A stretch of 64,000 nucleotides of DNA from positions 4,530,501-4,594,500 of the forward strand of contig NZ_MDGR01000007.1 in the NCBI RefSeq assembly GCF_002742335.1, read 5' to 3'. The first letter of the stretch is position 1. Each line of letters opens with the position of its first letter. Of this stretch, positions 1 to 64,000 are shown one piece after another. The position numbers and the translations under genes were made by a program. Below the pieces are notes generated by a model. It saw only the letters and a program-made list of their open reading frames with translations. It was not told the DNA's origin and searched no databases. This DNA is from Reichenbachiella sp. 5M10. GTDB taxonomy: Bacteria; Bacteroidota; Bacteroidia; Cytophagales; Cyclobacteriaceae.

Positions 1-713
1 TCCTCAGTTTTTTCTTCAGGCAATGCTTCGAGAGTGTCAAAGAAGTTTATTTCTGGCTCTTCGGTTTGGGCAGTTTCTACGATTGCCGGGCTTTCTTTTT
101 CTACTATGTCGAGCAGGGAGGTCAAGTTGAAGAGGTTTTCAATTTCTTCTTTTTCTGCCGTGTCTTCGTTGTAACTTTCCGTTGCGTTTTTGATCACACT
201 CTCTACGACAGGTTTATCCGTAGACATACCGTTTTCTAGGTTGATCAAGATAGAGTCAAAGAGACCTTTGTGCAGTTTGATGTATTTCCCAGTGGTCTTT
301 AGCTCTTTGATGAGCTCACTGCTCGTGGCTTTTTGGGTTTCTTGGAGGAGGTATTGATCAGGAGTATAGAGAAACTCTAGCGTTTCACTGACAGCTCGTT
401 CCAAGAGGGATTTGAAATCCTCCTTTTGGATAAAGATGTTTTTAGAAAGGGTATTGACCAAGGTTTTGAGGGCGGTATTGACTTCCTCATTCTTGTAGTC
501 AAAATATGGGCTTTTGAACTTCTTGGTTTCTTCTTGCCATTCTTCAAAGAGTACTTTTAGGACGAAAAAATTCACCTGTTTGATTGGAGTCAACGATATG
601 ATTTGTTGACCCGATATCCCTTCGTTTTTGTCAAAAAACTCATCGAGAATAATCTGGCTATACGTGGTGATGTACTTCTGTTTGGCTTGTTGATTTAATT
701 TGCTACCGTGCAT
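1..713 (-). CDS. Unknown protein, C-terminus cut by window edge
   Basis: An open frame reads leftward from ATG at 713-711 to the window edge without a stop, giving about 237 visible codons (N-terminus MHGSKLNQQAKQKYITTYSQ). The first half is a helical, mixed-charge sequence with repeated Lys/Gln/Glu; the second half becomes acidic and low in complexity, with several Glu-Glu and Thr-Glu runs. I see no signal peptide, membrane segment or catalytic motif and do not recognise the family. It is divergent from the ferredoxin gene across a 31-bp gap, so the two promoters must overlap or lie within coding sequence. The uninterrupted frame with ordinary codon use supports a real gene; function is unknown. 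Confidence 0.75.
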   Translation of the reverse strand, partial: MHGSKLNQQAKQKYITTYSQIILDEFFDKNEGISGQQIISLTPIKQVNFFVLKVLFEEWQEETKKFKSPYFDYKNEEVNTALKTLVNTLSKNIFIQKEDFKSLLERAVSETLEFLYTPDQYLLQETQKATSSELIKELKTTGKYIKLHKGLFDSILINLENGMSTDKPVVESVIKNATESYNEDTAEKEEIENLFNLTSLLDIVEKESPAIVETAQTEEPEINFFDTLEALPEEKTE

Positions 714-744
714 AATAATTGCTTCTTTTGTAAAGTTATAGAAT

Positions 745-1068
745 ATGCCGAAAATCGTTATACAAAACCTCCACAACAAGGAAATTTTCACAAGTGATGC
801 GCGTCAAAACCTTTTGGAAATCATACACAAAAACCAAGTGGATTGGATGTTTGCATGTGGGGGAAAGGGGCGATGCACGACTTGTAAGGCGATTGTAGTG
901 GCAGGAGGAGAGTATCTGTCCGAGCGATCCGCTGCTGAGATCAAATTCCTACATTCGAATCGATTGGAAGAAAATGAACGATTGGCCTGTCAATGTACTG
1001 TACACGGAGATGTGGAATTGAGAGTTGCCGATCAAAATAAGTTTATGCATCTTCACTATTCGGATTGA
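745..1068 (+). CDS. 2Fe-2S ferredoxin
   Basis: A 107-residue protein of plant/adrenodoxin-type ferredoxin size. Four cysteines fit a [2Fe-2S] cluster: C38-x5-C44-x2-C47 within ACGGKGRCTTC, and C82 in LACQC; C84 is an extra nearby cysteine. No signal peptide, so it is probably cytoplasmic. The family carries single electrons to oxygenases, hydroxylases or Fe-S assembly partners; nothing here identifies the partner. It is followed directly by thymidine kinase, whose ATG lies 6 bp after the ferredoxin stop, so the two are probably co-transcribed, although the functions are not obviously linked. Confidence 0.85.
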   Translation: MPKIVIQNLHNKEIFTSDARQNLLEIIHKNQVDWMFACGGKGRCTTCKAIVVAGGEYLSERSAAEIKFLHSNRLEENERLACQCTVHGDVELRVADQNKFMHLHYSD

Positions 1069-1073
1069 GCGAT

Positions 1074-1676
1074 ATGTTTATAGAACCAGGCATTGATCAT
1101 AAAAGTAAACCCCTAGGCTGGGTAGAAGTGATCTGTGGATCGATGTTTTCGGGCAAGACGGAGGAGCTCATCCGACGGCTCAACCGAGCGTTGATCGCAA
1201 AGCAAAAAGTAGAGATTTTCAAACCGGCAGTCGATACGCGCTATCATGCTACGGATGTAGTCTCTCACAATGAAAACTCCATACGTTCTACTCCGGTGCA
1301 GTTTGCACATGATATCCTGCTCCTCGCAGGCAACAGCGACGTGATTGGTATTGACGAGGCACAGTTTTTCGATATGGATTTGGTGGCTGTAGTACGCAAA
1401 CTTGCCAATGCAGGCAAGCGTGTCGTCATCGCAGGTTTGGACATGGATTTCGAAGGAGAGCCCTTCGGTCCCATACCGAGATTGATGGGAGTCGCGGAGT
1501 ATGTGACGAAAGTACGTGCTGTATGTATGAAGTGTGGGGGGGTGGCCTCCTTTTCGTTTCGCCTGTCAGATGCCAAACAAAAGGTCATGCTTGGAGAGCA
1601 AGATGCCTATGAGGCGAGGTGTCGCAAGTGCTTTTATGAGGATTTTGACCCTATGAAAAAGAGTAATCAAACATGA
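1074..1676 (+). CDS. tdk: Thymidine kinase
   Basis: Phosphorylates thymidine to dTMP with ATP in the salvage pathway. The 200-residue protein has the P-loop in CGSMFSGKTEEL, the Walker-B-like DEAQF motif containing the catalytic Glu, and two zinc-binding cysteine pairs (CMKC and CRKC) in the C-terminal lasso region, so it is the type II homotetrameric kinase. The ATG at 1074 is preferred over the upstream in-frame TTG at 1065 because family members begin a few residues before the E-V-I-C-G-S-M-F block. Its TGA overlaps the ATG of the next gene (ATGA), so it is translationally coupled to porZ. Confidence 0.95.
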   Translation: MFIEPGIDHKSKPLGWVEVICGSMFSGKTEELIRRLNRALIAKQKVEIFKPAVDTRYHATDVVSHNENSIRSTPVQFAHDILLLAGNSDVIGIDEAQFFDMDLVAVVRKLANAGKRVVIAGLDMDFEGEPFGPIPRLMGVAEYVTKVRAVCMKCGGVASFSFRLSDAKQKVMLGEQDAYEARCRKCFYEDFDPMKKSNQT

Positions 1677-3871
1677 GAAGAGCCATTTTGATAGTTGGTT
1701 TGCTGTGGGGCTTGGACGTGTCGGCTCAGTCACTCATCCAGATGGGAACCTGGCGCACACATTATAGCTATACCGAGGCCCGTTTGGTAGAGCAGGTTGG
1801 GGACAAGATTTTCGCTTCATACCTCAATGGGTTGATATACTATGACTTAGAAGACGGTAGCCTCAATAAATTGAGCAAAGTGGATGGTCTCAGTGATGTG
1901 AGTGTCACTGCGATGCGGTTTGACTCGGCAACAGAACGCCTCGTGCTGGGTTATGACAATGGCAATGTCGATTGGATTGATGATTCTGGGATTACAAACA
2001 ATCGTCTGCTTTTGGAAAGCGACTTGGTAGAAGAGAAGCGAATCAATGATATTTCTTTTTACGAAGGGGAGATAAACTTGGCTACAAGTTTGGGCCTTTT
2101 GGTGTTGGAGCCTGAGTCAGGGTTGATTCGTAGTTCGTATCGTAACCTTGGACAGATGGGAGGGGTATTGGCTGTGTATGGGTCTGTAGTTTTTGACGGA
2201 CAGATGTACCTCGCTACTCCAGAGGGGATATTGACGGGTAGCCTCACAAATGGAGATAATTTGCAGGATTTCAACAATTGGGACAGAAATGAGGACGAAG
2301 CGGTACATGGAAAGGATGTATTGTCGATTACTCTGTACAACGATCATGTTTACGCTGCGACGGAAAATACGCTTTATGTATTGGGGGACCATTGGGGAGT
2401 AGTACCTCAGGCAGTATCTGGCTTGACATTCTCGAAAATTCGGGGTTTTGAGGAGGGGCTGGTGGTAGTGAGCGATCAAGGCATATACCGAGTCAATGCT
2501 CAGCAAGAATGGGTTGGGGTGATGGATGCAAAGGATCAACCTCGGGATGGGCTGTTGGCAAAATCTGGAGCAGTATGGACTGCAGATGGGTTGCTCGGGT
2601 TGAGTGAGTATTCTGGAGATATAACCAAGCGTTTTGTGCCAAGTGGGCCTTGTACCAACGATACCTATGCGCTGACTTATAGCGAGGACGCAGTGCTGGC
2701 CTTCCCGAATTTGGACGTGAGCCATTCACCGTACAACAACGCTGAAGGATACAGTGAATTTCTTGATGGGTATTGGGGTGATGTGGAGCCAGGTGAGATC
2801 ATGGACATGACGAATATCACAGATGTCACGAGTCAAGGAGAGGAAACGTATGTTGCTTCTTTCGGAGGAGGCTTGTTGGACTGGTCCACTGGGGTGCGCT
2901 ACGACGAGACCAATAGCCCCCTGTCTGCCGATGCTGCAGGCAATGTCTTGGTGACGGGATTGGCATGGGATGCTGAGGATAACCTCTGGATAGCGAACCA
3001 GAGCGCATACCCTTTGCTGAAGAGAGCTGTGGATGGCAGTTTTGACTCGTACAATTTTGGTATAGTAGCAACAGATTATCCGACGGACTTAATGGTGGAT
3101 GCGTATGATCAACTGTGGATGCCACTGGAGAGTGGATTGCTGGTGGTAGATACTGAGACGGTGGGTAGCAGATATTTTTCTCGAAGCAATTCGTCTTTAC
3201 CGAGCAATGTCATCCATGACTTGGCGCTAACGGCAAGTCAGGAAATGTGGGTAGCAACAGACAATGGGCTGGCCTATTTCCCATACATTTACGATGTCAC
3301 GATGAGTTCGCAGGTAGAGGTTGTACTGCCTACTTTGGATGGAGCGGCATTGTTTGAAGACAAAGTGGTATACAGCATAGCGATAGATGGAGGCAATCGC
3401 AAATGGGTAGGTACTGCCAATGGAGCTTGGCTGATGGATGCCAATACCAATGATGTCGTGGTAAACTATACACAAGAAAATAGCCCTTTACCATCTAATG
3501 TGGTTTTGGATATAGCCATCCATGATGAGACCGGAGAGGTGTTTTTTGCGACGGAGCGGGGCATGGTGTCTTTTCGCTCGGATGCTACTGTGGCAGGATA
3601 TAGCCATGAGTCTGTCGATATATATCCCAATCCCGTACTACCGGACTTTGTAGGGATGGTAGGTTTTCGCGGTTTGGCTTCTGATGCATTGCTCAAAATC
3701 ACTACAGTGTCAGGTCGATTGGTGAGGGAGATTCAAGGTTATGGAGGGGCTGCATCTTGGGACATACGGGATTATACAGGGAGACGCGTGGATTCAGGGG
3801 TGTACTTGGTGTTTAGTACAGCAGCACAAGGTGAAGAAACTTTTGTAGGAAAAGTAGCTGTGATCAAATAA
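1673..3871 (+). CDS. porZ: T9SS protein PorZ (beta-propeller, sorting domain)
   Basis: A 732-residue secreted protein. Residues 1-19 form a signal peptide ending SAQ, then come many beta-propeller blade repeats of the two-component-regulator type (for example IFASYLNGLIYYDLE, LWIANQSA, KWVGTANGAWLM), and from about residue 650 a type-A T9SS C-terminal domain starting IYPNPV and ending GKVAVIK. This matches PorZ, the cell-surface T9SS component that, in Porphyromonas gingivalis, delivers anionic lipopolysaccharide to the sortase PorU and keeps its own C-terminal domain. The start overlaps the tdk stop by four bases and the stop overlaps the recO start; recO adjacency is typical of porZ in Bacteroidota. 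An alternative is an ordinary propeller T9SS client, but length and neighbours favour PorZ. Confidence 0.8.
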   Translation: MRRAILIVGLLWGLDVSAQSLIQMGTWRTHYSYTEARLVEQVGDKIFASYLNGLIYYDLEDGSLNKLSKVDGLSDVSVTAMRFDSATERLVLGYDNGNVDWIDDSGITNNRLLLESDLVEEKRINDISFYEGEINLATSLGLLVLEPESGLIRSSYRNLGQMGGVLAVYGSVVFDGQMYLATPEGILTGSLTNGDNLQDFNNWDRNEDEAVHGKDVLSITLYNDHVYAATENTLYVLGDHWGVVPQAVSGLTFSKIRGFEEGLVVVSDQGIYRVNAQQEWVGVMDAKDQPRDGLLAKSGAVWTADGLLGLSEYSGDITKRFVPSGPCTNDTYALTYSEDAVLAFPNLDVSHSPYNNAEGYSEFLDGYWGDVEPGEIMDMTNITDVTSQGEETYVASFGGGLLDWSTGVRYDETNSPLSADAAGNVLVTGLAWDAEDNLWIANQSAYPLLKRAVDGSFDSYNFGIVATDYPTDLMVDAYDQLWMPLESGLLVVDTETVGSRYFSRSNSSLPSNVIHDLALTASQEMWVATDNGLAYFPYIYDVTMSSQVEVVLPTLDGAALFEDKVVYSIAIDGGNRKWVGTANGAWLMDANTNDVVVNYTQENSPLPSNVVLDIAIHDETGEVFFATERGMVSFRSDATVAGYSHESVDIYPNPVLPDFVGMVGFRGLASDALLKITTVSGRLVREIQGYGGAASWDIRDYTGRRVDSGVYLVFSTAAQGEETFVGKVAVIK

Positions 3872-4563
3872 TGTTGCACAAGACCAAAGGGATTGTTCTC
3901 AATTATATCAAGTACAAGGAGAGTTCGATCATTGCACGTGTATATACCTCGGAGTTTGGTCTGCAATCTTACATCATCAACGGTGTTAGAAGCCAGCGTT
4001 CCAAAAAGGGCTTGGCCCTGTTGCAACCTTTGACTCTCTTGGACATGGTCGTCTACCACAAGGAGAATAAGTCAGATCAATTGCAGCGAATTTCGGAGTA
4101 TAAATGTGCTGCTACGTTCACCAGCATCCCTTTTGAGGTGAAAAAGTCAGCGATGGCATTGTTCGTTACGGAGCTTCTGTCCAAGGTTCTCAAGGAAGAA
4201 GATGAGAGAGGTGTCGTTTTTGAGTTTTTGTGTCACTTCGTCTTGGAGCTGGATCAGAGAAAGGAAGGTTATGAGAGTCTTCATGTTTATTTGTTGGTGC
4301 ATTTGACCCATTTTATTGGTTTTGGTATTCATCAAAAAAAGGAATTGCAGCAGGACAATATTTTGCAAAAGGTCAATACAAATTTTGATTTGATTTACGA
4401 GACTATTTTGACAATGAACGCCTGCAATCTTGACGAGCACAAAACCATAGAAAATAAATTGCGCAAGGATTGCTTGAGCTATATGATCAACTATTATACA
4501 CACCATATCGAAGGATTCAATGAATTGAAATCCTTGGCTATCCTGAGTCAATTGTTTCGGTAG
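3871..4563 (+). CDS. recO: DNA repair protein RecO
   Basis: A 230-residue protein beginning MLHKTKGIVLNYIKYKESS, the characteristic OB-fold N-terminus of RecO, with the following G-L-Q-S-Y-I-I-N-G-V-R segment also typical. The remaining helical domain fits RecO length. RecO loads RecA onto single-stranded DNA with RecR in the RecFOR recombination pathway. The usual RecO zinc-finger cysteine cluster is not evident: cysteines are scattered, which is common in Bacteroidota. The start codon overlaps the porZ stop by one base (TAATG), implying coupled translation. Confidence 0.9.
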   Translation: MLHKTKGIVLNYIKYKESSIIARVYTSEFGLQSYIINGVRSQRSKKGLALLQPLTLLDMVVYHKENKSDQLQRISEYKCAATFTSIPFEVKKSAMALFVTELLSKVLKEEDERGVVFEFLCHFVLELDQRKEGYESLHVYLLVHLTHFIGFGIHQKKELQQDNILQKVNTNFDLIYETILTMNACNLDEHKTIENKLRKDCLSYMINYYTHHIEGFNELKSLAILSQLFR

Positions 4564-4666
4564 TCTTTCTACTTTGACGGAGATATATTAATTTGACCCC
4601 TCAATAGTTCGTTTGGAGAGGAGACTCTTCGGAATAGGCTGTTGGTACAAATACAACCCAATTGAT

Positions 4667-5638
4667 ATGAGCGAATACCTATATGATGAAGTGCCATCCT
4701 TGGATTTGGCAGATTTTGTGTCCGGCAATCCGGAGAGTAAGCAAAAATTTGTGGAAGAGTTGGGACATGCCTACAATCACATTGGATTTGTGGCAATCAA
4801 AAACCATGGACTTTCGGACGCCTTGGTAAAGAATCTTTACTCAACGATCGAAGAGTTTTATAGTCTTCCTGTATCCGTCAAAGAGAAATACGAAATCCCA
4901 GAGCTGTTTGGTCAGCGAGGGTATGTAGGTAAAGGAAAAGAGCATGCCAAAGGCCGTAAGACAGGCGATTTGAAAGAATTTTATCATGTAGGGCAGATCG
5001 TCGAAGATGAAGATCCAATCAAGGAACTATACCCAGACAATATCTGGCCAAGTGAAATAGATGGGTTTGAAGCGGTTGCTTCGGAGGCGTATAAGACCTT
5101 GGAGGCGACAGGTAAAAAGATGTTGCAAGCGATTGCCTTGTACCTTGGATTGGAAGAGAAGTATTTTGAGAGTCGAGTCCACAATGGCAACAGTATCTTG
5201 AGACCGATACATTATTTTCCAATAGAGAATCCGGACGATATTCCAGCGGATGCGGTTCGTGCGGCAGAGCATGGAGATATCAACCTCATTACACTATTGA
5301 TGGGAGCGAGTGCAGATGGTTTGCAGGTCAAGAGGCGAGATGGTGCTTGGATTCCGATCACTGCATTGCCAGATCAGATCGTCGTGAACGTAGGAGATAT
5401 GTTGGCGAGATTGACCAATGATAAGTTGAAGTCTACGATTCATCGAGTGGTCAACCCACCTCGTGAACTTATGAAGACGTCACGGTATTCTATTCCTTTT
5501 TTTATGCATCCTCGTGCGGAGATGGATTTGACTTGTTTGGAGAGTTGTGTCAATGAGCAGAACCCCAAACACTACGATGACATGACCGCTGGAGAGTTTT
5601 TACACCAGCGTTTGGCTGAGATTGGTTTGAAAAAATGA
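4667..5638 (+). CDS. 2-oxoglutarate/Fe(II) oxygenase, IPNS-like family
   Basis: A 323-residue non-heme iron oxygenase of the isopenicillin N synthase-like family. The N-terminal DIOX_N domain includes VPSLDLADF and HIGFVAIKNHG. The iron triad is visible as H202-x-D204 (EHGDINLITLL) and H259 (STIHRVV), and R273-x-S275 (SRYS) is the co-substrate-binding pair. The ATG at 4667 was chosen because the N-terminus then matches the family; an upstream TTG would add 18 unconvincing residues. Substrate cannot be read from sequence; the family includes beta-lactam, gibberellin-type and unknown oxidases. The stop overlaps the chromate transporter start. Confidence 0.85.
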   Translation: MSEYLYDEVPSLDLADFVSGNPESKQKFVEELGHAYNHIGFVAIKNHGLSDALVKNLYSTIEEFYSLPVSVKEKYEIPELFGQRGYVGKGKEHAKGRKTGDLKEFYHVGQIVEDEDPIKELYPDNIWPSEIDGFEAVASEAYKTLEATGKKMLQAIALYLGLEEKYFESRVHNGNSILRPIHYFPIENPDDIPADAVRAAEHGDINLITLLMGASADGLQVKRRDGAWIPITALPDQIVVNVGDMLARLTNDKLKSTIHRVVNPPRELMKTSRYSIPFFMHPRAEMDLTCLESCVNEQNPKHYDDMTAGEFLHQRLAEIGLKK

Positions 5639-6834
5639 CATTCAAGAAGGTCAGGTATTACATCTTTCTCCGAGATGTCATCATATTGGCTGTGACAGCT
5701 TTTGGAGGCCCCCAAGCACACTTTGCCATGATGCTAGATATGCTCGTCAATAAGCGAGGATACTTAAGTGAAAAGGAGTTCTTGGAATTGCACGCGTTGT
5801 GTCAGTTTTTGCCAGGACCTACATCTACACAGACTTTGACAGCCATAGGCTTCAAGGTTGGAGGTCCCAATCTCGCCTATTTGACTCTTTTAGTATGGAT
5901 TATTCCAGCCTTTTTGGTGATGTCTACTGCAGGAGTTATGATTACTTCGTTGGAAGAATATAACATCTCATTGGACTTTACACGATACATCCAGCCAATG
6001 GCGGTAGGGATAGTTTCATTTTCGGCCTATATCATCATCCGAAAAGTAATCCAAACTAGACTTGCAGTGGTGCTTATGGTGATGTCGGCGATTGCCAGTT
6101 TCTTGTTTCGTACTCCCTATGTGTTCCCTGTGTTGATTTTGATAGGAGGGGCGATTACCGCTTTTGATTACAAGAGACATGAAAGAGAAGAGAAAAATAG
6201 AATTAAGATTCAGTGGGCTAACTTTTTTCTTTGGGGAGGAGTGCTGATCGCTGCGGCAAGTATTGGGGCTGTTACGCATTGGCGAGGGATAGATTTGTTC
6301 GAGAATTTTTACCGAATAGGGAGTTTGATCTTTGGTGGAGGGCAAGTGTTGGTCCCTTTCCTTTATACTGAATTTGTTGAATTCAAGGAGTATTTGACTT
6401 CAGAGGAGTTTTTGTCTGGTTATGCATTGGTGCAAGCTGTTCCCGGGCCAGTTTTTTCTTTTGCTGGGTTTGTGGGGTCTGTATCTATGCGTGAATACGG
6501 TACGTTTGGACAGTATTTGGGGGGATTTCTTTCGGCGGTTGGAGTCTTTTTACCAGGGGCTTTTTTGATTTTCTTTGTGATTCGTTTTTGGGATGAGCTC
6601 AAGAAGTTTAGAATTGTCAAGGCCTCACTCAACGGAATCAATGCTGTCAGTGCGGGGATGATTTTAGCAGCAGCTTTGTTGCTGTCATTACCACTGTATG
6701 ATGCTTCTTTGCCTGTCTCGGAGAGCTATCTTAATGTAGGTATCATGGTTTCTACATTCTTGATCCTGCTATTTACCAAAATCCCTACCCCTGTGTTGAT
6801 TATTGTCGGGTTGCTCCTTGGTATTATTTTATAA
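5635..6834 (+). CDS. chrA: Chromate transporter, two-domain CHR family
   Basis: A 399-residue polytopic membrane protein of the chromate ion transporter family. Two homologous halves are visible: the first has the motif FGGPQAHFAMM and PGPTSTQTLTAIG, the second FGGGQVLVPFL and PGPVFSFAGFVG, so this is the long, internally duplicated form. Roughly ten to twelve hydrophobic helices. Experimentally studied family members export chromate with proton or sulfate exchange, but many chromosomal copies have unknown substrates, so chromate resistance is an inference. ATG overlaps the preceding TGA (ATGA), so it forms an operon with the oxygenase. Confidence 0.85.
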   Translation: MTFKKVRYYIFLRDVIILAVTAFGGPQAHFAMMLDMLVNKRGYLSEKEFLELHALCQFLPGPTSTQTLTAIGFKVGGPNLAYLTLLVWIIPAFLVMSTAGVMITSLEEYNISLDFTRYIQPMAVGIVSFSAYIIIRKVIQTRLAVVLMVMSAIASFLFRTPYVFPVLILIGGAITAFDYKRHEREEKNRIKIQWANFFLWGGVLIAAASIGAVTHWRGIDLFENFYRIGSLIFGGGQVLVPFLYTEFVEFKEYLTSEEFLSGYALVQAVPGPVFSFAGFVGSVSMREYGTFGQYLGGFLSAVGVFLPGAFLIFFVIRFWDELKKFRIVKASLNGINAVSAGMILAAALLLSLPLYDASLPVSESYLNVGIMVSTFLILLFTKIPTPVLIIVGLLLGIIL

Positions 6835-6837
6835 AAA

Positions 6838-6867
6838 AAGCCTTGCTCAAATCAATGAACAAGGCTT
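6838..6867 (-). terminator. Intrinsic terminator after ompH pair
   Basis: Inverted repeat AAGCCTTG ... CAAGGCTT (6838-6845 and 6860-6867, 14-base loop). On the minus strand it is followed by a run of T residues (the A tract at 6833-6839), so it ends the long minus-strand envelope operon. On the plus strand no T tract follows, though the hairpin may still slow transcripts leaving the chromate transporter gene. Confidence 0.75.
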
Positions 6868-6888
6868 GAACTCTCCTAGAGTATTTTC

Positions 6889-7425
6889 TTAGTTTCCTGC
6901 TGGAGGAGTGATACCCAATTTCTTGAATACAAGATTAGAGACGTCGAATTTTTCGTCTGCATCGAGCAAGATGTCTACACCTGGTACGCCCGTACTGAAG
7001 ATTGCGTCATATCCGCCTTCAGTTCTGACCGCTTTGATTGCGTTGCCTATTTTTTCAAACAATGGCGCGTATAGGTCACTTTGTTTTTTCTGTAGAGAAA
7101 CCTGAGCGTCTTTTTGAAAGTTTTCCAATCGAGCTTGTAGATTTTGTAGTTCAGACTCTTTGTCTGCTCTCATGATATCAGTCATTGTAGCAGCTCCTTG
7201 CTGATACTCTTGCAATTTGGTTTGGAATTCCTGGCCTTTTGATTGCAACTGATTTTGCAACTGAGCTTCGTATGTTTTGTATTCCGAATCCACTTGCTTT
7301 GCTTCTGGCATTTGGCTCAATATGTACTCTACATTCGTATACCCAAACTTAAACGTTCCCTGAGCTTGTACGCTAAGAGCACCAGCCACCATTACCAATA
7401 CTACGATTAATGATTTGATTTTCAT
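6889..7425 (-). CDS. OmpH/Skp-family periplasmic chaperone (distal copy)
   Basis: A 178-residue protein with a signal peptide (cleavage after VQAQ near residue 22), then FKFGYTNVEYILSQMPEA, the strand motif that opens OmpH/Skp proteins, followed by a long Gln/Glu/Lys-rich coiled-coil region (about residues 45-120) and a C-terminal strand-forming segment. Skp holds unfolded outer-membrane proteins in the periplasm on the way to BamA. It lies 13 bp after a second ompH-like gene and downstream of bamA, the usual Bacteroidota order, and it is the last gene of the operon. Confidence 0.9.
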   Translation of the reverse strand: MKIKSLIVVLVMVAGALSVQAQGTFKFGYTNVEYILSQMPEAKQVDSEYKTYEAQLQNQLQSKGQEFQTKLQEYQQGAATMTDIMRADKESELQNLQARLENFQKDAQVSLQKKQSDLYAPLFEKIGNAIKAVRTEGGYDAIFSTGVPGVDILLDADEKFDVSNLVFKKLGITPPAGN

Positions 7426-7438
7426 ATTTCTATCCTAA

Positions 7439-7990
7439 TTAGTTATTACTTATTACATCGTTTTTATCTCCCAGTCCGAGCTCTTCCAATACATAGTCTG
7501 TATAGTCGTGCACGGGGTCTGTGTATATCATTACCAAGTCACCTGATTTGTCAAAGACAATCTGCAGGCGTTGTTGTTTTGCTACTTTGTCTACCGCATC
7601 AAAGAGTTGATCTTGTACGGGCTTGATGAGTTCTTTTTTCTTCAAGAAAAATAGTCCTTCAAAACCAAAAATCTTATTTTGATACTCTTTTACTTCATTC
7701 CATTTTCGATCAATTTCTTTGTATCGATCGTCTTTCATTTCTTTGGTCAGCAGGACTTCTTCCGCTTTCAGTTCAACTTCCAAGGTTTGAATTTCCTTGT
7801 ACATCTCTTGTATCTCAGCTTCCCACGATTTTGACAATTTGTCAATCTCGCTGTTGGCCTCTTTGTACTCAGGCATTTGACCCAAGATATAGTTAGTATC
7901 TACATATCCAAATTTCTGAGCACTCAGACTATTTGCCTGAAGCAGTAGAATGATAACAAGAATCGAACCGAAACTAACTACGTTCTTCAT
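7439..7990 (-). CDS. OmpH/Skp-family periplasmic chaperone (proximal copy)
   Basis: A 183-residue OmpH/Skp protein: a signal peptide from MKNVVSFGS to LSAQ, then KFGYVDTNYILGQMPEYKEA, a charged coiled coil (about residues 45-125), and a terminal segment with QIVFDKSGDLVMIYTD. ATG at 7990 is chosen because it gives a normal signal peptide; an in-frame ATG at 8044 would add 18 residues ahead of it and sits 14 bp after bamA, so it cannot be excluded. It is related to, but clearly diverged from, the next gene, so the pair is an old duplication rather than a recent one. Confidence 0.87.
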   Translation of the reverse strand: MKNVVSFGSILVIILLLQANSLSAQKFGYVDTNYILGQMPEYKEANSEIDKLSKSWEAEIQEMYKEIQTLEVELKAEEVLLTKEMKDDRYKEIDRKWNEVKEYQNKIFGFEGLFFLKKKELIKPVQDQLFDAVDKVAKQQRLQIVFDKSGDLVMIYTDPVHDYTDYVLEELGLGDKNDVISNN

Positions 7991-8058
7991 TTCGCGCATA
8001 ATAGGTGCTAAAATTAGTCCATTGTTTGCTAATGATTTGTCCATTCTTGGTTTTTATT

Positions 8059-10746
8059 CTATCTCAACGTTTGACCGATTGAGAAGTGAATTTGTCCACC
8101 ACTCGGTCCTGCGTTTGGTGCACCTGGATCTGGATCAAATCCATACCCCCAATCGATACCAAGTAGCCCAAAGGCCGGCATAAATATTCTTACACCTGCT
8201 CCAGCCGATTTGTATAGGTTGTTGGGGTTGTATTCATTGAAGTTGAGCCAGTTGTTTCCAGCTTCGGCAAACCCAAGTACATAGATGGTAGCGGATGGGT
8301 TTAGTGATACAGGGTAGCGGAGCTCAAACACATATTTGTTGAATAGAGTACCACCAGTGATTTGGTTGCCATTGACGACTTCTGTCGGCGTGATGGAGTT
8401 GTTGTCGTACCCTCTGAGTCCGATGACATCATTGCCTAGTAGGAAGTTAGATCCTGTCAACCCATCTCCTCCAAGTTGGAATCGTTCAAATGGCCCTACT
8501 CCTACATCGCTTTGATAAGCGCCCAAGTACCCGAGGTGAGCTCTTGCTTCAAGTACCAAATCTCCAGCAATCTGTAGGTAGTACTTGGCATCAAACATCC
8601 ATTTGTGGTACTCTACCCACTTGTAGCGGTCGTTGTTGGATGCTGTTTCATAATCTAAGTCATTGAACAGGGAGTATGGAGGCGTGAGGGCCAAACTCAA
8701 CGTAATGGACGAACCGGTACGAGGATACATAGGGTTGTCAATGCTATTTCGAGAGATGGTTGTTTTGAATGTAAAGCTATTTGCTACCCCTGTACTGTTG
8801 TCAAACCCTAGACTACCTCCAAATCGGTATAGGTTATAGTTGGTAAAAGATACAGCATTGCTGAGTGTGAAGTAATCATCAGGCCATTTTAGTCTTTGAC
8901 CTAGGCTGACCGTGACTCCTGTCACCTGCATAGAACCTATGATGTCTTTTCTATTGAGTGCCAAACTTCTCTGTACAGAGTAGTTGTAGCTCACGCCAAA
9001 CGACATGGGTTTCTTGCCTCCTAGCCATGGTTCTGAGAAACTCACAGAATAACTTTGGAATTGGCGACCATTTGCTTGTAGTCTTAGTGATAGTTTTTGA
9101 CCATCACCGACGGGTAGGGGTCTCCATTTGTCTAAGTGCGTCAAGTTTCTCAACGAAAAGTTGTTGAAAGTCAAGCCAAGTGTACCAACGAACCCAAAAG
9201 AGCCTCCCCATCCACCTGATAGTTCTATCTGATCACTTGGTCGCTCTTCGAGTGACCATTCGATATCGACTGTCTCATCAGCAGGGTTTGGTATTGGGTT
9301 TGGAGTGACAGTTTCAGGGTTAAAGTATCCGAGCTGCGACAATTCACGTTGCGTTCTGATCAGTTCAGCGCGGCTAAACTTCTGGCCTGGGAGTGTTCGT
9401 AGTTCACGCATGATGACGTGATCATTGGTACGGTCGTTTCCAGTGACATAAACTTTGCGAATAGTAGCTTGCGCTCCTTCGTATATGCGCATTTCCACAT
9501 CGATGGAATCGCCTTCTATTTTGATTTCTACAGGGTTGACACTGAAAAACAGGTAGCCATTGTCCATATACAGAGAGCTAATGTCAGGCCCGTTCGGGTT
9601 GTAGTTGAGCCGTTTGTCAAGAGACTCCATGTTGTATATGTCTCCTCGTTCTACTCCGAGTATTTGGTTCAAGGTCTGATCGTCGTGGATGAAATTCCCT
9701 GTCCAGGTAATCTCTCTGAAATAGTACCTCTGGCCAGGGTTGATTCTAATGTCTATGTCTACGGAGTTTTCGTCGATTGTGACGATAGAGTCCTCTTCGA
9801 TGTAGGCGTCTCTAAACCCTTTGGAGTTGTAAAAGGCGATCAATGCTTCTTTGTCTTCTTCGTACTTTTCTTTCACGTATTTTGAAGATTTGAAGACATT
9901 GAGTTTCACATTTTCCATGATGATTTCCATGGCGGGACGTGAAATGTTTTGTATGGCGCTGTCCTGAGGACTTTTGATGACTTTTTTCTTGCTCTTAGGC
10001 TTGAGTGCATTGAGAGCTACTGCGACCGTTGCTCCAACAATTTTGAATCTTGGACGTTCACCTGTGCCTTTCATTTTACTTTTGAGCTTCATGTCTGTGA
10101 AGGTCTCATTGCCTACAAAATTAACGTTTCTGATTTTTACCTTACGGTTTTTGGTGATGTATAGATCGAGCTGAACACTGTTGTTGATGATGGTGTCTTG
10201 GCTGTAGCGAATGTCTACTTCCGTGTTGAGATAGCCTTTTTCGTAGAAGTATTTCTTGACGGATAGTTCACTGTTTTTGATGATTGCATCGGTCATCACA
10301 CGGCCTCTGATGAGGTTGATTTTTTCTTTCAGATCTGACTCTTGGCTTTTGGTTACGCCATGAAAGTTGAATCGACTGAGTCTGGGCCTTTCGGTCAATT
10401 CGATGGTGAGGTAGATGTTGCTGCCTTCAATTTTGCTGGCATAGATTTCGACATTGCCGATGAGTCCTTGCTTCCAGAGTTTTTTGATCGCTTGAGTGAT
10501 GTCGTCACCAGGTATTTTGACTTTGTCACCTACTTTGAGGCCGGAGATCGATGTAAGGGCAATGTGGTCGAGGTACTCAGCCCCTTCTACCTTGATTTCG
10601 GCGATGGTGTACTCCTGAGGGTTGGAGTAGTTGATGCGAGGGGTATTGCTAGAAGAATTGTTTAATCTGCCTTGGCTCCCATATCTAATCTGCCCCAAAG
10701 CACAGGTGTATGTGATAAGAAATACTAATAATAAACTTAATCTCAT
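8059..10746 (-). CDS. bamA: Outer membrane protein assembly factor BamA
   Basis: An 895-residue Omp85 protein. A signal peptide (residues 1-18, ending ALGQ) is followed by a linker and several POTRA domains (for example YTIAEIKVEGAEYLDHIAL and ATIRKVYVTGNDRTNDHVI), then a 16-stranded barrel containing the expected GGDGLTGSNFLLGNDVIGLRGY region and a final strand IHFSIGQTLR. BamA inserts beta-barrel proteins into the outer membrane. The last POTRA and barrel are well conserved. An unusual Lys/Arg-rich insertion (around ALKPKSKKKVIKS) lies between POTRA domains, a feature I cannot assign. It sits between uppS and ompH, the conserved Bacteroidota order. Confidence 0.95.
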   Translation of the reverse strand: MRLSLLLVFLITYTCALGQIRYGSQGRLNNSSSNTPRINYSNPQEYTIAEIKVEGAEYLDHIALTSISGLKVGDKVKIPGDDITQAIKKLWKQGLIGNVEIYASKIEGSNIYLTIELTERPRLSRFNFHGVTKSQESDLKEKINLIRGRVMTDAIIKNSELSVKKYFYEKGYLNTEVDIRYSQDTIINNSVQLDLYITKNRKVKIRNVNFVGNETFTDMKLKSKMKGTGERPRFKIVGATVAVALNALKPKSKKKVIKSPQDSAIQNISRPAMEIIMENVKLNVFKSSKYVKEKYEEDKEALIAFYNSKGFRDAYIEEDSIVTIDENSVDIDIRINPGQRYYFREITWTGNFIHDDQTLNQILGVERGDIYNMESLDKRLNYNPNGPDISSLYMDNGYLFFSVNPVEIKIEGDSIDVEMRIYEGAQATIRKVYVTGNDRTNDHVIMRELRTLPGQKFSRAELIRTQRELSQLGYFNPETVTPNPIPNPADETVDIEWSLEERPSDQIELSGGWGGSFGFVGTLGLTFNNFSLRNLTHLDKWRPLPVGDGQKLSLRLQANGRQFQSYSVSFSEPWLGGKKPMSFGVSYNYSVQRSLALNRKDIIGSMQVTGVTVSLGQRLKWPDDYFTLSNAVSFTNYNLYRFGGSLGFDNSTGVANSFTFKTTISRNSIDNPMYPRTGSSITLSLALTPPYSLFNDLDYETASNNDRYKWVEYHKWMFDAKYYLQIAGDLVLEARAHLGYLGAYQSDVGVGPFERFQLGGDGLTGSNFLLGNDVIGLRGYDNNSITPTEVVNGNQITGGTLFNKYVFELRYPVSLNPSATIYVLGFAEAGNNWLNFNEYNPNNLYKSAGAGVRIFMPAFGLLGIDWGYGFDPDPGAPNAGPSGGQIHFSIGQTLR

Positions 10747-10774
10747 TGTATATCGCCGACTCTCCTGCCGTTTA

Positions 10775-11512
10775 TTAATTCGTTAGTTGCTCACTGATTT
10801 TACCGTATCTCCTCTCCCTGTTTTGAAAATCAATGACGGCTTCAAAAAGATCGTTTTTTCTAAAGTCAGGCCAAAGTTTGTCAGTAAAGTACAGTTCAGC
10901 GTAGGCCATTTGCCAAAGCAAAAAGTTGCTTATCCTATGCTCTCCGCTTGTTCTGATCATTAGTTCCACGTCAGGTACAGTATGTTTACTGATATAATCG
11001 CCGATGAATGCATTATTGACATCATCGTAGGCTAATTTCTTCTCTTCTAAATCTTTGACCAATTGTTTTACACTCTCTCCGATTTCCCATCGCCCACTAT
11101 AGTTCAAGGCGAGTGAGAGAACCATGCCCTCATTCTTGCCAGTTTGCTCTATGCCGTACTGGAGATTTTCTTGAGCTTCTTTCGGTAAATGCGAAATGTC
11201 TCCTAGAGGTTGCAATCGGATATTGTTTTTCATCAAAGTAGGGATTTCCTTTTTGATGGTCGATACCAGAAGGTTCATGAGTCCATCTACTTCGATTTTT
11301 GGTCGGTTCCAGTTTTCGGTTGAAAAGGCATATAAAGTGAGTCGTCCTACGCCTATTTCTGCACATCCTTCTACAGTCTCTCGAACAGCTTTGATCGCAT
11401 TTTTGTGACCAAAGAGGCGTGCTGCGCCACGTTGCTTGGCCCATCGACCATTGCCGTCCATGATTACTGCTACGTGCTGAGGTATATTCGTTGAATTGAT
11501 CTTCTCTTTCAT
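10775..11512 (-). CDS. uppS: Isoprenyl transferase (undecaprenyl diphosphate synthase)
   Basis: A 245-residue cis-prenyltransferase that condenses isopentenyl diphosphate onto farnesyl diphosphate to make the C55 carrier for peptidoglycan and O-antigen synthesis. The MDGNGRWAK motif (residues 18-26, catalytic D19), FGHKNA, LYAFSTENWNRP, and the C-terminal IRTSGEHRISNFLLWQMAYA block are all present. No membrane segment. Its position upstream of bamA is conserved in the phylum; the gap to bamA is 28 bp. Confidence 0.96.
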   Translation of the reverse strand: MKEKINSTNIPQHVAVIMDGNGRWAKQRGAARLFGHKNAIKAVRETVEGCAEIGVGRLTLYAFSTENWNRPKIEVDGLMNLLVSTIKKEIPTLMKNNIRLQPLGDISHLPKEAQENLQYGIEQTGKNEGMVLSLALNYSGRWEIGESVKQLVKDLEEKKLAYDDVNNAFIGDYISKHTVPDVELMIRTSGEHRISNFLLWQMAYAELYFTDKLWPDFRKNDLFEAVIDFQNRERRYGKISEQLTN

Positions 11513-11597
11513 GCCAAATCTTGTGGCCTAATCTCTATTTATAACCCGCAAAGTTGTTCTTTTTTTTGCGGAAAACGAACACTACGATCAGTTTTCC

Positions 11598-12296
11598 TTA
11601 GCGGTATAGTGTTTTATTAGGCGTGTACTTGTAGGTGCATTGAGTCTTGAAGATGACATATGAAAAGGAGAGTCCAACAAAATAATACCAATCTTTGTCT
11701 TCGGGGTTCCCAAATTGAAAGGTGAGTTTTTCATAGGGTTCATTGTCAGAGATGCCGTCCAGAAGGTCTGTGAAGGTTTTTCGTGCACCGAACTCAAGAC
11801 CAATGCTGAATTTTCTACCGAGGAGATGCTTGACACCTGCACCGAAGGGGATGACAGGTTGTATCCCACTGATGTCTTCTCCATTGATGTTGAATAGTTT
11901 GATCACCCCAACTCCGCCAAAGAGATATGGAGACCATTTGATCATTGATTTAGGGTTTTTGTAGTCTAAGAAATGAAACTCCATCACTGCGCTTCCTTCC
12001 AGGATCTGTCTACTAAAGCTAGCTTGCCTAGCTTCTCCTAGTGCATCAAACGGGCGGTCGTCATTGCCGCTGATTTGACCATATAGTAGAGAGAATCGAA
12101 AACTGACGTCTTTGTCATAGTTGATTCGGTAGTGTGCCTCTACTCCTGCATTTTGCTGTAGGATGTTGTAGCCTCGGTATAGGTCACCAGCATAGCTCAT
12201 CGCTCCGACTCCTAATCCGATTTCGGAGCGTTGTGCAGTTGCCAAATGGCCTAAAAAAAGAAATGCCGACAGAATCGGCAATATTTTATGTTTCAT
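11598..12296 (-). CDS. porG: PorG-like outer-membrane barrel (DUF6089), T9SS
   Basis: A 232-residue outer-membrane beta-barrel with signal peptide (ends ATAQ, residue about 21) followed by RSEIGLGVGAMSYAGDLYRG, the start typical of DUF6089/PorG proteins. Many alternating hydrophobic strands follow, and the protein ends in FVGLSFSYVIFKTQ plus a short tail. PorG anchors the PorK/PorN ring of the type IX secretion system to the outer membrane. In P. gingivalis porG is followed by uppS, bamA and two ompH genes, exactly the order here, which is the main reason for the symbol. The neighbouring longer gene is a related barrel, so which of the two is the functional PorG is inferred from length and position. 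Confidence 0.72.
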   Translation of the reverse strand: MKHKILPILSAFLFLGHLATAQRSEIGLGVGAMSYAGDLYRGYNILQQNAGVEAHYRINYDKDVSFRFSLLYGQISGNDDRPFDALGEARQASFSRQILEGSAVMEFHFLDYKNPKSMIKWSPYLFGGVGVIKLFNINGEDISGIQPVIPFGAGVKHLLGRKFSIGLEFGARKTFTDLLDGISDNEPYEKLTFQFGNPEDKDWYYFVGLSFSYVIFKTQCTYKYTPNKTLYR

Positions 12297-12325
12297 ATAG
12301 CGAAGCTAAAATGAGTTCAGGTTTA

Positions 12326-13495
12326 TTATCTGAATTTACCTCTCGAAGCACCTTTTTTGTCTAGAATGTACACCAATCTAATTTGGGTGGTCACCAAAAA
12401 GTCTTTGTATTTGGAGCTGGCACGATCCTGTCCAGCCACATAGTTGTAGCCGTGGGTATATGAGTTGCCACCAGTCCATCCACTTAGGTCTGCAGTATTG
12501 AGCTGTACGTTTTGTTGACCTGTGATGCCTGAGATATTTCGGTCTTTGCCTTCCATCATGGCTTTGGTTTCTGCTCCTCTTTCGGACATGGCTCTAGCCA
12601 AATAATCGTCTCCAAAATCATCGAGATCAGCATAATCACCACCTATGTCATCTAGATAATCTGTAAATAAGTATCTAAACCCAACTTCAAACTGTAAATC
12701 CCAACTTCTTGCCAGTTTGACTTTGACTCCAAGCCCAAGTGGGATTGCAAATTGAAATTTGCTGTAGGGTTTCAAATCGAGAGAGTCAGAGTACTGTCCT
12801 TCTGTTCCTAGTTTTTGTAGATCTATCCATTCACCTGGTTTGACGTCCAGTACATTGCCTGCTTGATCTACTGCTGCGTCTGCTACGCCATCTCCATCAG
12901 AATCGTAGGTGGCACCTGGCGCTTTTGCTTTGGGTGCGTGATGAAATACTGCCGCCCCAACAAACAAATAGGGGTTGATAGGAAATCGGTTTCGTGCCCC
13001 ACCATTGCTTGGAATCAAGTCCACCTCAAAGCCTGCCGAAAGTTCTGTGATAGTGTTTTTGAAGTGATAGTTTCTTTGCCAACGGCCATAGTCACTTCTT
13101 TCTTCATCACTGTTTCCAGGATTGCTGTTGCCTGTAGAATAGTCTGAGGCTTTGATGTTGCCATAGTTGAAGCCTGCTCTAGCATATATGCCAGGATAAA
13201 GAACCTTGGAGGCAGTGATGCCAAACCCGTCAGGGATGAACTTGTAATTGGAGCTGAGCTTAGAGCTCGATTTAGAAATGTCTCCAAAGTAGTTGTTCAT
13301 ATTGATGCTTGCACCAATGGTATAGTACTTTGGATTGCCGACACCTGAGTATCCGACTTTTCCTCCTTTGTATTTTGAGTATTTTTTGCTTGTAGACCTC
13401 TTGTATCCGTATTGGTTTCGCCTCTGTGCGATACTATCTGTTGCACATAGAGCAACCAGAGCAAACAAAATTGTAAGTGTTATGCTATTTCTCAT
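12326..13495 (-). CDS. DUF6089/PorG-like outer-membrane barrel, long paralogue
   Basis: A 389-residue protein with signal peptide (ends DSIAQ, residue about 23), then a Lys/Arg/Tyr/Ser-rich segment (residues 24-50), and a PorG-like barrel beginning YYTIGASINMNNYFGDISK, which parallels the opening of the adjacent 232-residue protein. An internal Asp-rich stretch (YDSDGDGVADAAVD, about residue 195) looks like a surface loop with a calcium-binding character. It lies 29 bp upstream of the shorter PorG-like gene in the same operon. Either it is a second T9SS barrel or a specialised paralogue; sequence alone does not decide. Confidence 0.7.
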   Translation of the reverse strand: MRNSITLTILFALVALCATDSIAQRRNQYGYKRSTSKKYSKYKGGKVGYSGVGNPKYYTIGASINMNNYFGDISKSSSKLSSNYKFIPDGFGITASKVLYPGIYARAGFNYGNIKASDYSTGNSNPGNSDEERSDYGRWQRNYHFKNTITELSAGFEVDLIPSNGGARNRFPINPYLFVGAAVFHHAPKAKAPGATYDSDGDGVADAAVDQAGNVLDVKPGEWIDLQKLGTEGQYSDSLDLKPYSKFQFAIPLGLGVKVKLARSWDLQFEVGFRYLFTDYLDDIGGDYADLDDFGDDYLARAMSERGAETKAMMEGKDRNISGITGQQNVQLNTADLSGWTGGNSYTHGYNYVAGQDRASSKYKDFLVTTQIRLVYILDKKGASRGKFR

Positions 13496-13573
13496 TATTT
13501 ATTCAAACGACCCGTAACCACAAAACTATATAAATGCGCTGTAAATTAAACACATATATATTTCATATTTATT

Positions 13574-14446
13574 CTAATTCCTAATATCTAGACCCCAATT
13601 AAGTTTCTGTCTCAAGGTGTCGAAAAAGTTATACCCTTTCAGTTTGATGAGCTTGGCACAGAAGGATTCTTTCCGTACGGAGAGACTAATGGAGTTGTCC
13701 ACTTTGTATGATCTAGAGTCGAGTGAAGTCAGGAATGATCTTCCTTTTCCTTCGATTTCGAAGGAAATAATGCTCGACCCTGATACGATCAAAGGGCGGA
13801 CGTTGAGATTGTGTGGACTTACAGGTGTGATGATAAAACTATCTGATTGAGGCAGAACCAATGGTCCGCCTGCACTCAGGGAGTAGCCCGTGGAGCCAGT
13901 GGGAGTGGATACCATCAGTCCATCTGCCCAGTAGGTATTGACGAATTCGCCATCGATATAGCAATGGACGATGATCATCGACGAAGTGTCTCGCTTGAGT
14001 ATAGCTACTTCGTTGAGTGCAAAATTCTGCCCGTTGAATATAGAATGGTTGCTATCGAGGTGGATCAACATCCGTTCGTCAAATGAAAATTCTTTGGCAA
14101 AAAAACGCCCTAAAGCAGGTTTGATATCTTTCTTGTTGATAGTTGCAAGAAACCCAAGTTTGCCCAAGTTGATGCCAAGGATAGGGGTTTCGAGACTGCC
14201 GACTTTCGAGACCGTCTCGAGGAGGGTCCCGTCACCTCCTAAACTGAAAAAGTAATCGACACTCGACAAATCTGCTTTCGATTCTATAACCTCGGGTTTT
14301 TTGCAAGTAAAGTGCTTGTGGGCTGAGTGCAATAGCTCTGGTGTGATGACTACCTCGGAGTGATTTGCTTCGATTTCTTCGATGATTTGATCGAGGTATG
14401 CGAGAGAGTCCTCTCTGTTTATTCTACCGTGTAGGGCGATGCGCAT
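13574..14446 (-). CDS. nadK: NAD kinase
   Basis: Phosphorylates NAD to NADP. The 290-residue protein has the GGDGT motif at residues 70-74 (FSLGGDGTLLE), the INLGKLGFLA segment, the NE/D motif in FALNEVAILKRD, and PTGSTGYSLSAGGPLVLPQ, the glycine/serine-rich substrate-binding block. Length is normal. It lies 20 bp after the CBS-domain gene, an arrangement frequent in Bacteroidota, and about 80 bp of AT-rich sequence separate it from the PorG-like genes downstream, where a second promoter could lie. Confidence 0.96.
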   Translation of the reverse strand: MRIALHGRINREDSLAYLDQIIEEIEANHSEVVITPELLHSAHKHFTCKKPEVIESKADLSSVDYFFSLGGDGTLLETVSKVGSLETPILGINLGKLGFLATINKKDIKPALGRFFAKEFSFDERMLIHLDSNHSIFNGQNFALNEVAILKRDTSSMIIVHCYIDGEFVNTYWADGLMVSTPTGSTGYSLSAGGPLVLPQSDSFIITPVSPHNLNVRPLIVSGSSIISFEIEGKGRSFLTSLDSRSYKVDNSISLSVRKESFCAKLIKLKGYNFFDTLRQKLNWGLDIRN

Positions 14447-14466
14447 GAGTTAGATGGGGTTTGGCC

Positions 14467-15129
14467 TTAGACTTTGAGGTATCTCAATAAGGTGTCGAGC
14501 CGTTCTTTTTCGAATTTATCTTCTTCTCCTTTGCCGTAGATAGAACTGATTTGATAGCCAAATCGCTGGAGGGCAGAGATGATGTGAGACCCGTTTTGTA
14601 GGTTTAGTTTGAGTGTCAGGCGAATCGCTCCGCTTTCGTCCGTGTTTTCGATGAAGCTACTGAGGATTTTCCCACCTTCAGATTCTACGATTCTACCAAT
14701 CTCTGACATGGAGTAATCGATCATGTTCATGGAGATGACGAGAATAGTACCAGGGCTATTGATGGCAGACATTTTGGAGAATGCTTCGACTACATCTTGA
14801 ACTGTAATGCACCCGATGTATTTCTTTTCTTCATTGAGTACGGCCACTAAGTTGGAACTGGATTCGTAAGCCTTTTTGAGTACTTCATAGTAGTGCTCAT
14901 TTTGGTCTACATAAAGGTGGGCACTGAGCATATGGAATTCTTCGATACGCTGTGCTCCTTCTACATGATCGAAGAGTAAGTCTTCATTGAAGATTCCAAT
15001 AAACTCACCCTGATCCACGACTGGCAACTCATGAATGTGAAATTCATTCATCCAGTTTCTGGCCTTCTTTATTTTATCTGTAGGCTTTAGAGGTGGTATG
15101 GTGTAGTTTATCAAATCTCGTGCTATCAT
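14467..15129 (-). CDS. CBS-domain protein with C-terminal ACT-like region
   Basis: A 220-residue cytoplasmic protein. Two CBS motifs occupy the N-terminal two thirds: the first from residue 1 (MIARDLINYTIPPLKPTDKI, later HELPVVDQGEFIGIF), the second around residues 75-120 (SNLVAVLNEEKKYIGCIT). The C-terminal third (TILVISMNMIDYSMSEIGRI) resembles an ACT-type regulatory fold. CBS pairs bind adenosine nucleotides, so a sensory role next to NAD kinase is plausible but not shown. The start overlaps the preceding hydrolase gene by four bases (ATGA), showing an operon. Confidence 0.85.
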   Translation of the reverse strand: MIARDLINYTIPPLKPTDKIKKARNWMNEFHIHELPVVDQGEFIGIFNEDLLFDHVEGAQRIEEFHMLSAHLYVDQNEHYYEVLKKAYESSSNLVAVLNEEKKYIGCITVQDVVEAFSKMSAINSPGTILVISMNMIDYSMSEIGRIVESEGGKILSSFIENTDESGAIRLTLKLNLQNGSHIISALQRFGYQISSIYGKGEEDKFEKERLDTLLRYLKV

Positions 15130-15896
15130 GCGCTCTTTCGTTGATTCAAAAAGTCTTCAAGGATGTCGTTGTAAGCATCTGGTCGCTCCATCATTGGTGC
15201 ATGACAACACTTGTCAATGAACCGTAATGTAGAGTTTGTGAGCAGCCTATTGAACTCATGTCCGACACGTGGAGGAGTGATCGTATCGTTCAATCCCCAA
15301 ATCAATAACGTATCATTTTTGATTTTGTGCAGTTCATGGGCCAAATTATTTCTTTGTGCGGATTTTGCAATCCCTACGATCCTAAGGCACATAGGCATGC
15401 TTTGCATGGTGTTGAAGATTTCATCCACATATTCTTTAGTGGCAGTTTTCGGGTCATAAAAGGTGTATTCAACCTTTTGCTTGATGAAATCGTAATTGCC
15501 TCGTTTGGGGAAGGAGCTTCCCATGGCGTTCTCGAATAACCCAGAGCTTCCCGTCAAAATCAATCGATCTACTTTGTCAGGGTGCTTGAGGACATACATG
15601 AGTGCCATATGTCCTCCAAGTGAGTTGCCCATCAGATCAAAATTGTCTAGACCTTTGTAGGCGATGAAACCTTCAAGGTATTCGATGAGTTTTCCTAACC
15701 CCGCCTCTCTCACGGGCAATTCATAGATTGGGAGCATCGGAATGATGATTTTATAGTCTTTGGAAAACTTGTCTACGACCGATTCCCAGTTGCTCAATGC
15801 ACCAAACAATCCATGGAGTAGTAGCATAACCTTGCCTTCTCCCTCTTCAATAAACCGAAACTCTCCTTCTTCTTTTAAATTTGATACCTCAAGCAT
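15126..15896 (-). CDS. Alpha/beta hydrolase
   Basis: A 256-residue alpha/beta-hydrolase. The oxyanion-hole HGLFG motif is near residue 28, the nucleophile serine sits in MGNSLGGHM (about residue 93), and the acid/histidine end is visible in LLIWGLNDTITPP and CCHAPMMERPD. No signal peptide. Substrate is unknown; the family includes esterases, lipases and C-C hydrolases such as MenH-like enzymes. It is upstream of and overlaps the CBS gene. Confidence 0.87.
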   Translation of the reverse strand: MLEVSNLKEEGEFRFIEEGEGKVMLLLHGLFGALSNWESVVDKFSKDYKIIIPMLPIYELPVREAGLGKLIEYLEGFIAYKGLDNFDLMGNSLGGHMALMYVLKHPDKVDRLILTGSSGLFENAMGSSFPKRGNYDFIKQKVEYTFYDPKTATKEYVDEIFNTMQSMPMCLRIVGIAKSAQRNNLAHELHKIKNDTLLIWGLNDTITPPRVGHEFNRLLTNSTLRFIDKCCHAPMMERPDAYNDILEDFLNQRKSA

Positions 15897-15951
15897 ATCG
15901 CAAATACAAAATTTCTATAATTATATCTATAATATATTAATTTCCGATGAA

Positions 15952-16491
15952 TCACACATTAACATCTTGTTGATTTATGAATTCTTCGGAGTGCTCAAAG
16001 AACTCCAAAAAATACGGAAACAGCCCCGAAAATAAACTAAATAATCCTGGAGCGAAGGATGATATTGGTTCAAACAAAAAACTGGTTTTTGTCAGGTCTG
16101 AATCTAGGGTTCCGCCAAAAGAATGGTAGATCCAGAAAACTATACTGATGAACAAGGCCCATTTGACAATCCCCAATAGGCTGCCAGCGATATCGTCTAG
16201 GCTACCCAATAGCGTTAGATCTAGCAGTTTTTTGACTGTTTTGCCAATCAGGTGCAGGCCAATCATGATCACCACAAAGATGATGGTGAATGAAATAATC
16301 GGCAATAAGTTGTCATAGCCATGAATATGGTCAGCAAGGACCATAATGCCCCAGTCGAGTAATTTGATACCTAAGAATATCGCTACGAAAAATGCCGCAA
16401 TGGATATGATCTCCATCAGTAGGCCTTTGCGAAAACCGGTCACTGCGCCGACCAATAAAAAGACCAGTATGACTATATCGATGACGTTCAA
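15952..16491 (-). CDS. CvpA-family membrane protein
   Basis: A 179-residue protein with four predicted membrane helices; it begins MNVIDIVILVFLLVGAVTGF and continues GFRKGLLMEIISIAAFFVAI, the conserved opening of the CvpA family (first named for colicin V production, linked in several bacteria to envelope integrity). The gene starts 4 bp after the yqeY-like stop, and the downstream hydrolase follows in the same orientation across 55 bp of AT-rich sequence. Its role in this organism is unknown. Confidence 0.85.
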   Translation of the reverse strand: MNVIDIVILVFLLVGAVTGFRKGLLMEIISIAAFFVAIFLGIKLLDWGIMVLADHIHGYDNLLPIISFTIIFVVIMIGLHLIGKTVKKLLDLTLLGSLDDIAGSLLGIVKWALFISIVFWIYHSFGGTLDSDLTKTSFLFEPISSFAPGLFSLFSGLFPYFLEFFEHSEEFINQQDVNV

Positions 16492-16495
16492 TGTA

Positions 16496-16945
16496 TTAAC
16501 TCAATAGTGACTTGACAACTGTAGAAATCGTTTTGCCGTCTGCTCGACCAGCGAGTGCTTTGGACGCTGCTCCCATCACTTTGCCCATGTCTTGAGGGCC
16601 TGCAGCTCCGACTTGCTCGATGACTTTTTGTAGTTCAATCTTAAGCTCGTCTTCTGACAATTGCTGAGGGAGGTATTGGCTGATGACATCCAGCTCGCCT
16701 TGCTCCTTGTCTGCTAGATCATCTCTTCCTTGCTCTCTAAATAGATCTATAGAGTCCTTTCTTTGTTTGGCAGCTTTCATCAAAAGCTTCATCTCAGCAT
16801 CTTCGTTTATTTCTTCTTGAGCACCTTTTTCGGTTTCTGCCAAAAGGATCATTGATTTGATCGCTCTGAGGGCGGTTAGTTTTTCCTTTTCTTTGGCCAA
16901 CATGGCTGCTTTGATGTCGGCATTGATTTGATCCTTGAGGCTCAT
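16496..16945 (-). CDS. GatB/YqeY-domain protein
   Basis: A 149-residue helical protein of the YqeY family: MSLKDQINADIKAAMLAKEK, LTALRAIKSMILLAETEKG, and the C-terminal QDMGKVMGAASKALAGRADG block that is shared with the tail of GatB, the amidotransferase subunit that binds tRNA. Free-standing YqeY proteins have no firm function. It is the first gene of the long minus-strand operon; the about 107-bp gap to pdxJ on the other strand must contain both promoters. Confidence 0.93.
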   Translation of the reverse strand: MSLKDQINADIKAAMLAKEKEKLTALRAIKSMILLAETEKGAQEEINEDAEMKLLMKAAKQRKDSIDLFREQGRDDLADKEQGELDVISQYLPQQLSEDELKIELQKVIEQVGAAGPQDMGKVMGAASKALAGRADGKTISTVVKSLLS

Positions 16946-16975
16946 GATTTATGGTTTTTAATCTCTTAAAATGTG

Positions 16976-16983
16976 TAATTTTG
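16976..16983 (+). promoter_or_regulatory. Candidate -7 element for pdxJ
   Basis: TAATTTTG fits the Bacteroidota housekeeping -7 consensus TAnnTTTG and lies 69 bp before the pdxJ ATG in the divergent gap shared with the yqeY-like gene. A good TTTG -33 box at the usual spacing is not present, so this is a weak call. Confidence 0.35.
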
Positions 16984-17052
16984 TGGCAAAATTAATTAGA
17001 AACAGTTCTAAGCCAATTCGCGGCTCAATATACTTTAGCTCATTAGATTCTT

Positions 17053-17766
17053 ATGACAAAACTCAGTGTTAACGTAAATAAAATTGCGACAATTAGAAAT
17101 GCACGTGGGGCGAATAACCCCAATTTGGTGCAAGTTGTCAAGGACTGTGAGCGCTTCGGTGCACAAGGGATCACGGTACACCCTAGGCCGGATGAGAGAC
17201 ATATCTCTACAGATGATGTCTATCAGATCAGTCAAGTCTGTACGACTGAATTCAATATCGAAGGGTACCCTGATGCTCGCTATTTGCGATTCATTGAGGA
17301 GGTACGTCCAGCGCAGGCGACTCTAGTGCCCGATCCCCCGGAGGCTATTACCTCCAATGCAGGCTGGGACACGGTGGCTCGGGAGTCTTTTTTGAAGGAA
17401 GTCGTCGCACAAATCAAATCTTATGGGGTCAGGGTATCGATCTTTGTAGATCCATCGGAACAGATAATCGAAGGAGCGGCCAAGGTAGGGACAGACCGAG
17501 TGGAACTGTACACGGAGCCTTATGCGTCTGGCTATCATCAAGACAAAGTAGCCGCAGTAGCGGCTTATGCACAGGCGGGGCAATTGGCCAATCAACTGGG
17601 CTTAGGGGTCAATGCAGGCCATGACCTAGATTTGGATAATCTTCGGTTTTTGAAAGAACAGTTGCCATACTTGGACGAAGTGTCGATTGGGCATGCACTC
17701 GTGTGTGATGCCTTATATTTGGGCTTGGAAAATACAATTCAGATGTACCTAAAACAGTTGAAATAA
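17053..17766 (+). CDS. pdxJ: Pyridoxine 5'-phosphate synthase
   Basis: Closes the pyridine ring of vitamin B6 from deoxyxylulose 5-phosphate and 3-amino-2-oxopropyl phosphate. The 237-residue TIM barrel has the family hallmarks [29 protein letters not shown] (active-site His), [35 protein letters not shown] and [16 protein letters not shown]. Length is normal. Its last A overlaps the start of the next gene (TAATG), so it leads an operon with the hydrolase and methylase. Confidence 0.97.
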
Positions 17767-18527
17767 TGGATTTGTTGAATTATAAGGTGCTTGGAGAGGG
17801 ACAGCCCTTGATCATTATACATGGGTTTTTGGGTTCTTTGGACAATTGGTTGACTTTGGGAAAGCGGTTTGCGGAGAATTTTCAGGTATATCTGATTGAT
17901 CAGCGTAACCATGGTAAATCGTTTCATTCGGAGGAATGGGGCTATGAGAAAATGGTGGAGGACTTAGAGTATTTTATCGAGGAGCTTGAGATCGAGAATC
18001 CGATTCTACTTGGGCATTCGATGGGAGGCAAGACCGTGATGCAGTACACGGCATTTTATCCCGACAAGGTGGACAAGTTGATCGTGGCGGACATTGGTCC
18101 CAAATCATATCCACCTCACCATCAGAAGATACTGGAAGGACTATCTGCCGTGCCGATTTCTGCCTTAGAATCCAGACAGCAGGCCGAAGAGGTGCTCCAG
18201 CAGTATGTCCCCGATTTGGGTACACGAACGTTTCTGATGAAGAATATACAGCGGTCGGGAGAAGGGTTTTCTTGGAAAATGAACCTACCTGTACTCAGTG
18301 AGCAGATTGAGAAGGTAGGTGAGGCGCTAAGTCACCATTTGCCAATCGAGACAGAGACTTTGTTTGTGCGAGGAGGCAATTCGAATTATATTTTGGACGA
18401 GGATTGGAGTGAAATTGAGGAGATTTTTCCTCATGCGGAGTTGGAGACCGTGGCGAACGCGGGTCACTGGCTACATGCCGAGCAACCAGACGATTTTTAC
18501 AACAAGGTGATGAACTTTATAGGATGA
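17766..18527 (+). CDS. Alpha/beta hydrolase, YbfF-like
   Basis: A 253-residue alpha/beta-hydrolase with IIHGFLGSLDNW (oxyanion hole), DQRNHGKSFHS, the nucleophile elbow LGHSMGGKT (Ser about residue 84), and the catalytic His in NAGHWLHAEQPDDF. This resembles the YbfF/ABHD11-type esterases. Substrate unknown. It overlaps pdxJ upstream by one base and the RsmI-like gene downstream by four (ATGA). It is only distantly similar to the other hydrolase at 15126-15896. Confidence 0.88.
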   Translation: MDLLNYKVLGEGQPLIIIHGFLGSLDNWLTLGKRFAENFQVYLIDQRNHGKSFHSEEWGYEKMVEDLEYFIEELEIENPILLGHSMGGKTVMQYTAFYPDKVDKLIVADIGPKSYPPHHQKILEGLSAVPISALESRQQAEEVLQQYVPDLGTRTFLMKNIQRSGEGFSWKMNLPVLSEQIEKVGEALSHHLPIETETLFVRGGNSNYILDEDWSEIEEIFPHAELETVANAGHWLHAEQPDDFYNKVMNFIG

Positions 18528-19228
18528 GAGGGAAATTATATTTGATTCCGACAGTCATCGCTGATGATACTGAGGATAAGGTGCTTTCCCCACAGATCAA
18601 AGAGGTAATTCAGAGGTTGGACTATTTTTTAGTAGAAAATGTACGGACTGCACGTAGGTACATTAGTAAATTAAAATTGGGGTTGGTAATCGAGGAATTG
18701 CAGTTTGAGGTGCTTGATAAAAAGACCAAACGACCGATCATTCAGAAGTATCTAGAAGCTGTAGCTCAGGGCAAGGATGTGGGGGTGATGTCCGAATCCG
18801 GCTGTCCGGGAGTGGCAGACCCTGGAGCAGAGGCTGTGGCAGTGGCGCACCTGATGGGTATCGAAGTAGTACCGCTGACGGGTCCGTCTTCTATTTTGTT
18901 GGCTTTGATGGCGTCTGGGTTTAGTGGCCAGTCTTTTGTGTTTCACGGATATATCCCCATAGACAAGAAGGATTTGAGAATGAAAATTCAGGAAATGGAG
19001 CGTGCGGCCATACAGCAGCGGCAGACACAGATATTCATGGATACACCGTACCGGAATCAGAAACTGTTTGGAGAACTGCTACAGGCATGTAGTGGAGAGA
19101 CACTACTATGTGTCGCCAAAGGAATCACAGGGCCAGAACAATATATTCGAACCCTCAAAATCAAGGAGTGGAAAAGAGAAAAGATTGACCTTCATAAGGT
19201 TCCAACTATTTTTTCGATTTACTCCTGA
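18524..19228 (+). CDS. RsmI-like tetrapyrrole-methylase-fold methyltransferase
   Basis: A 234-residue SAM-dependent methyltransferase of the tetrapyrrole methylase fold: GKLYLIPTVIADDTEDKVLS, DYFLVENVRTARRYISKL, MSESGCPGVADPGAEAVAVA and VVPLTGPSSILLALMASG align with RsmI, which 2'-O-methylates C1402 of 16S rRNA. It differs from typical RsmI in the N-terminus (PTVIADD rather than PTPIGNL) and in the absent C-terminal domain, so it belongs to a shorter Bacteroidota subfamily whose substrate is not certain. Overlaps the upstream hydrolase by four bases. Confidence 0.82.
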   Translation: MRGKLYLIPTVIADDTEDKVLSPQIKEVIQRLDYFLVENVRTARRYISKLKLGLVIEELQFEVLDKKTKRPIIQKYLEAVAQGKDVGVMSESGCPGVADPGAEAVAVAHLMGIEVVPLTGPSSILLALMASGFSGQSFVFHGYIPIDKKDLRMKIQEMERAAIQQRQTQIFMDTPYRNQKLFGELLQACSGETLLCVAKGITGPEQYIRTLKIKEWKREKIDLHKVPTIFSIYS

Positions 19229-19249
19229 CTTTTATTCTCATCAATTGAC

Positions 19250-19259
19250 TTAATTTGCG
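19250..19259 (+). promoter_or_regulatory. Candidate -7 region for metK
   Basis: TTAATTTGCG ends 27 bp before the metK ATG and resembles the Bacteroidota -7 box TAnnTTTG. The same core, TAATTTGCG, recurs before the dsbD-like gene and a near match, TAAATTTGCG, before the LOG gene. No clear -33 TTTG is present. There is no SAM riboswitch-sized leader. Confidence 0.35.
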
Positions 19260-19285
19260 AACCTAATCAAGAAAATTATTTTAGT

Positions 19286-20536
19286 ATGCCATATTTATTT
19301 ACATCTGAGTCAGTGTCTGAAGGACACCCAGATAAAGTAGCCGATCAGATTTCGGACTCTCTTTTAGATCATTTTTTGGCTTTTGACAATCAGTCAAAAG
19401 TAGCATGTGAAACTTTAGTAACTACTGGCTTGACGGTGTTGAGTGGCGAAGTGAAGACCAACTCGTACGTCGATGTACAGCAAGTGGCCAGAGACGTCAT
19501 CAACAAAATCGGATACACTAAGGGCGAGTACCAGTTTGACGGCAATAGTTGTGGGGTGATTTCTGCGATTCATGAGCAGTCTCCAGATATCAATCAAGGA
19601 GTAGAGCGAGCAAGCGAAGAGGAGCAAGGAGCAGGAGATCAAGGTATGATGTTTGGGTATGCGACGAGTGAAACGGAAAACTACATGCCGTTGGCCTTGG
19701 ATCTTTCGCACATGCTGTTGCAAGAGTTGGCCTTGCTAAGAAGAGAAAACAAAGAAATAGGTTACCTCAGACCAGATGCTAAATCTCAAGTGACCATCGA
19801 ATACAGTGATGACAATAAGCCCGTGCGAATCGATGCGATCGTAGTGTCTACACAGCACGATGATTTTGCGGGAGAGGCTGAGATGTTGGACAAAATCAAA
19901 AAGGATATCGTTGGAATCTTGATACCACGTGTGATTGCGAGGTTGAAGCCTGAGATCGCAGCGTTGTTCAACGATGATATCAAATACCACATCAACCCGA
20001 CAGGAAAATTTGTGATCGGTGGACCTCATGGTGACACAGGATTGACAGGACGAAAAATCATCGTCGATACCTACGGAGGAAAAGGTGCACATGGTGGAGG
20101 AGCTTTCTCAGGAAAGGATCCCTCGAAAGTGGATCGATCAGCGGCCTACGCGACTCGTCACATTGCCAAAAACCTCGTAGCTGCTGGTGTAGCGGATGAG
20201 ATACTGGTACAGGTATCGTATGCGATCGGTGTGGCTGAGCCGATGGGTATTTTTGTCAATACCTATGGTAGTGCGAAAGTAGACCTCAATGATGGCCAGA
20301 TCGCAGCGAAGATTTCAGAGATATTTGACATGAAGCCTGCAGCTCTGATCAAGCGTCTTAAGCTGATGAACCCGATCTATTCGGAGACGGCAGCCTATGG
20401 TCATATGGGTAGAACCCCAGAGGTGAAAACAGTCGCGTTCAATAGCCCAGCAGGAGCGATTGAGCAAGAAGTAGAAACTTTCACTTGGGAGAAGCTGGAT
20501 TATGTAGACCAAGTGAAAGCAGCTTTCGGAATATAA
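19286..20536 (+). CDS. metK: S-adenosylmethionine synthetase
   Basis: Makes S-adenosylmethionine from ATP and methionine. The 416-residue protein carries the family blocks [20 protein letters not shown] (ATP/methionine site, His16), [33 protein letters not shown] and [19 protein letters not shown]. It is longer than the 384-residue E. coli enzyme, as usual in Bacteroidota, through insertions in the middle. The 57-bp gap from the methylase gene contains a possible promoter; SAM use by the neighbouring methylase is a thematic rather than proven link. Confidence 0.97.
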
Positions 20537-20560
20537 TTTCCATTGGGGAAACTTTTTCTC

Positions 20561-20570
20561 CTAATTTGCG
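20561..20570 (+). promoter_or_regulatory. Candidate -7 region for dsbD-like gene
   Basis: CTAATTTGCG lies 30 bp before the ATG at 20601 and shares the TAATTTGCG core seen before metK. A TTG at 20543-20545 could serve as the upstream box at shorter than usual spacing. Weak, pattern-based call. Confidence 0.3.
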
Positions 20571-20600
20571 ATTAGTAGGCTGAGTTAGCAATCACTAATT

Positions 20601-22592
20601 ATGAAGAAATTAATCGCATTTACATTTACAATATTATTATTACAAAGTGTCCAAGGACTCGCGCAGATACTCAAGCCTGCCAAGTGGTCTTTGGACATTT
20701 CTGTTTCTGAGCCTGCCATAGGCCAAGAAGTGGATTTGATTTTCGAGGTGAAAATCGACGATCAATGGTATCTCTATTCCTCCGATTTTGATCCTGATTT
20801 GGGCCCGATGGTGACAACTTTCGAGTTTGAGCCAGACATGAGTTATGAGCTGGTCGGAGAGCTCGTTCCAGTAAATCCCCAAAAGAAATACGACTCCCTT
20901 TGGGAAGGGGAGTATACTTATTTTAAGAAAACGGCACAGTTTAAACAGACCATCAAAGTGGTGGAGGAGAATCCAGTAGTGACGGGTAGTTATTCGTATC
21001 AGGTCTGTACGGATGTGGACGGAAAATGCATTCCCTTTGAAGATGATTTTGATTTTGCCCCTCTGCTCGGGTCGAAAACCATAGTCGAGGTAGCTACAAC
21101 TACTGAATCAAAATCTCCAGACTCAGAGGTTAAGGAGGGCTTGCTTTCGCAGCGCAGTAGCAATGATCCTTATAGTCTCTGGGGTTTTATGATTGCCGCA
21201 TTTTTGGCTGGATTGGCTGCTATTTTTACGCCGTGTGTGTTTCCGATGATCCCGATGACAGTGTCTTTTTTTACAGGGGGCTCTGGTGCCAAGTGGAAGG
21301 GCGTGTTTTATGGACTATCGATCATCTTGATCTATACTGTCATCGGTTCGGTGATTGCGCCATTTATGGGAGCCGAGACGGCCAATGAACTTGCCACCAA
21401 CTGGATTCCCAATGTGATCTTTTTTGCAGTCTTTGTTTTGTTTGCTCTTTCCTTTTTGGGACTATTTGAGATTACCTTGCCCAACAAATTTGTGAACAAC
21501 ATCGACAAGCAATCTGACAAAGGCGGTTTGATCGGCATTTTCTTCATGGCCTTTACCCTAGTAGTGGTGTCTTTTTCTTGTACTGGACCACTCGTCGGTA
21601 CGATATTGGTCGAGTCAGCGGGGGGGCAGATTCTCAAACCTATCTTGGGAATGTTCGCTTTTTCTCTTGCTTTCGCTTTGCCATTCACTGTTTTTGCTTT
21701 GTTTCCGAGTTTGCTCAACAACCTGCCTAAGTCTGGAGGTTGGTTGAATAGTGTCAAGGTCGTTCTTGGTTTGCTAGAGCTGGCGTTTGCCTTCAAATTT
21801 CTCAGTATTGCCGACCAGGCGTATCACTGGCATATTCTAGATAGAGAAGTCTACTTGGCCATCTGGATTGTGATTTTCGCGATACTCGGGTTTTATTTAT
21901 TAGGCAAGATTCGTTTTCCCCACGACTCACCGTCAGATAAGACGTCTATCGGTGGTTTAGTATTGGCTATCGCTACCTTTTCCTTTGTTGTCTATCTGAT
22001 TCCGGGGATGTTTGGTGCTCCACTCAAGGCCTTGGCGGGGTATTTGCCACCACAGAGTTCGCAGGATTTCAACTTGAGTGCGGTCGCGAGTGGGCCCGTC
22101 GAAAGTACGATTTGTGAAGTGCCCAAGTATGCAGATGATTTGCATTTCCCACACGGGATACAAGGTTACTTTGATTACGACCAAGCATTGGCATGCGCCA
22201 AACAGCAAAACAAGCCAGTATTTATTGATTTTACTGGGCATGGCTGTGTCAACTGTCGTGAAATGGAAGCCCGTGTGTGGTCCGACCCACAAGTGCTCCA
22301 GCGTCTCAATGAGGATTTTGTAATGTTGGCGTTGTATGTCGATGACAAGACAGATCTGCCTGAGTCCGAATGGGTCAAGTCGAGCTACGATGGCAAGATG
22401 AAGAAGACGATAGGTAAGAAAAATGCTGATTTTCAGATCAGTAGATTCAATAACAACGCTCAGCCATATTATGTTATCTTGGATACAAATGGTGAATTAT
22501 TGATTCCTGCCAAAGCCTATGACTTAAATGTTGCTAGTTTTGTAGAGTTTTTAGATCGAGGGAAGCTGGCCTTTGGGCAAGTGACCAAGTAG
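20601..22592 (+). CDS. dsbD: DsbD-like thiol:disulfide interchange protein
   Basis: A 663-residue inner-membrane protein moving reducing power to the periplasm. Layout: signal peptide (residues 1-21); periplasmic immunoglobulin-like alpha domain with two Cys in VCTDVDGKCIPF; about eight membrane helices from residue 195 with the redox cysteines in FTPCVFPMIP and SFSCTGPLVG; and a C-terminal thioredoxin-like gamma domain with the CxxC pair C549/C552 in GHGCVNCREM. This is the full three-part DsbD/ScsB plan. It is followed 15 bp later by an M23 peptidase gene. A closely related alternative name is cytochrome c biogenesis protein. Confidence 0.92.
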   Translation: MKKLIAFTFTILLLQSVQGLAQILKPAKWSLDISVSEPAIGQEVDLIFEVKIDDQWYLYSSDFDPDLGPMVTTFEFEPDMSYELVGELVPVNPQKKYDSLWEGEYTYFKKTAQFKQTIKVVEENPVVTGSYSYQVCTDVDGKCIPFEDDFDFAPLLGSKTIVEVATTTESKSPDSEVKEGLLSQRSSNDPYSLWGFMIAAFLAGLAAIFTPCVFPMIPMTVSFFTGGSGAKWKGVFYGLSIILIYTVIGSVIAPFMGAETANELATNWIPNVIFFAVFVLFALSFLGLFEITLPNKFVNNIDKQSDKGGLIGIFFMAFTLVVVSFSCTGPLVGTILVESAGGQILKPILGMFAFSLAFALPFTVFALFPSLLNNLPKSGGWLNSVKVVLGLLELAFAFKFLSIADQAYHWHILDREVYLAIWIVIFAILGFYLLGKIRFPHDSPSDKTSIGGLVLAIATFSFVVYLIPGMFGAPLKALAGYLPPQSSQDFNLSAVASGPVESTICEVPKYADDLHFPHGIQGYFDYDQALACAKQQNKPVFIDFTGHGCVNCREMEARVWSDPQVLQRLNEDFVMLALYVDDKTDLPESEWVKSSYDGKMKKTIGKKNADFQISRFNNNAQPYYVILDTNGELLIPAKAYDLNVASFVEFLDRGKLAFGQVTK

Positions 22593-22606
22593 CAGCACAA
22601 CATTAG

Positions 22607-23920
22607 ATGGCGAAAAAGAAGGGACGAAAAAGAATACTGTCGGTCGGCGTACTGGCGGTAGCATTGATAGGAGTACATTTTTTTATACTAGAGCAAGACC
22701 AAGATCAGGTGGAGCAAGTGATCGTGGAGGATACCGTGACGGTAGCGGCTCCCGTCTATGTGCCCAACTACTATTATGGGATTGTGATTGATTCTTTGCA
22801 TGTCTTTGAGGGGCAGATCCAGCGCAATGAGACGCTGGCAGATATCCTCACGGCATACAACGTGCCCTATGAGAAGATCAATGAAGCAGCCAAAAACTCC
22901 AAATCAGTATTTGATGTACGGAAGTTCGGGGTGCGCAAGCCCTATACCGTATTGTACTCCGGAGACAGTATCAAGCAAGCGACACATTTTATCTACAAGC
23001 CCAATGCAATAGATTTTGTTGTATTTGAACTGAGAGATTCCGTAGGGATCTATCAGAGTTCGCGTGAGATTCGCTATGTTGAGAAAGAACTCGCAGGGGA
23101 TATTCAGACCTCTCTCTATATCGATATGCTCAATCAAGGAGGGGACGTGGACTTGGTCAACAACTTGGCAGAAGTGTTTGGTTGGCAAGTGGATTTCTTT
23201 GGGGTGCAAAAAGGAGATCACTACAAAATCATCTATGATGAGCGCTATGTGGATGACGAATACATCGGATCTGGCAAAATCAAAGCTGCGTATTTCAATC
23301 ACATCAATGAGCCCTACTATGGTATTTATTTTGATCAAGGTGATGGGCAGGATTATTTTGACCCGAAAGGGGAAAGTCTACGTCGAGAGTTTCTCAAGGC
23401 TCCTTTGACTTTCACGCGGATTAGTTCGCGCTACTCGGGGCGTAGGTATCATCCGGTGCAGAAGCGCTTCAAAGCACATCTCGGTACGGACTATGCTGCT
23501 CCACGCGGTACGCCGATCTTTGCGGCGGCAGACGGGACAGTGACCGAAGCGAGATACAAGTCCAACAACGGAAACTACGTCAAGATCAAGCACAATGGCA
23601 ATATCTCGACGCAGTACCTCCATATGTCTAAAATCGCCACAGGAATGAGACCTGGCAAGAAAGTCAAGCGTGGGGAAACCATCGGTTTTGTAGGGTCTAC
23701 GGGTCTAGCGACTGGCCCACATTTGTGCTATCGTTTTTGGAAGAACGGCGTACAGGTAGACGCTCTCAAAGTGGATTTGCCGCCATCTGAGCCAATCGAT
23801 TCTCTGCACAGAGCGGAGTTTGACTCGCTCTCGCAGGTCTATGTGGCTAGGCTGGATCGTATGGCTATTCCCGTGGATAGCGTACACGAAGAACTGACGG
23901 CCGAACTGGTTCAACATTAA
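22607..23920 (+). CDS. M23-family peptidoglycan endopeptidase-like protein
   Basis: A 437-residue envelope protein: N-terminal membrane anchor or signal (VGVLAVALIGVHFFIL, residues 12-27), an opacity-associated/LysM-like central region (residues 60-260, with two copies of the IRYVEKELAGDI-type linker style), and an LytM domain from about residue 275. The Zn-binding H291-x3-D295 (HLGTD) is present, and QYLHMS is normal, but the closing HxH is H372-L-C374 (GPHLCYRFW): the last Zn-binding His is Cys. This variant may alter or regulate hydrolysis. LytM proteins cleave peptide cross-links or activate amidases. Confidence 0.9.
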   Translation: MAKKKGRKRILSVGVLAVALIGVHFFILEQDQDQVEQVIVEDTVTVAAPVYVPNYYYGIVIDSLHVFEGQIQRNETLADILTAYNVPYEKINEAAKNSKSVFDVRKFGVRKPYTVLYSGDSIKQATHFIYKPNAIDFVVFELRDSVGIYQSSREIRYVEKELAGDIQTSLYIDMLNQGGDVDLVNNLAEVFGWQVDFFGVQKGDHYKIIYDERYVDDEYIGSGKIKAAYFNHINEPYYGIYFDQGDGQDYFDPKGESLRREFLKAPLTFTRISSRYSGRRYHPVQKRFKAHLGTDYAAPRGTPIFAAADGTVTEARYKSNNGNYVKIKHNGNISTQYLHMSKIATGMRPGKKVKRGETIGFVGSTGLATGPHLCYRFWKNGVQVDALKVDLPPSEPIDSLHRAEFDSLSQVYVARLDRMAIPVDSVHEELTAELVQH

Positions 23921-23931
23921 AAAGGAGTCTT

Positions 23932-24513
23932 ATGAAATTCGATGCAGTGGAGGTAAGCAAATTGCTTCAAAACAGGAGGTCCATATTCCCCAAGCAGTAC
24001 TCGGGTGAGCGTGTGTCTGATGAGGTCATCGCCGAGATGCTCGAAAATGCGAATTGGGCACCGACCTATAAAAAGACAGAGCCTTGGCGATTCAAGGTGT
24101 TTTGTGACGAGGGGTTGAAAACACTAGGGGATCTACAGGTAGCAGCGGTCGAAAAAGCCGAGGGAAAGAAAGTAGACAAGGACAAAATCAAGAAGCTCCG
24201 AAACAAACCTTTGGAGTGTTCGCATGTCATCGCGATCGGTATGAAACGCAACAAGTCCATCCGTAAGGTGGAGGAAATTTGTGCGGTAGCTGCCGCGGTA
24301 CAAAATATGCATCTCACTGCGACTGCACATGGGATAGGTTGCTATTGGTCGACAGGCGGTGTGACATTCCTCGAAGAGGCCAAGCCTTTCTTTGGCCTAG
24401 GAAAAAAGGATCTGCTTTTAGGGTTCTTATACATCGGCATGCCCGCCAAAGACAAATGGCCAACCAGCAAGCGCAAACCTATCGACAAAAAAGTAGACTG
24501 GATCAGGGAGTAA
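23932..24513 (+). CDS. Nitroreductase-family flavoenzyme
   Basis: A 193-residue FMN-dependent oxidoreductase-like protein: LLQNRRSIFPKQYSGERVSD (the conserved R-R-S near the start binds FMN phosphate), MLENANWAPTYKKTEPWRF, and the later AVAAAVQNMHLTATAHGIGC helix and FLYIGMPAKDKWP. Family members reduce nitro groups, quinones or flavins with NAD(P)H. Substrate unknown. It lies 11 bp after the M23 gene and is the last intact gene of this plus-strand block. Confidence 0.88.
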   Translation: MKFDAVEVSKLLQNRRSIFPKQYSGERVSDEVIAEMLENANWAPTYKKTEPWRFKVFCDEGLKTLGDLQVAAVEKAEGKKVDKDKIKKLRNKPLECSHVIAIGMKRNKSIRKVEEICAVAAAVQNMHLTATAHGIGCYWSTGGVTFLEEAKPFFGLGKKDLLLGFLYIGMPAKDKWPTSKRKPIDKKVDWIRE

Positions 24514-24538
24514 CCCTTAGGTAAAAACGCAAACCCTT

Positions 24539-24808
24539 TTGCCTGAGGAAGGTAGCTATGTAAAGAAAATCGAGAAATCTTCACCTATGAAGTGCTCTAT
24601 AGATGCGTTTCCTTCATATTCTGATGTAGAAACTAAGCGTGTTTTAAAAGCTTTGCCGAAGGCTCATCGACCGCTAGTGGAACTAAAGGGAGTCGCCCAA
24701 GCTATTTCAAACCAAGCTGTTTTGCTAAACACTTTGTCCTAGCAAGAAACAAAGGGTAGTTCTGCGATTGAGAATACTGTGACGACTCACGATGAGTTTG
24801 TAAAGTAA
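24539..24808 (+). pseudogene. Decayed Fic-family gene, N-terminal remnant
   Basis: Read in one frame, this stretch encodes DVETKRVLKALPKAHRPLVE, then LKGVAQAISNQAVLLNTLS, a TAG at 24740-24742, then QETKGSSAIENTVTTHDEF and a TAA at 24806-24808. This is the N-terminal domain of Fic adenylyltransferases (family pattern A-x-R-A-L-A-E-L-K-G ... N-T-L-x-x-Q-E-A-K-x-S-S-x-I-E-N-I-V-T-T-H-D-E), with a leucine codon converted to a stop inside it. The catalytic HPFxxGNGR domain is entirely missing and the next gene starts on the other strand 5 bp later. ATG at 24587 is the likely original start. Confidence 0.8.
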
Positions 24809-24812
24809 GCTA

Positions 24813-25523
24813 TTACTCCTTCCAAATGATCACTTCCCATCGAAATGCCCATTTCCATTTTAATGTGTAATTGCTGATCTCGGCTTGCTGAAGGCAGTTT
24901 TTGAGCTCTCGGCGAGTGAACGATCGGGCGACTGAGAGCACACTGTCGTAGCGTACCATTTCGGAGCGAGACCATGCGGTGAGTAGCCATTTGGTGAAGT
25001 AGTAGGAGATAGGGTGACGGTGAAGGTCGTTGATGACTATGCCAGTGGAGACTTGCTCGTAGAGTCGGCGCAGGAGGTTGACAAGTTCCTTTTCACGGAA
25101 GTGGTGCAAAAACAAGCTGCAATGTGCGATATCATAACTCTGTGACTGGAACTCTTCGCCAAAGACATCCAATGCCTCGAAATGGATGTCTGAATGGTTC
25201 ACCGTATTTTGTTTGGCGTAGGTGATGATGTGTGGGTTGGCATCTATACCTGTCAAGGTCATGGGGAGCTTTTTTTTGTGGGACCATCCTTCGATGACTT
25301 TGAGCGTATCTCCTCCACCACAGCCTAGATCGACGAGACTATAGGCTAGCTTGGGTTTGAGCTGTGTGAGTGTATGGATACCGCGAAGAGAAAGTGCCGT
25401 GCCTCCGAGGTAGGTGTTGATACTGTGGAGCTCGCGTAGCGTTTGGTGTACGACCTCTCCTTGACAGGCAAAATCGTCCATCAATTCTTCTTGTTGTGAT
25501 CGCTGCTTGAGAAATCTGAACAT
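24813..25523 (-). CDS. Class I SAM-dependent methyltransferase (PKS partner)
   Basis: A 236-residue Rossmann-fold methyltransferase. Motif I is visible as LVDLGCGGGDTLKVIEG, followed by LTGIDANPHIITYA (motif II acid) and DIAHCSLFLHHF (motif IV region). The start at ATG 25523 is one base after the PKS stop, so the two are tightly coupled; a longer frame into the PKS gene is a shadow. The context suggests that it methylates the polyketide product, at O or C. It ends beside the Fic relic. Confidence 0.87.
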   Translation of the reverse strand: MFRFLKQRSQQEELMDDFACQGEVVHQTLRELHSINTYLGGTALSLRGIHTLTQLKPKLAYSLVDLGCGGGDTLKVIEGWSHKKKLPMTLTGIDANPHIITYAKQNTVNHSDIHFEALDVFGEEFQSQSYDIAHCSLFLHHFREKELVNLLRRLYEQVSTGIVINDLHRHPISYYFTKWLLTAWSRSEMVRYDSVLSVARSFTRRELKNCLQQAEISNYTLKWKWAFRWEVIIWKE

Positions 25524-25524
25524 A

Positions 25525-26604
25525 TCAATGCGACTTGAATAAGATGCTTTCCATGGTGAGTCCAGGGCCAAAGGCGAAAGAGAGTATGTTTTGACCGGTT
25601 TGCTGTTCTTGGAGTACGCGCTGCAGGACAAATAGAATGGTCGGTGAAGACATGTTGCCATAGTACCTGAGCACATCGTAGGCGTGTCTATTGTCTGTTT
25701 TGCTCAGTCCGAGCTCATGCTCGATGGCTTCTAGTATTTTTTTGCCACCAGGGTGGATGGCGTAGGTGTCGATCTGTGAGAGGTCGAGGTTGGTTTGTGC
25801 GAGGAGCTGAGTAGTGAGCTCGTGGATGCCGCTTTTGATGATATCGGGTACATAGGAGGTGAGTGCCATTTCGAATCCAAAATCTCCAATATGCCAAGCC
25901 ATGTCGTTTTTGCCGCTGATGGCGAGCTGGCTAGAGTTGGAGACGATCTGTAGTGCATGCTTTTGAGGCTCGGATTGTACGACGACTGCTGCTGCACCAT
26001 CCGAAAACAAGCTATGAGCCAGTAGATTGTCTTCGTTGTGGTTGGACTGGAGATGGATGGTACAGAGTTCTACACAGACGATGAGGACTTTGGCTTCTTG
26101 GCTACCACAGATGAGTTTGGCTAGACCGAGGGCATTCATGGCGGCATAGCAACCCATGAAGTTGATGCTGGTGCGGTTGATGTTTGGGCTGAGGTTGAGT
26201 GTTTTGATGAGGTCTACATCGAGCCCAGGGGCATACATCCCTGTGCAGCTGACAGTGATCAAGTGTGTGAAGGAAGAGAGCTTGTGCCCGTTGAGGCAAT
26301 TGGTGATGGCTGAGATGGAGAGCGGGACGGCTTGTTGACGGTAGAGCTTCATGCGGGTACTCGTGCTCGGGAAGGGTTGGAGGTCTGGCGTGTTTTCAAA
26401 AAACTTGAAATTTCCGTTGTGATGCTTGTAGTCATCGAGGACAGAATAGCGTTCGGAGATCCCTGTGGCACGGTAGAGCATTCGGAGTTTGCGTTGCTCA
26501 TCCTCACTGAGGGGTAGATTGGCACACATGAAGTTGGCAATGTCTTCTTGTTTGTATTTGTTGTCTGGGTTGGCTGTGCCTATGGAGGTGATGTATGCGC
26601 TCAT
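25525..26604 (-). CDS. Type III polyketide synthase (chalcone synthase-like)
   Basis: A 359-residue ketosynthase-like enzyme. The catalytic triad is readable: C152 in INFMGCYAAMNAL, H284 in AIHPGGKK, and N317 in YYGNMSSPTILFVL. Type III synthases extend an acyl-CoA starter with malonyl-CoA and cyclise it to pyrones, resorcinols or phloroglucinols; the starter cannot be read from sequence. ATG at 26604 fits the family (MSAYITSIGTANP). Partner methyltransferase follows one base later; a UbiA prenyltransferase gene is divergent across 119 bp, so the three probably form one small biosynthetic cluster. Confidence 0.9.
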   Translation of the reverse strand: MSAYITSIGTANPDNKYKQEDIANFMCANLPLSEDEQRKLRMLYRATGISERYSVLDDYKHHNGNFKFFENTPDLQPFPSTSTRMKLYRQQAVPLSISAITNCLNGHKLSSFTHLITVSCTGMYAPGLDVDLIKTLNLSPNINRTSINFMGCYAAMNALGLAKLICGSQEAKVLIVCVELCTIHLQSNHNEDNLLAHSLFSDGAAAVVVQSEPQKHALQIVSNSSQLAISGKNDMAWHIGDFGFEMALTSYVPDIIKSGIHELTTQLLAQTNLDLSQIDTYAIHPGGKKILEAIEHELGLSKTDNRHAYDVLRYYGNMSSPTILFVLQRVLQEQQTGQNILSFAFGPGLTMESILFKSH

Positions 26605-26692
26605 TTGTTGGGGTTTGTGAAAAACTGTGAACTGCATTGCCAATACAGTTAGGGGATGGAAAATAATTATTATTTATGCCTTTCACTATTTT

Positions 26693-26709
26693 CACTTGAC
26701 ATATAAGTG
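26693..26709. promoter_or_regulatory. Inverted repeat in divergent PKS/UbiA promoter gap
   Basis: CACTT-gacatat-AAGTG, a five-base-arm inverted repeat, lies 15 bp before the UbiA ATG and within the 119-bp gap that must hold both promoters. It could be an operator controlling UbiA or both directions. The arms are short, so this is suggestive only. Confidence 0.25.
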
Positions 26710-26723
26710 TGTAATTTCCAAAA

Positions 26724-27593
26724 ATGACCAAATCTACATTTTTACATCTTCGTTTCCCCTTTTCATTCTTTTTGATGCCGGTTTTCGCTTTTGCGTTGGC
26801 AGTGACGGGAGTGAATGCATGGCAGCCGGTGGTACTTGTTTTTGTGGTGTTGCACCTGTTGCTTTATCCTGCTAGCAATGGTTACAATTCTTATTTTGAC
26901 AAGGACGAAGGGAGTATTGGTGGACTCAAGACCCCTCCCAAAACCAGTCTGGAGTTGTATTGGTGGGCGGTAGCTATGGATGGGCTGGCGATGATACTTG
27001 GGGCTTTGTTGTCGTGGAGGTTTGTGGTGATGCTCCTGATGTATGGGCTGGTGTCCAAAGCCTACAGTCATCCGTCTATTCGTCTCAAAGCTATGCCGAT
27101 CGTTGGCTGGTTGGCAACAGGTATTTTTCAGGGATACTTCACATTTATGATGGTCGTGGTGGGGCTTTGTCAGGTGGATTTGGTAGCATTGGGACGCTGG
27201 GAGTGGCAAGTGCCTGCGGTACTGAGTTCACTGCTACTGATGGGCAGCTACCCCATGACGCAGGTCTATCAGCACGAGGAGGATGCGAAGCGTGGAGACC
27301 GTACGATTAGCCTCATGTTAGGCAGGCGAGGTACCTTCCACTTCACTGGCGTGTTTTTCTTCTTTTCGAATATGGGCTTTCTGGCCTACTTCTATCTCTA
27401 CTTCGATTGGAGGATCGCGGTAGCCTTTCAGGTGAGTCTACTCCCTGTCATGGCTTATTTTTTCAGCTGGTACCTCAAGGTCAGAAAAGACCCCTCCCAG
27501 GCCAACTACCAACGCACGATGCATCTGAACCTGATCTCGGCGCTTTTTCTCAATCTGTTCTTTTGGGGGTGGTACCTGATGGGGCAAGGGTAA
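26724..27593 (+). CDS. UbiA-family prenyltransferase
   Basis: A 289-residue membrane protein with about eight helices. The first Asp-rich prenyl-diphosphate motif appears as NGYNSYFDKDEGSIGG, the second as YQHEEDAKRGDRTIS, both on the same side of the membrane as in UbiA enzymes. It transfers an isoprenoid chain onto an aromatic or quinone acceptor. Menaquinone (MenA) and heme O (CyoE) synthases are alternatives, but the N-x-x-x-D motif variant and position opposite a type III PKS point to a specialised prenyltransferase for that cluster. Confidence 0.85.
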   Translation: MTKSTFLHLRFPFSFFLMPVFAFALAVTGVNAWQPVVLVFVVLHLLLYPASNGYNSYFDKDEGSIGGLKTPPKTSLELYWWAVAMDGLAMILGALLSWRFVVMLLMYGLVSKAYSHPSIRLKAMPIVGWLATGIFQGYFTFMMVVVGLCQVDLVALGRWEWQVPAVLSSLLLMGSYPMTQVYQHEEDAKRGDRTISLMLGRRGTFHFTGVFFFFSNMGFLAYFYLYFDWRIAVAFQVSLLPVMAYFFSWYLKVRKDPSQANYQRTMHLNLISALFLNLFFWGWYLMGQG

Positions 27594-27618
27594 ACTATCG
27601 TCACCTCAAAAGGTAAGT

Positions 27619-27656
27619 CCCTGTATCAAATGTCCACAGGGACACATGATACAGGG
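27619..27656. terminator. Bidirectional terminator hairpin
   Basis: A long imperfect hairpin: CCCTGTATCA (27619-27628) pairs with TGATACAGGG (27647-27656), and inside it TGTCC pairs with GGACA around a four-base loop. It lies between the convergent ends of the UbiA gene and the repetitive T9SS gene. T runs beside it are short on both strands, so it may work with Rho or act mainly as an RNA-stabilising end. Confidence 0.6.
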
Positions 27657-27667
27657 AGAGAGATTTC

Positions 27668-30313
27668 TTAATGTCTTATAATCGTACCAAAACTAGAATA
27701 GCCAGGGTTCACGAATTTTACCACAAACGTACCCGAGTGGTGATTGCTCAAAACGTCATTGATTTGCATCAGGGCTTGCTGGGGTGATACACCTGATAGC
27801 TGAAGCAAAAGGCTGCCTGTGATATCAACAAGCAAAACACTATACAGCCCTTCTGGCAAACCATCGATTGCAATTTCCTGACTGGATGGGTTGGGATAAA
27901 AATTTAGGCGCTTTAGAAGGGTTGTTGTTTTGGATTTGGTCACGTGGACAGTCGGACTAAAATCATACTTCCCATCAAAGTCTACTTGTTTCAACCTATA
28001 GTAGGCAGAATTCCCAAAATCAGAGTCGACAAATTGATAGCTGCTGGCGATATTGATATTTCCATTGCCTTTTACAAATCCGATCTCCTCAAAATTTTGT
28101 CCGTCTATGCTCTTTTCAACATAGAAACCATCGTTTGAAATCTCAGAGCCCGTACGCCACTTGAGTAGCACATCTTTTTCATCATTATCAAGTGATGCGG
28201 TAAAAGAAACCCAATCTACTGGAAGTGACCCCTCGGTCGTATTGATAGCTCCTCCATTTTCGATGACCACATTGTCAGGCAAATCATCCAGGTTTCCTGG
28301 GGTGTCATTGTCAATAGATTCCGTGTCTATTTGTCCACCGTCTACGATCAGAGAACCAGAGGAAGTCTCTCCGATATCAATGTTGTTGCCCACTTCGAGC
28401 ACTCCATTTACTATGACAGTACCAGCCTCATCTATTCTGAGCTCATCATCTATGACAAATGTGCCTCCATCCAGGATAGTAAGGGTAGATCCCGTCATCA
28501 CATCTGCACCGCCATCTTCTACTATGACTGTGCCGCCCACTACTGTAAACGTCACTCCCGTCTCTAGATCAAACTCTCCATCTTGTCCATCTCCATCCAG
28601 CGTAAGGGTGCCACTCACCCAGCAGACATCTGCTTCTATTCTGACTGTATTGCCTATGTCGAGATAGCAATCTCCACAAAAGGTGCCTCCATTACTCAGG
28701 TCGTTTTCGTTGATAGGACAGCTATTTTCGGTGCATACGGTGGACTCGTCACAACTATCGTCTGCTACCGCCTCGCAAGTGTCCCCTCCAGCACAACCTG
28801 AAAATGTCCCTCCATCTCCGTCATCAAAATCGCCATCTACGTTGATGGTACCTGTACCAGTGATGGTGCTGCCAGGATCAGAACTCTCAAAGTCGACATC
28901 ATCATCTACATTGAGGGTACCGTCTACTATCACCGTGGCAGGCCCGTCATTTTCTAGGTCTCCTCCGTTGATGATGTTGACAGTGCCGCCCTCTTGTACG
29001 ACCAATACGGCTCCATCTGACATGTCTATGTCTTGCCCAGATGTAAGCGTGCCGCCATCCCTCACGACGACTGTTCCTTCATCTATTTCTACCCCTGTGC
29101 CACCGTTGCTGCCGGTAGTTACAGTCCCGCTGATGTCTACCTTGCCATCTGCATCTACTACCAATTCTTCGTCTACTTCGAAGATCGCCCCTGACAGTAC
29201 CAGTAGCGTGCCCTCCTGCACTTCCACATCTCCGTCCTCTATGGCGATAGAGCCTCCTACGACGGTCAACGTGGCTTCATCGACTATATTGAGATCTCCG
29301 TCTTCTATCACTAGATTGCCACTGACCCAGCAGACATCGTTTTCTATAGAAATATCATCGTCTATCGTACAATTGCCGCAAAATACGCCACCGGCCTCCA
29401 ATTCAGCCGCTGTAGGGCATCCACTCGGCGTACATGCTGTGCCTTCGCCACAGGTATAGGCTGGCTCTTCTGCTTCGCAGGCCCCCCCACTTCCGTCACA
29501 ATTTGAGAATTCCCCATTTTCCTCATCTGTAAAATCATTCTCCACGGTGATGGTCCCCGAACCTGTCAAAATGCTTGAGGGGTCAGTATCCTCTATGACT
29601 ACATCGTCAGCTACTGTCAGTGTACCATTGACAATGATGGTGGCCTGTGCCCCGTCATCATTGTCCTCGTTATCGTTTCCATCATTATTGCTCAAATCTC
29701 TATTTGCATCGGCACTGCCTCCCTCGTCAATCCTGAGTACACCATCGCCATATACATCGATGTTGTCTCCAGATTCTAGGCTGCCGCCATTCTTTACTAC
29801 GACTCTCCCTCCGTCTATTTCTATATCATCACCTGTCACAAAGTCCCCAGATATCGATACATCGCCAGTATCTTCTATGTAGGCAAAGTCGGCTACCTCC
29901 ATAGAAGAGCCAGCTTCCAATTCTAAATCACCAGACACAAAAATGTCGCGACCATTGTCAAGAACCTCTACCGCACCGCCGGACTCTACGGTGAGCGTGC
30001 CTCCATCTTCTATATAAAGATCTCCGTCATCCAGATCCAGTGTTGCCCCGTCTTGGATGGTGATGCTGCCATTATTCTCAATAATCACATCTCCGTCACC
30101 TCCATTGATGGTCAGCCTTCCGCTCGTCCAAATTACCGCACCGGTAATCTCTATTTCATCACCGACGTTTACCGTGCAGTCCCCACTAAAAACACCCCCA
30201 TTGGCCAAATCGTTTTTAGTGGGACACTGAGCAAACAGAGCGCTTGATGTCAAGCAGATAAAACAAATCAGGCTGATTGTATGCCTGAAGAAAGAAAAGA
30301 ATGAAATTCTCAT
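27668..30313 (-). CDS. Acidic repetitive surface protein with T9SS sorting domain
   Basis: An 881-residue exported protein. Signal peptide MRISFFSFFR to ALFAQ; then three blocks of about 230 residues, each opening with a Cys-rich lead (CPTKNDLANGGVFSGDC, CPTAAELEAGGVFCGNC, CPINENDLSNGGTFCGDC) and continuing in short Gly/Asp/Val strand-turn repeats such as SITIQDGATLDLDDGDLYIE, as in right-handed beta-helices. Then an interdomain region (PVDWVSFTASLDNDEKDVLL) and a T9SS C-terminal domain from LNFYPNPSSQ. Strongly acidic, no enzymatic motif; adhesin or matrix protein is likely. ATG at 30313 gives the best signal peptide; an upstream in-frame start at 30343 is possible. Confidence 0.85.
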   Translation of the reverse strand: MRISFFSFFRHTISLICFICLTSSALFAQCPTKNDLANGGVFSGDCTVNVGDEIEITGAVIWTSGRLTINGGDGDVIIENNGSITIQDGATLDLDDGDLYIEDGGTLTVESGGAVEVLDNGRDIFVSGDLELEAGSSMEVADFAYIEDTGDVSISGDFVTGDDIEIDGGRVVVKNGGSLESGDNIDVYGDGVLRIDEGGSADANRDLSNNDGNDNEDNDDGAQATIIVNGTLTVADDVVIEDTDPSSILTGSGTITVENDFTDEENGEFSNCDGSGGACEAEEPAYTCGEGTACTPSGCPTAAELEAGGVFCGNCTIDDDISIENDVCWVSGNLVIEDGDLNIVDEATLTVVGGSIAIEDGDVEVQEGTLLVLSGAIFEVDEELVVDADGKVDISGTVTTGSNGGTGVEIDEGTVVVRDGGTLTSGQDIDMSDGAVLVVQEGGTVNIINGGDLENDGPATVIVDGTLNVDDDVDFESSDPGSTITGTGTINVDGDFDDGDGGTFSGCAGGDTCEAVADDSCDESTVCTENSCPINENDLSNGGTFCGDCYLDIGNTVRIEADVCWVSGTLTLDGDGQDGEFDLETGVTFTVVGGTVIVEDGGADVMTGSTLTILDGGTFVIDDELRIDEAGTVIVNGVLEVGNNIDIGETSSGSLIVDGGQIDTESIDNDTPGNLDDLPDNVVIENGGAINTTEGSLPVDWVSFTASLDNDEKDVLLKWRTGSEISNDGFYVEKSIDGQNFEEIGFVKGNGNINIASSYQFVDSDFGNSAYYRLKQVDFDGKYDFSPTVHVTKSKTTTLLKRLNFYPNPSSQEIAIDGLPEGLYSVLLVDITGSLLLQLSGVSPQQALMQINDVLSNHHSGTFVVKFVNPGYSSFGTIIRH

Positions 30314-30604
30314 AGTTATGTTGAGTATAAATTTGTTTAGCACAATAGATCAACCATCCACCAATGTATGGGCAATAGTAGATACTTTACGTCCCTTACT
30401 GAGGGACATTGGCTAGTCTTCAAATCCAGTAAAATTTTCTAATAAAAACAATGATTGAATGCAACTGTGGAAGGGGAAGCATCTTAATCAATCATTCGAA
30501 TACGGGAGGACAAATATAGGGTTTCTTCTAGAAATTTGGCTCCTGTATAATATGCTTTTAACGCATGTTAATGCATAAGTAATTTGGGGGTAACGCACAT
30601 AAAT
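30314..30604. other. Intergenic leader of the acidic T9SS gene
   Basis: About 290 bp with no convincing gene. It must hold the promoter of the minus-strand T9SS gene. A small hairpin, GTCCCT-tactg-AGGGAC (30391-30407), and a weak inverted pair AATGATTG/CAATCATT are visible, but no clear -7/-33 boxes. Confidence 0.5.
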
Positions 30605-30691
30605 CTCTCCTGCCGTCGAGATGACATGATAGGCTAGCCTTGATTCTAGAGATTGTATGATTAGTAGATTGGATTGTTGAAGGGGCTAGGA
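30605..30691 (+). repeat. Repeat A, left copy
   Basis: An 87-bp sequence starting CTCTCCTGCCGTCGAGATGA and ending GAAGGGGCTAGGA. A second copy lies at 31468-31554 in the same orientation with five mismatches (about 94% identity). The GTCGAGATGACATG core is a variant of the GTCGAAATGACGAG core in repeat B. Left-most piece of the GIY-YIG repeat island. Confidence 0.9.
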
Positions 30692-30743
30692 GTTTCGGGA
30701 TAAGTAATTCCCTTCCTCAATATCCTAGTAAGCCCCCAAAAAT

Positions 30744-30944
30744 CACCGTCACTCTGACAGAGTAGAGAGGGCGTGAGTCCTGCGCTACGACGAGGAGTCT
30801 CATGCTCTGTTGGCAGAGTGGATTGGAAAGTGCAGTGCTATCCGAGCGAGATTTATCGTCGCGTGCTTGCCCATGGGACAATCATGCTCTGTCGAAATGA
30901 CGAGGGTACTTTGTTCGATCTGCCATTCTCGATATCTTTCATGG
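30744..30944 (+). repeat. Repeat B, left copy, leads into GIY-YIG gene
   Basis: A 201-bp sequence from CACCGTCACTCTGACAGAG to TTTCATGG. An ungapped second copy lies exactly 520 bp downstream (31264-31464) with 11 mismatches (about 94.5% identity). Its inner ends form an imperfect inverted repeat, CGTCACTCTGACAGAG (30748-30763) against CTCTGTCGAAATGACG (30888-30903), 13 of 16 positions pairing. The homology stops at the base before the GIY-YIG ATG, so this copy supplies the gene's 5' leader. Confidence 0.9.
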
Positions 30945-31238
30945 ATGATTCATGGAGGGGCAGTTTATTTTATGACCAATTCGCGCCACACTGTACTGTA
31001 CATAGGTGTGACATCAAATCTGATTGCTCGGGTACAGAAGCACAAAGGCAAGCTTTATCCCAAGAGCTTTACCGCTCGGTACAATGCCTTTAAACTGGTC
31101 TATTTCGAGGGCTTTCATAGCATAGAGGAGGCCATCGCTCGCGAAAAACAAATCAAGAAATACCGCAGAGAAAAGAAGGATGCTTTAGTCAACGAAATGA
31201 ACCCTGAGTGGAAGGATTTGTTCGATGCGTTAGAATAA
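30945..31238 (+). CDS. Small GIY-YIG nuclease
   Basis: A 97-residue single-domain GIY-YIG protein: MIHGGAVYFMTNS holds the GIY-like A6-V7-Y8, VLYIGVTS the Y19-I20-G21, then R29 and the E67 in IAREKQIKKYR, the expected catalytic Arg and metal-binding Glu. No DNA-binding or UvrC-type extra domain. This is the short UPF0213/URI-like class. A longer in-frame reading from 30810 is repeat sequence and rejected as coding. The gene sits precisely between two copies of repeat B, suggesting an association between nuclease and repeat. Standalone function of this class is unknown. Confidence 0.88.
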   Translation: MIHGGAVYFMTNSRHTVLYIGVTSNLIARVQKHKGKLYPKSFTARYNAFKLVYFEGFHSIEEAIAREKQIKKYRREKKDALVNEMNPEWKDLFDALE

Positions 31239-31263
31239 TCTTTTCATCACAGTCCGAAAATAC

Positions 31264-31464
31264 CACCGTCACTCCGAGAGAGTAGATGGGACGTGAGTCC
31301 TGCGCTACGACGAGGAGTCTCATGCTCTGGTGGCAGAGTGGATTGGAAAGTGCAGTGCTAGCCGAGCGAGATTTCTCGTCGCGTGCTTGCCCATGGGACA
31401 ATCATGCTCTGTCGAAATGACGAGGGCACTTTGTTCGATCTGCCATTCTCGACATCTATCATGG
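31264..31464 (+). repeat. Repeat B, right copy without gene
   Basis: Same 201-bp unit as 30744-30944, same orientation, 11 mismatches, no indels. Here the end of B is joined after three bases to repeat A instead of to a nuclease gene, so 31264-31554 is a compact gene-less B-A unit. Confidence 0.9.
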
Positions 31465-31467
31465 TAC

Positions 31468-31554
31468 CTCTCCTACCGTCGAGATGTCATGATAGGCTAG
31501 CCTTGATTCTAGAGATTGTGTGATTAGTAGATTGGATTGCTGAAGGGGATAGGA
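31468..31554 (+). repeat. Repeat A, right copy
   Basis: Second copy of the 87-bp repeat A, offset 863 bp from the first. It is followed by the small inverted repeat AGGAA-gtgaa-TTTCCT (31551-31567), which may mark the right boundary of the island. Confidence 0.88.
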
Positions 31555-31623
31555 AGTGAATTTCCTCTCTAGATTTACGATCTCAAAGCACCTCATAAAG
31601 CGACATCAAATAGCCCTCAAAAC

Positions 31624-31727
31624 AAACACGTGTGTTCGGTCTTCCAATCACGTGTGTTCGACCTTCCAATCACGTGTGTTTGGGGCTCGGAACACGTGTG
31701 TTTGATCGAGCAAACACACGTGATCGA
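31624..31727. repeat. 22-bp-phased CACGTG palindrome array 1
   Basis: Five CACGTG cores at 31627, 31649, 31671, 31693 and 31717, spaced 22, 22, 22 and 24 bp, each inside a TCACGTGTGTTyG-like unit; the last is inverted. Units 4 and 5 form a perfect hairpin: CACGTGTGTTTG (31693-31704), loop ATCGAG, CAAACACACGTG (31711-31722). It lies between the repeat island and the 3' end of the minus-strand glycosyltransferase gene. A second array of the same type is at 60318-60414. Spacing is about two helical turns, as for phased protein-binding sites; terminator or repeat-element roles are also possible. Confidence 0.85.
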
Positions 31728-31843
31728 AAAAGGAGGGATGAAAACCGCCTTCAAGCCTTGTAAGGAGGGTTTTTGCTGAGCTGGGATTCTCGATCGAGTC
31801 TTGCTGATAGAGCAACTATGCTTTGTCTACGTGACCAGACCGG

Positions 31844-32860
31844 TCAAGCAAAAAACCAATAGTCCTTCACTGGTTTTTTGCCCCAAGCGTTCAATGTCTC
31901 CTTGATTTCTTTTTTGCCGTCAGGCGAAGATACGACGATCATAATTTGGGGATTGTCGAGGGAGGGGATCACGTCGTAGTGCTCCATGCGCACCTCGTAG
32001 ACGTCCTTGCCGATCTTGCGTTCATTGTCACACACCCAGTGAAAAGTGTCCTGATTTTGGATCAATATCTTGGCCATGTCCTTGCCGTTGCGTCCTGCCC
32101 CCCAGAGCACGAGTGGACGTGACGTGTCTCTGTCTAGTTCGTAGAAGTAGCGGGTCTTGAGGTCGAAGTAGCGGTTGTCTTTGTACTCGTCCCATGTCCG
32201 TGAGATGCGGTTGGAGCGGTCTCGCCAGTGGTGGAGTACCACATCGATCCCGATGACTTTGAGTTTGGCACGGTAGAAGCGAAAACACAGGTCATAGTCC
32301 TCTGGGTAGACGATCGGGTCAAATGCCCCCACGTGATCAAAGTCGTCGCGGTGGATGATCCAGGAGTGGGAGGGGATCACACATTCTTTGTAGATCTCTT
32401 CGTAGTGCGCAGAGCGACGGGCGATATCGTTGAGCCAGATTTCGTAGCGACGAAAACCATCTCCGACTTCTCCCTCGTCTACGAAGTGCTCCGTGCCCCC
32501 GCCGATGACGTGCCCCTTGCCGTATTTGTTCCATTCTTGGACGAGTACGTCCAGTTTGTAGTCGGGCATCTTGTCGTCCGAGTCCATGCGGTTGATCAGC
32601 GAGCCTTTGGCCTGAGCGTATGCGACTTGGAGGGTGGGGATCAGCTTGGGTCTGTCGCTATCGAATACACGGATGCGGCTGTCTTGTGCTGCGTAGGCTT
32701 GTAGTATCGCGGGGGTATCGTCTGTGCTGTGGTCGTTGACGGCTATGAGTTCCCAGTGGGGGTAGGTCTGGGCGATGATCGAGTCGATGCAGGCGTGGAG
32801 GTAGGGAGCGGTGTCTTTGACCGCCATGATGATGCTGACGAGGGGTGTTTCTTCTTTCAT
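31844..32860 (-). CDS. Family 2 glycosyltransferase
   Basis: A 338-residue GT-A fold glycosyltransferase: VSIIMAVKDTAPYLHACIDS (nucleotide-sugar binding start), DHSTDDTPAIL, and INRMDSDDKMP with the metal-binding D-S-D-D. A C-terminal region of about 80 residues (PLVLWGAGRNGKDMAKIL) looks like a Rossmann-type add-on. The bases around the gene are GC-richer than the neighbouring intergenic DNA. Sugar and acceptor are unknown; no other polysaccharide genes lie nearby. ATG at 32860 is chosen over an in-frame GTG at 32866. Confidence 0.88.
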   Translation of the reverse strand: MKEETPLVSIIMAVKDTAPYLHACIDSIIAQTYPHWELIAVNDHSTDDTPAILQAYAAQDSRIRVFDSDRPKLIPTLQVAYAQAKGSLINRMDSDDKMPDYKLDVLVQEWNKYGKGHVIGGGTEHFVDEGEVGDGFRRYEIWLNDIARRSAHYEEIYKECVIPSHSWIIHRDDFDHVGAFDPIVYPEDYDLCFRFYRAKLKVIGIDVVLHHWRDRSNRISRTWDEYKDNRYFDLKTRYFYELDRDTSRPLVLWGAGRNGKDMAKILIQNQDTFHWVCDNERKIGKDVYEVRMEHYDVIPSLDNPQIMIVVSSPDGKKEIKETLNAWGKKPVKDYWFFA

Positions 32861-32922
32861 GTGCACTGTGATCTGAGCACAATATTAGGGGAGAATGATG
32901 GGAATGCTAAGCCAGAAATGAA

Positions 32923-32955
32923 AATTGGGTGAGATCCGTCTGAACTCACCCAATT
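32923..32955 (-). terminator. Orphan intrinsic terminator (minus strand)
   Basis: AATTGGGTGAG (32923-32933) pairs perfectly with CTCACCCAATT (32945-32955). On the minus strand the hairpin is followed by TTTTCATTTC, a normal T-rich tail. It is in a gap between two divergent intact genes, where no terminator is expected; it fits as the end of the relic gene at 33005-33090. Confidence 0.75.
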
Positions 32956-33004
32956 AGATTTTAAGTAATCTCCTCCAAGAGACGTACTTAAACTGACTAA
33001 CCAA

Positions 33005-33090
33005 TTAGAGTTTTATCACGAAGCGTTTTGAGGCGCCATACAAGTGCCCCCGTATACTTGGTGTTTTGTACAGGACATCCTCAAAAACTG
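33005..33090 (-). pseudogene. Relic C-terminus of a T9SS-secreted protein
   Basis: On the minus strand one frame reads ESAAVFEDVLYKTPSIRG, then HLYGASKRFVIKL and a TAA at 33007-33005. The ending S-K-R-F-V-I-K-L is the usual last strand of a T9SS sorting domain, and a good intrinsic terminator follows 50 bp later. Upstream in this frame a stop (TGA) appears within about ten codons and no YPNP motif is found, so only the tail survives, possibly frameshifted. The rest of the gene appears deleted. Confidence 0.5.
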
Positions 33091-33120
33091 CTGCTGACTC
33101 TATCCATGCTCAATAGAAAT

Positions 33121-33149
33121 GAATATCTTTTGTTTTAGAAAAGATATTC
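33121..33149. other. Perfect hairpin GAATATCTTTT/AAAAGATATTC
   Basis: An 11-bp perfect inverted repeat with a 7-base loop (33121-33131 and 33139-33149), AT-rich. It lies between the relic gene and the LytTR-type repeats. It could be a plus-strand hairpin in the kinase leader or a dyad operator; no T tract follows. Confidence 0.5.
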
Positions 33150-33202
33150 AACCAACCGCAGTGATATTTCAATCAGTGTGCGGACTCGTTCAATCAGTGT
33201 GC
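33147..33202. promoter_or_regulatory. Direct repeats, probable LytTR regulator operator
   Basis: TTCAATCAGTGTGC occurs twice, identically, at 33168-33181 and 33189-33202, a 21-bp repeat distance. A weaker third copy (TTCAACCAACCGCA) starts at 33147, again 21 bp earlier. LytTR DNA-binding domains bind pairs of direct repeats about two helical turns apart upstream of their own operons. The site is 116 bp before the LytS-like kinase ATG, so autoregulation by the adjacent LytTR regulator is a reasonable inference. Confidence 0.55.
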
Positions 33203-33317
33203 TGCGACGGGGTAGGTTGAAAAAAAAGAAGTGTATGTAGAGGGTGATGTTTTGTTGGTTGAAAAACGGACGAAAGTCGTATCTAAGGGGTTAAAATTGT
33301 AGTTGATAGAAGTAAAC

Positions 33318-34418
33318 ATGAAAATAGACCGCTCCATATTTCTGCACATTTTAGTGTGGGTTGCTTATGTCAACATCCTCGTGTTGACCATTTACTCCTT
33401 TGAAGAGTTGACTGTAGCGGTAGAGCGTGCGTCATTGATAGCGGCGGTTCATGCTTTTATTTTTTACTTGAATGCAGACTACTTGATGCCCAAGTTTCTG
33501 GAGCAGAAGCGTGTGGTATTGTATGTGATGCAGTTGGTGTTCGTTCTGGCACTGCTCATGTATGGAGTCCAGAGGACCAGCGTGATGGGGGATTTTGGCC
33601 CTCATCCGTCTTTTGACAAATTCAGTGAGAAGAGGTTTGACACCCCTATGGGCCGAGAGATGGATAGGAAACCGCCACCGTTGCAGCGTTTTGACCGAAA
33701 AAACAAACCTGTACTGCACCCGAGGGTGATTGGGTTGACGATATCCTCTTTTTTGGCGTTGTTTATCTCCGCGATTTATTTCAACGTGCGGAGCAAGAAA
33801 AAGAAAGATGAAGAGATGCTCAAGTTGCGCAATGAATCTTTAGAGGCTGAGTCCAAACTGCTCAAGTCGCAGATCAATCCGCATTTTTTGTTCAATACTC
33901 TCAACAACCTCTACTATCTCGCATCGGTCAAGTCGGATTTGGCTCCACAAGCGATCCAGCAGCTCTCGGAGATCCTCCGCTATACGATTTACGATTCTGA
34001 TCATGCGATGGTGCCGCTGGACAAGGAGGTGGCCTATATCGAGCATTACATCAGATTACAGTGCCTCAAGGAAGAGGGCCATATCAATCAGGTAAGTTTC
34101 AAAGCAGAGGGGGTCGATGGGCAGTTGATGATAGCTCCGATGCTGCTGCTGCCATTTGTTGAAAACAGCTTCAAGCATGGCAACTTGGCAGAGTCCAAAG
34201 AGGCATTTATCGAGGTGAACCTAGCAACCCGGGGCAGCAAAATTACATTTCATTGTAAGAATAGCCTGTCGGATCGAGAAGGTGCCAAGGATAAGACCCC
34301 CGGTATCGGGATGAAGAATGTCGAGCGCCGTTTGCAGTTGGTCTATGGTGTGCACTATGACTTGTATGTCAATGACTCCAAGGGGATATTCGAAATCAAA
34401 TTGGAACTCAATGTCTGA
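33318..34418 (+). CDS. LytS-type sensor histidine kinase
   Basis: A 366-residue membrane kinase. Four hydrophobic segments fill residues 5-155 with a cytoplasmic-looking Pro/Lys/Arg-rich loop between helices 3 and 4 (residues 90-135). The His_kinase domain has the phospho-acceptor H189 in QINPHFLFNTLNNLYYLAS, and the ATPase domain carries LLPFVENSFKHG (N box) and GIGMKNVERRLQLVYG (G box). No extracellular sensor domain. ATG at 33318 chosen over an upstream TTG at 33303. Its last eight bases overlap the regulator gene, so the pair is coupled. Confidence 0.92.
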   Translation: MKIDRSIFLHILVWVAYVNILVLTIYSFEELTVAVERASLIAAVHAFIFYLNADYLMPKFLEQKRVVLYVMQLVFVLALLMYGVQRTSVMGDFGPHPSFDKFSEKRFDTPMGREMDRKPPPLQRFDRKNKPVLHPRVIGLTISSFLALFISAIYFNVRSKKKKDEEMLKLRNESLEAESKLLKSQINPHFLFNTLNNLYYLASVKSDLAPQAIQQLSEILRYTIYDSDHAMVPLDKEVAYIEHYIRLQCLKEEGHINQVSFKAEGVDGQLMIAPMLLLPFVENSFKHGNLAESKEAFIEVNLATRGSKITFHCKNSLSDREGAKDKTPGIGMKNVERRLQLVYGVHYDLYVNDSKGIFEIKLELNV

Positions 34419-35127
34419 TCAAAAGTATAAATGTCTCATCGTCGATGACGAGCAGCCTGCTCGTGCTTTGTTGGCGAGCTATGTCGAGAAAGTGCCGCAC
34501 CTAGAGTTGGTCGGCACGTGCAAAAATTCCATGGAAGCCATGTCCAAAATGAATGAGACCGATGTGGATGTGTTGTTGTTGGACATACAGATGCCGGATT
34601 TGACAGGAGTGGATTTGCTCAAGAGCTTGAGCAAAAAGCCTGTGACGATTTTTACGACGGCCTATCAAGAGTATGCGCTGGTGGGGTACGAGTTGGATGT
34701 GGTGGATTACCTTTTGAAGCCCTTCCCACTGGATCGGTTTTTGTCAGCGATCAACAAGGCCATAGACCTCATCCGGTTGCGTCAAGCAGGGACAGTGTAT
34801 ACTCCAGCATCGATCACGGAGGAGTATATGGTCATCAAAGCAGACCATAAGCTGCACAAGGTAAAGATCGGTTCTATTCTATATATCGAGGGGTTGAGGG
34901 AGTACGTGACCTACCACCTCGAAGGCAAGCGGAAGATCATCGCACTCGAATCTCTCAAGTCCATCGAGAGCTTGTTGCAAAAGCAAGGATTCATTCGGGT
35001 ACATAAGTCATTCATTGTCAACAAACATCATGTACAGCACCTCGAAGGCAATCGAGTGAAAGTAGGCGAAGAGATGATCCCAGTGGGAGCATCTTACCGA
35101 GAGTTGGCTCACAAATTGATGCTGTAA
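34411..35127 (+). CDS. LytTR-family response regulator
   Basis: A 238-residue regulator: receiver domain with acidic pocket in CLIVDDEQPA, phospho-acceptor D58 in LLLDIQMPDLTG, and Lys in DYLLKPFPLDRF; then a LytTR DNA-binding domain from about residue 140, with IGSILYIEGLREYVTYHLEG and the end FIRVHKSFIVNKHHVQ. Activates or represses genes with paired direct repeats; the repeats at 33147-33202 are candidate targets. Start at 34411 overlaps the kinase stop. Confidence 0.94.
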   Translation: MSDQKYKCLIVDDEQPARALLASYVEKVPHLELVGTCKNSMEAMSKMNETDVDVLLLDIQMPDLTGVDLLKSLSKKPVTIFTTAYQEYALVGYELDVVDYLLKPFPLDRFLSAINKAIDLIRLRQAGTVYTPASITEEYMVIKADHKLHKVKIGSILYIEGLREYVTYHLEGKRKIIALESLKSIESLLQKQGFIRVHKSFIVNKHHVQHLEGNRVKVGEEMIPVGASYRELAHKLML

Positions 35128-35199
35128 TTTTCGCGCAGGTATGTGGAGAGGTCATCGGATAAACTTATTTTGCATTCGTTCGTTTGACCAGACAATCGT

Positions 35200-35943
35200 A
35201 TGCCACACATGAAATCATTGACCGTTATTTTAGCCTTGCTCCTTTGTACATCTTGTATCGATCACCAATCTCCGCAGGAGATTTTGGATGCTGCGATCAA
35301 AGCACATGGAGCTTCTGGGTTTGACAAGTACCTGGTGGAGTTTGATTTTCGAAAAAAACATTTCACGATCGATCACCGCAAGGGGCTCAACGAGTATGCT
35401 CGAACGTATGTAGACGACTCCCTAGGTATGGTGACAGATCACGTGAGCAGGGACAGTGTGTTTAGGCGAGAGCTCAATGGGGAGATTGTCACGGTGACTC
35501 AAGAAGAGGAACGAGAGGTTGAGCATGAGATCGAATCAGTCGTGTCGTTTTTTCAACTCCCCTATGGGATCAATGCTCCAAGTCTAAGCAAAGAGTATGT
35601 GGGCAAGAACATTGTGAATGGGCAGATGTACTACAAAGTCAAGGTGCTATACGAAAAGAGAGGGGTGGATCATCACCATGACACTTTCGTGTTTTGGGTG
35701 CATGAGGACAAGCATACAGTGGATTTTTTGGGGTATTCTTATCAGGGAGAAAACGGGACAGGGACGCGCTTTAGGCAAGCTGTTCATCGACAAAAAATCC
35801 TCGGTATCCTTTTTCAAGATTATATCAACTACCAGACCTCAGACAGTACAGTGGCCGTCGAAAACCTAGATGAACTGTACGAAACAGGTCATCTGGAGAG
35901 GCTTTCGTTCATCGCCAAAGAAAACATTCGAGTGATCAGATAG
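35200..35943 (+). CDS. Putative lipoprotein, DUF6503-like
   Basis: A 247-residue predicted lipoprotein: hydrophobic signal with lipobox LLCTSC (Cys about residue 19), then [21 protein letters not shown], the opening seen in the DUF6503 family of Bacteroidota envelope proteins, with TRFRQAV and YINYQTSD near the end. Mostly beta structure, no catalytic motif. ATG at 35209 is an alternative start with a cleaner signal peptide. It is convergent with lipA and overlaps its 3' end by eight bases. Function unknown. Confidence 0.75.
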
Positions 35944-36823
35944 GCACGTTGACGTGACGTTCGGCATGGTAGGATGATCGGACGAGTGGTCCAGATTCCA
36001 CATATTTCAACCCACGTTTCAATCCTTCTTCTCTGTATTTGTCAAACTGATCGGGGTGTATAAACTCGGCCACTTCGATATGCATCTTGGTAGGCTGTAG
36101 GTATTGACCTAGAGTCAAGATATGTAGTCCGTGAGCGACCAAGTCATCCATGGCTTTGTATACTTCGTCTTCGGTTTCACCGAGTCCGAGCATGATGCCA
36201 CTTTTGGTACGCTTGCCGTACTCGTTGGTCAATTTGATTTGATCCAAACTGCGTTGGTATTTCGCTTGTGGTCTCACTCTTCGGTAGAGTCTTTCGACAG
36301 TTTCCATGTTGTGAGAGACGACCTCTTGTCCTCCATCGATCATTCGGTAGAGAGCATCCCATTTGCCTTTGGTGTCAGGGATGAGAGTCTCGATGGTGGT
36401 GTTGGGGGAGAGTCTTTTGGTTTCTACGACGGTTTGGTACCAGATTTCGGCCCCACGGTCTTTGAGTTCGTCCCGGTTGACGGAGGTCAATACGGCATGT
36501 TTGACACCCATCGTATGGATGGCTTCTGCGACACGGAGGGGTTCTTTTTCGTCGTACTCTGGGGGTCGGCCAGTAGCGACTGCACAGAAGGTACAGCTAC
36601 GGGTACAAACATTGCCAAGGATCATAAAGGTCGCAGTACCTTCTCCCCAGCACTCGCCCATGTTGGGACAATTACCGCTTTCGCAAATGGTGTGGAGTTT
36701 GTTTTCGTCTACAATCTTGCGCACATTGGCGTACGCTTGACCTACAGGCAATTTGACCCTCAACCAATCAGGTTTCTGTCTTTTTTTTGCCTTCTCTACT
36801 TCGACTACCGGTAATTCAATCAT
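35936..36823 (-). CDS. lipA: Lipoyl synthase
   Basis: A 295-residue radical-SAM enzyme that inserts two sulfurs into octanoylated lipoyl domains. The auxiliary cluster ligands C47-x4-C52-x5-C58 ([12 protein letters not shown]) and the radical-SAM triad C73-x3-C77-x2-C80 (CTRSCTFC) are present, as is the C-terminal RSSYHA serine motif. Length is normal. ATG at 36823 fits the family; an upstream start at 36841 is possible. Its stop codon lies inside the coding end of the convergent lipoprotein gene. Confidence 0.97.
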
Positions 36824-36893
36824 AATGGTTCCTTTGTGCAAAGAAACACACTAAACGTATATTTTCATAATACATGCTTGTCTGGATTGGACT

Positions 36894-37595
36894 TTACTTT
36901 CTTCTTCCGTAGAAAATCGTCAAGTAGGCTGAAAGGAACAACGCCTGGTCCTTTTCATTGGGCATGAGTTCTATTTTTTGGGTAAAGCCCTCCACCAATG
37001 CGCCGATTTCAAATCCAGTCACGTTGCTTTTGAAGGCGCCCATTTCAAACTTGAGCCCTGCGCGGGCATTGATCCCAAAGGTCAATGAAGACTCACTCAG
37101 TCCCTCAAAGAGATATCCTGTTCGAGCGACAGTGTTCCAGGTCGGGAATTTTTGGTAGCTAAAAGGGTAGCTGTTGCCGTCCGTGCTTTCGAGGTAGTAG
37201 GGGGCGATCACACCGAGGGTAGGTCCTATCGAATAGTTGAAGTTGATTTGCACCCCTTGATGAGGTGCTTTTTTGAACAGTAAGTGATCAAATCCATACT
37301 GGGCTCGGATGGCATAGAGATAGTGGGACTTGCCGTAGATGAATTGGCTTTGTCCGTTGGAGATGCGTGTTTCTCTGGGGTTTTTGACATTCATCGCTTC
37401 AAAACCGATGCTTCGAAATTTCTTTTCTCCTCGTGCACTGGACCAGCGCATGATGAACCCTCCGATGAGACCGCCGTTGGTGTTTTTGTTGATCCCCCAG
37501 ATGAATTCTTTGCTGTACTCATAGTTGCCATCGGTCTGAGCACATACGCTCAGCGATAGAGAGGCAAATACCATTAGGACAACTAGTTTCTTCAT
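36894..37595 (-). CDS. Predicted outer-membrane beta-barrel protein
   Basis: A 233-residue protein with signal peptide (MKKLVVLMVFASLSLSVCAQ) followed by amphipathic strands such as SIGFEAMNVKNPRE, HYLYAIRAQYGFDHLLFKK and VQINFNYSIGPTLGVIAPYY, ending AYLTIFYGRRK. The alternating pattern and export signal indicate a small outer-membrane barrel, but I do not recognise a named family. It is 70 bp upstream of lipA, same strand, perhaps co-transcribed. ATG at 37595 was chosen for the signal peptide. Confidence 0.75.
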   Translation of the reverse strand: MKKLVVLMVFASLSLSVCAQTDGNYEYSKEFIWGINKNTNGGLIGGFIMRWSSARGEKKFRSIGFEAMNVKNPRETRISNGQSQFIYGKSHYLYAIRAQYGFDHLLFKKAPHQGVQINFNYSIGPTLGVIAPYYLESTDGNSYPFSYQKFPTWNTVARTGYLFEGLSESSLTFGINARAGLKFEMGAFKSNVTGFEIGALVEGFTQKIELMPNEKDQALFLSAYLTIFYGRRK

Positions 37596-37720
37596 GAAGG
37601 CTTGATGCATTTCGAAATCCAATTATAAATAGAAAGCAGTCGAATTGCTACATATAGAGGAGAGTTAATTCGAATTCAAGGCCAATTGAAAAATAGATGT
37701 TGGCTCAAGACATTTGATCA

Positions 37721-37765
37721 TGTGGCAGAAGCAGTGATCCGCTCGCTTGTGGCAGAAAGCAGTGA
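37721..37765. repeat. Pair of TGTGGCAGAA-GCAGTGA direct repeats
   Basis: TGTGGCAGAAGCAGTGA (37721-37737) and TGTGGCAGAAAGCAGTGA (37748-37765) are separated by 27 bp start to start and differ by one inserted A. They lie in the 256-bp divergent gap between the barrel gene and cysS. They may be a regulatory site or a chance duplication. Confidence 0.5.
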
Positions 37766-37851
37766 ATGTAAGAATTTGATGACCGATAACTTTTTTCATT
37801 GCTTTCGTATAAGCAATTTTGCACATTCAATTTTTTCGTAAAACCTTTTCA

Positions 37852-39342
37852 ATGCTCAAGGACCTAAGAATCAACAATTCCCTTTCTGGAAAAAAAGAAT
37901 TATTCGAACCGTTGCATGCCCCTTTTGTAGGGATGTATGTGTGTGGGCCGACCGTGTACAGCGATGTACACTTGGGCAATGTTCGTACCTTCGTCAGTTT
38001 TGATGTGATCTATCGCTATTTGATGCACTTGGGCTACAAGGTGCGCTATGTGCGCAACATCACCGATGTGGGGCACTTGGTCAATGACGCAGACTCAGGG
38101 GAGGACAAGATTGGAAAAAAGGCCAAACTGGAAAATATCGAGCCGATGGAGGTCGTACAGCGCTACACACAGGATTTTCATTTGGTCATGGAGCAGTTCA
38201 ATGCACTCGCTCCGAGTATCGAGCCGAGCGCGACAGGTCATATCTTGGAGCAAATCGAGTTGATCCAGGTACTGCTAGAAAAAGGCCTCGCTTATGAGGT
38301 CAATGGCTCGGTCTACTTTGATGTCAATGCCTATCAAGTAGACCATGACTATGGCAAACTATCTGGTAGAAAGATCGAGGAGCTACTCTCCAATACTCGT
38401 GCCCTCGATGGGCAGGATGAGAAAAGGAATTCCGTAGATTTTGCGCTATGGAAGTCCGCCGAAGGAACGGATCACATCATGCGCTGGAATTCGCCATGGG
38501 GTGAAGGCTTCCCTGGGTGGCACCTAGAGTGTACCGTGATGGGGACCAAATACCTCGGAAAATCCTTTGATATTCATGGAGGAGGAATGGATTTGAAATT
38601 TCCACATCACGAGTGCGAAATGGCACAGTCCATCGGCGCACATGAGCAAGACCCTGTGAAATATTGGCTGCATACCAACATGCTGACAGTCAATGGACAG
38701 AAGATGAGCAAGTCCCTCAACAATTCCTTCCTTCCTCACGAGCTGTTTAGTGGTGACCATGAGCTCTTGGAGCGACCTTACAGCCCTATGACGGTGCGCT
38801 TCTTCATGTTGCAGTCGCACTATGCGAGTACATTGGACTTCTCCAATGATGCCTTGCTCGCGGCTCACAAGGGGTATCGAAAATTGATCAATGGGCTCAA
38901 GACTTTGAGAAAACTAAAGGGCACAGGTGTAGAGGCGGAACCAAACGAAAAGGCGATTCAGCAGATCAACCAGATTTGTGACAATTGCTATCGTGCGATG
39001 AATGATGACTTCAATACGGCACTGACGATTGGGCACTTGTTCAACCTGCTCAAGAAAATCAACAATCTACAGACACAAAACCTGACCATAGAGGAAATCG
39101 GCGAGGAAACCTACGAAAGGATGAAGATGACCTATGAGACGTTTGTCCTCGAAGTCCTCGGTCTCAAAGAGGAGTCCAATGTAGACATAGAGGGGTTGAT
39201 GGATATTTTGATCCAAGAGTATGCGGTAGCCAAAGAGGAAAAGAACTACGACAAAGTGGATGCTTTACGTAGTAGTCTCAAAACCCAAGGCATCGTGCTC
39301 AAAGACATGAAAACAGGTATTGATTGGGCTTACGAGGAGTAA
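37852..39342 (+). CDS. cysS: Cysteinyl-tRNA synthetase
   Basis: Charges tRNA-Cys. The 496-residue class I synthetase has the zinc/active-site Cys in MYVCGPTVYSDVHLGN (the HLGN is the HIGH motif; C31, H40), GWHLECTVM and GGGMDLKFPHHECE for zinc binding, and KMSKSLNN (KMSKS loop). The C-terminal helical anticodon-binding region is complete. ATG at 37852 chosen; an upstream TTG frame would add a poor N-terminus. A terminator follows at 39370. Confidence 0.97.
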   Translation: MLKDLRINNSLSGKKELFEPLHAPFVGMYVCGPTVYSDVHLGNVRTFVSFDVIYRYLMHLGYKVRYVRNITDVGHLVNDADSGEDKIGKKAKLENIEPMEVVQRYTQDFHLVMEQFNALAPSIEPSATGHILEQIELIQVLLEKGLAYEVNGSVYFDVNAYQVDHDYGKLSGRKIEELLSNTRALDGQDEKRNSVDFALWKSAEGTDHIMRWNSPWGEGFPGWHLECTVMGTKYLGKSFDIHGGGMDLKFPHHECEMAQSIGAHEQDPVKYWLHTNMLTVNGQKMSKSLNNSFLPHELFSGDHELLERPYSPMTVRFFMLQSHYASTLDFSNDALLAAHKGYRKLINGLKTLRKLKGTGVEAEPNEKAIQQINQICDNCYRAMNDDFNTALTIGHLFNLLKKINNLQTQNLTIEEIGEETYERMKMTYETFVLEVLGLKEESNVDIEGLMDILIQEYAVAKEEKNYDKVDALRSSLKTQGIVLKDMKTGIDWAYEE

Positions 39343-39369
39343 GCACATTCTTCTGAGTAGCAACATTAC

Positions 39370-39414
39370 AAAGCCAAGGATTAAGTGCATTCCGTTTGAT
39401 TCTTGGCTTTTCTG
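39370..39414 (+). terminator. Intrinsic terminator after cysS
   Basis: AAAGCCAAG (39370-39378) pairs with CTTGGCTTT (39402-39410) across a 23-base loop, followed by TCTGATTTC. It separates cysS from the convergent antiporter gene and probably serves both strands. Confidence 0.65.
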
Positions 39415-39470
39415 ATTTCAAGAGATGAAGACTTTAGCTGATTCTTTTTCACTCTATTCCCTCACATGGG

Positions 39471-41408
39471 TTAGTAGTGATCAAATTTGAGCTGCATGGC
39501 ATTCAGGCTTTCGGTAGACCCGACGAAGGTCACCACATCACCGACTCGCAACCGAGTAAAACCATGAGAGATGATCATCTGCCCTCCACGATGAATCGAT
39601 AGGATCAGTACATCAGACGGCAATCTCAAGTCGCGTAGCGTAATCCCATGCAGGCTTGGATCGAGCAACTCCATGTCTCGGGTGTCCTGTCCTGGCTGCA
39701 TCCCGAGCAAGAGAGAAGTAGCCTGAGGAGAGCGGACGAAATGATCCAATAGGCTGACAATGGCCGTAGAAGGGTCGACTACTCGTGCACCCAACGCGAG
39801 GAACTTGTCATAGTAAGAGCGCTCTCCTAAGCGGACAATCATATCTGGTGTGCCAAAATGTTTGTAGGCGAGTTCGCAGGCTTCCAGGTTACGTCGATCC
39901 GACATCAGGCAGACGATGGCTTCTGTTTTGTCGGCATGCATGAGTTTGAGTGTCTCCAGGTCGAGTTGATTGATGTAGCGCATGGTGATGCCATCAGGTT
40001 CTTCGATACTGCCTGGTTTTTTGCGTGTAGCGATTTGTACTTTCCACCCGTTGTTGATGAGTTGTAGGGCTAGAGACACACTTTGGGATTCGAATCCAAA
40101 AATGATGGCATCTCGCACTCCGTCAAATTTGAAGGAGCCTTTGTTTCGGTTTTCACCCGCTTTGGTGATGGCGTATTTGAAGAGCGGAGGTCCTACGATC
40201 TCATTGATCACGACGATGGCTATGACGAATGCGGCAAAATCTGGCCCAAACGAAGGAAAGGCTGAGGAGACGACTGCAGTCAAGCCTAGGGCGACTCCCG
40301 CCTGAGTGATGTAGGGCATCCAACCCACGTGGATTTGAGGCCAAGGGTCCTCTGACATGATCCCTCCGAAGTAGTTGCCGGCGATGATTGATAGGACGCG
40401 TACAAAGAAGAAGAGTAAGGCAACGAGCGAGGCGTCTAGCAGGGCATAGAGTGAGAGAGAAGCACCTGTGAGTGTGAAAAATGCCGCATAGATGAGAGGG
40501 AAAGTCTTGTCCAGTAGCGAGAGGAATTCGGGGCGGTTCTTGGTATAGTTGGCCACATAAAAACTCGCAATGATGCAAATGATCAGAGGCTCAATCGTGA
40601 AGCCATGTGCCAAAAATGGCTCTGACCATTCGGCAAGGTAGGCTTTGAGGATGTAGACCGAATAGCCGAGAGCCACCACGATGACTGATTTGGCATAGCG
40701 TCTGATCCGAATAGAAATGATGATATTGAGCAGCTTGCCGAGCAGCAGACCAATCCCCAAAGATGCTGCAATCTCGATGAGCAGTAGAATGATACTGAGA
40801 TAGTTGAATCGATCTCCACCCGAGAGACTCACGGCAAATGACATACACACGGCGAACAGTATGATGACGAAGAAGTCAGTCAGGACAGTGACCCCTAGGA
40901 CGGTTTGAGTCAAAGGGCCTTTGGCGCGCAATTCGTTGATGATTGCAATGGCGCTTGTGGGAGACCTAGCCACGAAGATCGCTCCGCACAGTAGAGAGAT
41001 GCTTAGTTTGGTGTTGAAATCCACGTCTTTGACGAATGGAATGAGGTCGGACAAAAAGAAGACCGAAAGACCGCCAAATACAAAGGTGAATGCCAATTGG
41101 CTGAAGGTGTTCCATTTGATGCTGCGAATGCGGGAGCGGAGTTCGCGGAGATACAGTTCGGATCCAGCCGCGAAAGCAATGAAAGCTAAAGCGATTTCGT
41201 TGATGAAGTTGAGCTGATGTGCTGACTCTTTGGGGACCAAGTTCAATATGTAGGGACCAGCCAATACTCCAGTAGCTAAAAAGCCAGTGATGACCGGTAG
41301 GTTGATCTTCTGAAAGATCGGGGCAATGCGCGTAGCGGCGATACAAATCACTGCAAATCCTAAACTAAGGATGACTAGCTGCTGATATGACTCTAAAGAA
41401 AAATTCAT
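39471..41408 (-). CDS. CPA2-type cation:proton antiporter with RCK domains
   Basis: A 645-residue membrane protein. Residues 1-400 carry about twelve helices of the Na/K:proton exchanger fold, including ITGFLATGVLAGPYIL and the helix with LLCGAIFVARSPTSAIAI. After it come a TrkA-N-like nucleotide-binding domain (AIIFGFESQSVSLALQL, with weak GxGxxG match) and a TrkA-C domain (GITLRDLRLPSDVLILSIHR). This is the KefB/KefC-like plan, so potassium or sodium exchange gated by a nucleotide is likely. Ion selectivity is not readable. Confidence 0.88.
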   Translation of the reverse strand: MNFSLESYQQLVILSLGFAVICIAATRIAPIFQKINLPVITGFLATGVLAGPYILNLVPKESAHQLNFINEIALAFIAFAAGSELYLRELRSRIRSIKWNTFSQLAFTFVFGGLSVFFLSDLIPFVKDVDFNTKLSISLLCGAIFVARSPTSAIAIINELRAKGPLTQTVLGVTVLTDFFVIILFAVCMSFAVSLSGGDRFNYLSIILLLIEIAASLGIGLLLGKLLNIIISIRIRRYAKSVIVVALGYSVYILKAYLAEWSEPFLAHGFTIEPLIICIIASFYVANYTKNRPEFLSLLDKTFPLIYAAFFTLTGASLSLYALLDASLVALLFFFVRVLSIIAGNYFGGIMSEDPWPQIHVGWMPYITQAGVALGLTAVVSSAFPSFGPDFAAFVIAIVVINEIVGPPLFKYAITKAGENRNKGSFKFDGVRDAIIFGFESQSVSLALQLINNGWKVQIATRKKPGSIEEPDGITMRYINQLDLETLKLMHADKTEAIVCLMSDRRNLEACELAYKHFGTPDMIVRLGERSYYDKFLALGARVVDPSTAIVSLLDHFVRSPQATSLLLGMQPGQDTRDMELLDPSLHGITLRDLRLPSDVLILSIHRGGQMIISHGFTRLRVGDVVTFVGSTESLNAMQLKFDHY

Positions 41409-41513
41409 TAACTAGATTTTGATTTGGACTAATTCCTAAAATAGTGAATAACTTTAATAATGTATCTCGTTAGAGATTTAATATTGTATTAAGTCGATAA
41501 AACAGATTTTCCT

Positions 41514-42416
41514 ATGATAATACTCATTACGGGTGGCAATGGTTTGGTTGCATCTCATCTAACGGCTTTGCTGGTGTCTAAAGGGCATGAAGTCAGGCTG
41601 TTGAGTCGAAAAAAATTCAAGAGTCTAACGGCAGTAGTTTACGAGTGGGATATTCAAAATGGCTATCTCGAAGCGGGCGCTTTGGAGGGGGTTGAGGCAG
41701 TCATTCATTTGGCTGGTGCAGGAGTAGCTGACAGCAAGTGGACGGCCAAACGCAAGGAGGTGATTTACAACAGTCGTATCGATTCGACGCGTTTCCTTCA
41801 TGATCAATTGGCGCAGTTGGCTAATAGGCCCAAGGTCTTTATTTCTGCTTCTGCGATTGGGTATTATGGCTATGAGTCCTTTGAGCACTGGTCCAAAGAG
41901 GGGGATGCTTCGGGTTCTGATTTTTTGGCGAAGGTCACAGTCGATTGGGAAAAAGAAGCCGATAAAATAGTGAAGCTCGGAGTACGAGTGGTCAAGCCAC
42001 GAATCGGAATGGTCCTGGCAGAGCGTGGAGGAGCACTAGAAAAGATGGCACAGCCTGTTTGGTGGCTTGTCGGTGCGCCACTCGGTAGCGGTCAGCAGGT
42101 TTGCAATTGGATTCATATAGAGGATCTGTCGGCGATGATTGAGCACTTCATGCTGGATGATCAGACTCATGGGGCATACAATGCCGTCGGACCCAACCCC
42201 GTGACCAATGCCGAGCTGACTCAGCTTATTGCTCAAGCGATCCGTCGACCTCTTTGGTTGCCCAATGTTCCCGCTTTTGTATTGAAGCTCCTACTCGGGG
42301 AAATGGCCGAAATCGTATTGTCAGGACATCGCATAGACAATCAAAAGGTCATAGGGAGTGGATTCCAATTCAAATATGACCGAGCCCAAGCGGCGGTCAT
42401 GGATATTCTAGGCTGA
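41514..42416 (+). CDS. TIGR01777-type NAD-dependent epimerase (YfcH-like)
   Basis: A 300-residue extended short-chain dehydrogenase: the NAD-binding motif ILITGGNGLVASHLTALLV replaces the usual G-x-x-G-x-x-G with a GGNGLV variant. Later blocks match the YfcH/TIGR01777 family: HLAGAGVADSKWTAKRKEVI, SASAIGYYG, RIGMVLAERGGALEKM, CNWIHIEDLSAMIEHFM and AYNAVGPNPVTNAELTQL. Substrate unknown. A plus-strand promoter must lie in the 105-bp AT-rich gap shared with the divergent antiporter. Confidence 0.92.
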   Translation: MIILITGGNGLVASHLTALLVSKGHEVRLLSRKKFKSLTAVVYEWDIQNGYLEAGALEGVEAVIHLAGAGVADSKWTAKRKEVIYNSRIDSTRFLHDQLAQLANRPKVFISASAIGYYGYESFEHWSKEGDASGSDFLAKVTVDWEKEADKIVKLGVRVVKPRIGMVLAERGGALEKMAQPVWWLVGAPLGSGQQVCNWIHIEDLSAMIEHFMLDDQTHGAYNAVGPNPVTNAELTQLIAQAIRRPLWLPNVPAFVLKLLLGEMAEIVLSGHRIDNQKVIGSGFQFKYDRAQAAVMDILG

Positions 42417-42442
42417 GCCACTACCTTGATCGCTTTAATGTG

Positions 42443-42450
42443 TAAATTTG
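42443..42450 (+). promoter_or_regulatory. Candidate -7 element for LOG-family gene
   Basis: TAAATTTG, an exact match to the Bacteroidota TAnnTTTG consensus and followed by CGCG, lies 41 bp before the ATG at 42492. A TTG at 42426-42428 could be a -33-like box at shorter spacing than usual. Confidence 0.4.
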
Positions 42451-42491
42451 CGCGCCATTACCGAAAGTAATAACCTAAAAAGTCTATTCAT

Positions 42492-43226
42492 ATGACAGAA
42501 GAACCCATAAGTGAAGACACGGAAAAAAAAATCCGTAGAGCCTTCAAAAAGAAAGATTGGAATGAAATAAAAAGTATTGACTCTTGGGTCATCTTCAAGG
42601 TGATGTCTGAGATGGTCGAGGGCTTTGAGAAACTTGCGCGTATCGGGCCCTGTGTCTCGGTGTTTGGATCTGCACGTACCTCACCTGAAAACAAGTACTA
42701 CAAGATCGCCGAAGAAATCGGAGCGAAGCTCGTCCGGCATGGCTATGGTGTGATCACAGGTGGAGGCCCAGGGATCATGGAGGCTGGAAACAAAGGAGCC
42801 AAGAGTGAATCTGGCAAATCTGTAGGTCTCAATATTGACCTTCCTTTTGAGCAGAATGGCAACATATATATCGACCAGGATAAATTTATCAATTTCGACT
42901 ACTTCTTTGTCCGCAAGGTCATGTTTGTACGCTACTCGCAGGGTTTCATCGTGATGCCTGGAGGTTTTGGGACATTGGACGAGCTTTTTGAGGCATTGAC
43001 ATTGATCCAGACTGAGAAGATCGGTAAGTTTCCGATCGTGCTAGTAGGGACGGAGTTTTGGTCTGGGTTGATCGATTGGATCAAATCTGTGATGTTGGAA
43101 AAGTTTGGCAACATCAGCGCAGAGGATTTGGATTTGTTTCACCTAGTAGATGATGCTACGCAAGCCGTAGATGTGATCGATGAGTTTTACAATAAGTACA
43201 ACTTATCACCCAATTTTTTGTTTTAA
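42492..43226 (+). CDS. LOG-family nucleotide phosphoribohydrolase
   Basis: A 244-residue Lonely Guy-type protein: GPCVSVFGSARTSPENKYY, VITGGGPGIMEAGNKGAKSE, and the catalytic PGGFGTLDELFEALTLIQ motif with the conserved Glu/Arg positions. The family releases free cytokinin-like bases or other purine bases from nucleoside monophosphates; in bacteria it mostly serves purine metabolism. The first 55 residues form a charged N-terminal helix. It is followed after 3 bp by the lytic transglycosylase gene. Confidence 0.93.
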   Translation: MTEEPISEDTEKKIRRAFKKKDWNEIKSIDSWVIFKVMSEMVEGFEKLARIGPCVSVFGSARTSPENKYYKIAEEIGAKLVRHGYGVITGGGPGIMEAGNKGAKSESGKSVGLNIDLPFEQNGNIYIDQDKFINFDYFFVRKVMFVRYSQGFIVMPGGFGTLDELFEALTLIQTEKIGKFPIVLVGTEFWSGLIDWIKSVMLEKFGNISAEDLDLFHLVDDATQAVDVIDEFYNKYNLSPNFLF

Positions 43227-43229
43227 CCT

Positions 43230-44159
43230 ATGCCCAAAGAAATCAGGTATTTGTTGCTGGGATTGGTGATAGGAGGAGGGCTTATATATCTATTGAAACC
43301 AGCTCGCGCTGTAGTCGAGACAGAAGCTGCTGTAGTAGCACCGACTGAAGTGGAGGCTTCATTCAACAACGGCAATGGAACCATCACAGGCTATGATTTG
43401 CCAGAGGCCATCACGTTTGCAGGAGAGGTTGTACCAATGGATCGTGAGGATGTGGCCGAGCGGTTGGATCGAGAGGTACAGGTCAATGCCTTCTGGCACT
43501 CCAATGCTATCATCCTGATGAAGCGTGCAGAAAAGTGGTTGCCTGTGTTGGATTCTATCCTCGCGGTACACGAGGTGCCCACCGACTTCAAATACCTTGC
43601 GGTGGCAGAGAGTGGGTTGAAAAATGTCGTCTCTCCGTCCAATGCAGTGGGGTTTTGGCAGTTTCTATCGGGGACGGCTAAGGACTTTGGGTTGATTGTC
43701 AGTAGCGAAGTAGACGAACGCTATGACCCGGTCAAATCAACTGTTGCGGCGACTAAATATCTGAAAAAATCATACGAGCGATTCGGAGATTGGACGATTG
43801 TGGCTGCATCATACAACATGGGTATGCGGGCTACTTCTCAGGTTTTGAGCAAGCAGAAAGCGGAAAGCTACTACGACATGATTGTGAGTGAGGAGCCAGC
43901 GCGTTATGTGTTTCGCATCATTGCGCTCAAGAATTTATTGGAAAATCCAGAGGTGTTTCGCTTCAACGTAAAGGATGGATATCGTCTCCCTAAGTCGAAA
44001 GATACGGTACTGACTACATCCGTGGCAGATTGGAATGATTTTGCCCAAGGGCAAGACATGACCTACTACCAACTTAAAAAGTTGAACCCTTGGATTCGAG
44101 ATTACAAACTGACCATCAAACAAGGACAAGAATTTACCGTCAAGGTACTAAGCGAGTAA
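43230..44159 (+). CDS. Lytic transglycosylase (MltD/Slt-like)
   Basis: A 309-residue envelope muramidase-like protein. A signal or anchor helix covers residues 5-22, then an SLT domain with catalytic E127 in LAVAESGLKNVVSPSNAVG, FWQFLSGTAKDFGL, and VAASYNMGMRATSQVL. The C-terminal end (DMTYYQLKKLNPWIRDYKL) is a LysM-like peptidoglycan-binding segment. Cleaves glycan strands to 1,6-anhydro ends. It is 2 bp before uvrA and 3 bp after the LOG gene. Confidence 0.9.
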   Translation: MPKEIRYLLLGLVIGGGLIYLLKPARAVVETEAAVVAPTEVEASFNNGNGTITGYDLPEAITFAGEVVPMDREDVAERLDREVQVNAFWHSNAIILMKRAEKWLPVLDSILAVHEVPTDFKYLAVAESGLKNVVSPSNAVGFWQFLSGTAKDFGLIVSSEVDERYDPVKSTVAATKYLKKSYERFGDWTIVAASYNMGMRATSQVLSKQKAESYYDMIVSEEPARYVFRIIALKNLLENPEVFRFNVKDGYRLPKSKDTVLTTSVADWNDFAQGQDMTYYQLKKLNPWIRDYKLTIKQGQEFTVKVLSE

Positions 44160-44161
44160 AC

Positions 44162-47023
44162 ATGCAGGTAAACGAAAGCACAAAGAAAGAAGGCATAGAG
44201 GCGATAGAGCATACGGAGTATCTGGAGGTCTATGGTGCGCGAGAGCACAACCTCAAAAACATAGACGTACGGTTCAAAAGGGATCAACTGGTGGTGATCA
44301 CAGGAATCAGCGGAAGTGGGAAGTCGTCTTTGGCTTTCGACACGATCTACGCTGAGGGACAGCGGCGGTACATGGAGAGCTTTTCGGCCTATGCGAGGAG
44401 TTTTCTTGGGGATATGGAGCGTCCTGATGTAGACAAAATCAACGGGCTATCCCCAGTGATATCTATAGAGCAAAAGACCACTTCTAAGAATCCACGATCT
44501 ACCGTGGGTACGGTGACAGAGGTCTATGATTTCATGCGATTGCTCTACGCTCGAGCGGGGATTGCCTATTCTTACCTTACGGGGGAGAAGATGGAGAAGC
44601 AAACCGAAGAGCAAATTCTCCATCATGTACTGTCGAACTTTGACGGGCAAAAAATCATGCTTTTGGCACCAGTTGTCAAAGGGCGTAAAGGGCACTACCG
44701 AGAACTGTTTGTGCAGATTGCCAAGATGGGGTTTGCCAAAGTACGGATAGACGGGGAAATCATCGACCTGACTCCCAAGATGCAGGTTGATCGCTACAAG
44801 ACCCACGATATCGAGATCGTCATAGATCGTCTCATGGTCCGTGACAAGGATCGTCCACGCATCCAGGCCTCCATCAAGTCAGCCATCCATCACGGCAAGG
44901 GGATCATGATGGTCCTCGACGAACAGATGCAAGATCACCATTTTTCTAAACATCTGATGGATGCCAAATCAGGGTTGGCCTATGATGACCCTGCTCCGAA
45001 TATGTTTTCGTTCAATTCGCCGTATGGAGCCTGTCCAGAATGCAACGGCTTGGGGCACATCGACAAGATCGAAGAGGTCAACATCATCCCCGATCCCACG
45101 TTGAGCATCAGTCGAGGAGGGTTGGCTCCTTTGGGGGATTTTCGCGACATCTGGATTTTCAAGAAAATAGAAGCCATTCTCAAAGAGTACAAATACAAGC
45201 TCACCACCCCGATCAAGGACATGAAGCGAGAGGCGATCGAGGTGTTGCTGTATGGCGCGGACGAACCTGTAGCCGTGAGTTCCAAAAAATACCCAGGGAC
45301 AGACTGGAATACCAAGTTTGAAGGGATCATACATTTTCTCGAAAAGCAAAAGGAGAGTGGTACGGACAAAATCCAGAAATGGATCAAGGATTTCACCTCT
45401 ACGAGTGAATGTCCGTCGTGCAAGGGGGCACGGCTCAAGAAGGAATCGCTGCATTTTAAAATTGACGAAAGGAACATCTCGGAGCTCGCTTCCATGAATA
45501 TCGAAAGCCTCCAAGAATGGTTTGTAGGGATAGAGGATCGCTTGACGGATCGTCAAAATATCATCGCTGCAGAGATACTCAAGGAGATTCGCAAGCGTTT
45601 GGGCTTTTTGCTTGATGTAGGGCTCAGTTACCTAGAACTGAATCGACCGCTGCGAACCTTGTCTGGAGGAGAAGCTCAACGTATTCGTTTGGCGACTCAA
45701 ATTGGGACGCAGCTCGTAGGGGTATTGTACATCCTCGACGAACCGAGTATCGGACTGCATCAGCGGGACAATGTCAAACTCATCAAGGCACTACAAGACT
45801 TGCGAGATCTGGGCAACACCGTGATCGTCGTGGAGCATGACAAAGACATGATGCTAGATGCCGATTACATCATCGATATCGGACCAGGTGCAGGGAGGCA
45901 TGGTGGGCAGATCGTGGCACAAGGTACACCGGAGGAGTTTGTCAAAAACAATACGATGACTGCAGGCTACCTCAATGGCCAGTTGAAGATCGAAGTGCCT
46001 GCACAGCGACGAGAAGGTAACGGACAAGCCATTCGCCTGACAGGTGCGACCGGTCACAACCTCAAAAACGTAACCGTTGAATTGCCTCTAGGCAAAATGA
46101 TCGCCGTGACAGGGGTGTCGGGGAGCGGTAAATCGTCGTTGATTCATGAGACTTTCGTACCGATTCTCAATCACAAGTTTTATCGATCCAAGAAAGAACC
46201 GCTACCCTATGAATCCATCGAAGGAATCGAGCACATTGACAAAATCATCGAGGTAGATCAGTCGCCTATCGGGCGGACACCTCGTTCTAATCCAGCGACC
46301 TATACGGGCGTTTTTTCGGACATCCGCAGCTTGTATACACAGTTGCCTGAAGCGAAGATACGTGGGTACAAGCCGGGTCGGTTTTCGTTCAATGTCAAAG
46401 GAGGACGATGCGAAACTTGCGAAGGAGCTGGGATGAAAGTGGTAGAGATGGATTTTCTGCCAGATGTACATGTTCCCTGTGAGACCTGCAAAGGCAAGCG
46501 CTACAATCGGGAGACTTTGGAAGTGCGATTCAAAGGCAAGTCGATCGCCGATGTGCTGGATATGACCGTAGAGCAGGCAGTGGATTTTTTCGAGTTTCAA
46601 CCCAAAGTCGTGCGAAAAATCAAGACACTCAAGGATGTAGGTCTCGGCTATTTGACGTTGGGGCAGCATGCCACCACGCTCTCGGGAGGAGAGGCCCAGC
46701 GTGTGAAACTTGCGACCGAATTGTCCAAAAAGGATACTGGGAAGACTTTTTATGTGTTGGATGAACCGACGACAGGGCTTCATTTTCAGGACATCAAACT
46801 GCTACTCGACGTTTTGAATATCCTAGTAGACAAAGGGAATACGGTGATGATCATCGAGCACAACCTCGATGTGATCAAAGTATCCGATCATCTGATTGAC
46901 TTGGGCCCAGAAGGAGGAGTCGGTGGAGGACAGATTGTAGCAAGCGGTACACCTGAGGAAGTTGTCGCGTTAAATAATTGTTATACCTCTAAGTTTTTGA
47001 AGATCGAGCTATCTGATTCTTAA
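44162..47023 (+). CDS. uvrA: Excinuclease ABC subunit A
   Basis: A 953-residue DNA damage-recognition ATPase. Both ABC modules are intact: Walker A GISGSGKSSLAFDTIYAEG and GVSGSGKSSLIHE, signatures LSGGEAQRIRLATQIG and LSGGEAQRVKLATELS. Zinc-finger cysteines are in CPECNGLG, ECPSCKGARL and CETCEGAG ... CETCKGKRYN. Length matches the family. ATG at 44162 lies 2 bp after the transglycosylase stop, which suggests cotranscription. The upstream in-frame start at 44090 is in the previous gene and rejected. Confidence 0.97.
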   Translation: MQVNESTKKEGIEAIEHTEYLEVYGAREHNLKNIDVRFKRDQLVVITGISGSGKSSLAFDTIYAEGQRRYMESFSAYARSFLGDMERPDVDKINGLSPVISIEQKTTSKNPRSTVGTVTEVYDFMRLLYARAGIAYSYLTGEKMEKQTEEQILHHVLSNFDGQKIMLLAPVVKGRKGHYRELFVQIAKMGFAKVRIDGEIIDLTPKMQVDRYKTHDIEIVIDRLMVRDKDRPRIQASIKSAIHHGKGIMMVLDEQMQDHHFSKHLMDAKSGLAYDDPAPNMFSFNSPYGACPECNGLGHIDKIEEVNIIPDPTLSISRGGLAPLGDFRDIWIFKKIEAILKEYKYKLTTPIKDMKREAIEVLLYGADEPVAVSSKKYPGTDWNTKFEGIIHFLEKQKESGTDKIQKWIKDFTSTSECPSCKGARLKKESLHFKIDERNISELASMNIESLQEWFVGIEDRLTDRQNIIAAEILKEIRKRLGFLLDVGLSYLELNRPLRTLSGGEAQRIRLATQIGTQLVGVLYILDEPSIGLHQRDNVKLIKALQDLRDLGNTVIVVEHDKDMMLDADYIIDIGPGAGRHGGQIVAQGTPEEFVKNNTMTAGYLNGQLKIEVPAQRREGNGQAIRLTGATGHNLKNVTVELPLGKMIAVTGVSGSGKSSLIHETFVPILNHKFYRSKKEPLPYESIEGIEHIDKIIEVDQSPIGRTPRSNPATYTGVFSDIRSLYTQLPEAKIRGYKPGRFSFNVKGGRCETCEGAGMKVVEMDFLPDVHVPCETCKGKRYNRETLEVRFKGKSIADVLDMTVEQAVDFFEFQPKVVRKIKTLKDVGLGYLTLGQHATTLSGGEAQRVKLATELSKKDTGKTFYVLDEPTTGLHFQDIKLLLDVLNILVDKGNTVMIIEHNLDVIKVSDHLIDLGPEGGVGGGQIVASGTPEEVVALNNCYTSKFLKIELSDS

Positions 47024-47186
47024 CAAATTGACTTGTTTTGCAGCGCATCAGTCAATCAAAGCTTGTGGATTCTCGGAAGGCGTTGGTTGACGGTAGTCTG
47101 AAAATAATTAGATGAATTGGCATGTGACCGTTTCGTCGTTTTATCAATCAACCCTGAAGTCAGCGCTTTGGGACAAATAACGTGTA

Positions 47187-47936
47187 GTGGAAGTACAAGA
47201 AAAGAGGGAAGAAAAATACAACAAGCATTGGGTGCCCTATCAGTGGCCGTGGACGGATAAGTACGGCAACAAGATGACTTCTATGAAGGAGTGGTTGTGG
47301 TCTCGCAAATTCAGCATTGTTTATTTGATCATAGTCTGGATACTACTTGGAGTCTTTGGTTTCGCGGCACGGAGACATTGTGATGGGCCATGGGAGATAC
47401 AGTTCATGTGTGAGATGACGATGTGGATGGGGCATTTCACAGAGCGGTTTGGACATTTTATGATGACCTGTTTTACCACAGCATGGTTTCACAACGATAT
47501 TCAGCACATCTTGTTTGTGATGATTTTTGGTTTTTTCTTTCCCGTACAGTCTTATGAGGCACAGCATGGGACTTGGAATACCATCAAAATTTATTTTGCC
47601 TCCTACCTTTTTATTGGGTTGTATACGGGGTCACTTTTCAACATACTTTTGTATTATTTCCCAGAGGCAGAGTTTGTGACGAGTGGATTTTCGAGAACCT
47701 GGATGGGAGGATCGGTTGGTATCTTCGCAATCATCGGGGGGCTCTCCTATCATAGCAGTAAAAAGTGGTTTTTGTGGTCTCTGGTTTTTGTTTTTGAGAT
47801 CTTCAACATGTCCGTATTGGGCAACAATGCACATATCTCTTTTATTCACATTTCTTGTGCGACATTTGGTTGGGTGTACAGTTGGGTTGGGGATATCTAT
47901 GGTCTCAAGTCCAAGCCGGATGCGCTCGGCCTTTAG
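47187..47936 (+). CDS. Rhomboid-like intramembrane protein
   Basis: A 249-residue polytopic membrane protein with about six helices. The pattern of rhomboid proteases is visible: TTAWFHNDIQHILFVMIFGF (the H-x-x-x-x-H helix), the serine in MGGSVGIFAIIGG (S176) in place of the usual GxSG, and H221 in FIHISCATFG. The serine-histidine spacing is compatible with an active dyad, though GGSVG is a variant motif. The start is a GTG at 47187, the only in-frame start after a stop at 47178 until Met 30. The next gene is a small membrane protein; the association is unexplained. Confidence 0.68.
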   Translation: MEVQEKREEKYNKHWVPYQWPWTDKYGNKMTSMKEWLWSRKFSIVYLIIVWILLGVFGFAARRHCDGPWEIQFMCEMTMWMGHFTERFGHFMMTCFTTAWFHNDIQHILFVMIFGFFFPVQSYEAQHGTWNTIKIYFASYLFIGLYTGSLFNILLYYFPEAEFVTSGFSRTWMGGSVGIFAIIGGLSYHSSKKWFLWSLVFVFEIFNMSVLGNNAHISFIHISCATFGWVYSWVGDIYGLKSKPDALGL

Positions 47937-47992
47937 TTTTTGGCTGTAGTCAAAAATGCTTTATCTTCATCTTGTCAAGGCAAATACACACG

Positions 47993-48490
47993 ATGACCAG
48001 TATCCGTATACGTCCGAGGTTTCATGTCAAGAGTGATTTGAGTATCGCCGAGATTCGTACGCGTTTTGAGGAAGCCAAGCAAGCAGTCACTAGCCCTTGT
48101 CAAGTCGTATTTGCTCATCATACCATCAGCGTGATGATGCCTGCAGCGGAGCAGCATTTTTGGTCTCCACACTTGGGGCTGACTTTCGAAGAGGAATACG
48201 GTCAGACTACAATTCGTGGGCACTACGGTCCCAAACCTTCCGTCTGGACGATCTTTGCTTTTGCCTATTCGGCAATAGGTATGTTGTTCCTTTTTGCATT
48301 GATTTATGGTTGTGTACAACTGATGCTTGATGTCAACCCATGGGCGCTGTGGAGTGTATTGGGTTTGGGCATTTCAGGGAGCGTATTGTATTTTGCCTCT
48401 CAAGCTGGGCAAAAAATGAGTGTGGAAGACACCTTTCGGATACATTTGTTTACAGAAGGAGTCTTAGGACAAAAAATTCATATTCATTGA
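47993..48490 (+). CDS. Small membrane protein of unknown function
   Basis: A 165-residue protein. Residues 1-80 are soluble (MTSIRIRPRFHVKSDLSIAE, EIRTRFEEAKQAVTSPCQVV), residues 85-130 form two hydrophobic helices (TIFAFAYSAIGMLFLFALIY and WSVLGLGISGSVLYFAS), and a short tail follows. I do not recognise the family. ATG at 47993 is chosen; a longer frame begins inside the rhomboid-like gene. It is 56 bp after that gene and 92 bp before the second LytS-like kinase. Confidence 0.7.
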   Translation: MTSIRIRPRFHVKSDLSIAEIRTRFEEAKQAVTSPCQVVFAHHTISVMMPAAEQHFWSPHLGLTFEEEYGQTTIRGHYGPKPSVWTIFAFAYSAIGMLFLFALIYGCVQLMLDVNPWALWSVLGLGISGSVLYFASQAGQKMSVEDTFRIHLFTEGVLGQKIHIH

Positions 48491-48582
48491 AAGGAAGAGC
48501 GAGGAGAGGTATGGTGTGACCGTTGGTCAAAAAGTAAAAACAATCTCTACAGCATTTCTCCGAATTGACTTACCTTGGCGGC

Positions 48583-49617
48583 ATGACTAAGCGGACGATA
48601 TATTGGTTGTGCCAAATTCTGGGTTGGTCGTTTTATGGTTTATTCAATTACGCCATATACTTCATTCAGCGTGGGCGCTTTACGCTGGCTGAGTTTCTGA
48701 TAGAATTTTGGCAAATCTTCTTCTACATCTTGTCGTCGCACCTTCTTCGTACGGTGATCAAGCGTCGAGGCTGGATGCAGTATTCGATTGTCAAGCTGGT
48801 CCCTATTGTCTTGCTGAGCAACTTGCTCCTAGGGCTTGTCAATCATTTGTTGCTTTTGTTTGTCTCCTACCTGATGGGTACAGTGGTATGGTCGGTCGAG
48901 ATGCGTACAGTCAATGTCCTTTTTGGTGTGCTGGGTCCAGCGGCTATGTATTTTTTGTGGGCCTTGATTTACTTTACCTATCAATATTTCGAACAGTACA
49001 ACAAGTCTTTGCAATATGAAGCGGTGATTAGAGAGGCAGAGTTGCAGCACTTGCGTTCTCAGCTCAACCCACATTTTATATTCAATGCGCTCAATAGCAT
49101 CAAGGCCTTGGTAGACGAAGATCCAATCAAGTCCAAAATGGCGATCACCCAATTGTCGAGCATTTTTCGAAACACACTCACTGCTGAGAAGCTCAAGCTG
49201 GTCACACTGGAAGACGAGATGGAAACCGTACGGGCCTATCTCGGATTAGAGAGCATCCGTTTTGAGGAGCGGTTGGAGATTGTCCTCGAGATGGCTGATG
49301 AAACGCTCGCGAATAAAATCCCCCCGATGCTTGTGCAGACCTTGGTGGAAAATGGGGTCAAACATGGGGTGTCCAAGCTGAAAAATGGAGGAAAGATAGG
49401 ATTGAAATCCTACTATGAGGGAGAGCGATTAATTTTGCAAATTCGCAACGACGGTGTCTACCGTATCGATGAATCCCCCGCAGAGGGCCATGGGCGCGGT
49501 TTGCAAAACTCGAGAGAAAGACTGAAATTGATCTATGGAGACCGGGCACAGTTTCGGATTGAGAATGAAGACAAACAGGTTGTATTGACAGAAATTATAA
49601 TACCAAAAGAATATTGA
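48583..49617 (+). CDS. LytS-type sensor histidine kinase (second)
   Basis: A 344-residue membrane kinase with four helices in residues 1-135, then HisKA_LytS with H164 in SQLNPHFIFNALNSIKALVD and an ATPase domain with PPMLVQTLVENGVKHGVSK and GRGLQNSRERLKLIYGD. Similar in plan to the kinase at 33318, but the sequences differ substantially and it is not a recent copy. ATG at 48583 is preferred to a TTG at 48565. The regulator gene follows 2 bp after its stop. The signal sensed is unknown. Confidence 0.92.
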   Translation: MTKRTIYWLCQILGWSFYGLFNYAIYFIQRGRFTLAEFLIEFWQIFFYILSSHLLRTVIKRRGWMQYSIVKLVPIVLLSNLLLGLVNHLLLLFVSYLMGTVVWSVEMRTVNVLFGVLGPAAMYFLWALIYFTYQYFEQYNKSLQYEAVIREAELQHLRSQLNPHFIFNALNSIKALVDEDPIKSKMAITQLSSIFRNTLTAEKLKLVTLEDEMETVRAYLGLESIRFEERLEIVLEMADETLANKIPPMLVQTLVENGVKHGVSKLKNGGKIGLKSYYEGERLILQIRNDGVYRIDESPAEGHGRGLQNSRERLKLIYGDRAQFRIENEDKQVVLTEIIIPKEY

Positions 49618-49619
49618 CC

Positions 49620-50342
49620 ATGAAAGCAGTCGTGATAGATGATGAGAGATTGGCGAGGAAGGAACTGAACTCTCTCTTGCAAGCACACAGTGAGATAGAG
49701 ATCGTAGGAGAAGCGGCCAATGTGGACGAAGCACTTGAAGTGATCGACCGGGAAAACCCTGAGTTGATCTTCTTGGATATTCAGATGCCTGAAAAGACTG
49801 GGTTTGATCTGTTGGCTGAGCTAGATCGGGCACCGTTGGTTGTTTTTACGACGGCATATGATCAGTACGCCATCAAGGCATTTGAAGTCAACGCTTTTGA
49901 CTACCTGCTCAAACCCATCGATCCCGAACGACTCGCACGTGTGGTGCAAAAGCTCCTCGATCAAAAACACAAAGAAGCTCGAGCATTGGCTCCAACAGGA
50001 GGGCAACTGTCCTATGCTGATCAGGTGTTCGTCAAGGACGGAGAGAAGTGCTGGTTTGTCAAATTGGAGACAATCCGCTACTTCGAGTCGGATGGCAACT
50101 ACATCAAAGTGTATTTCGATACTGTGCGTCCCATGATTCACAAATCTCTCAATGCTCTCGATGAGAAATTGGACGACAAGGCTTTCTTTCGGGCCAGCCG
50201 CAAACACATCATCAACCTTAGTTGGGTAGAGAAGATCGAACCCTGGTTCAACGGAGGGCTCATGGTCGAGCTTCGTGGCGGAGACAAAGTAGAAGTGAGC
50301 CGCCGACAAGCCTCGAAGTTTAAAGAGAGGATGAGTTTGTAG
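49620..50342 (+). CDS. LytTR-family response regulator (second)
   Basis: A 240-residue regulator: receiver domain from MKAVVIDDERLARKELNS with phospho-acceptor D53 in LIFLDIQMPEKTGFD, TTAYDQYAIKAFEVNAFDYL and LLKPIDPERLAR; then a LytTR domain from about residue 135 (VFVKDGEKCWFVKLETI, FESDGNYIKVYF, RASRKHIINLSWVEKIEPWF). Its targets are not obvious: no paired repeat as clear as at 33168 was seen before its own operon. Confidence 0.94.
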   Translation: MKAVVIDDERLARKELNSLLQAHSEIEIVGEAANVDEALEVIDRENPELIFLDIQMPEKTGFDLLAELDRAPLVVFTTAYDQYAIKAFEVNAFDYLLKPIDPERLARVVQKLLDQKHKEARALAPTGGQLSYADQVFVKDGEKCWFVKLETIRYFESDGNYIKVYFDTVRPMIHKSLNALDEKLDDKAFFRASRKHIINLSWVEKIEPWFNGGLMVELRGGDKVEVSRRQASKFKERMSL

Positions 50343-50948
50343 ACGGAGTCCTTTCGTATTCAGTAGATTACCTTTTTGTTATTTCGAAATAAAAGGAGTT
50401 CCAGGTATGTGATATTTATTTTGGAATGTATTTATTTGCCGTTCTATTTACGACTCTCCTACCAAGGGGAGCAAGATATGAGTGTCCACCTGTACATGTG
50501 ATGCTTGTATAACCAACCTCTCAATGGCTATGAAGATCCTATTAAAGGATGTATTTGTAATTGTATGTACGTTTTGCCTCGTACTAGGCGTTGACTTTCA
50601 GTCAAGAATACTTTTGGCGTGTTCCCGAGTCATAGGGCCAAGTGCTGAGGTATTCAGTCAAATTTCATCAAGTCCATCATTGTTTTGCGCGTTGGGTCAA
50701 ATCCGCAATTACGGTATGACCGTGGTACTATCCACAGTCATAGAAAGACACACCGATTATCTGCATGCCTTCTCTATGCTTGTATTCGGGGGTATGGCGA
50801 GAGGTTTGTCTCAAAGAAAACGCCAAGTAGTCTCTTGGTCGTACGTATCTCATCGAACCCCAGGAATAGTCATGGGGAGATCGTTTGTCACGACCCATCC
50901 TTTTTATTCAAGAATATCAATTTTATCTAAGCATATAAATTCGAGTTT
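50343..50948. other. Long non-coding leader before the giant T9SS gene
   Basis: About 606 bp without a convincing gene. A hairpin with the palindrome TTATTTCGAAATAA (50379-50392) inside CCTTTT/AAAAGG arms lies 28 bp after the regulator stop and may act as its terminator. The 150-residue reading starting near 50521 has a hydrophobic start but otherwise atypical composition and was not accepted. The giant gene promoter is probably in the last 100-200 bp, which are AT-rich, but no clear -7/-33 boxes were found. Confidence 0.5.
50371..50396. terminator. Possible terminator hairpin after LytTR gene
   Basis: CCTTTT (50371-50376) and AAAAGG (50391-50396) flank the TTATTTCGAAATAA dyad. No T tract follows on the plus strand, so termination efficiency is uncertain. 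Confidence 0.4.
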
Positions 50949-53900
50949 ATGTCACGTAGTTTTACACTAACCACCGAGGGTACCGTCACTAGCGGAGTGA
51001 GGTACTTATTCTGTTTTCTTTTCTTCCTTTCTACTTCATGGTCGGCATATAGCCAGACTTTTCCTTATTCGGAGGATTTCAATACCGACGATGGAGGATG
51101 GGTCGCCTCAGGAACTGCCAGTAGTTGGGAGTGGGGGGTTATGGCTTCAGGGAAGACAGGCTGGGCGACAAACTTGTCTGGCAATTACAACAACGATGAG
51201 TTATCTTATTTGGAATCTCCAAGTTTAGACTTGTCTGGGGTGATGACCAATATGATATTAAAATTTGGGTTGACGTTTGACCTTGAGAGTGGTTGGGATA
51301 GAAGCTGGTTGGAAAGCAGTATTGACGGGGGGACCACGTATACTAGAATAGTAGAGGAAGATTTAGAATACGTTTCTTCTAGCTCCTGGACAGGCAGTGG
51401 GGTGAACGTGACGGCTGTCACCTATGCAATTTCAGCATTGGCTGGTGAGGCTGACGTGAGATTTCGATTTGTACTGGACTCGGATGTGAGCGTCACTAGA
51501 GTAGGTGGAGAGTTGGATTATTTCGAAGTGGTAGGACCCGAAGAGCACGAATTGGAAGTCTACTCGATTGACGCAATTGACCCGTCTGCCGTGTTGCAAG
51601 ATGAGAGTATCACGGTCAATCTTAGAAACCGAGGTAGTACAACTGAAACCAGTATCCCATTGACAGTATGGGTTGATGGCCCAAGTGGTCGTGAGGAATT
51701 CAGTGAAACGGTGAGCACTTCGTTGGTAAATGAAGGGATATTGGCTCATACTTTTACTTCTGAGATGGGATTTTCAGAAGTGGGGAATTATGACATCACT
51801 GTTTTTTCCACCCTAGAGGGAGATCTTCGCCTTGACAATGATACCGCGAGCATTCGCGTAATCAAAAGGGCCGTCTATACGAGTGGGCTGCCGTATTCTA
51901 CAGATTTCAATGATTTATTGACCGTCACATATACAAGTGATCAAGGAGAGATTGATGGATTGCCAGGATGGAGTTTTAACTCGACTCATGAAAATGGAAG
52001 TTTGGGTATTGGTGTATTTGCAAACAATACTGACCGTGCTTTGGAGCTTTCTAGACATATTGACGGAGAGTTTGTAAGTAATTCTGCGGTGTTGACCTTG
52101 GACATGAGTGACAAAGCCGTAGCAACGGATGATGTATTATTAGATTTTCGATTTTCAAAGTACAGTTCTTCAAACTATGCTGAAAATAGAATACATGTAC
52201 GTGGGGATGAGTCTAGCGAATGGATTGAGCTGTACAACTGGTATGCTAATCAAGGGGCAGATAACGAATGGATACAGGCAGAAGCACTGTCCATCACAGG
52301 TGCTTTGGTAGCCAATGGTCAAGAGTTTTCGTCTTCTGTTCAAATTCGTTTTGGAGAAAGGGAGGACTATGCGAGTGATGCATTTCGTTTGGATGATGTC
52401 AGAGTCTACGAGCGTTCGGCACATGAGGTGTCTTCTGTCAGTTTGACGATACCAGCATCATCTTCTCAGTTGACCAGTAGCGAGAGTGTCACGGTCAACT
52501 ATATCAATTTGGGAGCAACCACCGAAACGAGTATTCCCTTGACGGTTTGGGTAGACGGGCCGAATGGCCGGCAAGAGGTGAGCGAATCAGCTGTTGGATC
52601 TTGGGCGACTGAAGAGACTATGACCTATGCGTTTGCAACGGCATTAGATTTTTCGGCAGTGGGCAACTATGAGGTGACGGTATTCAGTACGTTGACAGGT
52701 GATTTGATTCAAAGCAACGATACGCTACGCAGTAAAACGACCAAAAAATCGGTATACAGTGGAGGGCTGCCGTATTCTACAGATTTCAATGATTTATTGA
52801 CCGTCACATATACAAGTGATCAAGGAGAGATTGATGGATTGCCAGGATGGAGTTTTAACTCGACTCATGAAAATGGAAGTTTGGGTATTGGTGTATTTGC
52901 AAACAATACTGACCGTGCTTTGGAGCTTTCTAGACATATTGACGGAGAGTTTGTAAGTAATTCTGCGGTGTTGACCTTGGACATGAGTGACAAAGCCGTA
53001 GCAACGGATGATGTATTATTAGATTTTCGATTTTCAAAGTACAGTTCTTCAAACTATGCTGAAAATAGAATACATGTACGTGGGGATGAGTCTAGCGAGT
53101 GGATTGAGCTGTACAACTGGTATGCTAATCAAGGGGCAGAAAACGAATGGATACAGGCAGAAGTACTGTCCATCACAGGTGCTTTGGTAGCCAATGGTCA
53201 AGAGTTTTCGTCTTCTTTTCAAATTCGTTTTGGAGAAAAGGAGGACTATGCGAGTGATGCTTTTCGTTTGGATGATGTCAGAGTCTACGAGCGTTCGGCA
53301 CATGAGGTGTCTTCTGTCAGTTTGACGATACCAGCATCATCTTCTCAGTTGACCAGTAGCGAGACAGTGACTGTCGAGTATGTCAATCGAGGAGCAACCA
53401 CCGAAACGAGTATTCCCTTGACGGTTTGGGTAGACGGGCCCAATGGCCGGCAAGAGGTGAGCGAATCAGCTGTTGGATCTTGGGCGACTGAAGAGACTTT
53501 GACCTATGCGTTTGCAACGGCATTAGATTTTTCGGCAGTGGGTAACTATGAGGTGACGGTATTCAGTACGTTGACAGGTGATTTGATTCAAAGCAACGAT
53601 ACGCTACGCAGTAAAACGACCAAAAAATCGGTATACAGTGGAGGGCTGCCCTATGTGGCGGATTTTGAAGACGTATCCGATGCTGTATATACTAGAGACC
53701 AAGGCGAGTTGGTTGGTTTGCAAGGTTGGAGTTTTGAAACCAGTGCGCCCAATGGTCAATTGAAGCTGGGGACATTTACGAATAATAGCACCAGAGCTAT
53801 GGAGCTAGCTCGTTCTGTTAATGGGGATTATACTACAAACTATGCCGTGTTGACGATGGATTTGAGTGGGCACAGTGCCTCTGTGGATGATATTCTCCTT

Positions 53901-56900
53901 GATTTTCAGTTTTCACAATATAACCCATCGAACTATGATGAGAATAGAGTGTACATTCGAGGGAGTGAGTCAGATGACTGGGTGTTATTATATGATTGGT
54001 ATGCAAATAGAGCGAACACTTCGGTTTGGGTGAATGTAGAAGGTCTCGCTATAGCCGACAGTTTGGTGTCCAATGGTCAAGATTTTTCTTCTAGTTTTCA
54101 AATTAGATTTGGAGAGAGAGAGTATTATGCGAGTGATGCTTTTCGTTTGGATGATTTGAGGGTCTACGAGCGCCCTGCCCATGAAGTGGATGCTGTATCG
54201 ATAGCGTTGCCCGCGAGCTCTTCTCAGTTGACCGCTAGTGAGACAGTGACTGTCGAGTATGTCAATCGAGGAGCGACCACCGAAACGAGTATTCCCTTGA
54301 CGGTTTGGGTAGACGGGCCGAATGGCCGACAAGAGGTGAGCGAATCAGCTACTGGATCTTGGGCGACTGGAGATACCGTGACTTATGCGTTTGCAACGGC
54401 ATTAGATTTTTCCGTAGGGGGCAACTATGAAGTGGCTGTATTTAGTGTATTGACGGGAGATCCGATGCAAGAGAATGATACGCTTCGAAGTACAATGATG
54501 AAGCCATCGGTGTATAGGGGACAACTGCCTTATGCGGTGGACTTTGAGAGTTTGGTAGACACTGCTTATTTTGTCAATCAAGGAGAACTCTATGGTTTGG
54601 AAGGATGGAGTTATACCAACGATGGGGCCAATGGTCGCGTGGTATTGGGGCCAACGATTAACAACGATGGTCGAGTACTGGGACTCTCTAGAAGTTCCAG
54701 TTATCCTATTGCCTCCAACAATGCGGTCTTGACGATGGATTTGAGTACGTTATCCGCTACGACAGATGATGTCTTGATGGATTTTAGGTATTCTCAGCGA
54801 AATGCTTCGGACTATGACGAGAATCAGATATTTGTTCGAGGGGATGAGTCAAGTGAGTGGGTTGTACTCTATGACTGGTACGCCAATGGGGGAGCAGATA
54901 ACGAGTGGGTGAATGTCAGTGGACAGGCGATATCAGATAGTTTGGTAGCTCATGGTCAGGACTTCTCGGCGAGCTTCCAACTTCGGTTTGGAGAGAGAGG
55001 ATATTTCAATACAGACGCCTTCCGTTTGGATGATTTGAGAGTCTACTTGCGTGAAGCACACGATTTGCGCACGGTGCAGTTAGATATACCAGAGGCTTCC
55101 GCTTTGTTGACGAAGACAGAGAGTATCACGGCGCACATCATCAATCAAGGATCGACCACCGAAACAAGTATTCCGTTGGTGGCTTGGATAGATGGTCCGG
55201 ATGGTCGTCAGACTGTGAGCGAGACGGCTACAGGGTCTTGGGCAACGAATGACACTTTGAGTTATACGTTCAATACTGCCATAGACCTGGATGCTCTGGG
55301 GGTATATGAAGTGACAGTGTTCAGTGGTTTGACCACAGATTTGATTCCATCCAATGATACTTTGAGAAGCGAAACAATGAAGCGTTCTCAGTATACAGGA
55401 GGATTGCCTTATGTTGTGGATTTTGAGGCAATACAAGACACGGTTTACATGGGTAAGCAAGGAGAGCTTGTTGGTTTGGATGGCTGGAGCTATGAACCAC
55501 AAACTGAGGCAGGCAGGTTGTCTATTGGTCAGTATGGAGGCAACGCGACCCAATCTTTGAAACTGTTTCGAGAAACCTCATTGGTGACATCTAATTTTGC
55601 GGACATCACGATGGATATGAGTGCATATGCGGTGGCTTCCGATGATATTTTTCTTGATTTTAGATTCTCTAAACTTTATTCGGACAACTATTTTGCAAAT
55701 AGAGTTTACATACGTGGATCAGAATCGGATGAATGGATTGAGTTTTATAATTGGTTTGAAAATAGTGCTAGCAATTATGAATGGATAGATGTGAGTACCT
55801 TGCTGATTACCGATTCTTTAGAGGTTCATGGGCAAGATTTTTCTTCTACTTTTCAGCTCCGTTTTGGAGAGAGGGACACTTATAATTCACGATCCTTATT
55901 CATAGACGATATACGTGTCTATGAGCGACCTGCCCATGAGTTGGTAGCGGTGGAGATGATTTTGCCTCAAGCGTCTCCTGTGTTGACAGATCAAGAGACA
56001 GTGAGTGTCAAATTTGTAAACTTTGGAACGAATACGGAAACGAGTATTCCTTTGACCGCATGGGTGGATGGACCGTCTGGTCGACAGGAGGTGAGCGCGA
56101 CAGCTACCGTCTCGTTGGTGACGGGAGACACTTTGACCTACAGTTTTGTCACAGGGTTTGACTTTTCGGAAGCAGGACGCTATGAAGGTACGGCATTTGG
56201 TACATTGACGGGTGACCTATTGGCTATCAACGATACGGTTCGTGCTGCTACGATTCAGCAATCCACTTATAGCAGTGGCTTGCCATATTCGATGGATTTT
56301 GAGGATGTGACACCTGTCTCTTACTATGATCAGCAAGGCATGCTGGAGGGGCTTGAAGGATGGAGTTATGTCTCGGATATAGAAGGAGGTCTTTTGGAAA
56401 TTGGATCGTTTACCAACAGCGAAGGGCAAGCACTGGAGCTGTCCCGTAGTCTCGAGGGGGATTTTGTGACGAACGATGCTTTTCTCACCATGGATTTGAG
56501 CAGCTACTCAGTAGCTACAGATGAGATATTGTTGGATTTTAGTTACTCGGTCTATTCTCCGGCCAACTATGAGAACAACAGAGTGTTTGTCAGAGGAGAT
56601 GCCAGCAGCGAGTGGATCGCGATGTACAACTGGTATACATATCATCCTTCAAACAATGTATGGTCTGAGGTTTTAAACTTGGCGATAAGTGATAGTTTGC
56701 AAGCACATGGACAGGATTTCACATCGACCTTCCAAATTCGCTTCGGTGAAAGGGAAGATTACGCGAGTGATAATTTCCGTTTGGATGATGTCAAGGTCTA
56801 TCTCCGGCCTACTCATGATGTTCGTACTGTGGCCGTGACTATTCCTTCGTATTCTGCTTCGTTGACCGATAGCGAAACCATAACTATTGAGTATATCAAT

Positions 56901-59900
56901 GTAGGAGTAGAGACGGAGACTAGTGTTCCATTGACGGCTTGGCTGGATGGTCCTGAGGGACGACAAGTTGTGACGGAGACAGCGACCGCAGCGGTCGCTA
57001 CGGGGGAGACAGGAGAGTATACCTTCACTGCTGGGTTTGATTTTTCTACGGAGGGCTCCTATGTATTGACGGTGTTTAGTGCGGTGGATGAGGATACCAA
57101 CTTTCTCAATGATACCGTACGCAACGAAACGCTAAGGCAATCGGTATATACGCAAGGATTGCCCTATGTTGCGGATTTCGAAGAAGTGGAGCCTGTGGAT
57201 TATGTGGGCGCGCAGTGGGGTAGTCTTGCAGGCTTAGAGGGCTGGAGTTTCCTTAGCTCTTCGCCTAATACCCGCTTGTCCATAGGGGTATATGGAGAAA
57301 ACAGTTCTCAATCACTATGGGTCAATCAGACACAGTATCAGGGAAATGGAAAAGACGCTATTTTGACATTGGACTTGAGCGACCGTTCGGTGACTACTGA
57401 TGACTTGTTGTTGGACTTTAGGTTCTCAGATCTTGATTCTTATCTGTATTCAGGGAGTAGTGTCTATGTGAGAGGAAGTGAGTCTGAGGATTGGATCGAA
57501 ATATATGATTGGTACGACTATCGTCTAGGAAGTGAAGAATGGGTAGATGTGAGTGGACTTACACTCTCTGACTTTTTGCAGTCCAATGGACAAGAGTATT
57601 CTTCGACTTTCCAAGTTCGTTTTTATGTCTATAACTACTATTCCAATGAAGGAATGGCCATTGACAATGTCAAGGTTTATGAGTCCCCGCTGAGCGAAGG
57701 TAGGGCAGGTGCAGTGGCTGCATCGGCAGGAGACGTGGCTTACTTTGGGCTAGGGTACAACGAGGACTCTTATTTCCAGGATTTTTGGAAGACAGACCAA
57801 TTGGGAGAAATCACTGTGCCATTGGCGGATTTCCCTGGAGCAGCTCGTAGTGCAGCGGTATCGTTCGTGATTGATGACAAGGTGTATGTAGGTACAGGCC
57901 GTGACGAGTCGGGGACCTACTTGGCTGATTTCTATGTCTATGACCCTACCACTGATACTTGGACACAGCTGGGTGATTTTGATGGTGGAGCTCGGACCGA
58001 TGCGGTAGCCTTCTCTATTGGTAGCAGTGGATACATAGGTACAGGCATGAGTGAGACCGACGAACAGTCGGATTTTTGGAAGTATACGCCCTCGACAGAT
58101 AGCTGGACACAGTTGACCGATTGGGGAGCTGACAAACGCCGAGGAGCCTTTGCTTTTGTCATCGATGACAAGGCATACGTAGGAGGAGGGTCGTACTTCG
58201 ATAGCTTTAGCTTCCAGTTGAGCGATATCCAAGAATTTGACCCTACGACGGAACTATGGACAGAGAAGATCTTTGCGGATGGCCTCAACCTCAGCGCCAA
58301 TTATGCGGCTACATTTACAAGCTTTGGCAAAGGGTACATCGCCTACGGTAGCAAATCGAATTTGGTGTCCTATGACCCAGTGACCAACGAAGTAGAGAAC
58401 CTCGGTGATCTATTGGAAATGGGAGGAGTGAGAAATAGACCCATCGCCTTTAGCGTAGGAGATCAAGCTTATGTTGGTTTAGGATATTCAGGAGTTTTTG
58501 ATGTCGTGTATAGCAATGAAGTAGTGGCTGTCCAAGGATTGAAAATCGAGCCTATAGATATTCTGCTATCCAATACGACCCTTGTGGAAAATGATTACTC
58601 TCAGCGAGTAGGAAGTTTGTATGCAGAAGACCCTATGGATGGACGTGCACATACTTTTGAATTGGTGGCTGGTGATGGAGTCAACGATGCGAGCAATAGC
58701 CGCTTCACTATCGCCAATGGTTACTTGTATACTCAGAGTTATTTTGACTTTGAGACAGAGACCACGGCCAATGTGTATTTGAAAGCAACGGATGCTGATG
58801 GGCTCTCCATAGAAAAGGCGTTTGTGTTGAGTGTCGAAGATGCCAATGATATCCCATCAGGAATCATACTTTCTAGTACGGAGGTGTATGAGTCACTGAC
58901 GGGCGAAACGGTAAGTGTAGGTACTTTGACTGCTTTGGATGATGATCTAGGAGATACGCACACTTTCGAAATACGAACGGTGGATAGCCCATTTGTGATA
59001 GAAGGGAATGAATTGAAGATTGTCGCTCCAGATTATGAAACGCAGGATAGTTATGGCATATCAGTTCGCGTGACGGACCAGGACGGAAGCTTTAATACTG
59101 AATATATCTACATTGATGTGCTCAATGTCAACGAAGCGCCTACCGCCTTGTCTTTTGACACGGATAGTTTTGACGAAGACTTAGAGGCAGGCGATTGGAT
59201 AGGGAGCTTTGTGGTGACGGACCCTGATGTAGGAGACCAGTACAGCTACGAGTTCATAGAGAGTGATCAGTTTGGCAGCAACAATTCCGCGTTTAGGATC
59301 GAGGGCAATGATTTATACTTGGTGACGCCTTTCAGTTACGAAACACAGAATGTAGCATTCGCTTTTGTGCGATTGACAGACGAAGACGGCAACATACTCG
59401 AAACGGCTGTTTCATTGGATATATTAGATGTCAATGAGGCGCCAACCAGTATCACGTTTACGTCAAGTGTAGAGCCTACTGCGTCAATTATCAAGGCCAA
59501 TACGGTCATAGGACAGATTGAGGTAGAAGATGAGGATATAGATGATGCACACACGATAGTGATTACCAATGCATGGTTTGAACTGAGTGTGGATGACCAA
59601 GGACAAGTGACAGCACTGGAAGATATGGATTTTAGTGGGATTGCTAACTTAGAGTTTACCGCCACGGCTACAGATCTAGGAGGCGCTTCTATGAGTCAGT
59701 TTTTCATGATTAGTCGTGGAGAATTGGTGTTGAAAACCGAAGATCCTGCGATAAGTTTCGAGATGTATCCAAATCCTGTATCTAGCAACTTGATGGTTGA
59801 ATCACTCCAAGCTGATCGTGTGGAAGTGTATAGTTTGACGGGAGTACGTCTGCTAGAGCAGACAATCAACGGTACGCAGGCAACGATCGACTTTAGTCAC

Positions 59901-59975
59901 ATGCCAGTAGGAGTGTATTTGCTCAAAGTCTACGAAGGAAAGTCATTCTCGACACATCGTGTGATCAAGCAATAG
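50949..59975 (+). CDS. Giant T9SS-secreted adhesin-like repeat protein
   Basis: A 3008-residue cell-surface or secreted protein. Order: signal peptide (about residues 1-36, SAYSQ); an N-terminal variant sandwich (PYSEDFNTDDGGWVASG); seven tandem units of 293 residues (one is 292), each a jelly-roll-like half (LPYSTDFN ... FRLDDVRVYER) plus a CARDB/Ig-like half (TETSIPLTVWVDGPNGRQEV); kelch-like beta-propeller repeats (about 2250-2530, for example AVAFSIGSSGYIGTGMSE); four cadherin-like domains (about 2530-2925, with VNEAPTALSFD and VNEAPTSITF); and a type-A T9SS sorting domain (EMYPNPVSSNLMVE to STHRVIKQ). No catalytic motif seen; an adhesion or matrix role is likely. Units 1 and 2 are almost identical at DNA level. 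Confidence 0.93.
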   Translation: MSRSFTLTTEGTVTSGVRYLFCFLFFLSTSWSAYSQTFPYSEDFNTDDGGWVASGTASSWEWGVMASGKTGWATNLSGNYNNDELSYLESPSLDLSGVMTNMILKFGLTFDLESGWDRSWLESSIDGGTTYTRIVEEDLEYVSSSSWTGSGVNVTAVTYAISALAGEADVRFRFVLDSDVSVTRVGGELDYFEVVGPEEHELEVYSIDAIDPSAVLQDESITVNLRNRGSTTETSIPLTVWVDGPSGREEFSETVSTSLVNEGILAHTFTSEMGFSEVGNYDITVFSTLEGDLRLDNDTASIRVIKRAVYTSGLPYSTDFNDLLTVTYTSDQGEIDGLPGWSFNSTHENGSLGIGVFANNTDRALELSRHIDGEFVSNSAVLTLDMSDKAVATDDVLLDFRFSKYSSSNYAENRIHVRGDESSEWIELYNWYANQGADNEWIQAEALSITGALVANGQEFSSSVQIRFGEREDYASDAFRLDDVRVYERSAHEVSSVSLTIPASSSQLTSSESVTVNYINLGATTETSIPLTVWVDGPNGRQEVSESAVGSWATEETMTYAFATALDFSAVGNYEVTVFSTLTGDLIQSNDTLRSKTTKKSVYSGGLPYSTDFNDLLTVTYTSDQGEIDGLPGWSFNSTHENGSLGIGVFANNTDRALELSRHIDGEFVSNSAVLTLDMSDKAVATDDVLLDFRFSKYSSSNYAENRIHVRGDESSEWIELYNWYANQGAENEWIQAEVLSITGALVANGQEFSSSFQIRFGEKEDYASDAFRLDDVRVYERSAHEVSSVSLTIPASSSQLTSSETVTVEYVNRGATTETSIPLTVWVDGPNGRQEVSESAVGSWATEETLTYAFATALDFSAVGNYEVTVFSTLTGDLIQSNDTLRSKTTKKSVYSGGLPYVADFEDVSDAVYTRDQGELVGLQGWSFETSAPNGQLKLGTFTNNSTRAMELARSVNGDYTTNYAVLTMDLSGHSASVDDILLDFQFSQYNPSNYDENRVYIRGSESDDWVLLYDWYANRANTSVWVNVEGLAIADSLVSNGQDFSSSFQIRFGEREYYASDAFRLDDLRVYERPAHEVDAVSIALPASSSQLTASETVTVEYVNRGATTETSIPLTVWVDGPNGRQEVSESATGSWATGDTVTYAFATALDFSVGGNYEVAVFSVLTGDPMQENDTLRSTMMKPSVYRGQLPYAVDFESLVDTAYFVNQGELYGLEGWSYTNDGANGRVVLGPTINNDGRVLGLSRSSSYPIASNNAVLTMDLSTLSATTDDVLMDFRYSQRNASDYDENQIFVRGDESSEWVVLYDWYANGGADNEWVNVSGQAISDSLVAHGQDFSASFQLRFGERGYFNTDAFRLDDLRVYLREAHDLRTVQLDIPEASALLTKTESITAHIINQGSTTETSIPLVAWIDGPDGRQTVSETATGSWATNDTLSYTFNTAIDLDALGVYEVTVFSGLTTDLIPSNDTLRSETMKRSQYTGGLPYVVDFEAIQDTVYMGKQGELVGLDGWSYEPQTEAGRLSIGQYGGNATQSLKLFRETSLVTSNFADITMDMSAYAVASDDIFLDFRFSKLYSDNYFANRVYIRGSESDEWIEFYNWFENSASNYEWIDVSTLLITDSLEVHGQDFSSTFQLRFGERDTYNSRSLFIDDIRVYERPAHELVAVEMILPQASPVLTDQETVSVKFVNFGTNTETSIPLTAWVDGPSGRQEVSATATVSLVTGDTLTYSFVTGFDFSEAGRYEGTAFGTLTGDLLAINDTVRAATIQQSTYSSGLPYSMDFEDVTPVSYYDQQGMLEGLEGWSYVSDIEGGLLEIGSFTNSEGQALELSRSLEGDFVTNDAFLTMDLSSYSVATDEILLDFSYSVYSPANYENNRVFVRGDASSEWIAMYNWYTYHPSNNVWSEVLNLAISDSLQAHGQDFTSTFQIRFGEREDYASDNFRLDDVKVYLRPTHDVRTVAVTIPSYSASLTDSETITIEYINVGVETETSVPLTAWLDGPEGRQVVTETATAAVATGETGEYTFTAGFDFSTEGSYVLTVFSAVDEDTNFLNDTVRNETLRQSVYTQGLPYVADFEEVEPVDYVGAQWGSLAGLEGWSFLSSSPNTRLSIGVYGENSSQSLWVNQTQYQGNGKDAILTLDLSDRSVTTDDLLLDFRFSDLDSYLYSGSSVYVRGSESEDWIEIYDWYDYRLGSEEWVDVSGLTLSDFLQSNGQEYSSTFQVRFYVYNYYSNEGMAIDNVKVYESPLSEGRAGAVAASAGDVAYFGLGYNEDSYFQDFWKTDQLGEITVPLADFPGAARSAAVSFVIDDKVYVGTGRDESGTYLADFYVYDPTTDTWTQLGDFDGGARTDAVAFSIGSSGYIGTGMSETDEQSDFWKYTPSTDSWTQLTDWGADKRRGAFAFVIDDKAYVGGGSYFDSFSFQLSDIQEFDPTTELWTEKIFADGLNLSANYAATFTSFGKGYIAYGSKSNLVSYDPVTNEVENLGDLLEMGGVRNRPIAFSVGDQAYVGLGYSGVFDVVYSNEVVAVQGLKIEPIDILLSNTTLVENDYSQRVGSLYAEDPMDGRAHTFELVAGDGVNDASNSRFTIANGYLYTQSYFDFETETTANVYLKATDADGLSIEKAFVLSVEDANDIPSGIILSSTEVYESLTGETVSVGTLTALDDDLGDTHTFEIRTVDSPFVIEGNELKIVAPDYETQDSYGISVRVTDQDGSFNTEYIYIDVLNVNEAPTALSFDTDSFDEDLEAGDWIGSFVVTDPDVGDQYSYEFIESDQFGSNNSAFRIEGNDLYLVTPFSYETQNVAFAFVRLTDEDGNILETAVSLDILDVNEAPTSITFTSSVEPTASIIKANTVIGQIEVEDEDIDDAHTIVITNAWFELSVDDQGQVTALEDMDFSGIANLEFTATATDLGGASMSQFFMISRGELVLKTEDPAISFEMYPNPVSSNLMVESLQADRVEVYSLTGVRLLEQTINGTQATIDFSHMPVGVYLLKVYEGKSFSTHRVIKQ
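51886..53645 (+). repeat. Near-identical tandem 879-bp units 1 and 2
   Basis: Unit starts lie at 51888, 52767, 53646, 54525, 55404, 56280 and 57159 (steps 879, 879, 879, 879, 876, 879). Units 1 and 2 match base for base for 332 bp from 51888 and have six mismatches in the first 600 bp; after a divergent patch near 52488-52521 the Ig half is also nearly identical. Other units are clearly diverged. A recent duplication or gene conversion explains this; it is also a place where short-read assembly could collapse or expand copies. Confidence 0.9.
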
Positions 59976-60001
59976 CAAGAGCACCTATGTATGAGTTTTG
60001 T

Positions 60002-60036
60002 AAAGAAGTCTCGGCACCACGTGTCGAGACTTCTTT
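60002..60036. terminator. Strong terminator after giant T9SS gene
   Basis: AAAGAAGTCTCG (60002-60013) pairs perfectly with CGAGACTTCTTT (60025-60036) across an 11-base loop and is followed by CGTT. The stem's A and T ends act as tract sequences on both strands. It lies 26 bp after the giant gene's stop. Confidence 0.75.
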
Positions 60037-60169
60037 CGTTAGTGACAGGAATATCTAAACAGCAGTACAATAGATTATACAGCAGGAAAGGACTATTGGA
60101 GATAGAGTATATCCAACTGTGGGATTGCTAAGACATGAGCTATATGCTGGCACCTGGGGCGTACTACAC

Positions 60170-60193
60170 GCAGACAAAATGTCTGCCTTTTTT
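60170..60193 (+). terminator. Orphan intrinsic terminator (plus strand)
   Basis: GCAGAC-aaaat-GTCTGC followed by CTTTTTT, a textbook plus-strand terminator (60170-60186 plus T tract). It lies 134 bp after the giant gene's own terminator, and no intact gene lies between, so it may end a small RNA or a lost gene. Confidence 0.7.
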
Positions 60194-60317
60194 GATGCTT
60201 CAGTTGGTAGGTCAAGGACAAAATGTGAGCACCTGAGGGCTTGCTGTATGCCGCACAGAGCCTCTGTTGAAAGTGCCGTTTGCAAAGCCTGGAGGCAGTT
60301 TTTAGTACTCCCTTTTT

Positions 60318-60414
60318 AAACACGTGTGTTTGATCGATTAAATACACGTGTTTCGAGCTTCAAACACACGTGTTTGGACCGCCGATCACACGTGTTTGAT
60401 TTGACGATCACTTG
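60318..60414. repeat. 22-bp-phased CACGTG palindrome array 2
   Basis: CACGTG cores at 60321, 60345, 60367 and 60389, and a decayed CACTTG at 60409 (steps 24, 22, 22, 20). The first two units form a hairpin, AAACACGTGTGTTT (60318-60331), an 8-base loop, then AAATACACGTGTTT (60340-60353) with one mismatch; the third unit, ACACACGTGTTTGG, is in inverted orientation. Same unit and spacing as array 1 at 31624, and again between convergent 3' ends. Confidence 0.85.
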
Positions 60415-60521
60415 TAGTCCCTGCTGTTCGACTTTTGTAAAGTCGAAGCACTATCATAGGATCTGTGATCCAACTTTTCTAAATGTCAGTGTGTCTAGGC
60501 CAAGTGAATGGGTAGGGAGAC

Positions 60522-60890
60522 CTATGCCTCTCGCACCTTGTCCATGAGTTCTGCGCGGATGCCCCAGTCATTGGCGAGGTTGAGCATAGCGGTGGCTTCC
60601 ATTTCCGTGAGGTAGCCTTTTTTGTTGTTGTCTTCCCAGACAGAAAACAAATACGAAACTTTTTGTTCGGAGGGAAGTTTGCCGATGGTCTTGCCCAGCA
60701 GCTCTCGTGAGCGTTCGAAGGCAGACATGAAATCCTCGGCAATGAAGGCATTGGCCCATAGCAGCTCATCATGCGCTGACAGCTCATCTGCTGCCTCATG
60801 GAGAAGCTTCTCTTCGTCCTCATCCAATCCATGGTAGTGGAAGATGAGGGATTTTAAGAGCATGAATGCTTTTTTCTCGTCTTGATTCAT
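60522..60890 (-). CDS. Small helical protein, possibly TerB-like
   Basis: A 122-residue cytoplasmic, mostly helical, acidic protein beginning MNQDEKKAFMLLKSLIFHYH and containing WEDNNKKGYLTEMEATAMLN. The paired helices with acidic loops (HGLDEDEEKLLHEAADEL and the later NKKGYLTEMEA) recall the TerB/tellurite-resistance fold, but the match is weak and I do not assign a function. ATG at 60890; the 83-bp gap to hemW on the same strand holds an AT-rich, promoter-like sequence. Confidence 0.65.
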   Translation of the reverse strand: MNQDEKKAFMLLKSLIFHYHGLDEDEEKLLHEAADELSAHDELLWANAFIAEDFMSAFERSRELLGKTIGKLPSEQKVSYLFSVWEDNNKKGYLTEMEATAMLNLANDWGIRAELMDKVREA

Positions 60891-60973
60891 AGCGCTGTAC
60901 AGGTTTAGGCTGACACAATTTTAATGATTTAAATCTGAATTTATCGAATTACGAGAAGTCAAATCAGAAATCA

Positions 60974-62098
60974 CTAGGGAATCAACCCTTCTGTGATCGA
61001 ATCACACAGCAATTTGCCCTGGTGGGTGAGTAGGAGTCGGTCGTTTTGGAGGAGGACGAGTTTTTCCTCTACCAATTGGGTGAGGAGCTTGTTTTTGACT
61101 TGAGTCACATCATAGTCGTGCTCGGCTCTGAGTTGAGCGAGGTTTACTCCCTGAGCGGTTCGGAGTTGGGTCAGGATGGTTTCGGTGATTTTGTCTGTCG
61201 GACTGAGTTGCTCGAGCTCATAGTTCAGAGACTGCTCCTCTACGCCTTGGATGTATTTGATGTTGTGGGCGATGTTGTACTGTCGGCTGTGGCCATTGTA
61301 CGAATGTGCAGCAGGCCCTATGCCTAGATAGTGCGTGCCAAACCAATACGAGGAGTTGTGCTTGGATTGATGATTGGCCTTCGCAAAATTGGAGATTTCG
61401 TATTGTTGGTAGCCTGCCGATTGGAGACGATCCATGATGTGGATGAGGTGCTGTCTGGCCAATTCTTCGTCGATGGGGGTCAGTTTGTTTTGTTTGTGCC
61501 ACCGTCCAAATACCGTGTCTTCTTCGATCGTGAGGCCATAGATGGAGACATGAGGAGTGCCCAACGATAGGGCGGTATCTAGATCATGGGACAGCATGGC
61601 CAAGCTTTGATCAGGCACGCCGAAAATCAGGTCAATACTCAAGTTGGTCAAGCCGATCTCCTGTGCGTGACGGACAGCCTCTAGGGCTTGGTTTCGGTCG
61701 TGAGACCGGTTGAAGGAGCGGAGTATTTGATCATCAAATGACTGGATGCCTATGCTTAGTCGGTTGATGCCGATCCCTTGGAGTGCCCGCAGTTTGTCGG
61801 GCGTGAGATCGTCCGGGTTGGCCTCTAGGGTCAGTTCAGCTTCTGGGTCGAGGACAAAGTGTGTCCGCACCGCATCGACGATGGTCTTGAGCTGAGAAGT
61901 GTCAAGTATCGAGGGGGTTCCTCCCCCAAAATACAAAGTGTGGATGAGGGGGTCGGTGAGATAATCTTTGCGCAGTTTTAGCTCTGAGACCAAGGCATCT
62001 ACCATTTGCTGCGTATTTTGCAGTCGCGTAGAGAAGTGGAAGTCGCAATAGTAGCAGGCTTGTTTGCAATACGGGATATGAATATAAATGCCACTCAA
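60974..62098 (-). CDS. hemW: Radical-SAM HemW-like protein
   Basis: A 374-residue radical-SAM protein: MSGIYIHIPYCKQACYYCDF holds the C11-x3-C15-x2-C18 cluster motif, then LYFGGGTPSILD, LEANPDDLTPDKL and NRLSIGIQSFDDQILR. These match HemW, a heme chaperone related to oxygen-independent coproporphyrinogen oxidase (HemN), from which it differs by the missing second SAM-binding motif. The start codon is TTG at 62098, with no in-frame ATG nearby, and only 22 bp separate it from the divergent barrel gene. Confidence 0.92.
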   Translation of the reverse strand: MSGIYIHIPYCKQACYYCDFHFSTRLQNTQQMVDALVSELKLRKDYLTDPLIHTLYFGGGTPSILDTSQLKTIVDAVRTHFVLDPEAELTLEANPDDLTPDKLRALQGIGINRLSIGIQSFDDQILRSFNRSHDRNQALEAVRHAQEIGLTNLSIDLIFGVPDQSLAMLSHDLDTALSLGTPHVSIYGLTIEEDTVFGRWHKQNKLTPIDEELARQHLIHIMDRLQSAGYQQYEISNFAKANHQSKHNSSYWFGTHYLGIGPAAHSYNGHSRQYNIAHNIKYIQGVEEQSLNYELEQLSPTDKITETILTQLRTAQGVNLAQLRAEHDYDVTQVKNKLLTQLVEEKLVLLQNDRLLLTHQGKLLCDSITEGLIP

Positions 62099-62120
62099 AG
62101 ACGTGCAGTTTGGAACCAGA

Positions 62121-63794
62121 ATGCTAAAGTATAGACAAATCTATTATAGAATCGCCTTGGTGTTGCTTTTCGTCCCAAAGTTGGGGTTGGCCCAGCGCTA
62201 CACCGTGGAAACGCATGGATTGCCGGAGCGTTTTGCTGTGCATGAGCTGTCGGTTGATTCTGCTGAGGTAGTACCGCTGTCTCGGGAGATTGTGGATCGA
62301 TTGAGAGGAGAGGGGTTTTGGTTGTCGGGGTTGGATAGTCTCAGCTATGGTAAGGACACGGTCGCGTTGTATTATTACACTGGAGGAGTGTATGACAAGA
62401 TTTGTTTTGATTTTGTGGAGCAAGGTACCGAAGTGGCTATCGAAGAACAGAAGCGGTTTTTTCGCCATGAGCGCAGTATAGATCAGGTGCAGGATCGTAT
62501 GGAGGCTGTATTGGAGCACTACGAAAACAACGGATATCCCTTTGCTTCTGTGGCGGTGGATTCTGCAGGGCTAGATGGAGATGAGTTGTATGTGAGGTTG
62601 CGGGTGGATCCAGGGATGTTGATTCGGTTTGATTCGTTGACTGTGACTCCAGGAGGAGTGCTCAAAGCACGCTTTTTGAGTAGGTACCTAGGCTTGGCAT
62701 ACGACCGCTACTACAGCGAGCAGCAGGTGCAGAGCATCGCGGCACGTATCGAGAATTTGCCCGCCGTGACGCTGGTTGATGTTCGCAGCACGTTTCAGTT
62801 GCGCCGCTCCAAAATAGAATTGGAGCTCAAGCCAGAGAAAGTGAATCATTTTGATGGCATCATTGGTTTTGTGCCTGCCAATGATGAGACCAACAAGATA
62901 GAGGTGACGGGAGAAATCAACTTGAGTATAAAAAACCTGTTTCAGTCTGCCAAGCAATTCGAGTTTCATTGGGAAAAGTATACACAAAACTCGCAGTTCT
63001 TGACGGCCAATTATCTGAGCCCAGCGCTGTTTGGTTCTCCATTGGACTTGTATTTGGCTTATGACCAAATCAAGCAGGATACTTTGTTTTCGAATCGAAG
63101 TTTGCAAGTTGCCTTTGATTACTACCCGACAGGGCATAGCAAGCTTCGTGTGAGTTATGAAAACGAACTGGGCAATGAACTGAATGATGAGAGTGGACAG
63201 AGCGGTGATTTCAGAATTGATTACTACGGATTGGCGGGGCAATTTTGGAAACTGGATAATCGTCGCAGACCGAAGCAAGGGGTGGCACTGTCTGTCACGA
63301 GCCAGGTAGGCTACAAACGCATCGATCAGGACAGCGTCTCACAGGCAGAGGCTACACAGTACAGTCTGACGAGCAAGCTGGCACTGTATCAAAAAGTAAG
63401 GAAGCGCTCCGTGTTGTATGCAGGGCTGAGTGCAGGCTGGTTGGAGAGTGACTGGCTCTACCTCAACGACCTCTACCGCCTTGGAGGTTTGCGATCCATT
63501 CGTGGTTTCAATGAGAATGACTTTTATGCGTCTCACTATGCTTATACGAATTTGGAATGGCGTTTTTATTTGGAGGACCAGTCGTATCTCGTTGCATTTT
63601 ATGATCAGGGTTTTTTGGGCTATGATATCGTCAACGGGTCCTATTCGGATCGTCCCTCAGGGGTCGGTGTAGGGATGCAGTTCAATACGGCAGGGGGTGA
63701 TTTTTTGATATTGTATGGCTTGGGTAAGCGTCAAAACCAAAGCTTTTCATTTGATTCCTCCAAAATCCATTTTGGATATACCGCTTTATTTTGA
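62121..63794 (+). CDS. BamA/TamA-family outer-membrane protein
   Basis: A 557-residue Omp85-superfamily-like protein. Signal peptide (MLKYRQIYYR to GLAQ, residues 1-25), POTRA-like domains (ENNGYPFASVAVDSAGLDGD, RIENLPAVTLVDVRSTFQLR), then a beta-barrel with the characteristic RLGGLRSIRGFNENDFYAS block (the barrel-lid motif) and a C-terminal strand IHFGYTALF ending in Phe. Unlike BamA, it has fewer POTRA domains and no conserved partner genes here. Role may be secretion or assembly of an unidentified client. ATG at 62121 chosen for the signal peptide. Confidence 0.85.
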   Translation: MLKYRQIYYRIALVLLFVPKLGLAQRYTVETHGLPERFAVHELSVDSAEVVPLSREIVDRLRGEGFWLSGLDSLSYGKDTVALYYYTGGVYDKICFDFVEQGTEVAIEEQKRFFRHERSIDQVQDRMEAVLEHYENNGYPFASVAVDSAGLDGDELYVRLRVDPGMLIRFDSLTVTPGGVLKARFLSRYLGLAYDRYYSEQQVQSIAARIENLPAVTLVDVRSTFQLRRSKIELELKPEKVNHFDGIIGFVPANDETNKIEVTGEINLSIKNLFQSAKQFEFHWEKYTQNSQFLTANYLSPALFGSPLDLYLAYDQIKQDTLFSNRSLQVAFDYYPTGHSKLRVSYENELGNELNDESGQSGDFRIDYYGLAGQFWKLDNRRRPKQGVALSVTSQVGYKRIDQDSVSQAEATQYSLTSKLALYQKVRKRSVLYAGLSAGWLESDWLYLNDLYRLGGLRSIRGFNENDFYASHYAYTNLEWRFYLEDQSYLVAFYDQGFLGYDIVNGSYSDRPSGVGVGMQFNTAGGDFLILYGLGKRQNQSFSFDSSKIHFGYTALF

Positions 63795-63838
63795 AAACCA
63801 TGTTTTAATTCACTTACTTTGACAGCCAAATCCAGTAT

Positions 63839-64000
63839 ATGATTGAATCACTACTTATTTTCTTTTGGGCACTTCTATTGTCCATGTTTTCGATCCCGAC
63901 CATCATCAGCGTAGCACATAGCAAACGGATCTTGGATGAACCTGATTTTAGAAAGCACCATGATATCAACACGCCGCGATTGGGAGGGTTAGGTGTTTTT
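63839..64000 (+). CDS. WecA/MraY-type phosphoglycosyltransferase, N-terminus only
   Basis: Open frame from ATG at 63839 to the window end, 54 codons. MIESLLIFFWALLLSMFSIP is a first membrane helix, followed by KRILDEPDFRKHH and NTPRLGGLG, the block before the first cytoplasmic loop in UDP-GlcNAc:undecaprenyl-phosphate transferases such as WecA. It probably starts polysaccharide or O-antigen synthesis on the UppS product. The remainder is outside the window, so the exact enzyme is unconfirmed. Confidence 0.8.
   Translation, partial: MIESLLIFFWALLLSMFSIPTIISVAHSKRILDEPDFRKHHDINTPRLGGLGVF

Follow-up and report, generated by a model that had tools for sequence, protein, structure and literature searches.

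A small GIY-YIG nuclease gene between direct copies of a CGTC-tagged, REP-like repeat in Reichenbachiella, and the setting of its relatives

Organization of the repeat-flanked locus

The window is the whole stretch of DNA that we analysed, 64,000 nucleotides from Reichenbachiella sp. 5M10, and it contains a short gene lying between two copies of a compound repeat. A sequence-only reading of this DNA had described the order A, gap, B, GIY-YIG gene, B' and A', with both repeat pairs in the same orientation, and repeat finding together with blastn bore out this layout, all copies being direct. The features are as follows.

30605-30691, plus strand: repeat A, left copy, 94.3% identical to A', with a REP end at its start
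30731-30944, plus strand: repeat B, left copy with its 42-bp leader (30903-30944), 93.7% identical to B' over 207 bp
30747-30902, plus strand: palindromic core of B, tags located, CGTCACTCTGACAGAG ... CTCTGTCGAAATGACG
30945-31238, plus strand: small GIY-YIG nuclease gene, 97 aa (PF01541, AlphaFold model, Foldseek, pN/pS)
31251-31464, plus strand: repeat B', right copy with the repeated leader (31423-31464), 93.7% identical to B
31267-31422, plus strand: palindromic core of B', tags located, hairpin fold
31468-31554, plus strand: repeat A', right copy, 94.3% identical to A

The blastn alignment of A with A' (94.3% over 87 bp, E 2e-33) agreed with the 94% read earlier, and B and B' are nearly identical as claimed, with the value being 93.7% over 207 bp (E 9e-88) instead of 94.5%. 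The repeat homology had been said to end right before the nuclease ATG; its last base is indeed 30944 and the ATG is at 30945. Since the frame, of which this is the first in-frame ATG, is open upstream from TTG 30810, ATG 30945 is only the likely start. The 42 bp between the B core and the ATG (30903-30944) recur 3' of the B' core (31423-31464).

The palindrome noticed in the repeats was located as a 156-bp core of B with a CGTCA tag at each end. Both cores (30747-30902 and 31267-31422) start with CGTCACT and finish with CTCTGTCGAAATGACG, and the tetranucleotide CGTC stands at the palindrome ends 30747, 30902, 31267 and 31422. The B' core (31265-31424) folded as a single long hairpin (DNA, -28.8 kcal/mol, z -1.86), with 8 of 200 shuffles equally good. 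A related REP end opens repeat A at 30613-30626, where the minus strand reads TGTCATCTCGACGG, and the first 22 bases of A have a 100% match in genome G008 and 95% matches in G003 and G060. An Rfam RNA inside the repeats was rejected, the one chance match (31622-31703) scoring 24.5 bits where the gathering cutoff is 86. Downstream of A', a CACGTGTGTT array with a 22-bp period and an inverted last copy occupies 31623-31732; it is kept in the sister genome G007 (L005 1852-1953) and is possibly a terminator or a protein-binding array.

The encoded protein is a conserved GIY-YIG domain

The GIY-YIG identity of the encoded protein was confirmed by PF01541 at E 4.7e-15, using 30942-31238 as search input, and no NCBIfam model matched the 97-aa protein at E<=1e-3. 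The AlphaFold model, built from a 29-row alignment, has a mean pLDDT of 93.8. Its nearest solved structure is the UPF0213 protein BH0048 (PDB 1zg2; profile E 5.6e-7, Foldseek fold E 7e-4), followed by Slx1, HIGLE and then UvrC domains. As such, the fold is that of GIY-YIG proteins and the nuclease is not a tyrosine transposase of the IS200/IS605 type. In the 29-row alignment, Y8, Y19, G21, R29 and N86 do not vary in any row, and E67 hardly varies; we take these six to be the catalytic positions. Compared with the copy in the genus genome G004, the gene has a pN of 0.088 and a pS of 0.771, the latter past correction, and we therefore consider it to be under purifying selection. A role in anti-phage defence was discarded, as the best PADLOC match had an E of 0.0079.

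Copies in the genus and descent of the locus

The genus set comprised eight genomes, G000 (the genome of the window) to G007. At E<=1e-3, the A/B unit had one match in its own genome, at the window locus, and B alone occurred there in two places, both at this locus. The B repeat was found twice in G000, twice in G007 and seven times in G004, with two of the seven at the gene, and was absent from the other five genomes at E<=0.01. When one mismatch was allowed, the tag was present in 4 places in G000 (all at the window locus), 3 in G007, 24 in G004 and 1 in G006, and in none in the remaining four genomes; 4 of the 24 tag ends in G004 are at the gene. The reversed tag pattern occurred in one place each in G000, G003 and G004. 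Apart from the one mismatched tag in G006, the B family is thus limited to the three of eight genomes that have the window locus. The five solo B copies of G004 lie hundreds of kilobases from its GIY-YIG places, and the four of them that entered the alignment share a left end in all four and a right end in three.

Classed by frame length, 19 small standalone GIY-YIG genes were found in the genus, 0 to 5 per genome, besides uvrC-length and 470-aa genes; G002 has a weak partial match alone, in a 185-aa frame. Four of the 19 are linked to tRNA genes (G007a, G001a, G004b and G005d). Among the 15 others, 14 have a direct repeat of at least 27 bp across the gene (shortest in G003a) and G007c has none, and at the uvrC and 470-aa loci of the genus no direct repeat crossed the gene (0 of 5). 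In G005, two copies form tandem 546-bp repeat-gene units that are 96% identical. Repeat-gene arrays of constant period were seen at 546 bp in G005 and at 317, 345, about 420 and 537 bp in four other genomes (loci L037, L048; L201; G219:C2, G210:C86, G235:C3).

The search of the whole genome and of relatives, with the mapping of empty sites, that the sequence-only reading had proposed returned neither repeats spread over many genomes devoid of the nuclease nor a nuclease fixed at one locus without repeats. Three sister genomes (G002, G003 and G005) retain the UbiA-GT2 neighbourhood with other genes inside and with neither the nuclease gene nor A/B, and the gene content of this interval differs between sister genomes. 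An 891-aa protein with internal repeats (27668-30343), 90% kept in G007, occupies the spot where sister genomes carry other UbiA-GT2 genes. The G004 gene copy has UbiA and PKS next to it, just as in the window, so that the G000 and G004 copies share descent and separate moves of the two to different sites are ruled out. In G007, the nearest sister, A-B and B'-A' enclose 1798 N at the place of the gene, so that B is seen and the gene hidden, and the locus is probably shared by descent with this genome as well. Considering this descent in G000, G004 and probably G007, no move is visible in the lineage.

Flanking repeats at related genes of the Bacteroidota

We scanned genome contigs with the genus alignment and obtained a related set of 79 loci out of the best 80 matches. 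Seventy loci had enough flank for a comparison of the two 600-bp flanks, and 46 of these showed a direct repeat between them; among shifted windows, 5 of 247 did. Because only 4 of 10 uvrC/470-aa loci beside a second set (below) had enough flank, with 0 of the 4 flanked, neighbouring ORFs of 100 aa or more in the same loci were chosen as the control. Of 68 related genes, 57 had flanking repeats, which at 44 included a direct one; for the neighbouring ORFs the figure was 5 of 141 at E<=1e-4 (2 of 25 among short ORFs of up to 150 aa). Since so few neighbouring ORFs have any flanking repeat, the bracketing is beyond chance. The most enriched hexamer in the 350-bp flanks was CGTCAT/ATGACG, counted 313 times against 22.9 expected and present at 75 of 79 loci, compared with 72 of 399 equally long windows from other parts of the loci. 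A single REP pattern tried for the REP number per genome was too narrow, reaching 14 of 89 genomes.

For the second set, we chose 40 phylum loci by hand among the first entries of a list ordered by E-value, skipping contig ends and tandem duplicates. Flanking repeats were found at 31 of 39 of these loci, 28 of them best in direct orientation; in the related set, 41 of 59 flank pairs were best direct and 18 best inverted. CGTCA, however, was at background in the second set, occurring at 17 of 40 loci with 0.97 per kb near the gene against 0.83 far from it, whereas TGTCAT/ATGACA was enriched 5.1-fold (71 times, 23 loci) and several of the repeats were tRNA pieces. One common tag for all small GIY-YIG genes therefore fails in these 40 loci: bracketing is general and the CGTC tag is tied to the subfamily of the window. 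Other small GIY-YIG genes form a second subfamily that adjoins tRNA genes, frequently with a partial copy of a tRNA at the opposite side (genus loci L034, L035, L045 and L055; phylum loci L208, L215, L216, L225, L227 and L231), and the neighbours of three of the four genus copies are conserved. A tRNA was within 150 bp at 6 of 40 second-set loci and at none of the 79 loci in the window's subfamily.

Agreement of repeat type with the protein tree

Repeats were typed by the bases after the tag in the flanks of 104 genes, namely the window, 79 contig loci, 8 genus copies and 16 loci from a plasmid collection. A type was assigned to 76 of the 104, and 28 were untyped. On the protein tree the types required 9 changes, compared with at least 26 in 500 shuffles, which, given the few columns and 48 open forks in the tree, we take as a strong match and not as a history. 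Within the 66 Bacteroidota rows alone there were 6 changes against at least 16 in shuffles. The repeat type of the window was present in 16 rows, all inside one clade of 24. In the genus, the window, G004d and G005e share one type and G001b, G003c and G006 another, along the protein clade, and host kinship is therefore not the whole cause.

Homologues in other phyla occupy REP-bearing and empty sites

In the plasmid collection, tblastn matched 33 records, of which 16 across genera were examined. Repeats in either orientation (E<=1e-3) flanked 12 of the 16 homologues and four had none; CGTCAT was near 9 of 16. The frame of L242 is open to 3897, so its downstream flank was sampled too far out. 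L243 (NZ_CP119140.1, 2.17 Mb) and L237 (NZ_AP026896.1, 4.94 Mb) are filed as plasmids, and their lengths suggest chromosomes.

In Azospirillum lipoferum 4B (L245 2851-3469), the gene and two CGTCATCCCCGC..GGGGATGACG dimers that enclose it are inserted into an operon, separating sufB from sufC. Among the matches listed, 11 other Azospirillum records cover sufB-sufC with a gap at the place of the gene, and the three that were aligned have neither gene nor REP at this site. In Sphingobium, the gene is situated between fnrL and a response regulator in seven records and absent in five. In the two gene-bearing records that were aligned, a pair of inverted REP halves surrounds the gene, and the copy of TomTYG73 has decayed by a one-base gap. 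Of the gene-less records, TomTYG74 and TomTYG64 each have a single CGTC palindrome at the site, and TomTYG72, TomTYG65 and S. herbicidovorans have none there. One Sphingobium site is thus seen in three states, REP-gene-REP, solo REP and neither. The flanks in Shinella were too divergent for boundaries to be placed between gene and no-gene records. The gene is missing from otherwise matching alleles in Sphingobium and Azospirillum, and at the window the comparison holds at the level of the neighbourhood only. The N. gonorrhoeae homologue (44% identity over 88 residues) is found amid dispersed CGTCATTCCCGC repeats, the strict 28-mer of which has 42 exact copies in that record. An Aeromonas record has one strict 28-base form, near the gene.

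Discussion

The gene in the window lies between two full direct repeat copies and related genes lie in a like setting; the repeat type shifts with the protein lineage, and solo repeats occur without the gene. On balance, we are inclined to read the locus as a REP-gene-REP cassette, in which a single-domain GIY-YIG nuclease would be paired with a cognate CGTC-tagged, REP-like repeat in the manner of RAYTs and REPs, with an unrelated enzyme. The RAYT comparison, made in the sequence-only reading, is apt because these repeats carry the CGTC tag, and REPs of that group had no known dedicated transposase in 2013. That reading also had the nuclease spreading with or maintaining the repeats; the association and the match between repeat type and protein speak for this, whereas no spread is seen within the window's own genome, where two B copies share one locus. 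The locus is a low-copy member of a wide and real pattern.

The association of enzyme and repeat is strong; from it we infer cutting and homing, and the following mechanism is proposed. The enzyme would recognise the hairpin of the REP, most probably as single-stranded DNA, and cut it, and a cut solo REP could then be repaired by copying from a REP-gene-REP locus. Since the gene has a REP to its left and another to its right, each of the broken ends would find homology, and the gene would be copied in so as to stand between two direct REPs. If these recombined with each other, the gene would be deleted and a solo REP left, and unequal exchange would give repeat-gene arrays. We hold such cut-and-repair to be the most likely route because it fits the direct order seen here as well as the solo, occupied and empty states.

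Several results stand against the cassette reading: CGTCA is at background in the second set, where TGTCA tags and tRNA pieces are found instead, 28 of 104 genes are untyped, 4 of 16 plasmid-collection homologues are unflanked and 18 of 59 pairs are best inverted. Simple homing into a REP accounts neither for the inverted REP halves of Sphingobium nor for the empty Azospirillum sites that hold no REP, and there is possibly more than one route.

Alternatively, the nuclease might serve its host by cutting REP-bearing single-stranded DNA, for example in DNA uptake, with the flanks being a local duplication. Neisseria Ssn is said to cut repeat-bearing single-stranded DNA, for instance during DNA uptake, and the 44% identity over 88 residues to the gonococcal homologue amid its dispersed repeats, the purifying selection and the tandem units, by which local duplication does happen, are all in keeping with such a role. 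We nevertheless regard it as unlikely: the patchy presence of the gene (0 to 5 copies in eight genus genomes), the empty sites and the decayed TomTYG73 copy look selfish, and the only targets found in the own genome are the two copies around the gene.

It is less likely still that a GIY-YIG element with these repeats as its ends moves whole as an autonomous transposon, solo repeats being its internally deleted derivatives. Flanks are direct here and mostly elsewhere (28 of 31 and 41 of 59 pairs), unlike the inverted ends of transposons, solo-REP states exist at an occupied site, and we know of no GIY-YIG enzyme that joins DNA, which we count against this explanation even though the Azospirillum insert consists of REP dimer, gene and REP dimer with neither in relatives, and the G004 solo copies have defined ends. 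That REPs simply collect in intergenic DNA near dispensable genes, the nuclease being unrelated, would suit the single A/B locus of the own genome and the variable UbiA-GT2 interval, but is very improbable considering that repeats flank 57 of 68 nuclease genes and just 5 of 141 neighbouring ORFs (2 of 25 in the range up to 150 aa), and that repeat type tracks the protein tree.

Extending the cassette reading, GIY-YIG nucleases may be the missing enzymes of CGTC REPs in several phyla, convergent with the RAYT/GTAG systems, co-diversifying with their hairpins and homing into REPs by cut-and-repair, and a sister subfamily may do likewise at tRNA genes. We offer this tentatively, as a conjecture somewhat more doubtful than plausible; the background level of the CGTC tag in the second set calls for caution with the cassette and this wider reading alike. 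If true, a partnership of REP and enzyme arose twice, with unrelated folds. As nuclease and repeat change together, the propagation of CGTC-tagged REPs becomes testable; many natural enzyme/hairpin pairs are supplied, and their specificity may be readable from the genome.

Comparison with known systems

The best solved match by profile and fold, the UPF0213 protein BH0048 (PDB 1zg2), has to our knowledge no repeat association. GIY-YIG homing endonucleases of the I-TevI kind share the nuclease fold and the presence or absence of the gene at one site in relatives; in contrast, the window gene has no intron or intein, and its target would be the repeat on both of its sides. The nuclease is probably Ssn-like. 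Ssn of Neisseria, reportedly described in a 2025 paper, is said to be a GIY-YIG nuclease specific for single-stranded DNA that acts at the repeat NTS and has many homologues. Both systems would pair a single-domain GIY-YIG protein with a cognate repeat among dispersed CGTC-type repeats, and the window differs in its repeat sequence, its direct bracketing copies, its low copy number and in the nuclease being putative. Since a link between a small GIY-YIG enzyme and dispersed repeats is reportedly in print for Ssn, the novelty of our proposal is limited. Our literature search, outside which most subscription papers lay, found no publication joining GIY-YIG genes with REPs or GIY-YIG with CGTC.

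A 2013 survey recognises two groups of REPs, the GTAG families, which are linked to RAYTs, and the CGTC families, which "apparently lack a dedicated transposase"; its excerpted text reports CGTC-tagged REPs from five phyla, with an unpaired tail that is mostly CCA, and leaves open the propagating agent, if any (PMC3733652). The repeats described here resemble these in the CGTC tag, the palindrome, the tags-outward dimers and the solo dispersed copies, and differ in size and number, the surveyed REPs being 20-40 bp and of high copy while the B core is 156 bp with two copies in its own genome (PMC3733652). Where the excerpts name no dedicated enzyme for the CGTC REPs, our data place a co-diversifying GIY-YIG nuclease (PMC3733652). 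As in the RAYT/REP systems (REPtrons), a small dedicated enzyme gene is flanked by repeats supposed to be its substrate, and a flanked gene and a dispersed repeat occur together, the repeat being dispersed in G004 and not in the window's genome. Unlike these systems, with their tyrosine transposase and GTAG tag, the present locus combines a GIY-YIG nuclease, a CGTC tag and direct copies.
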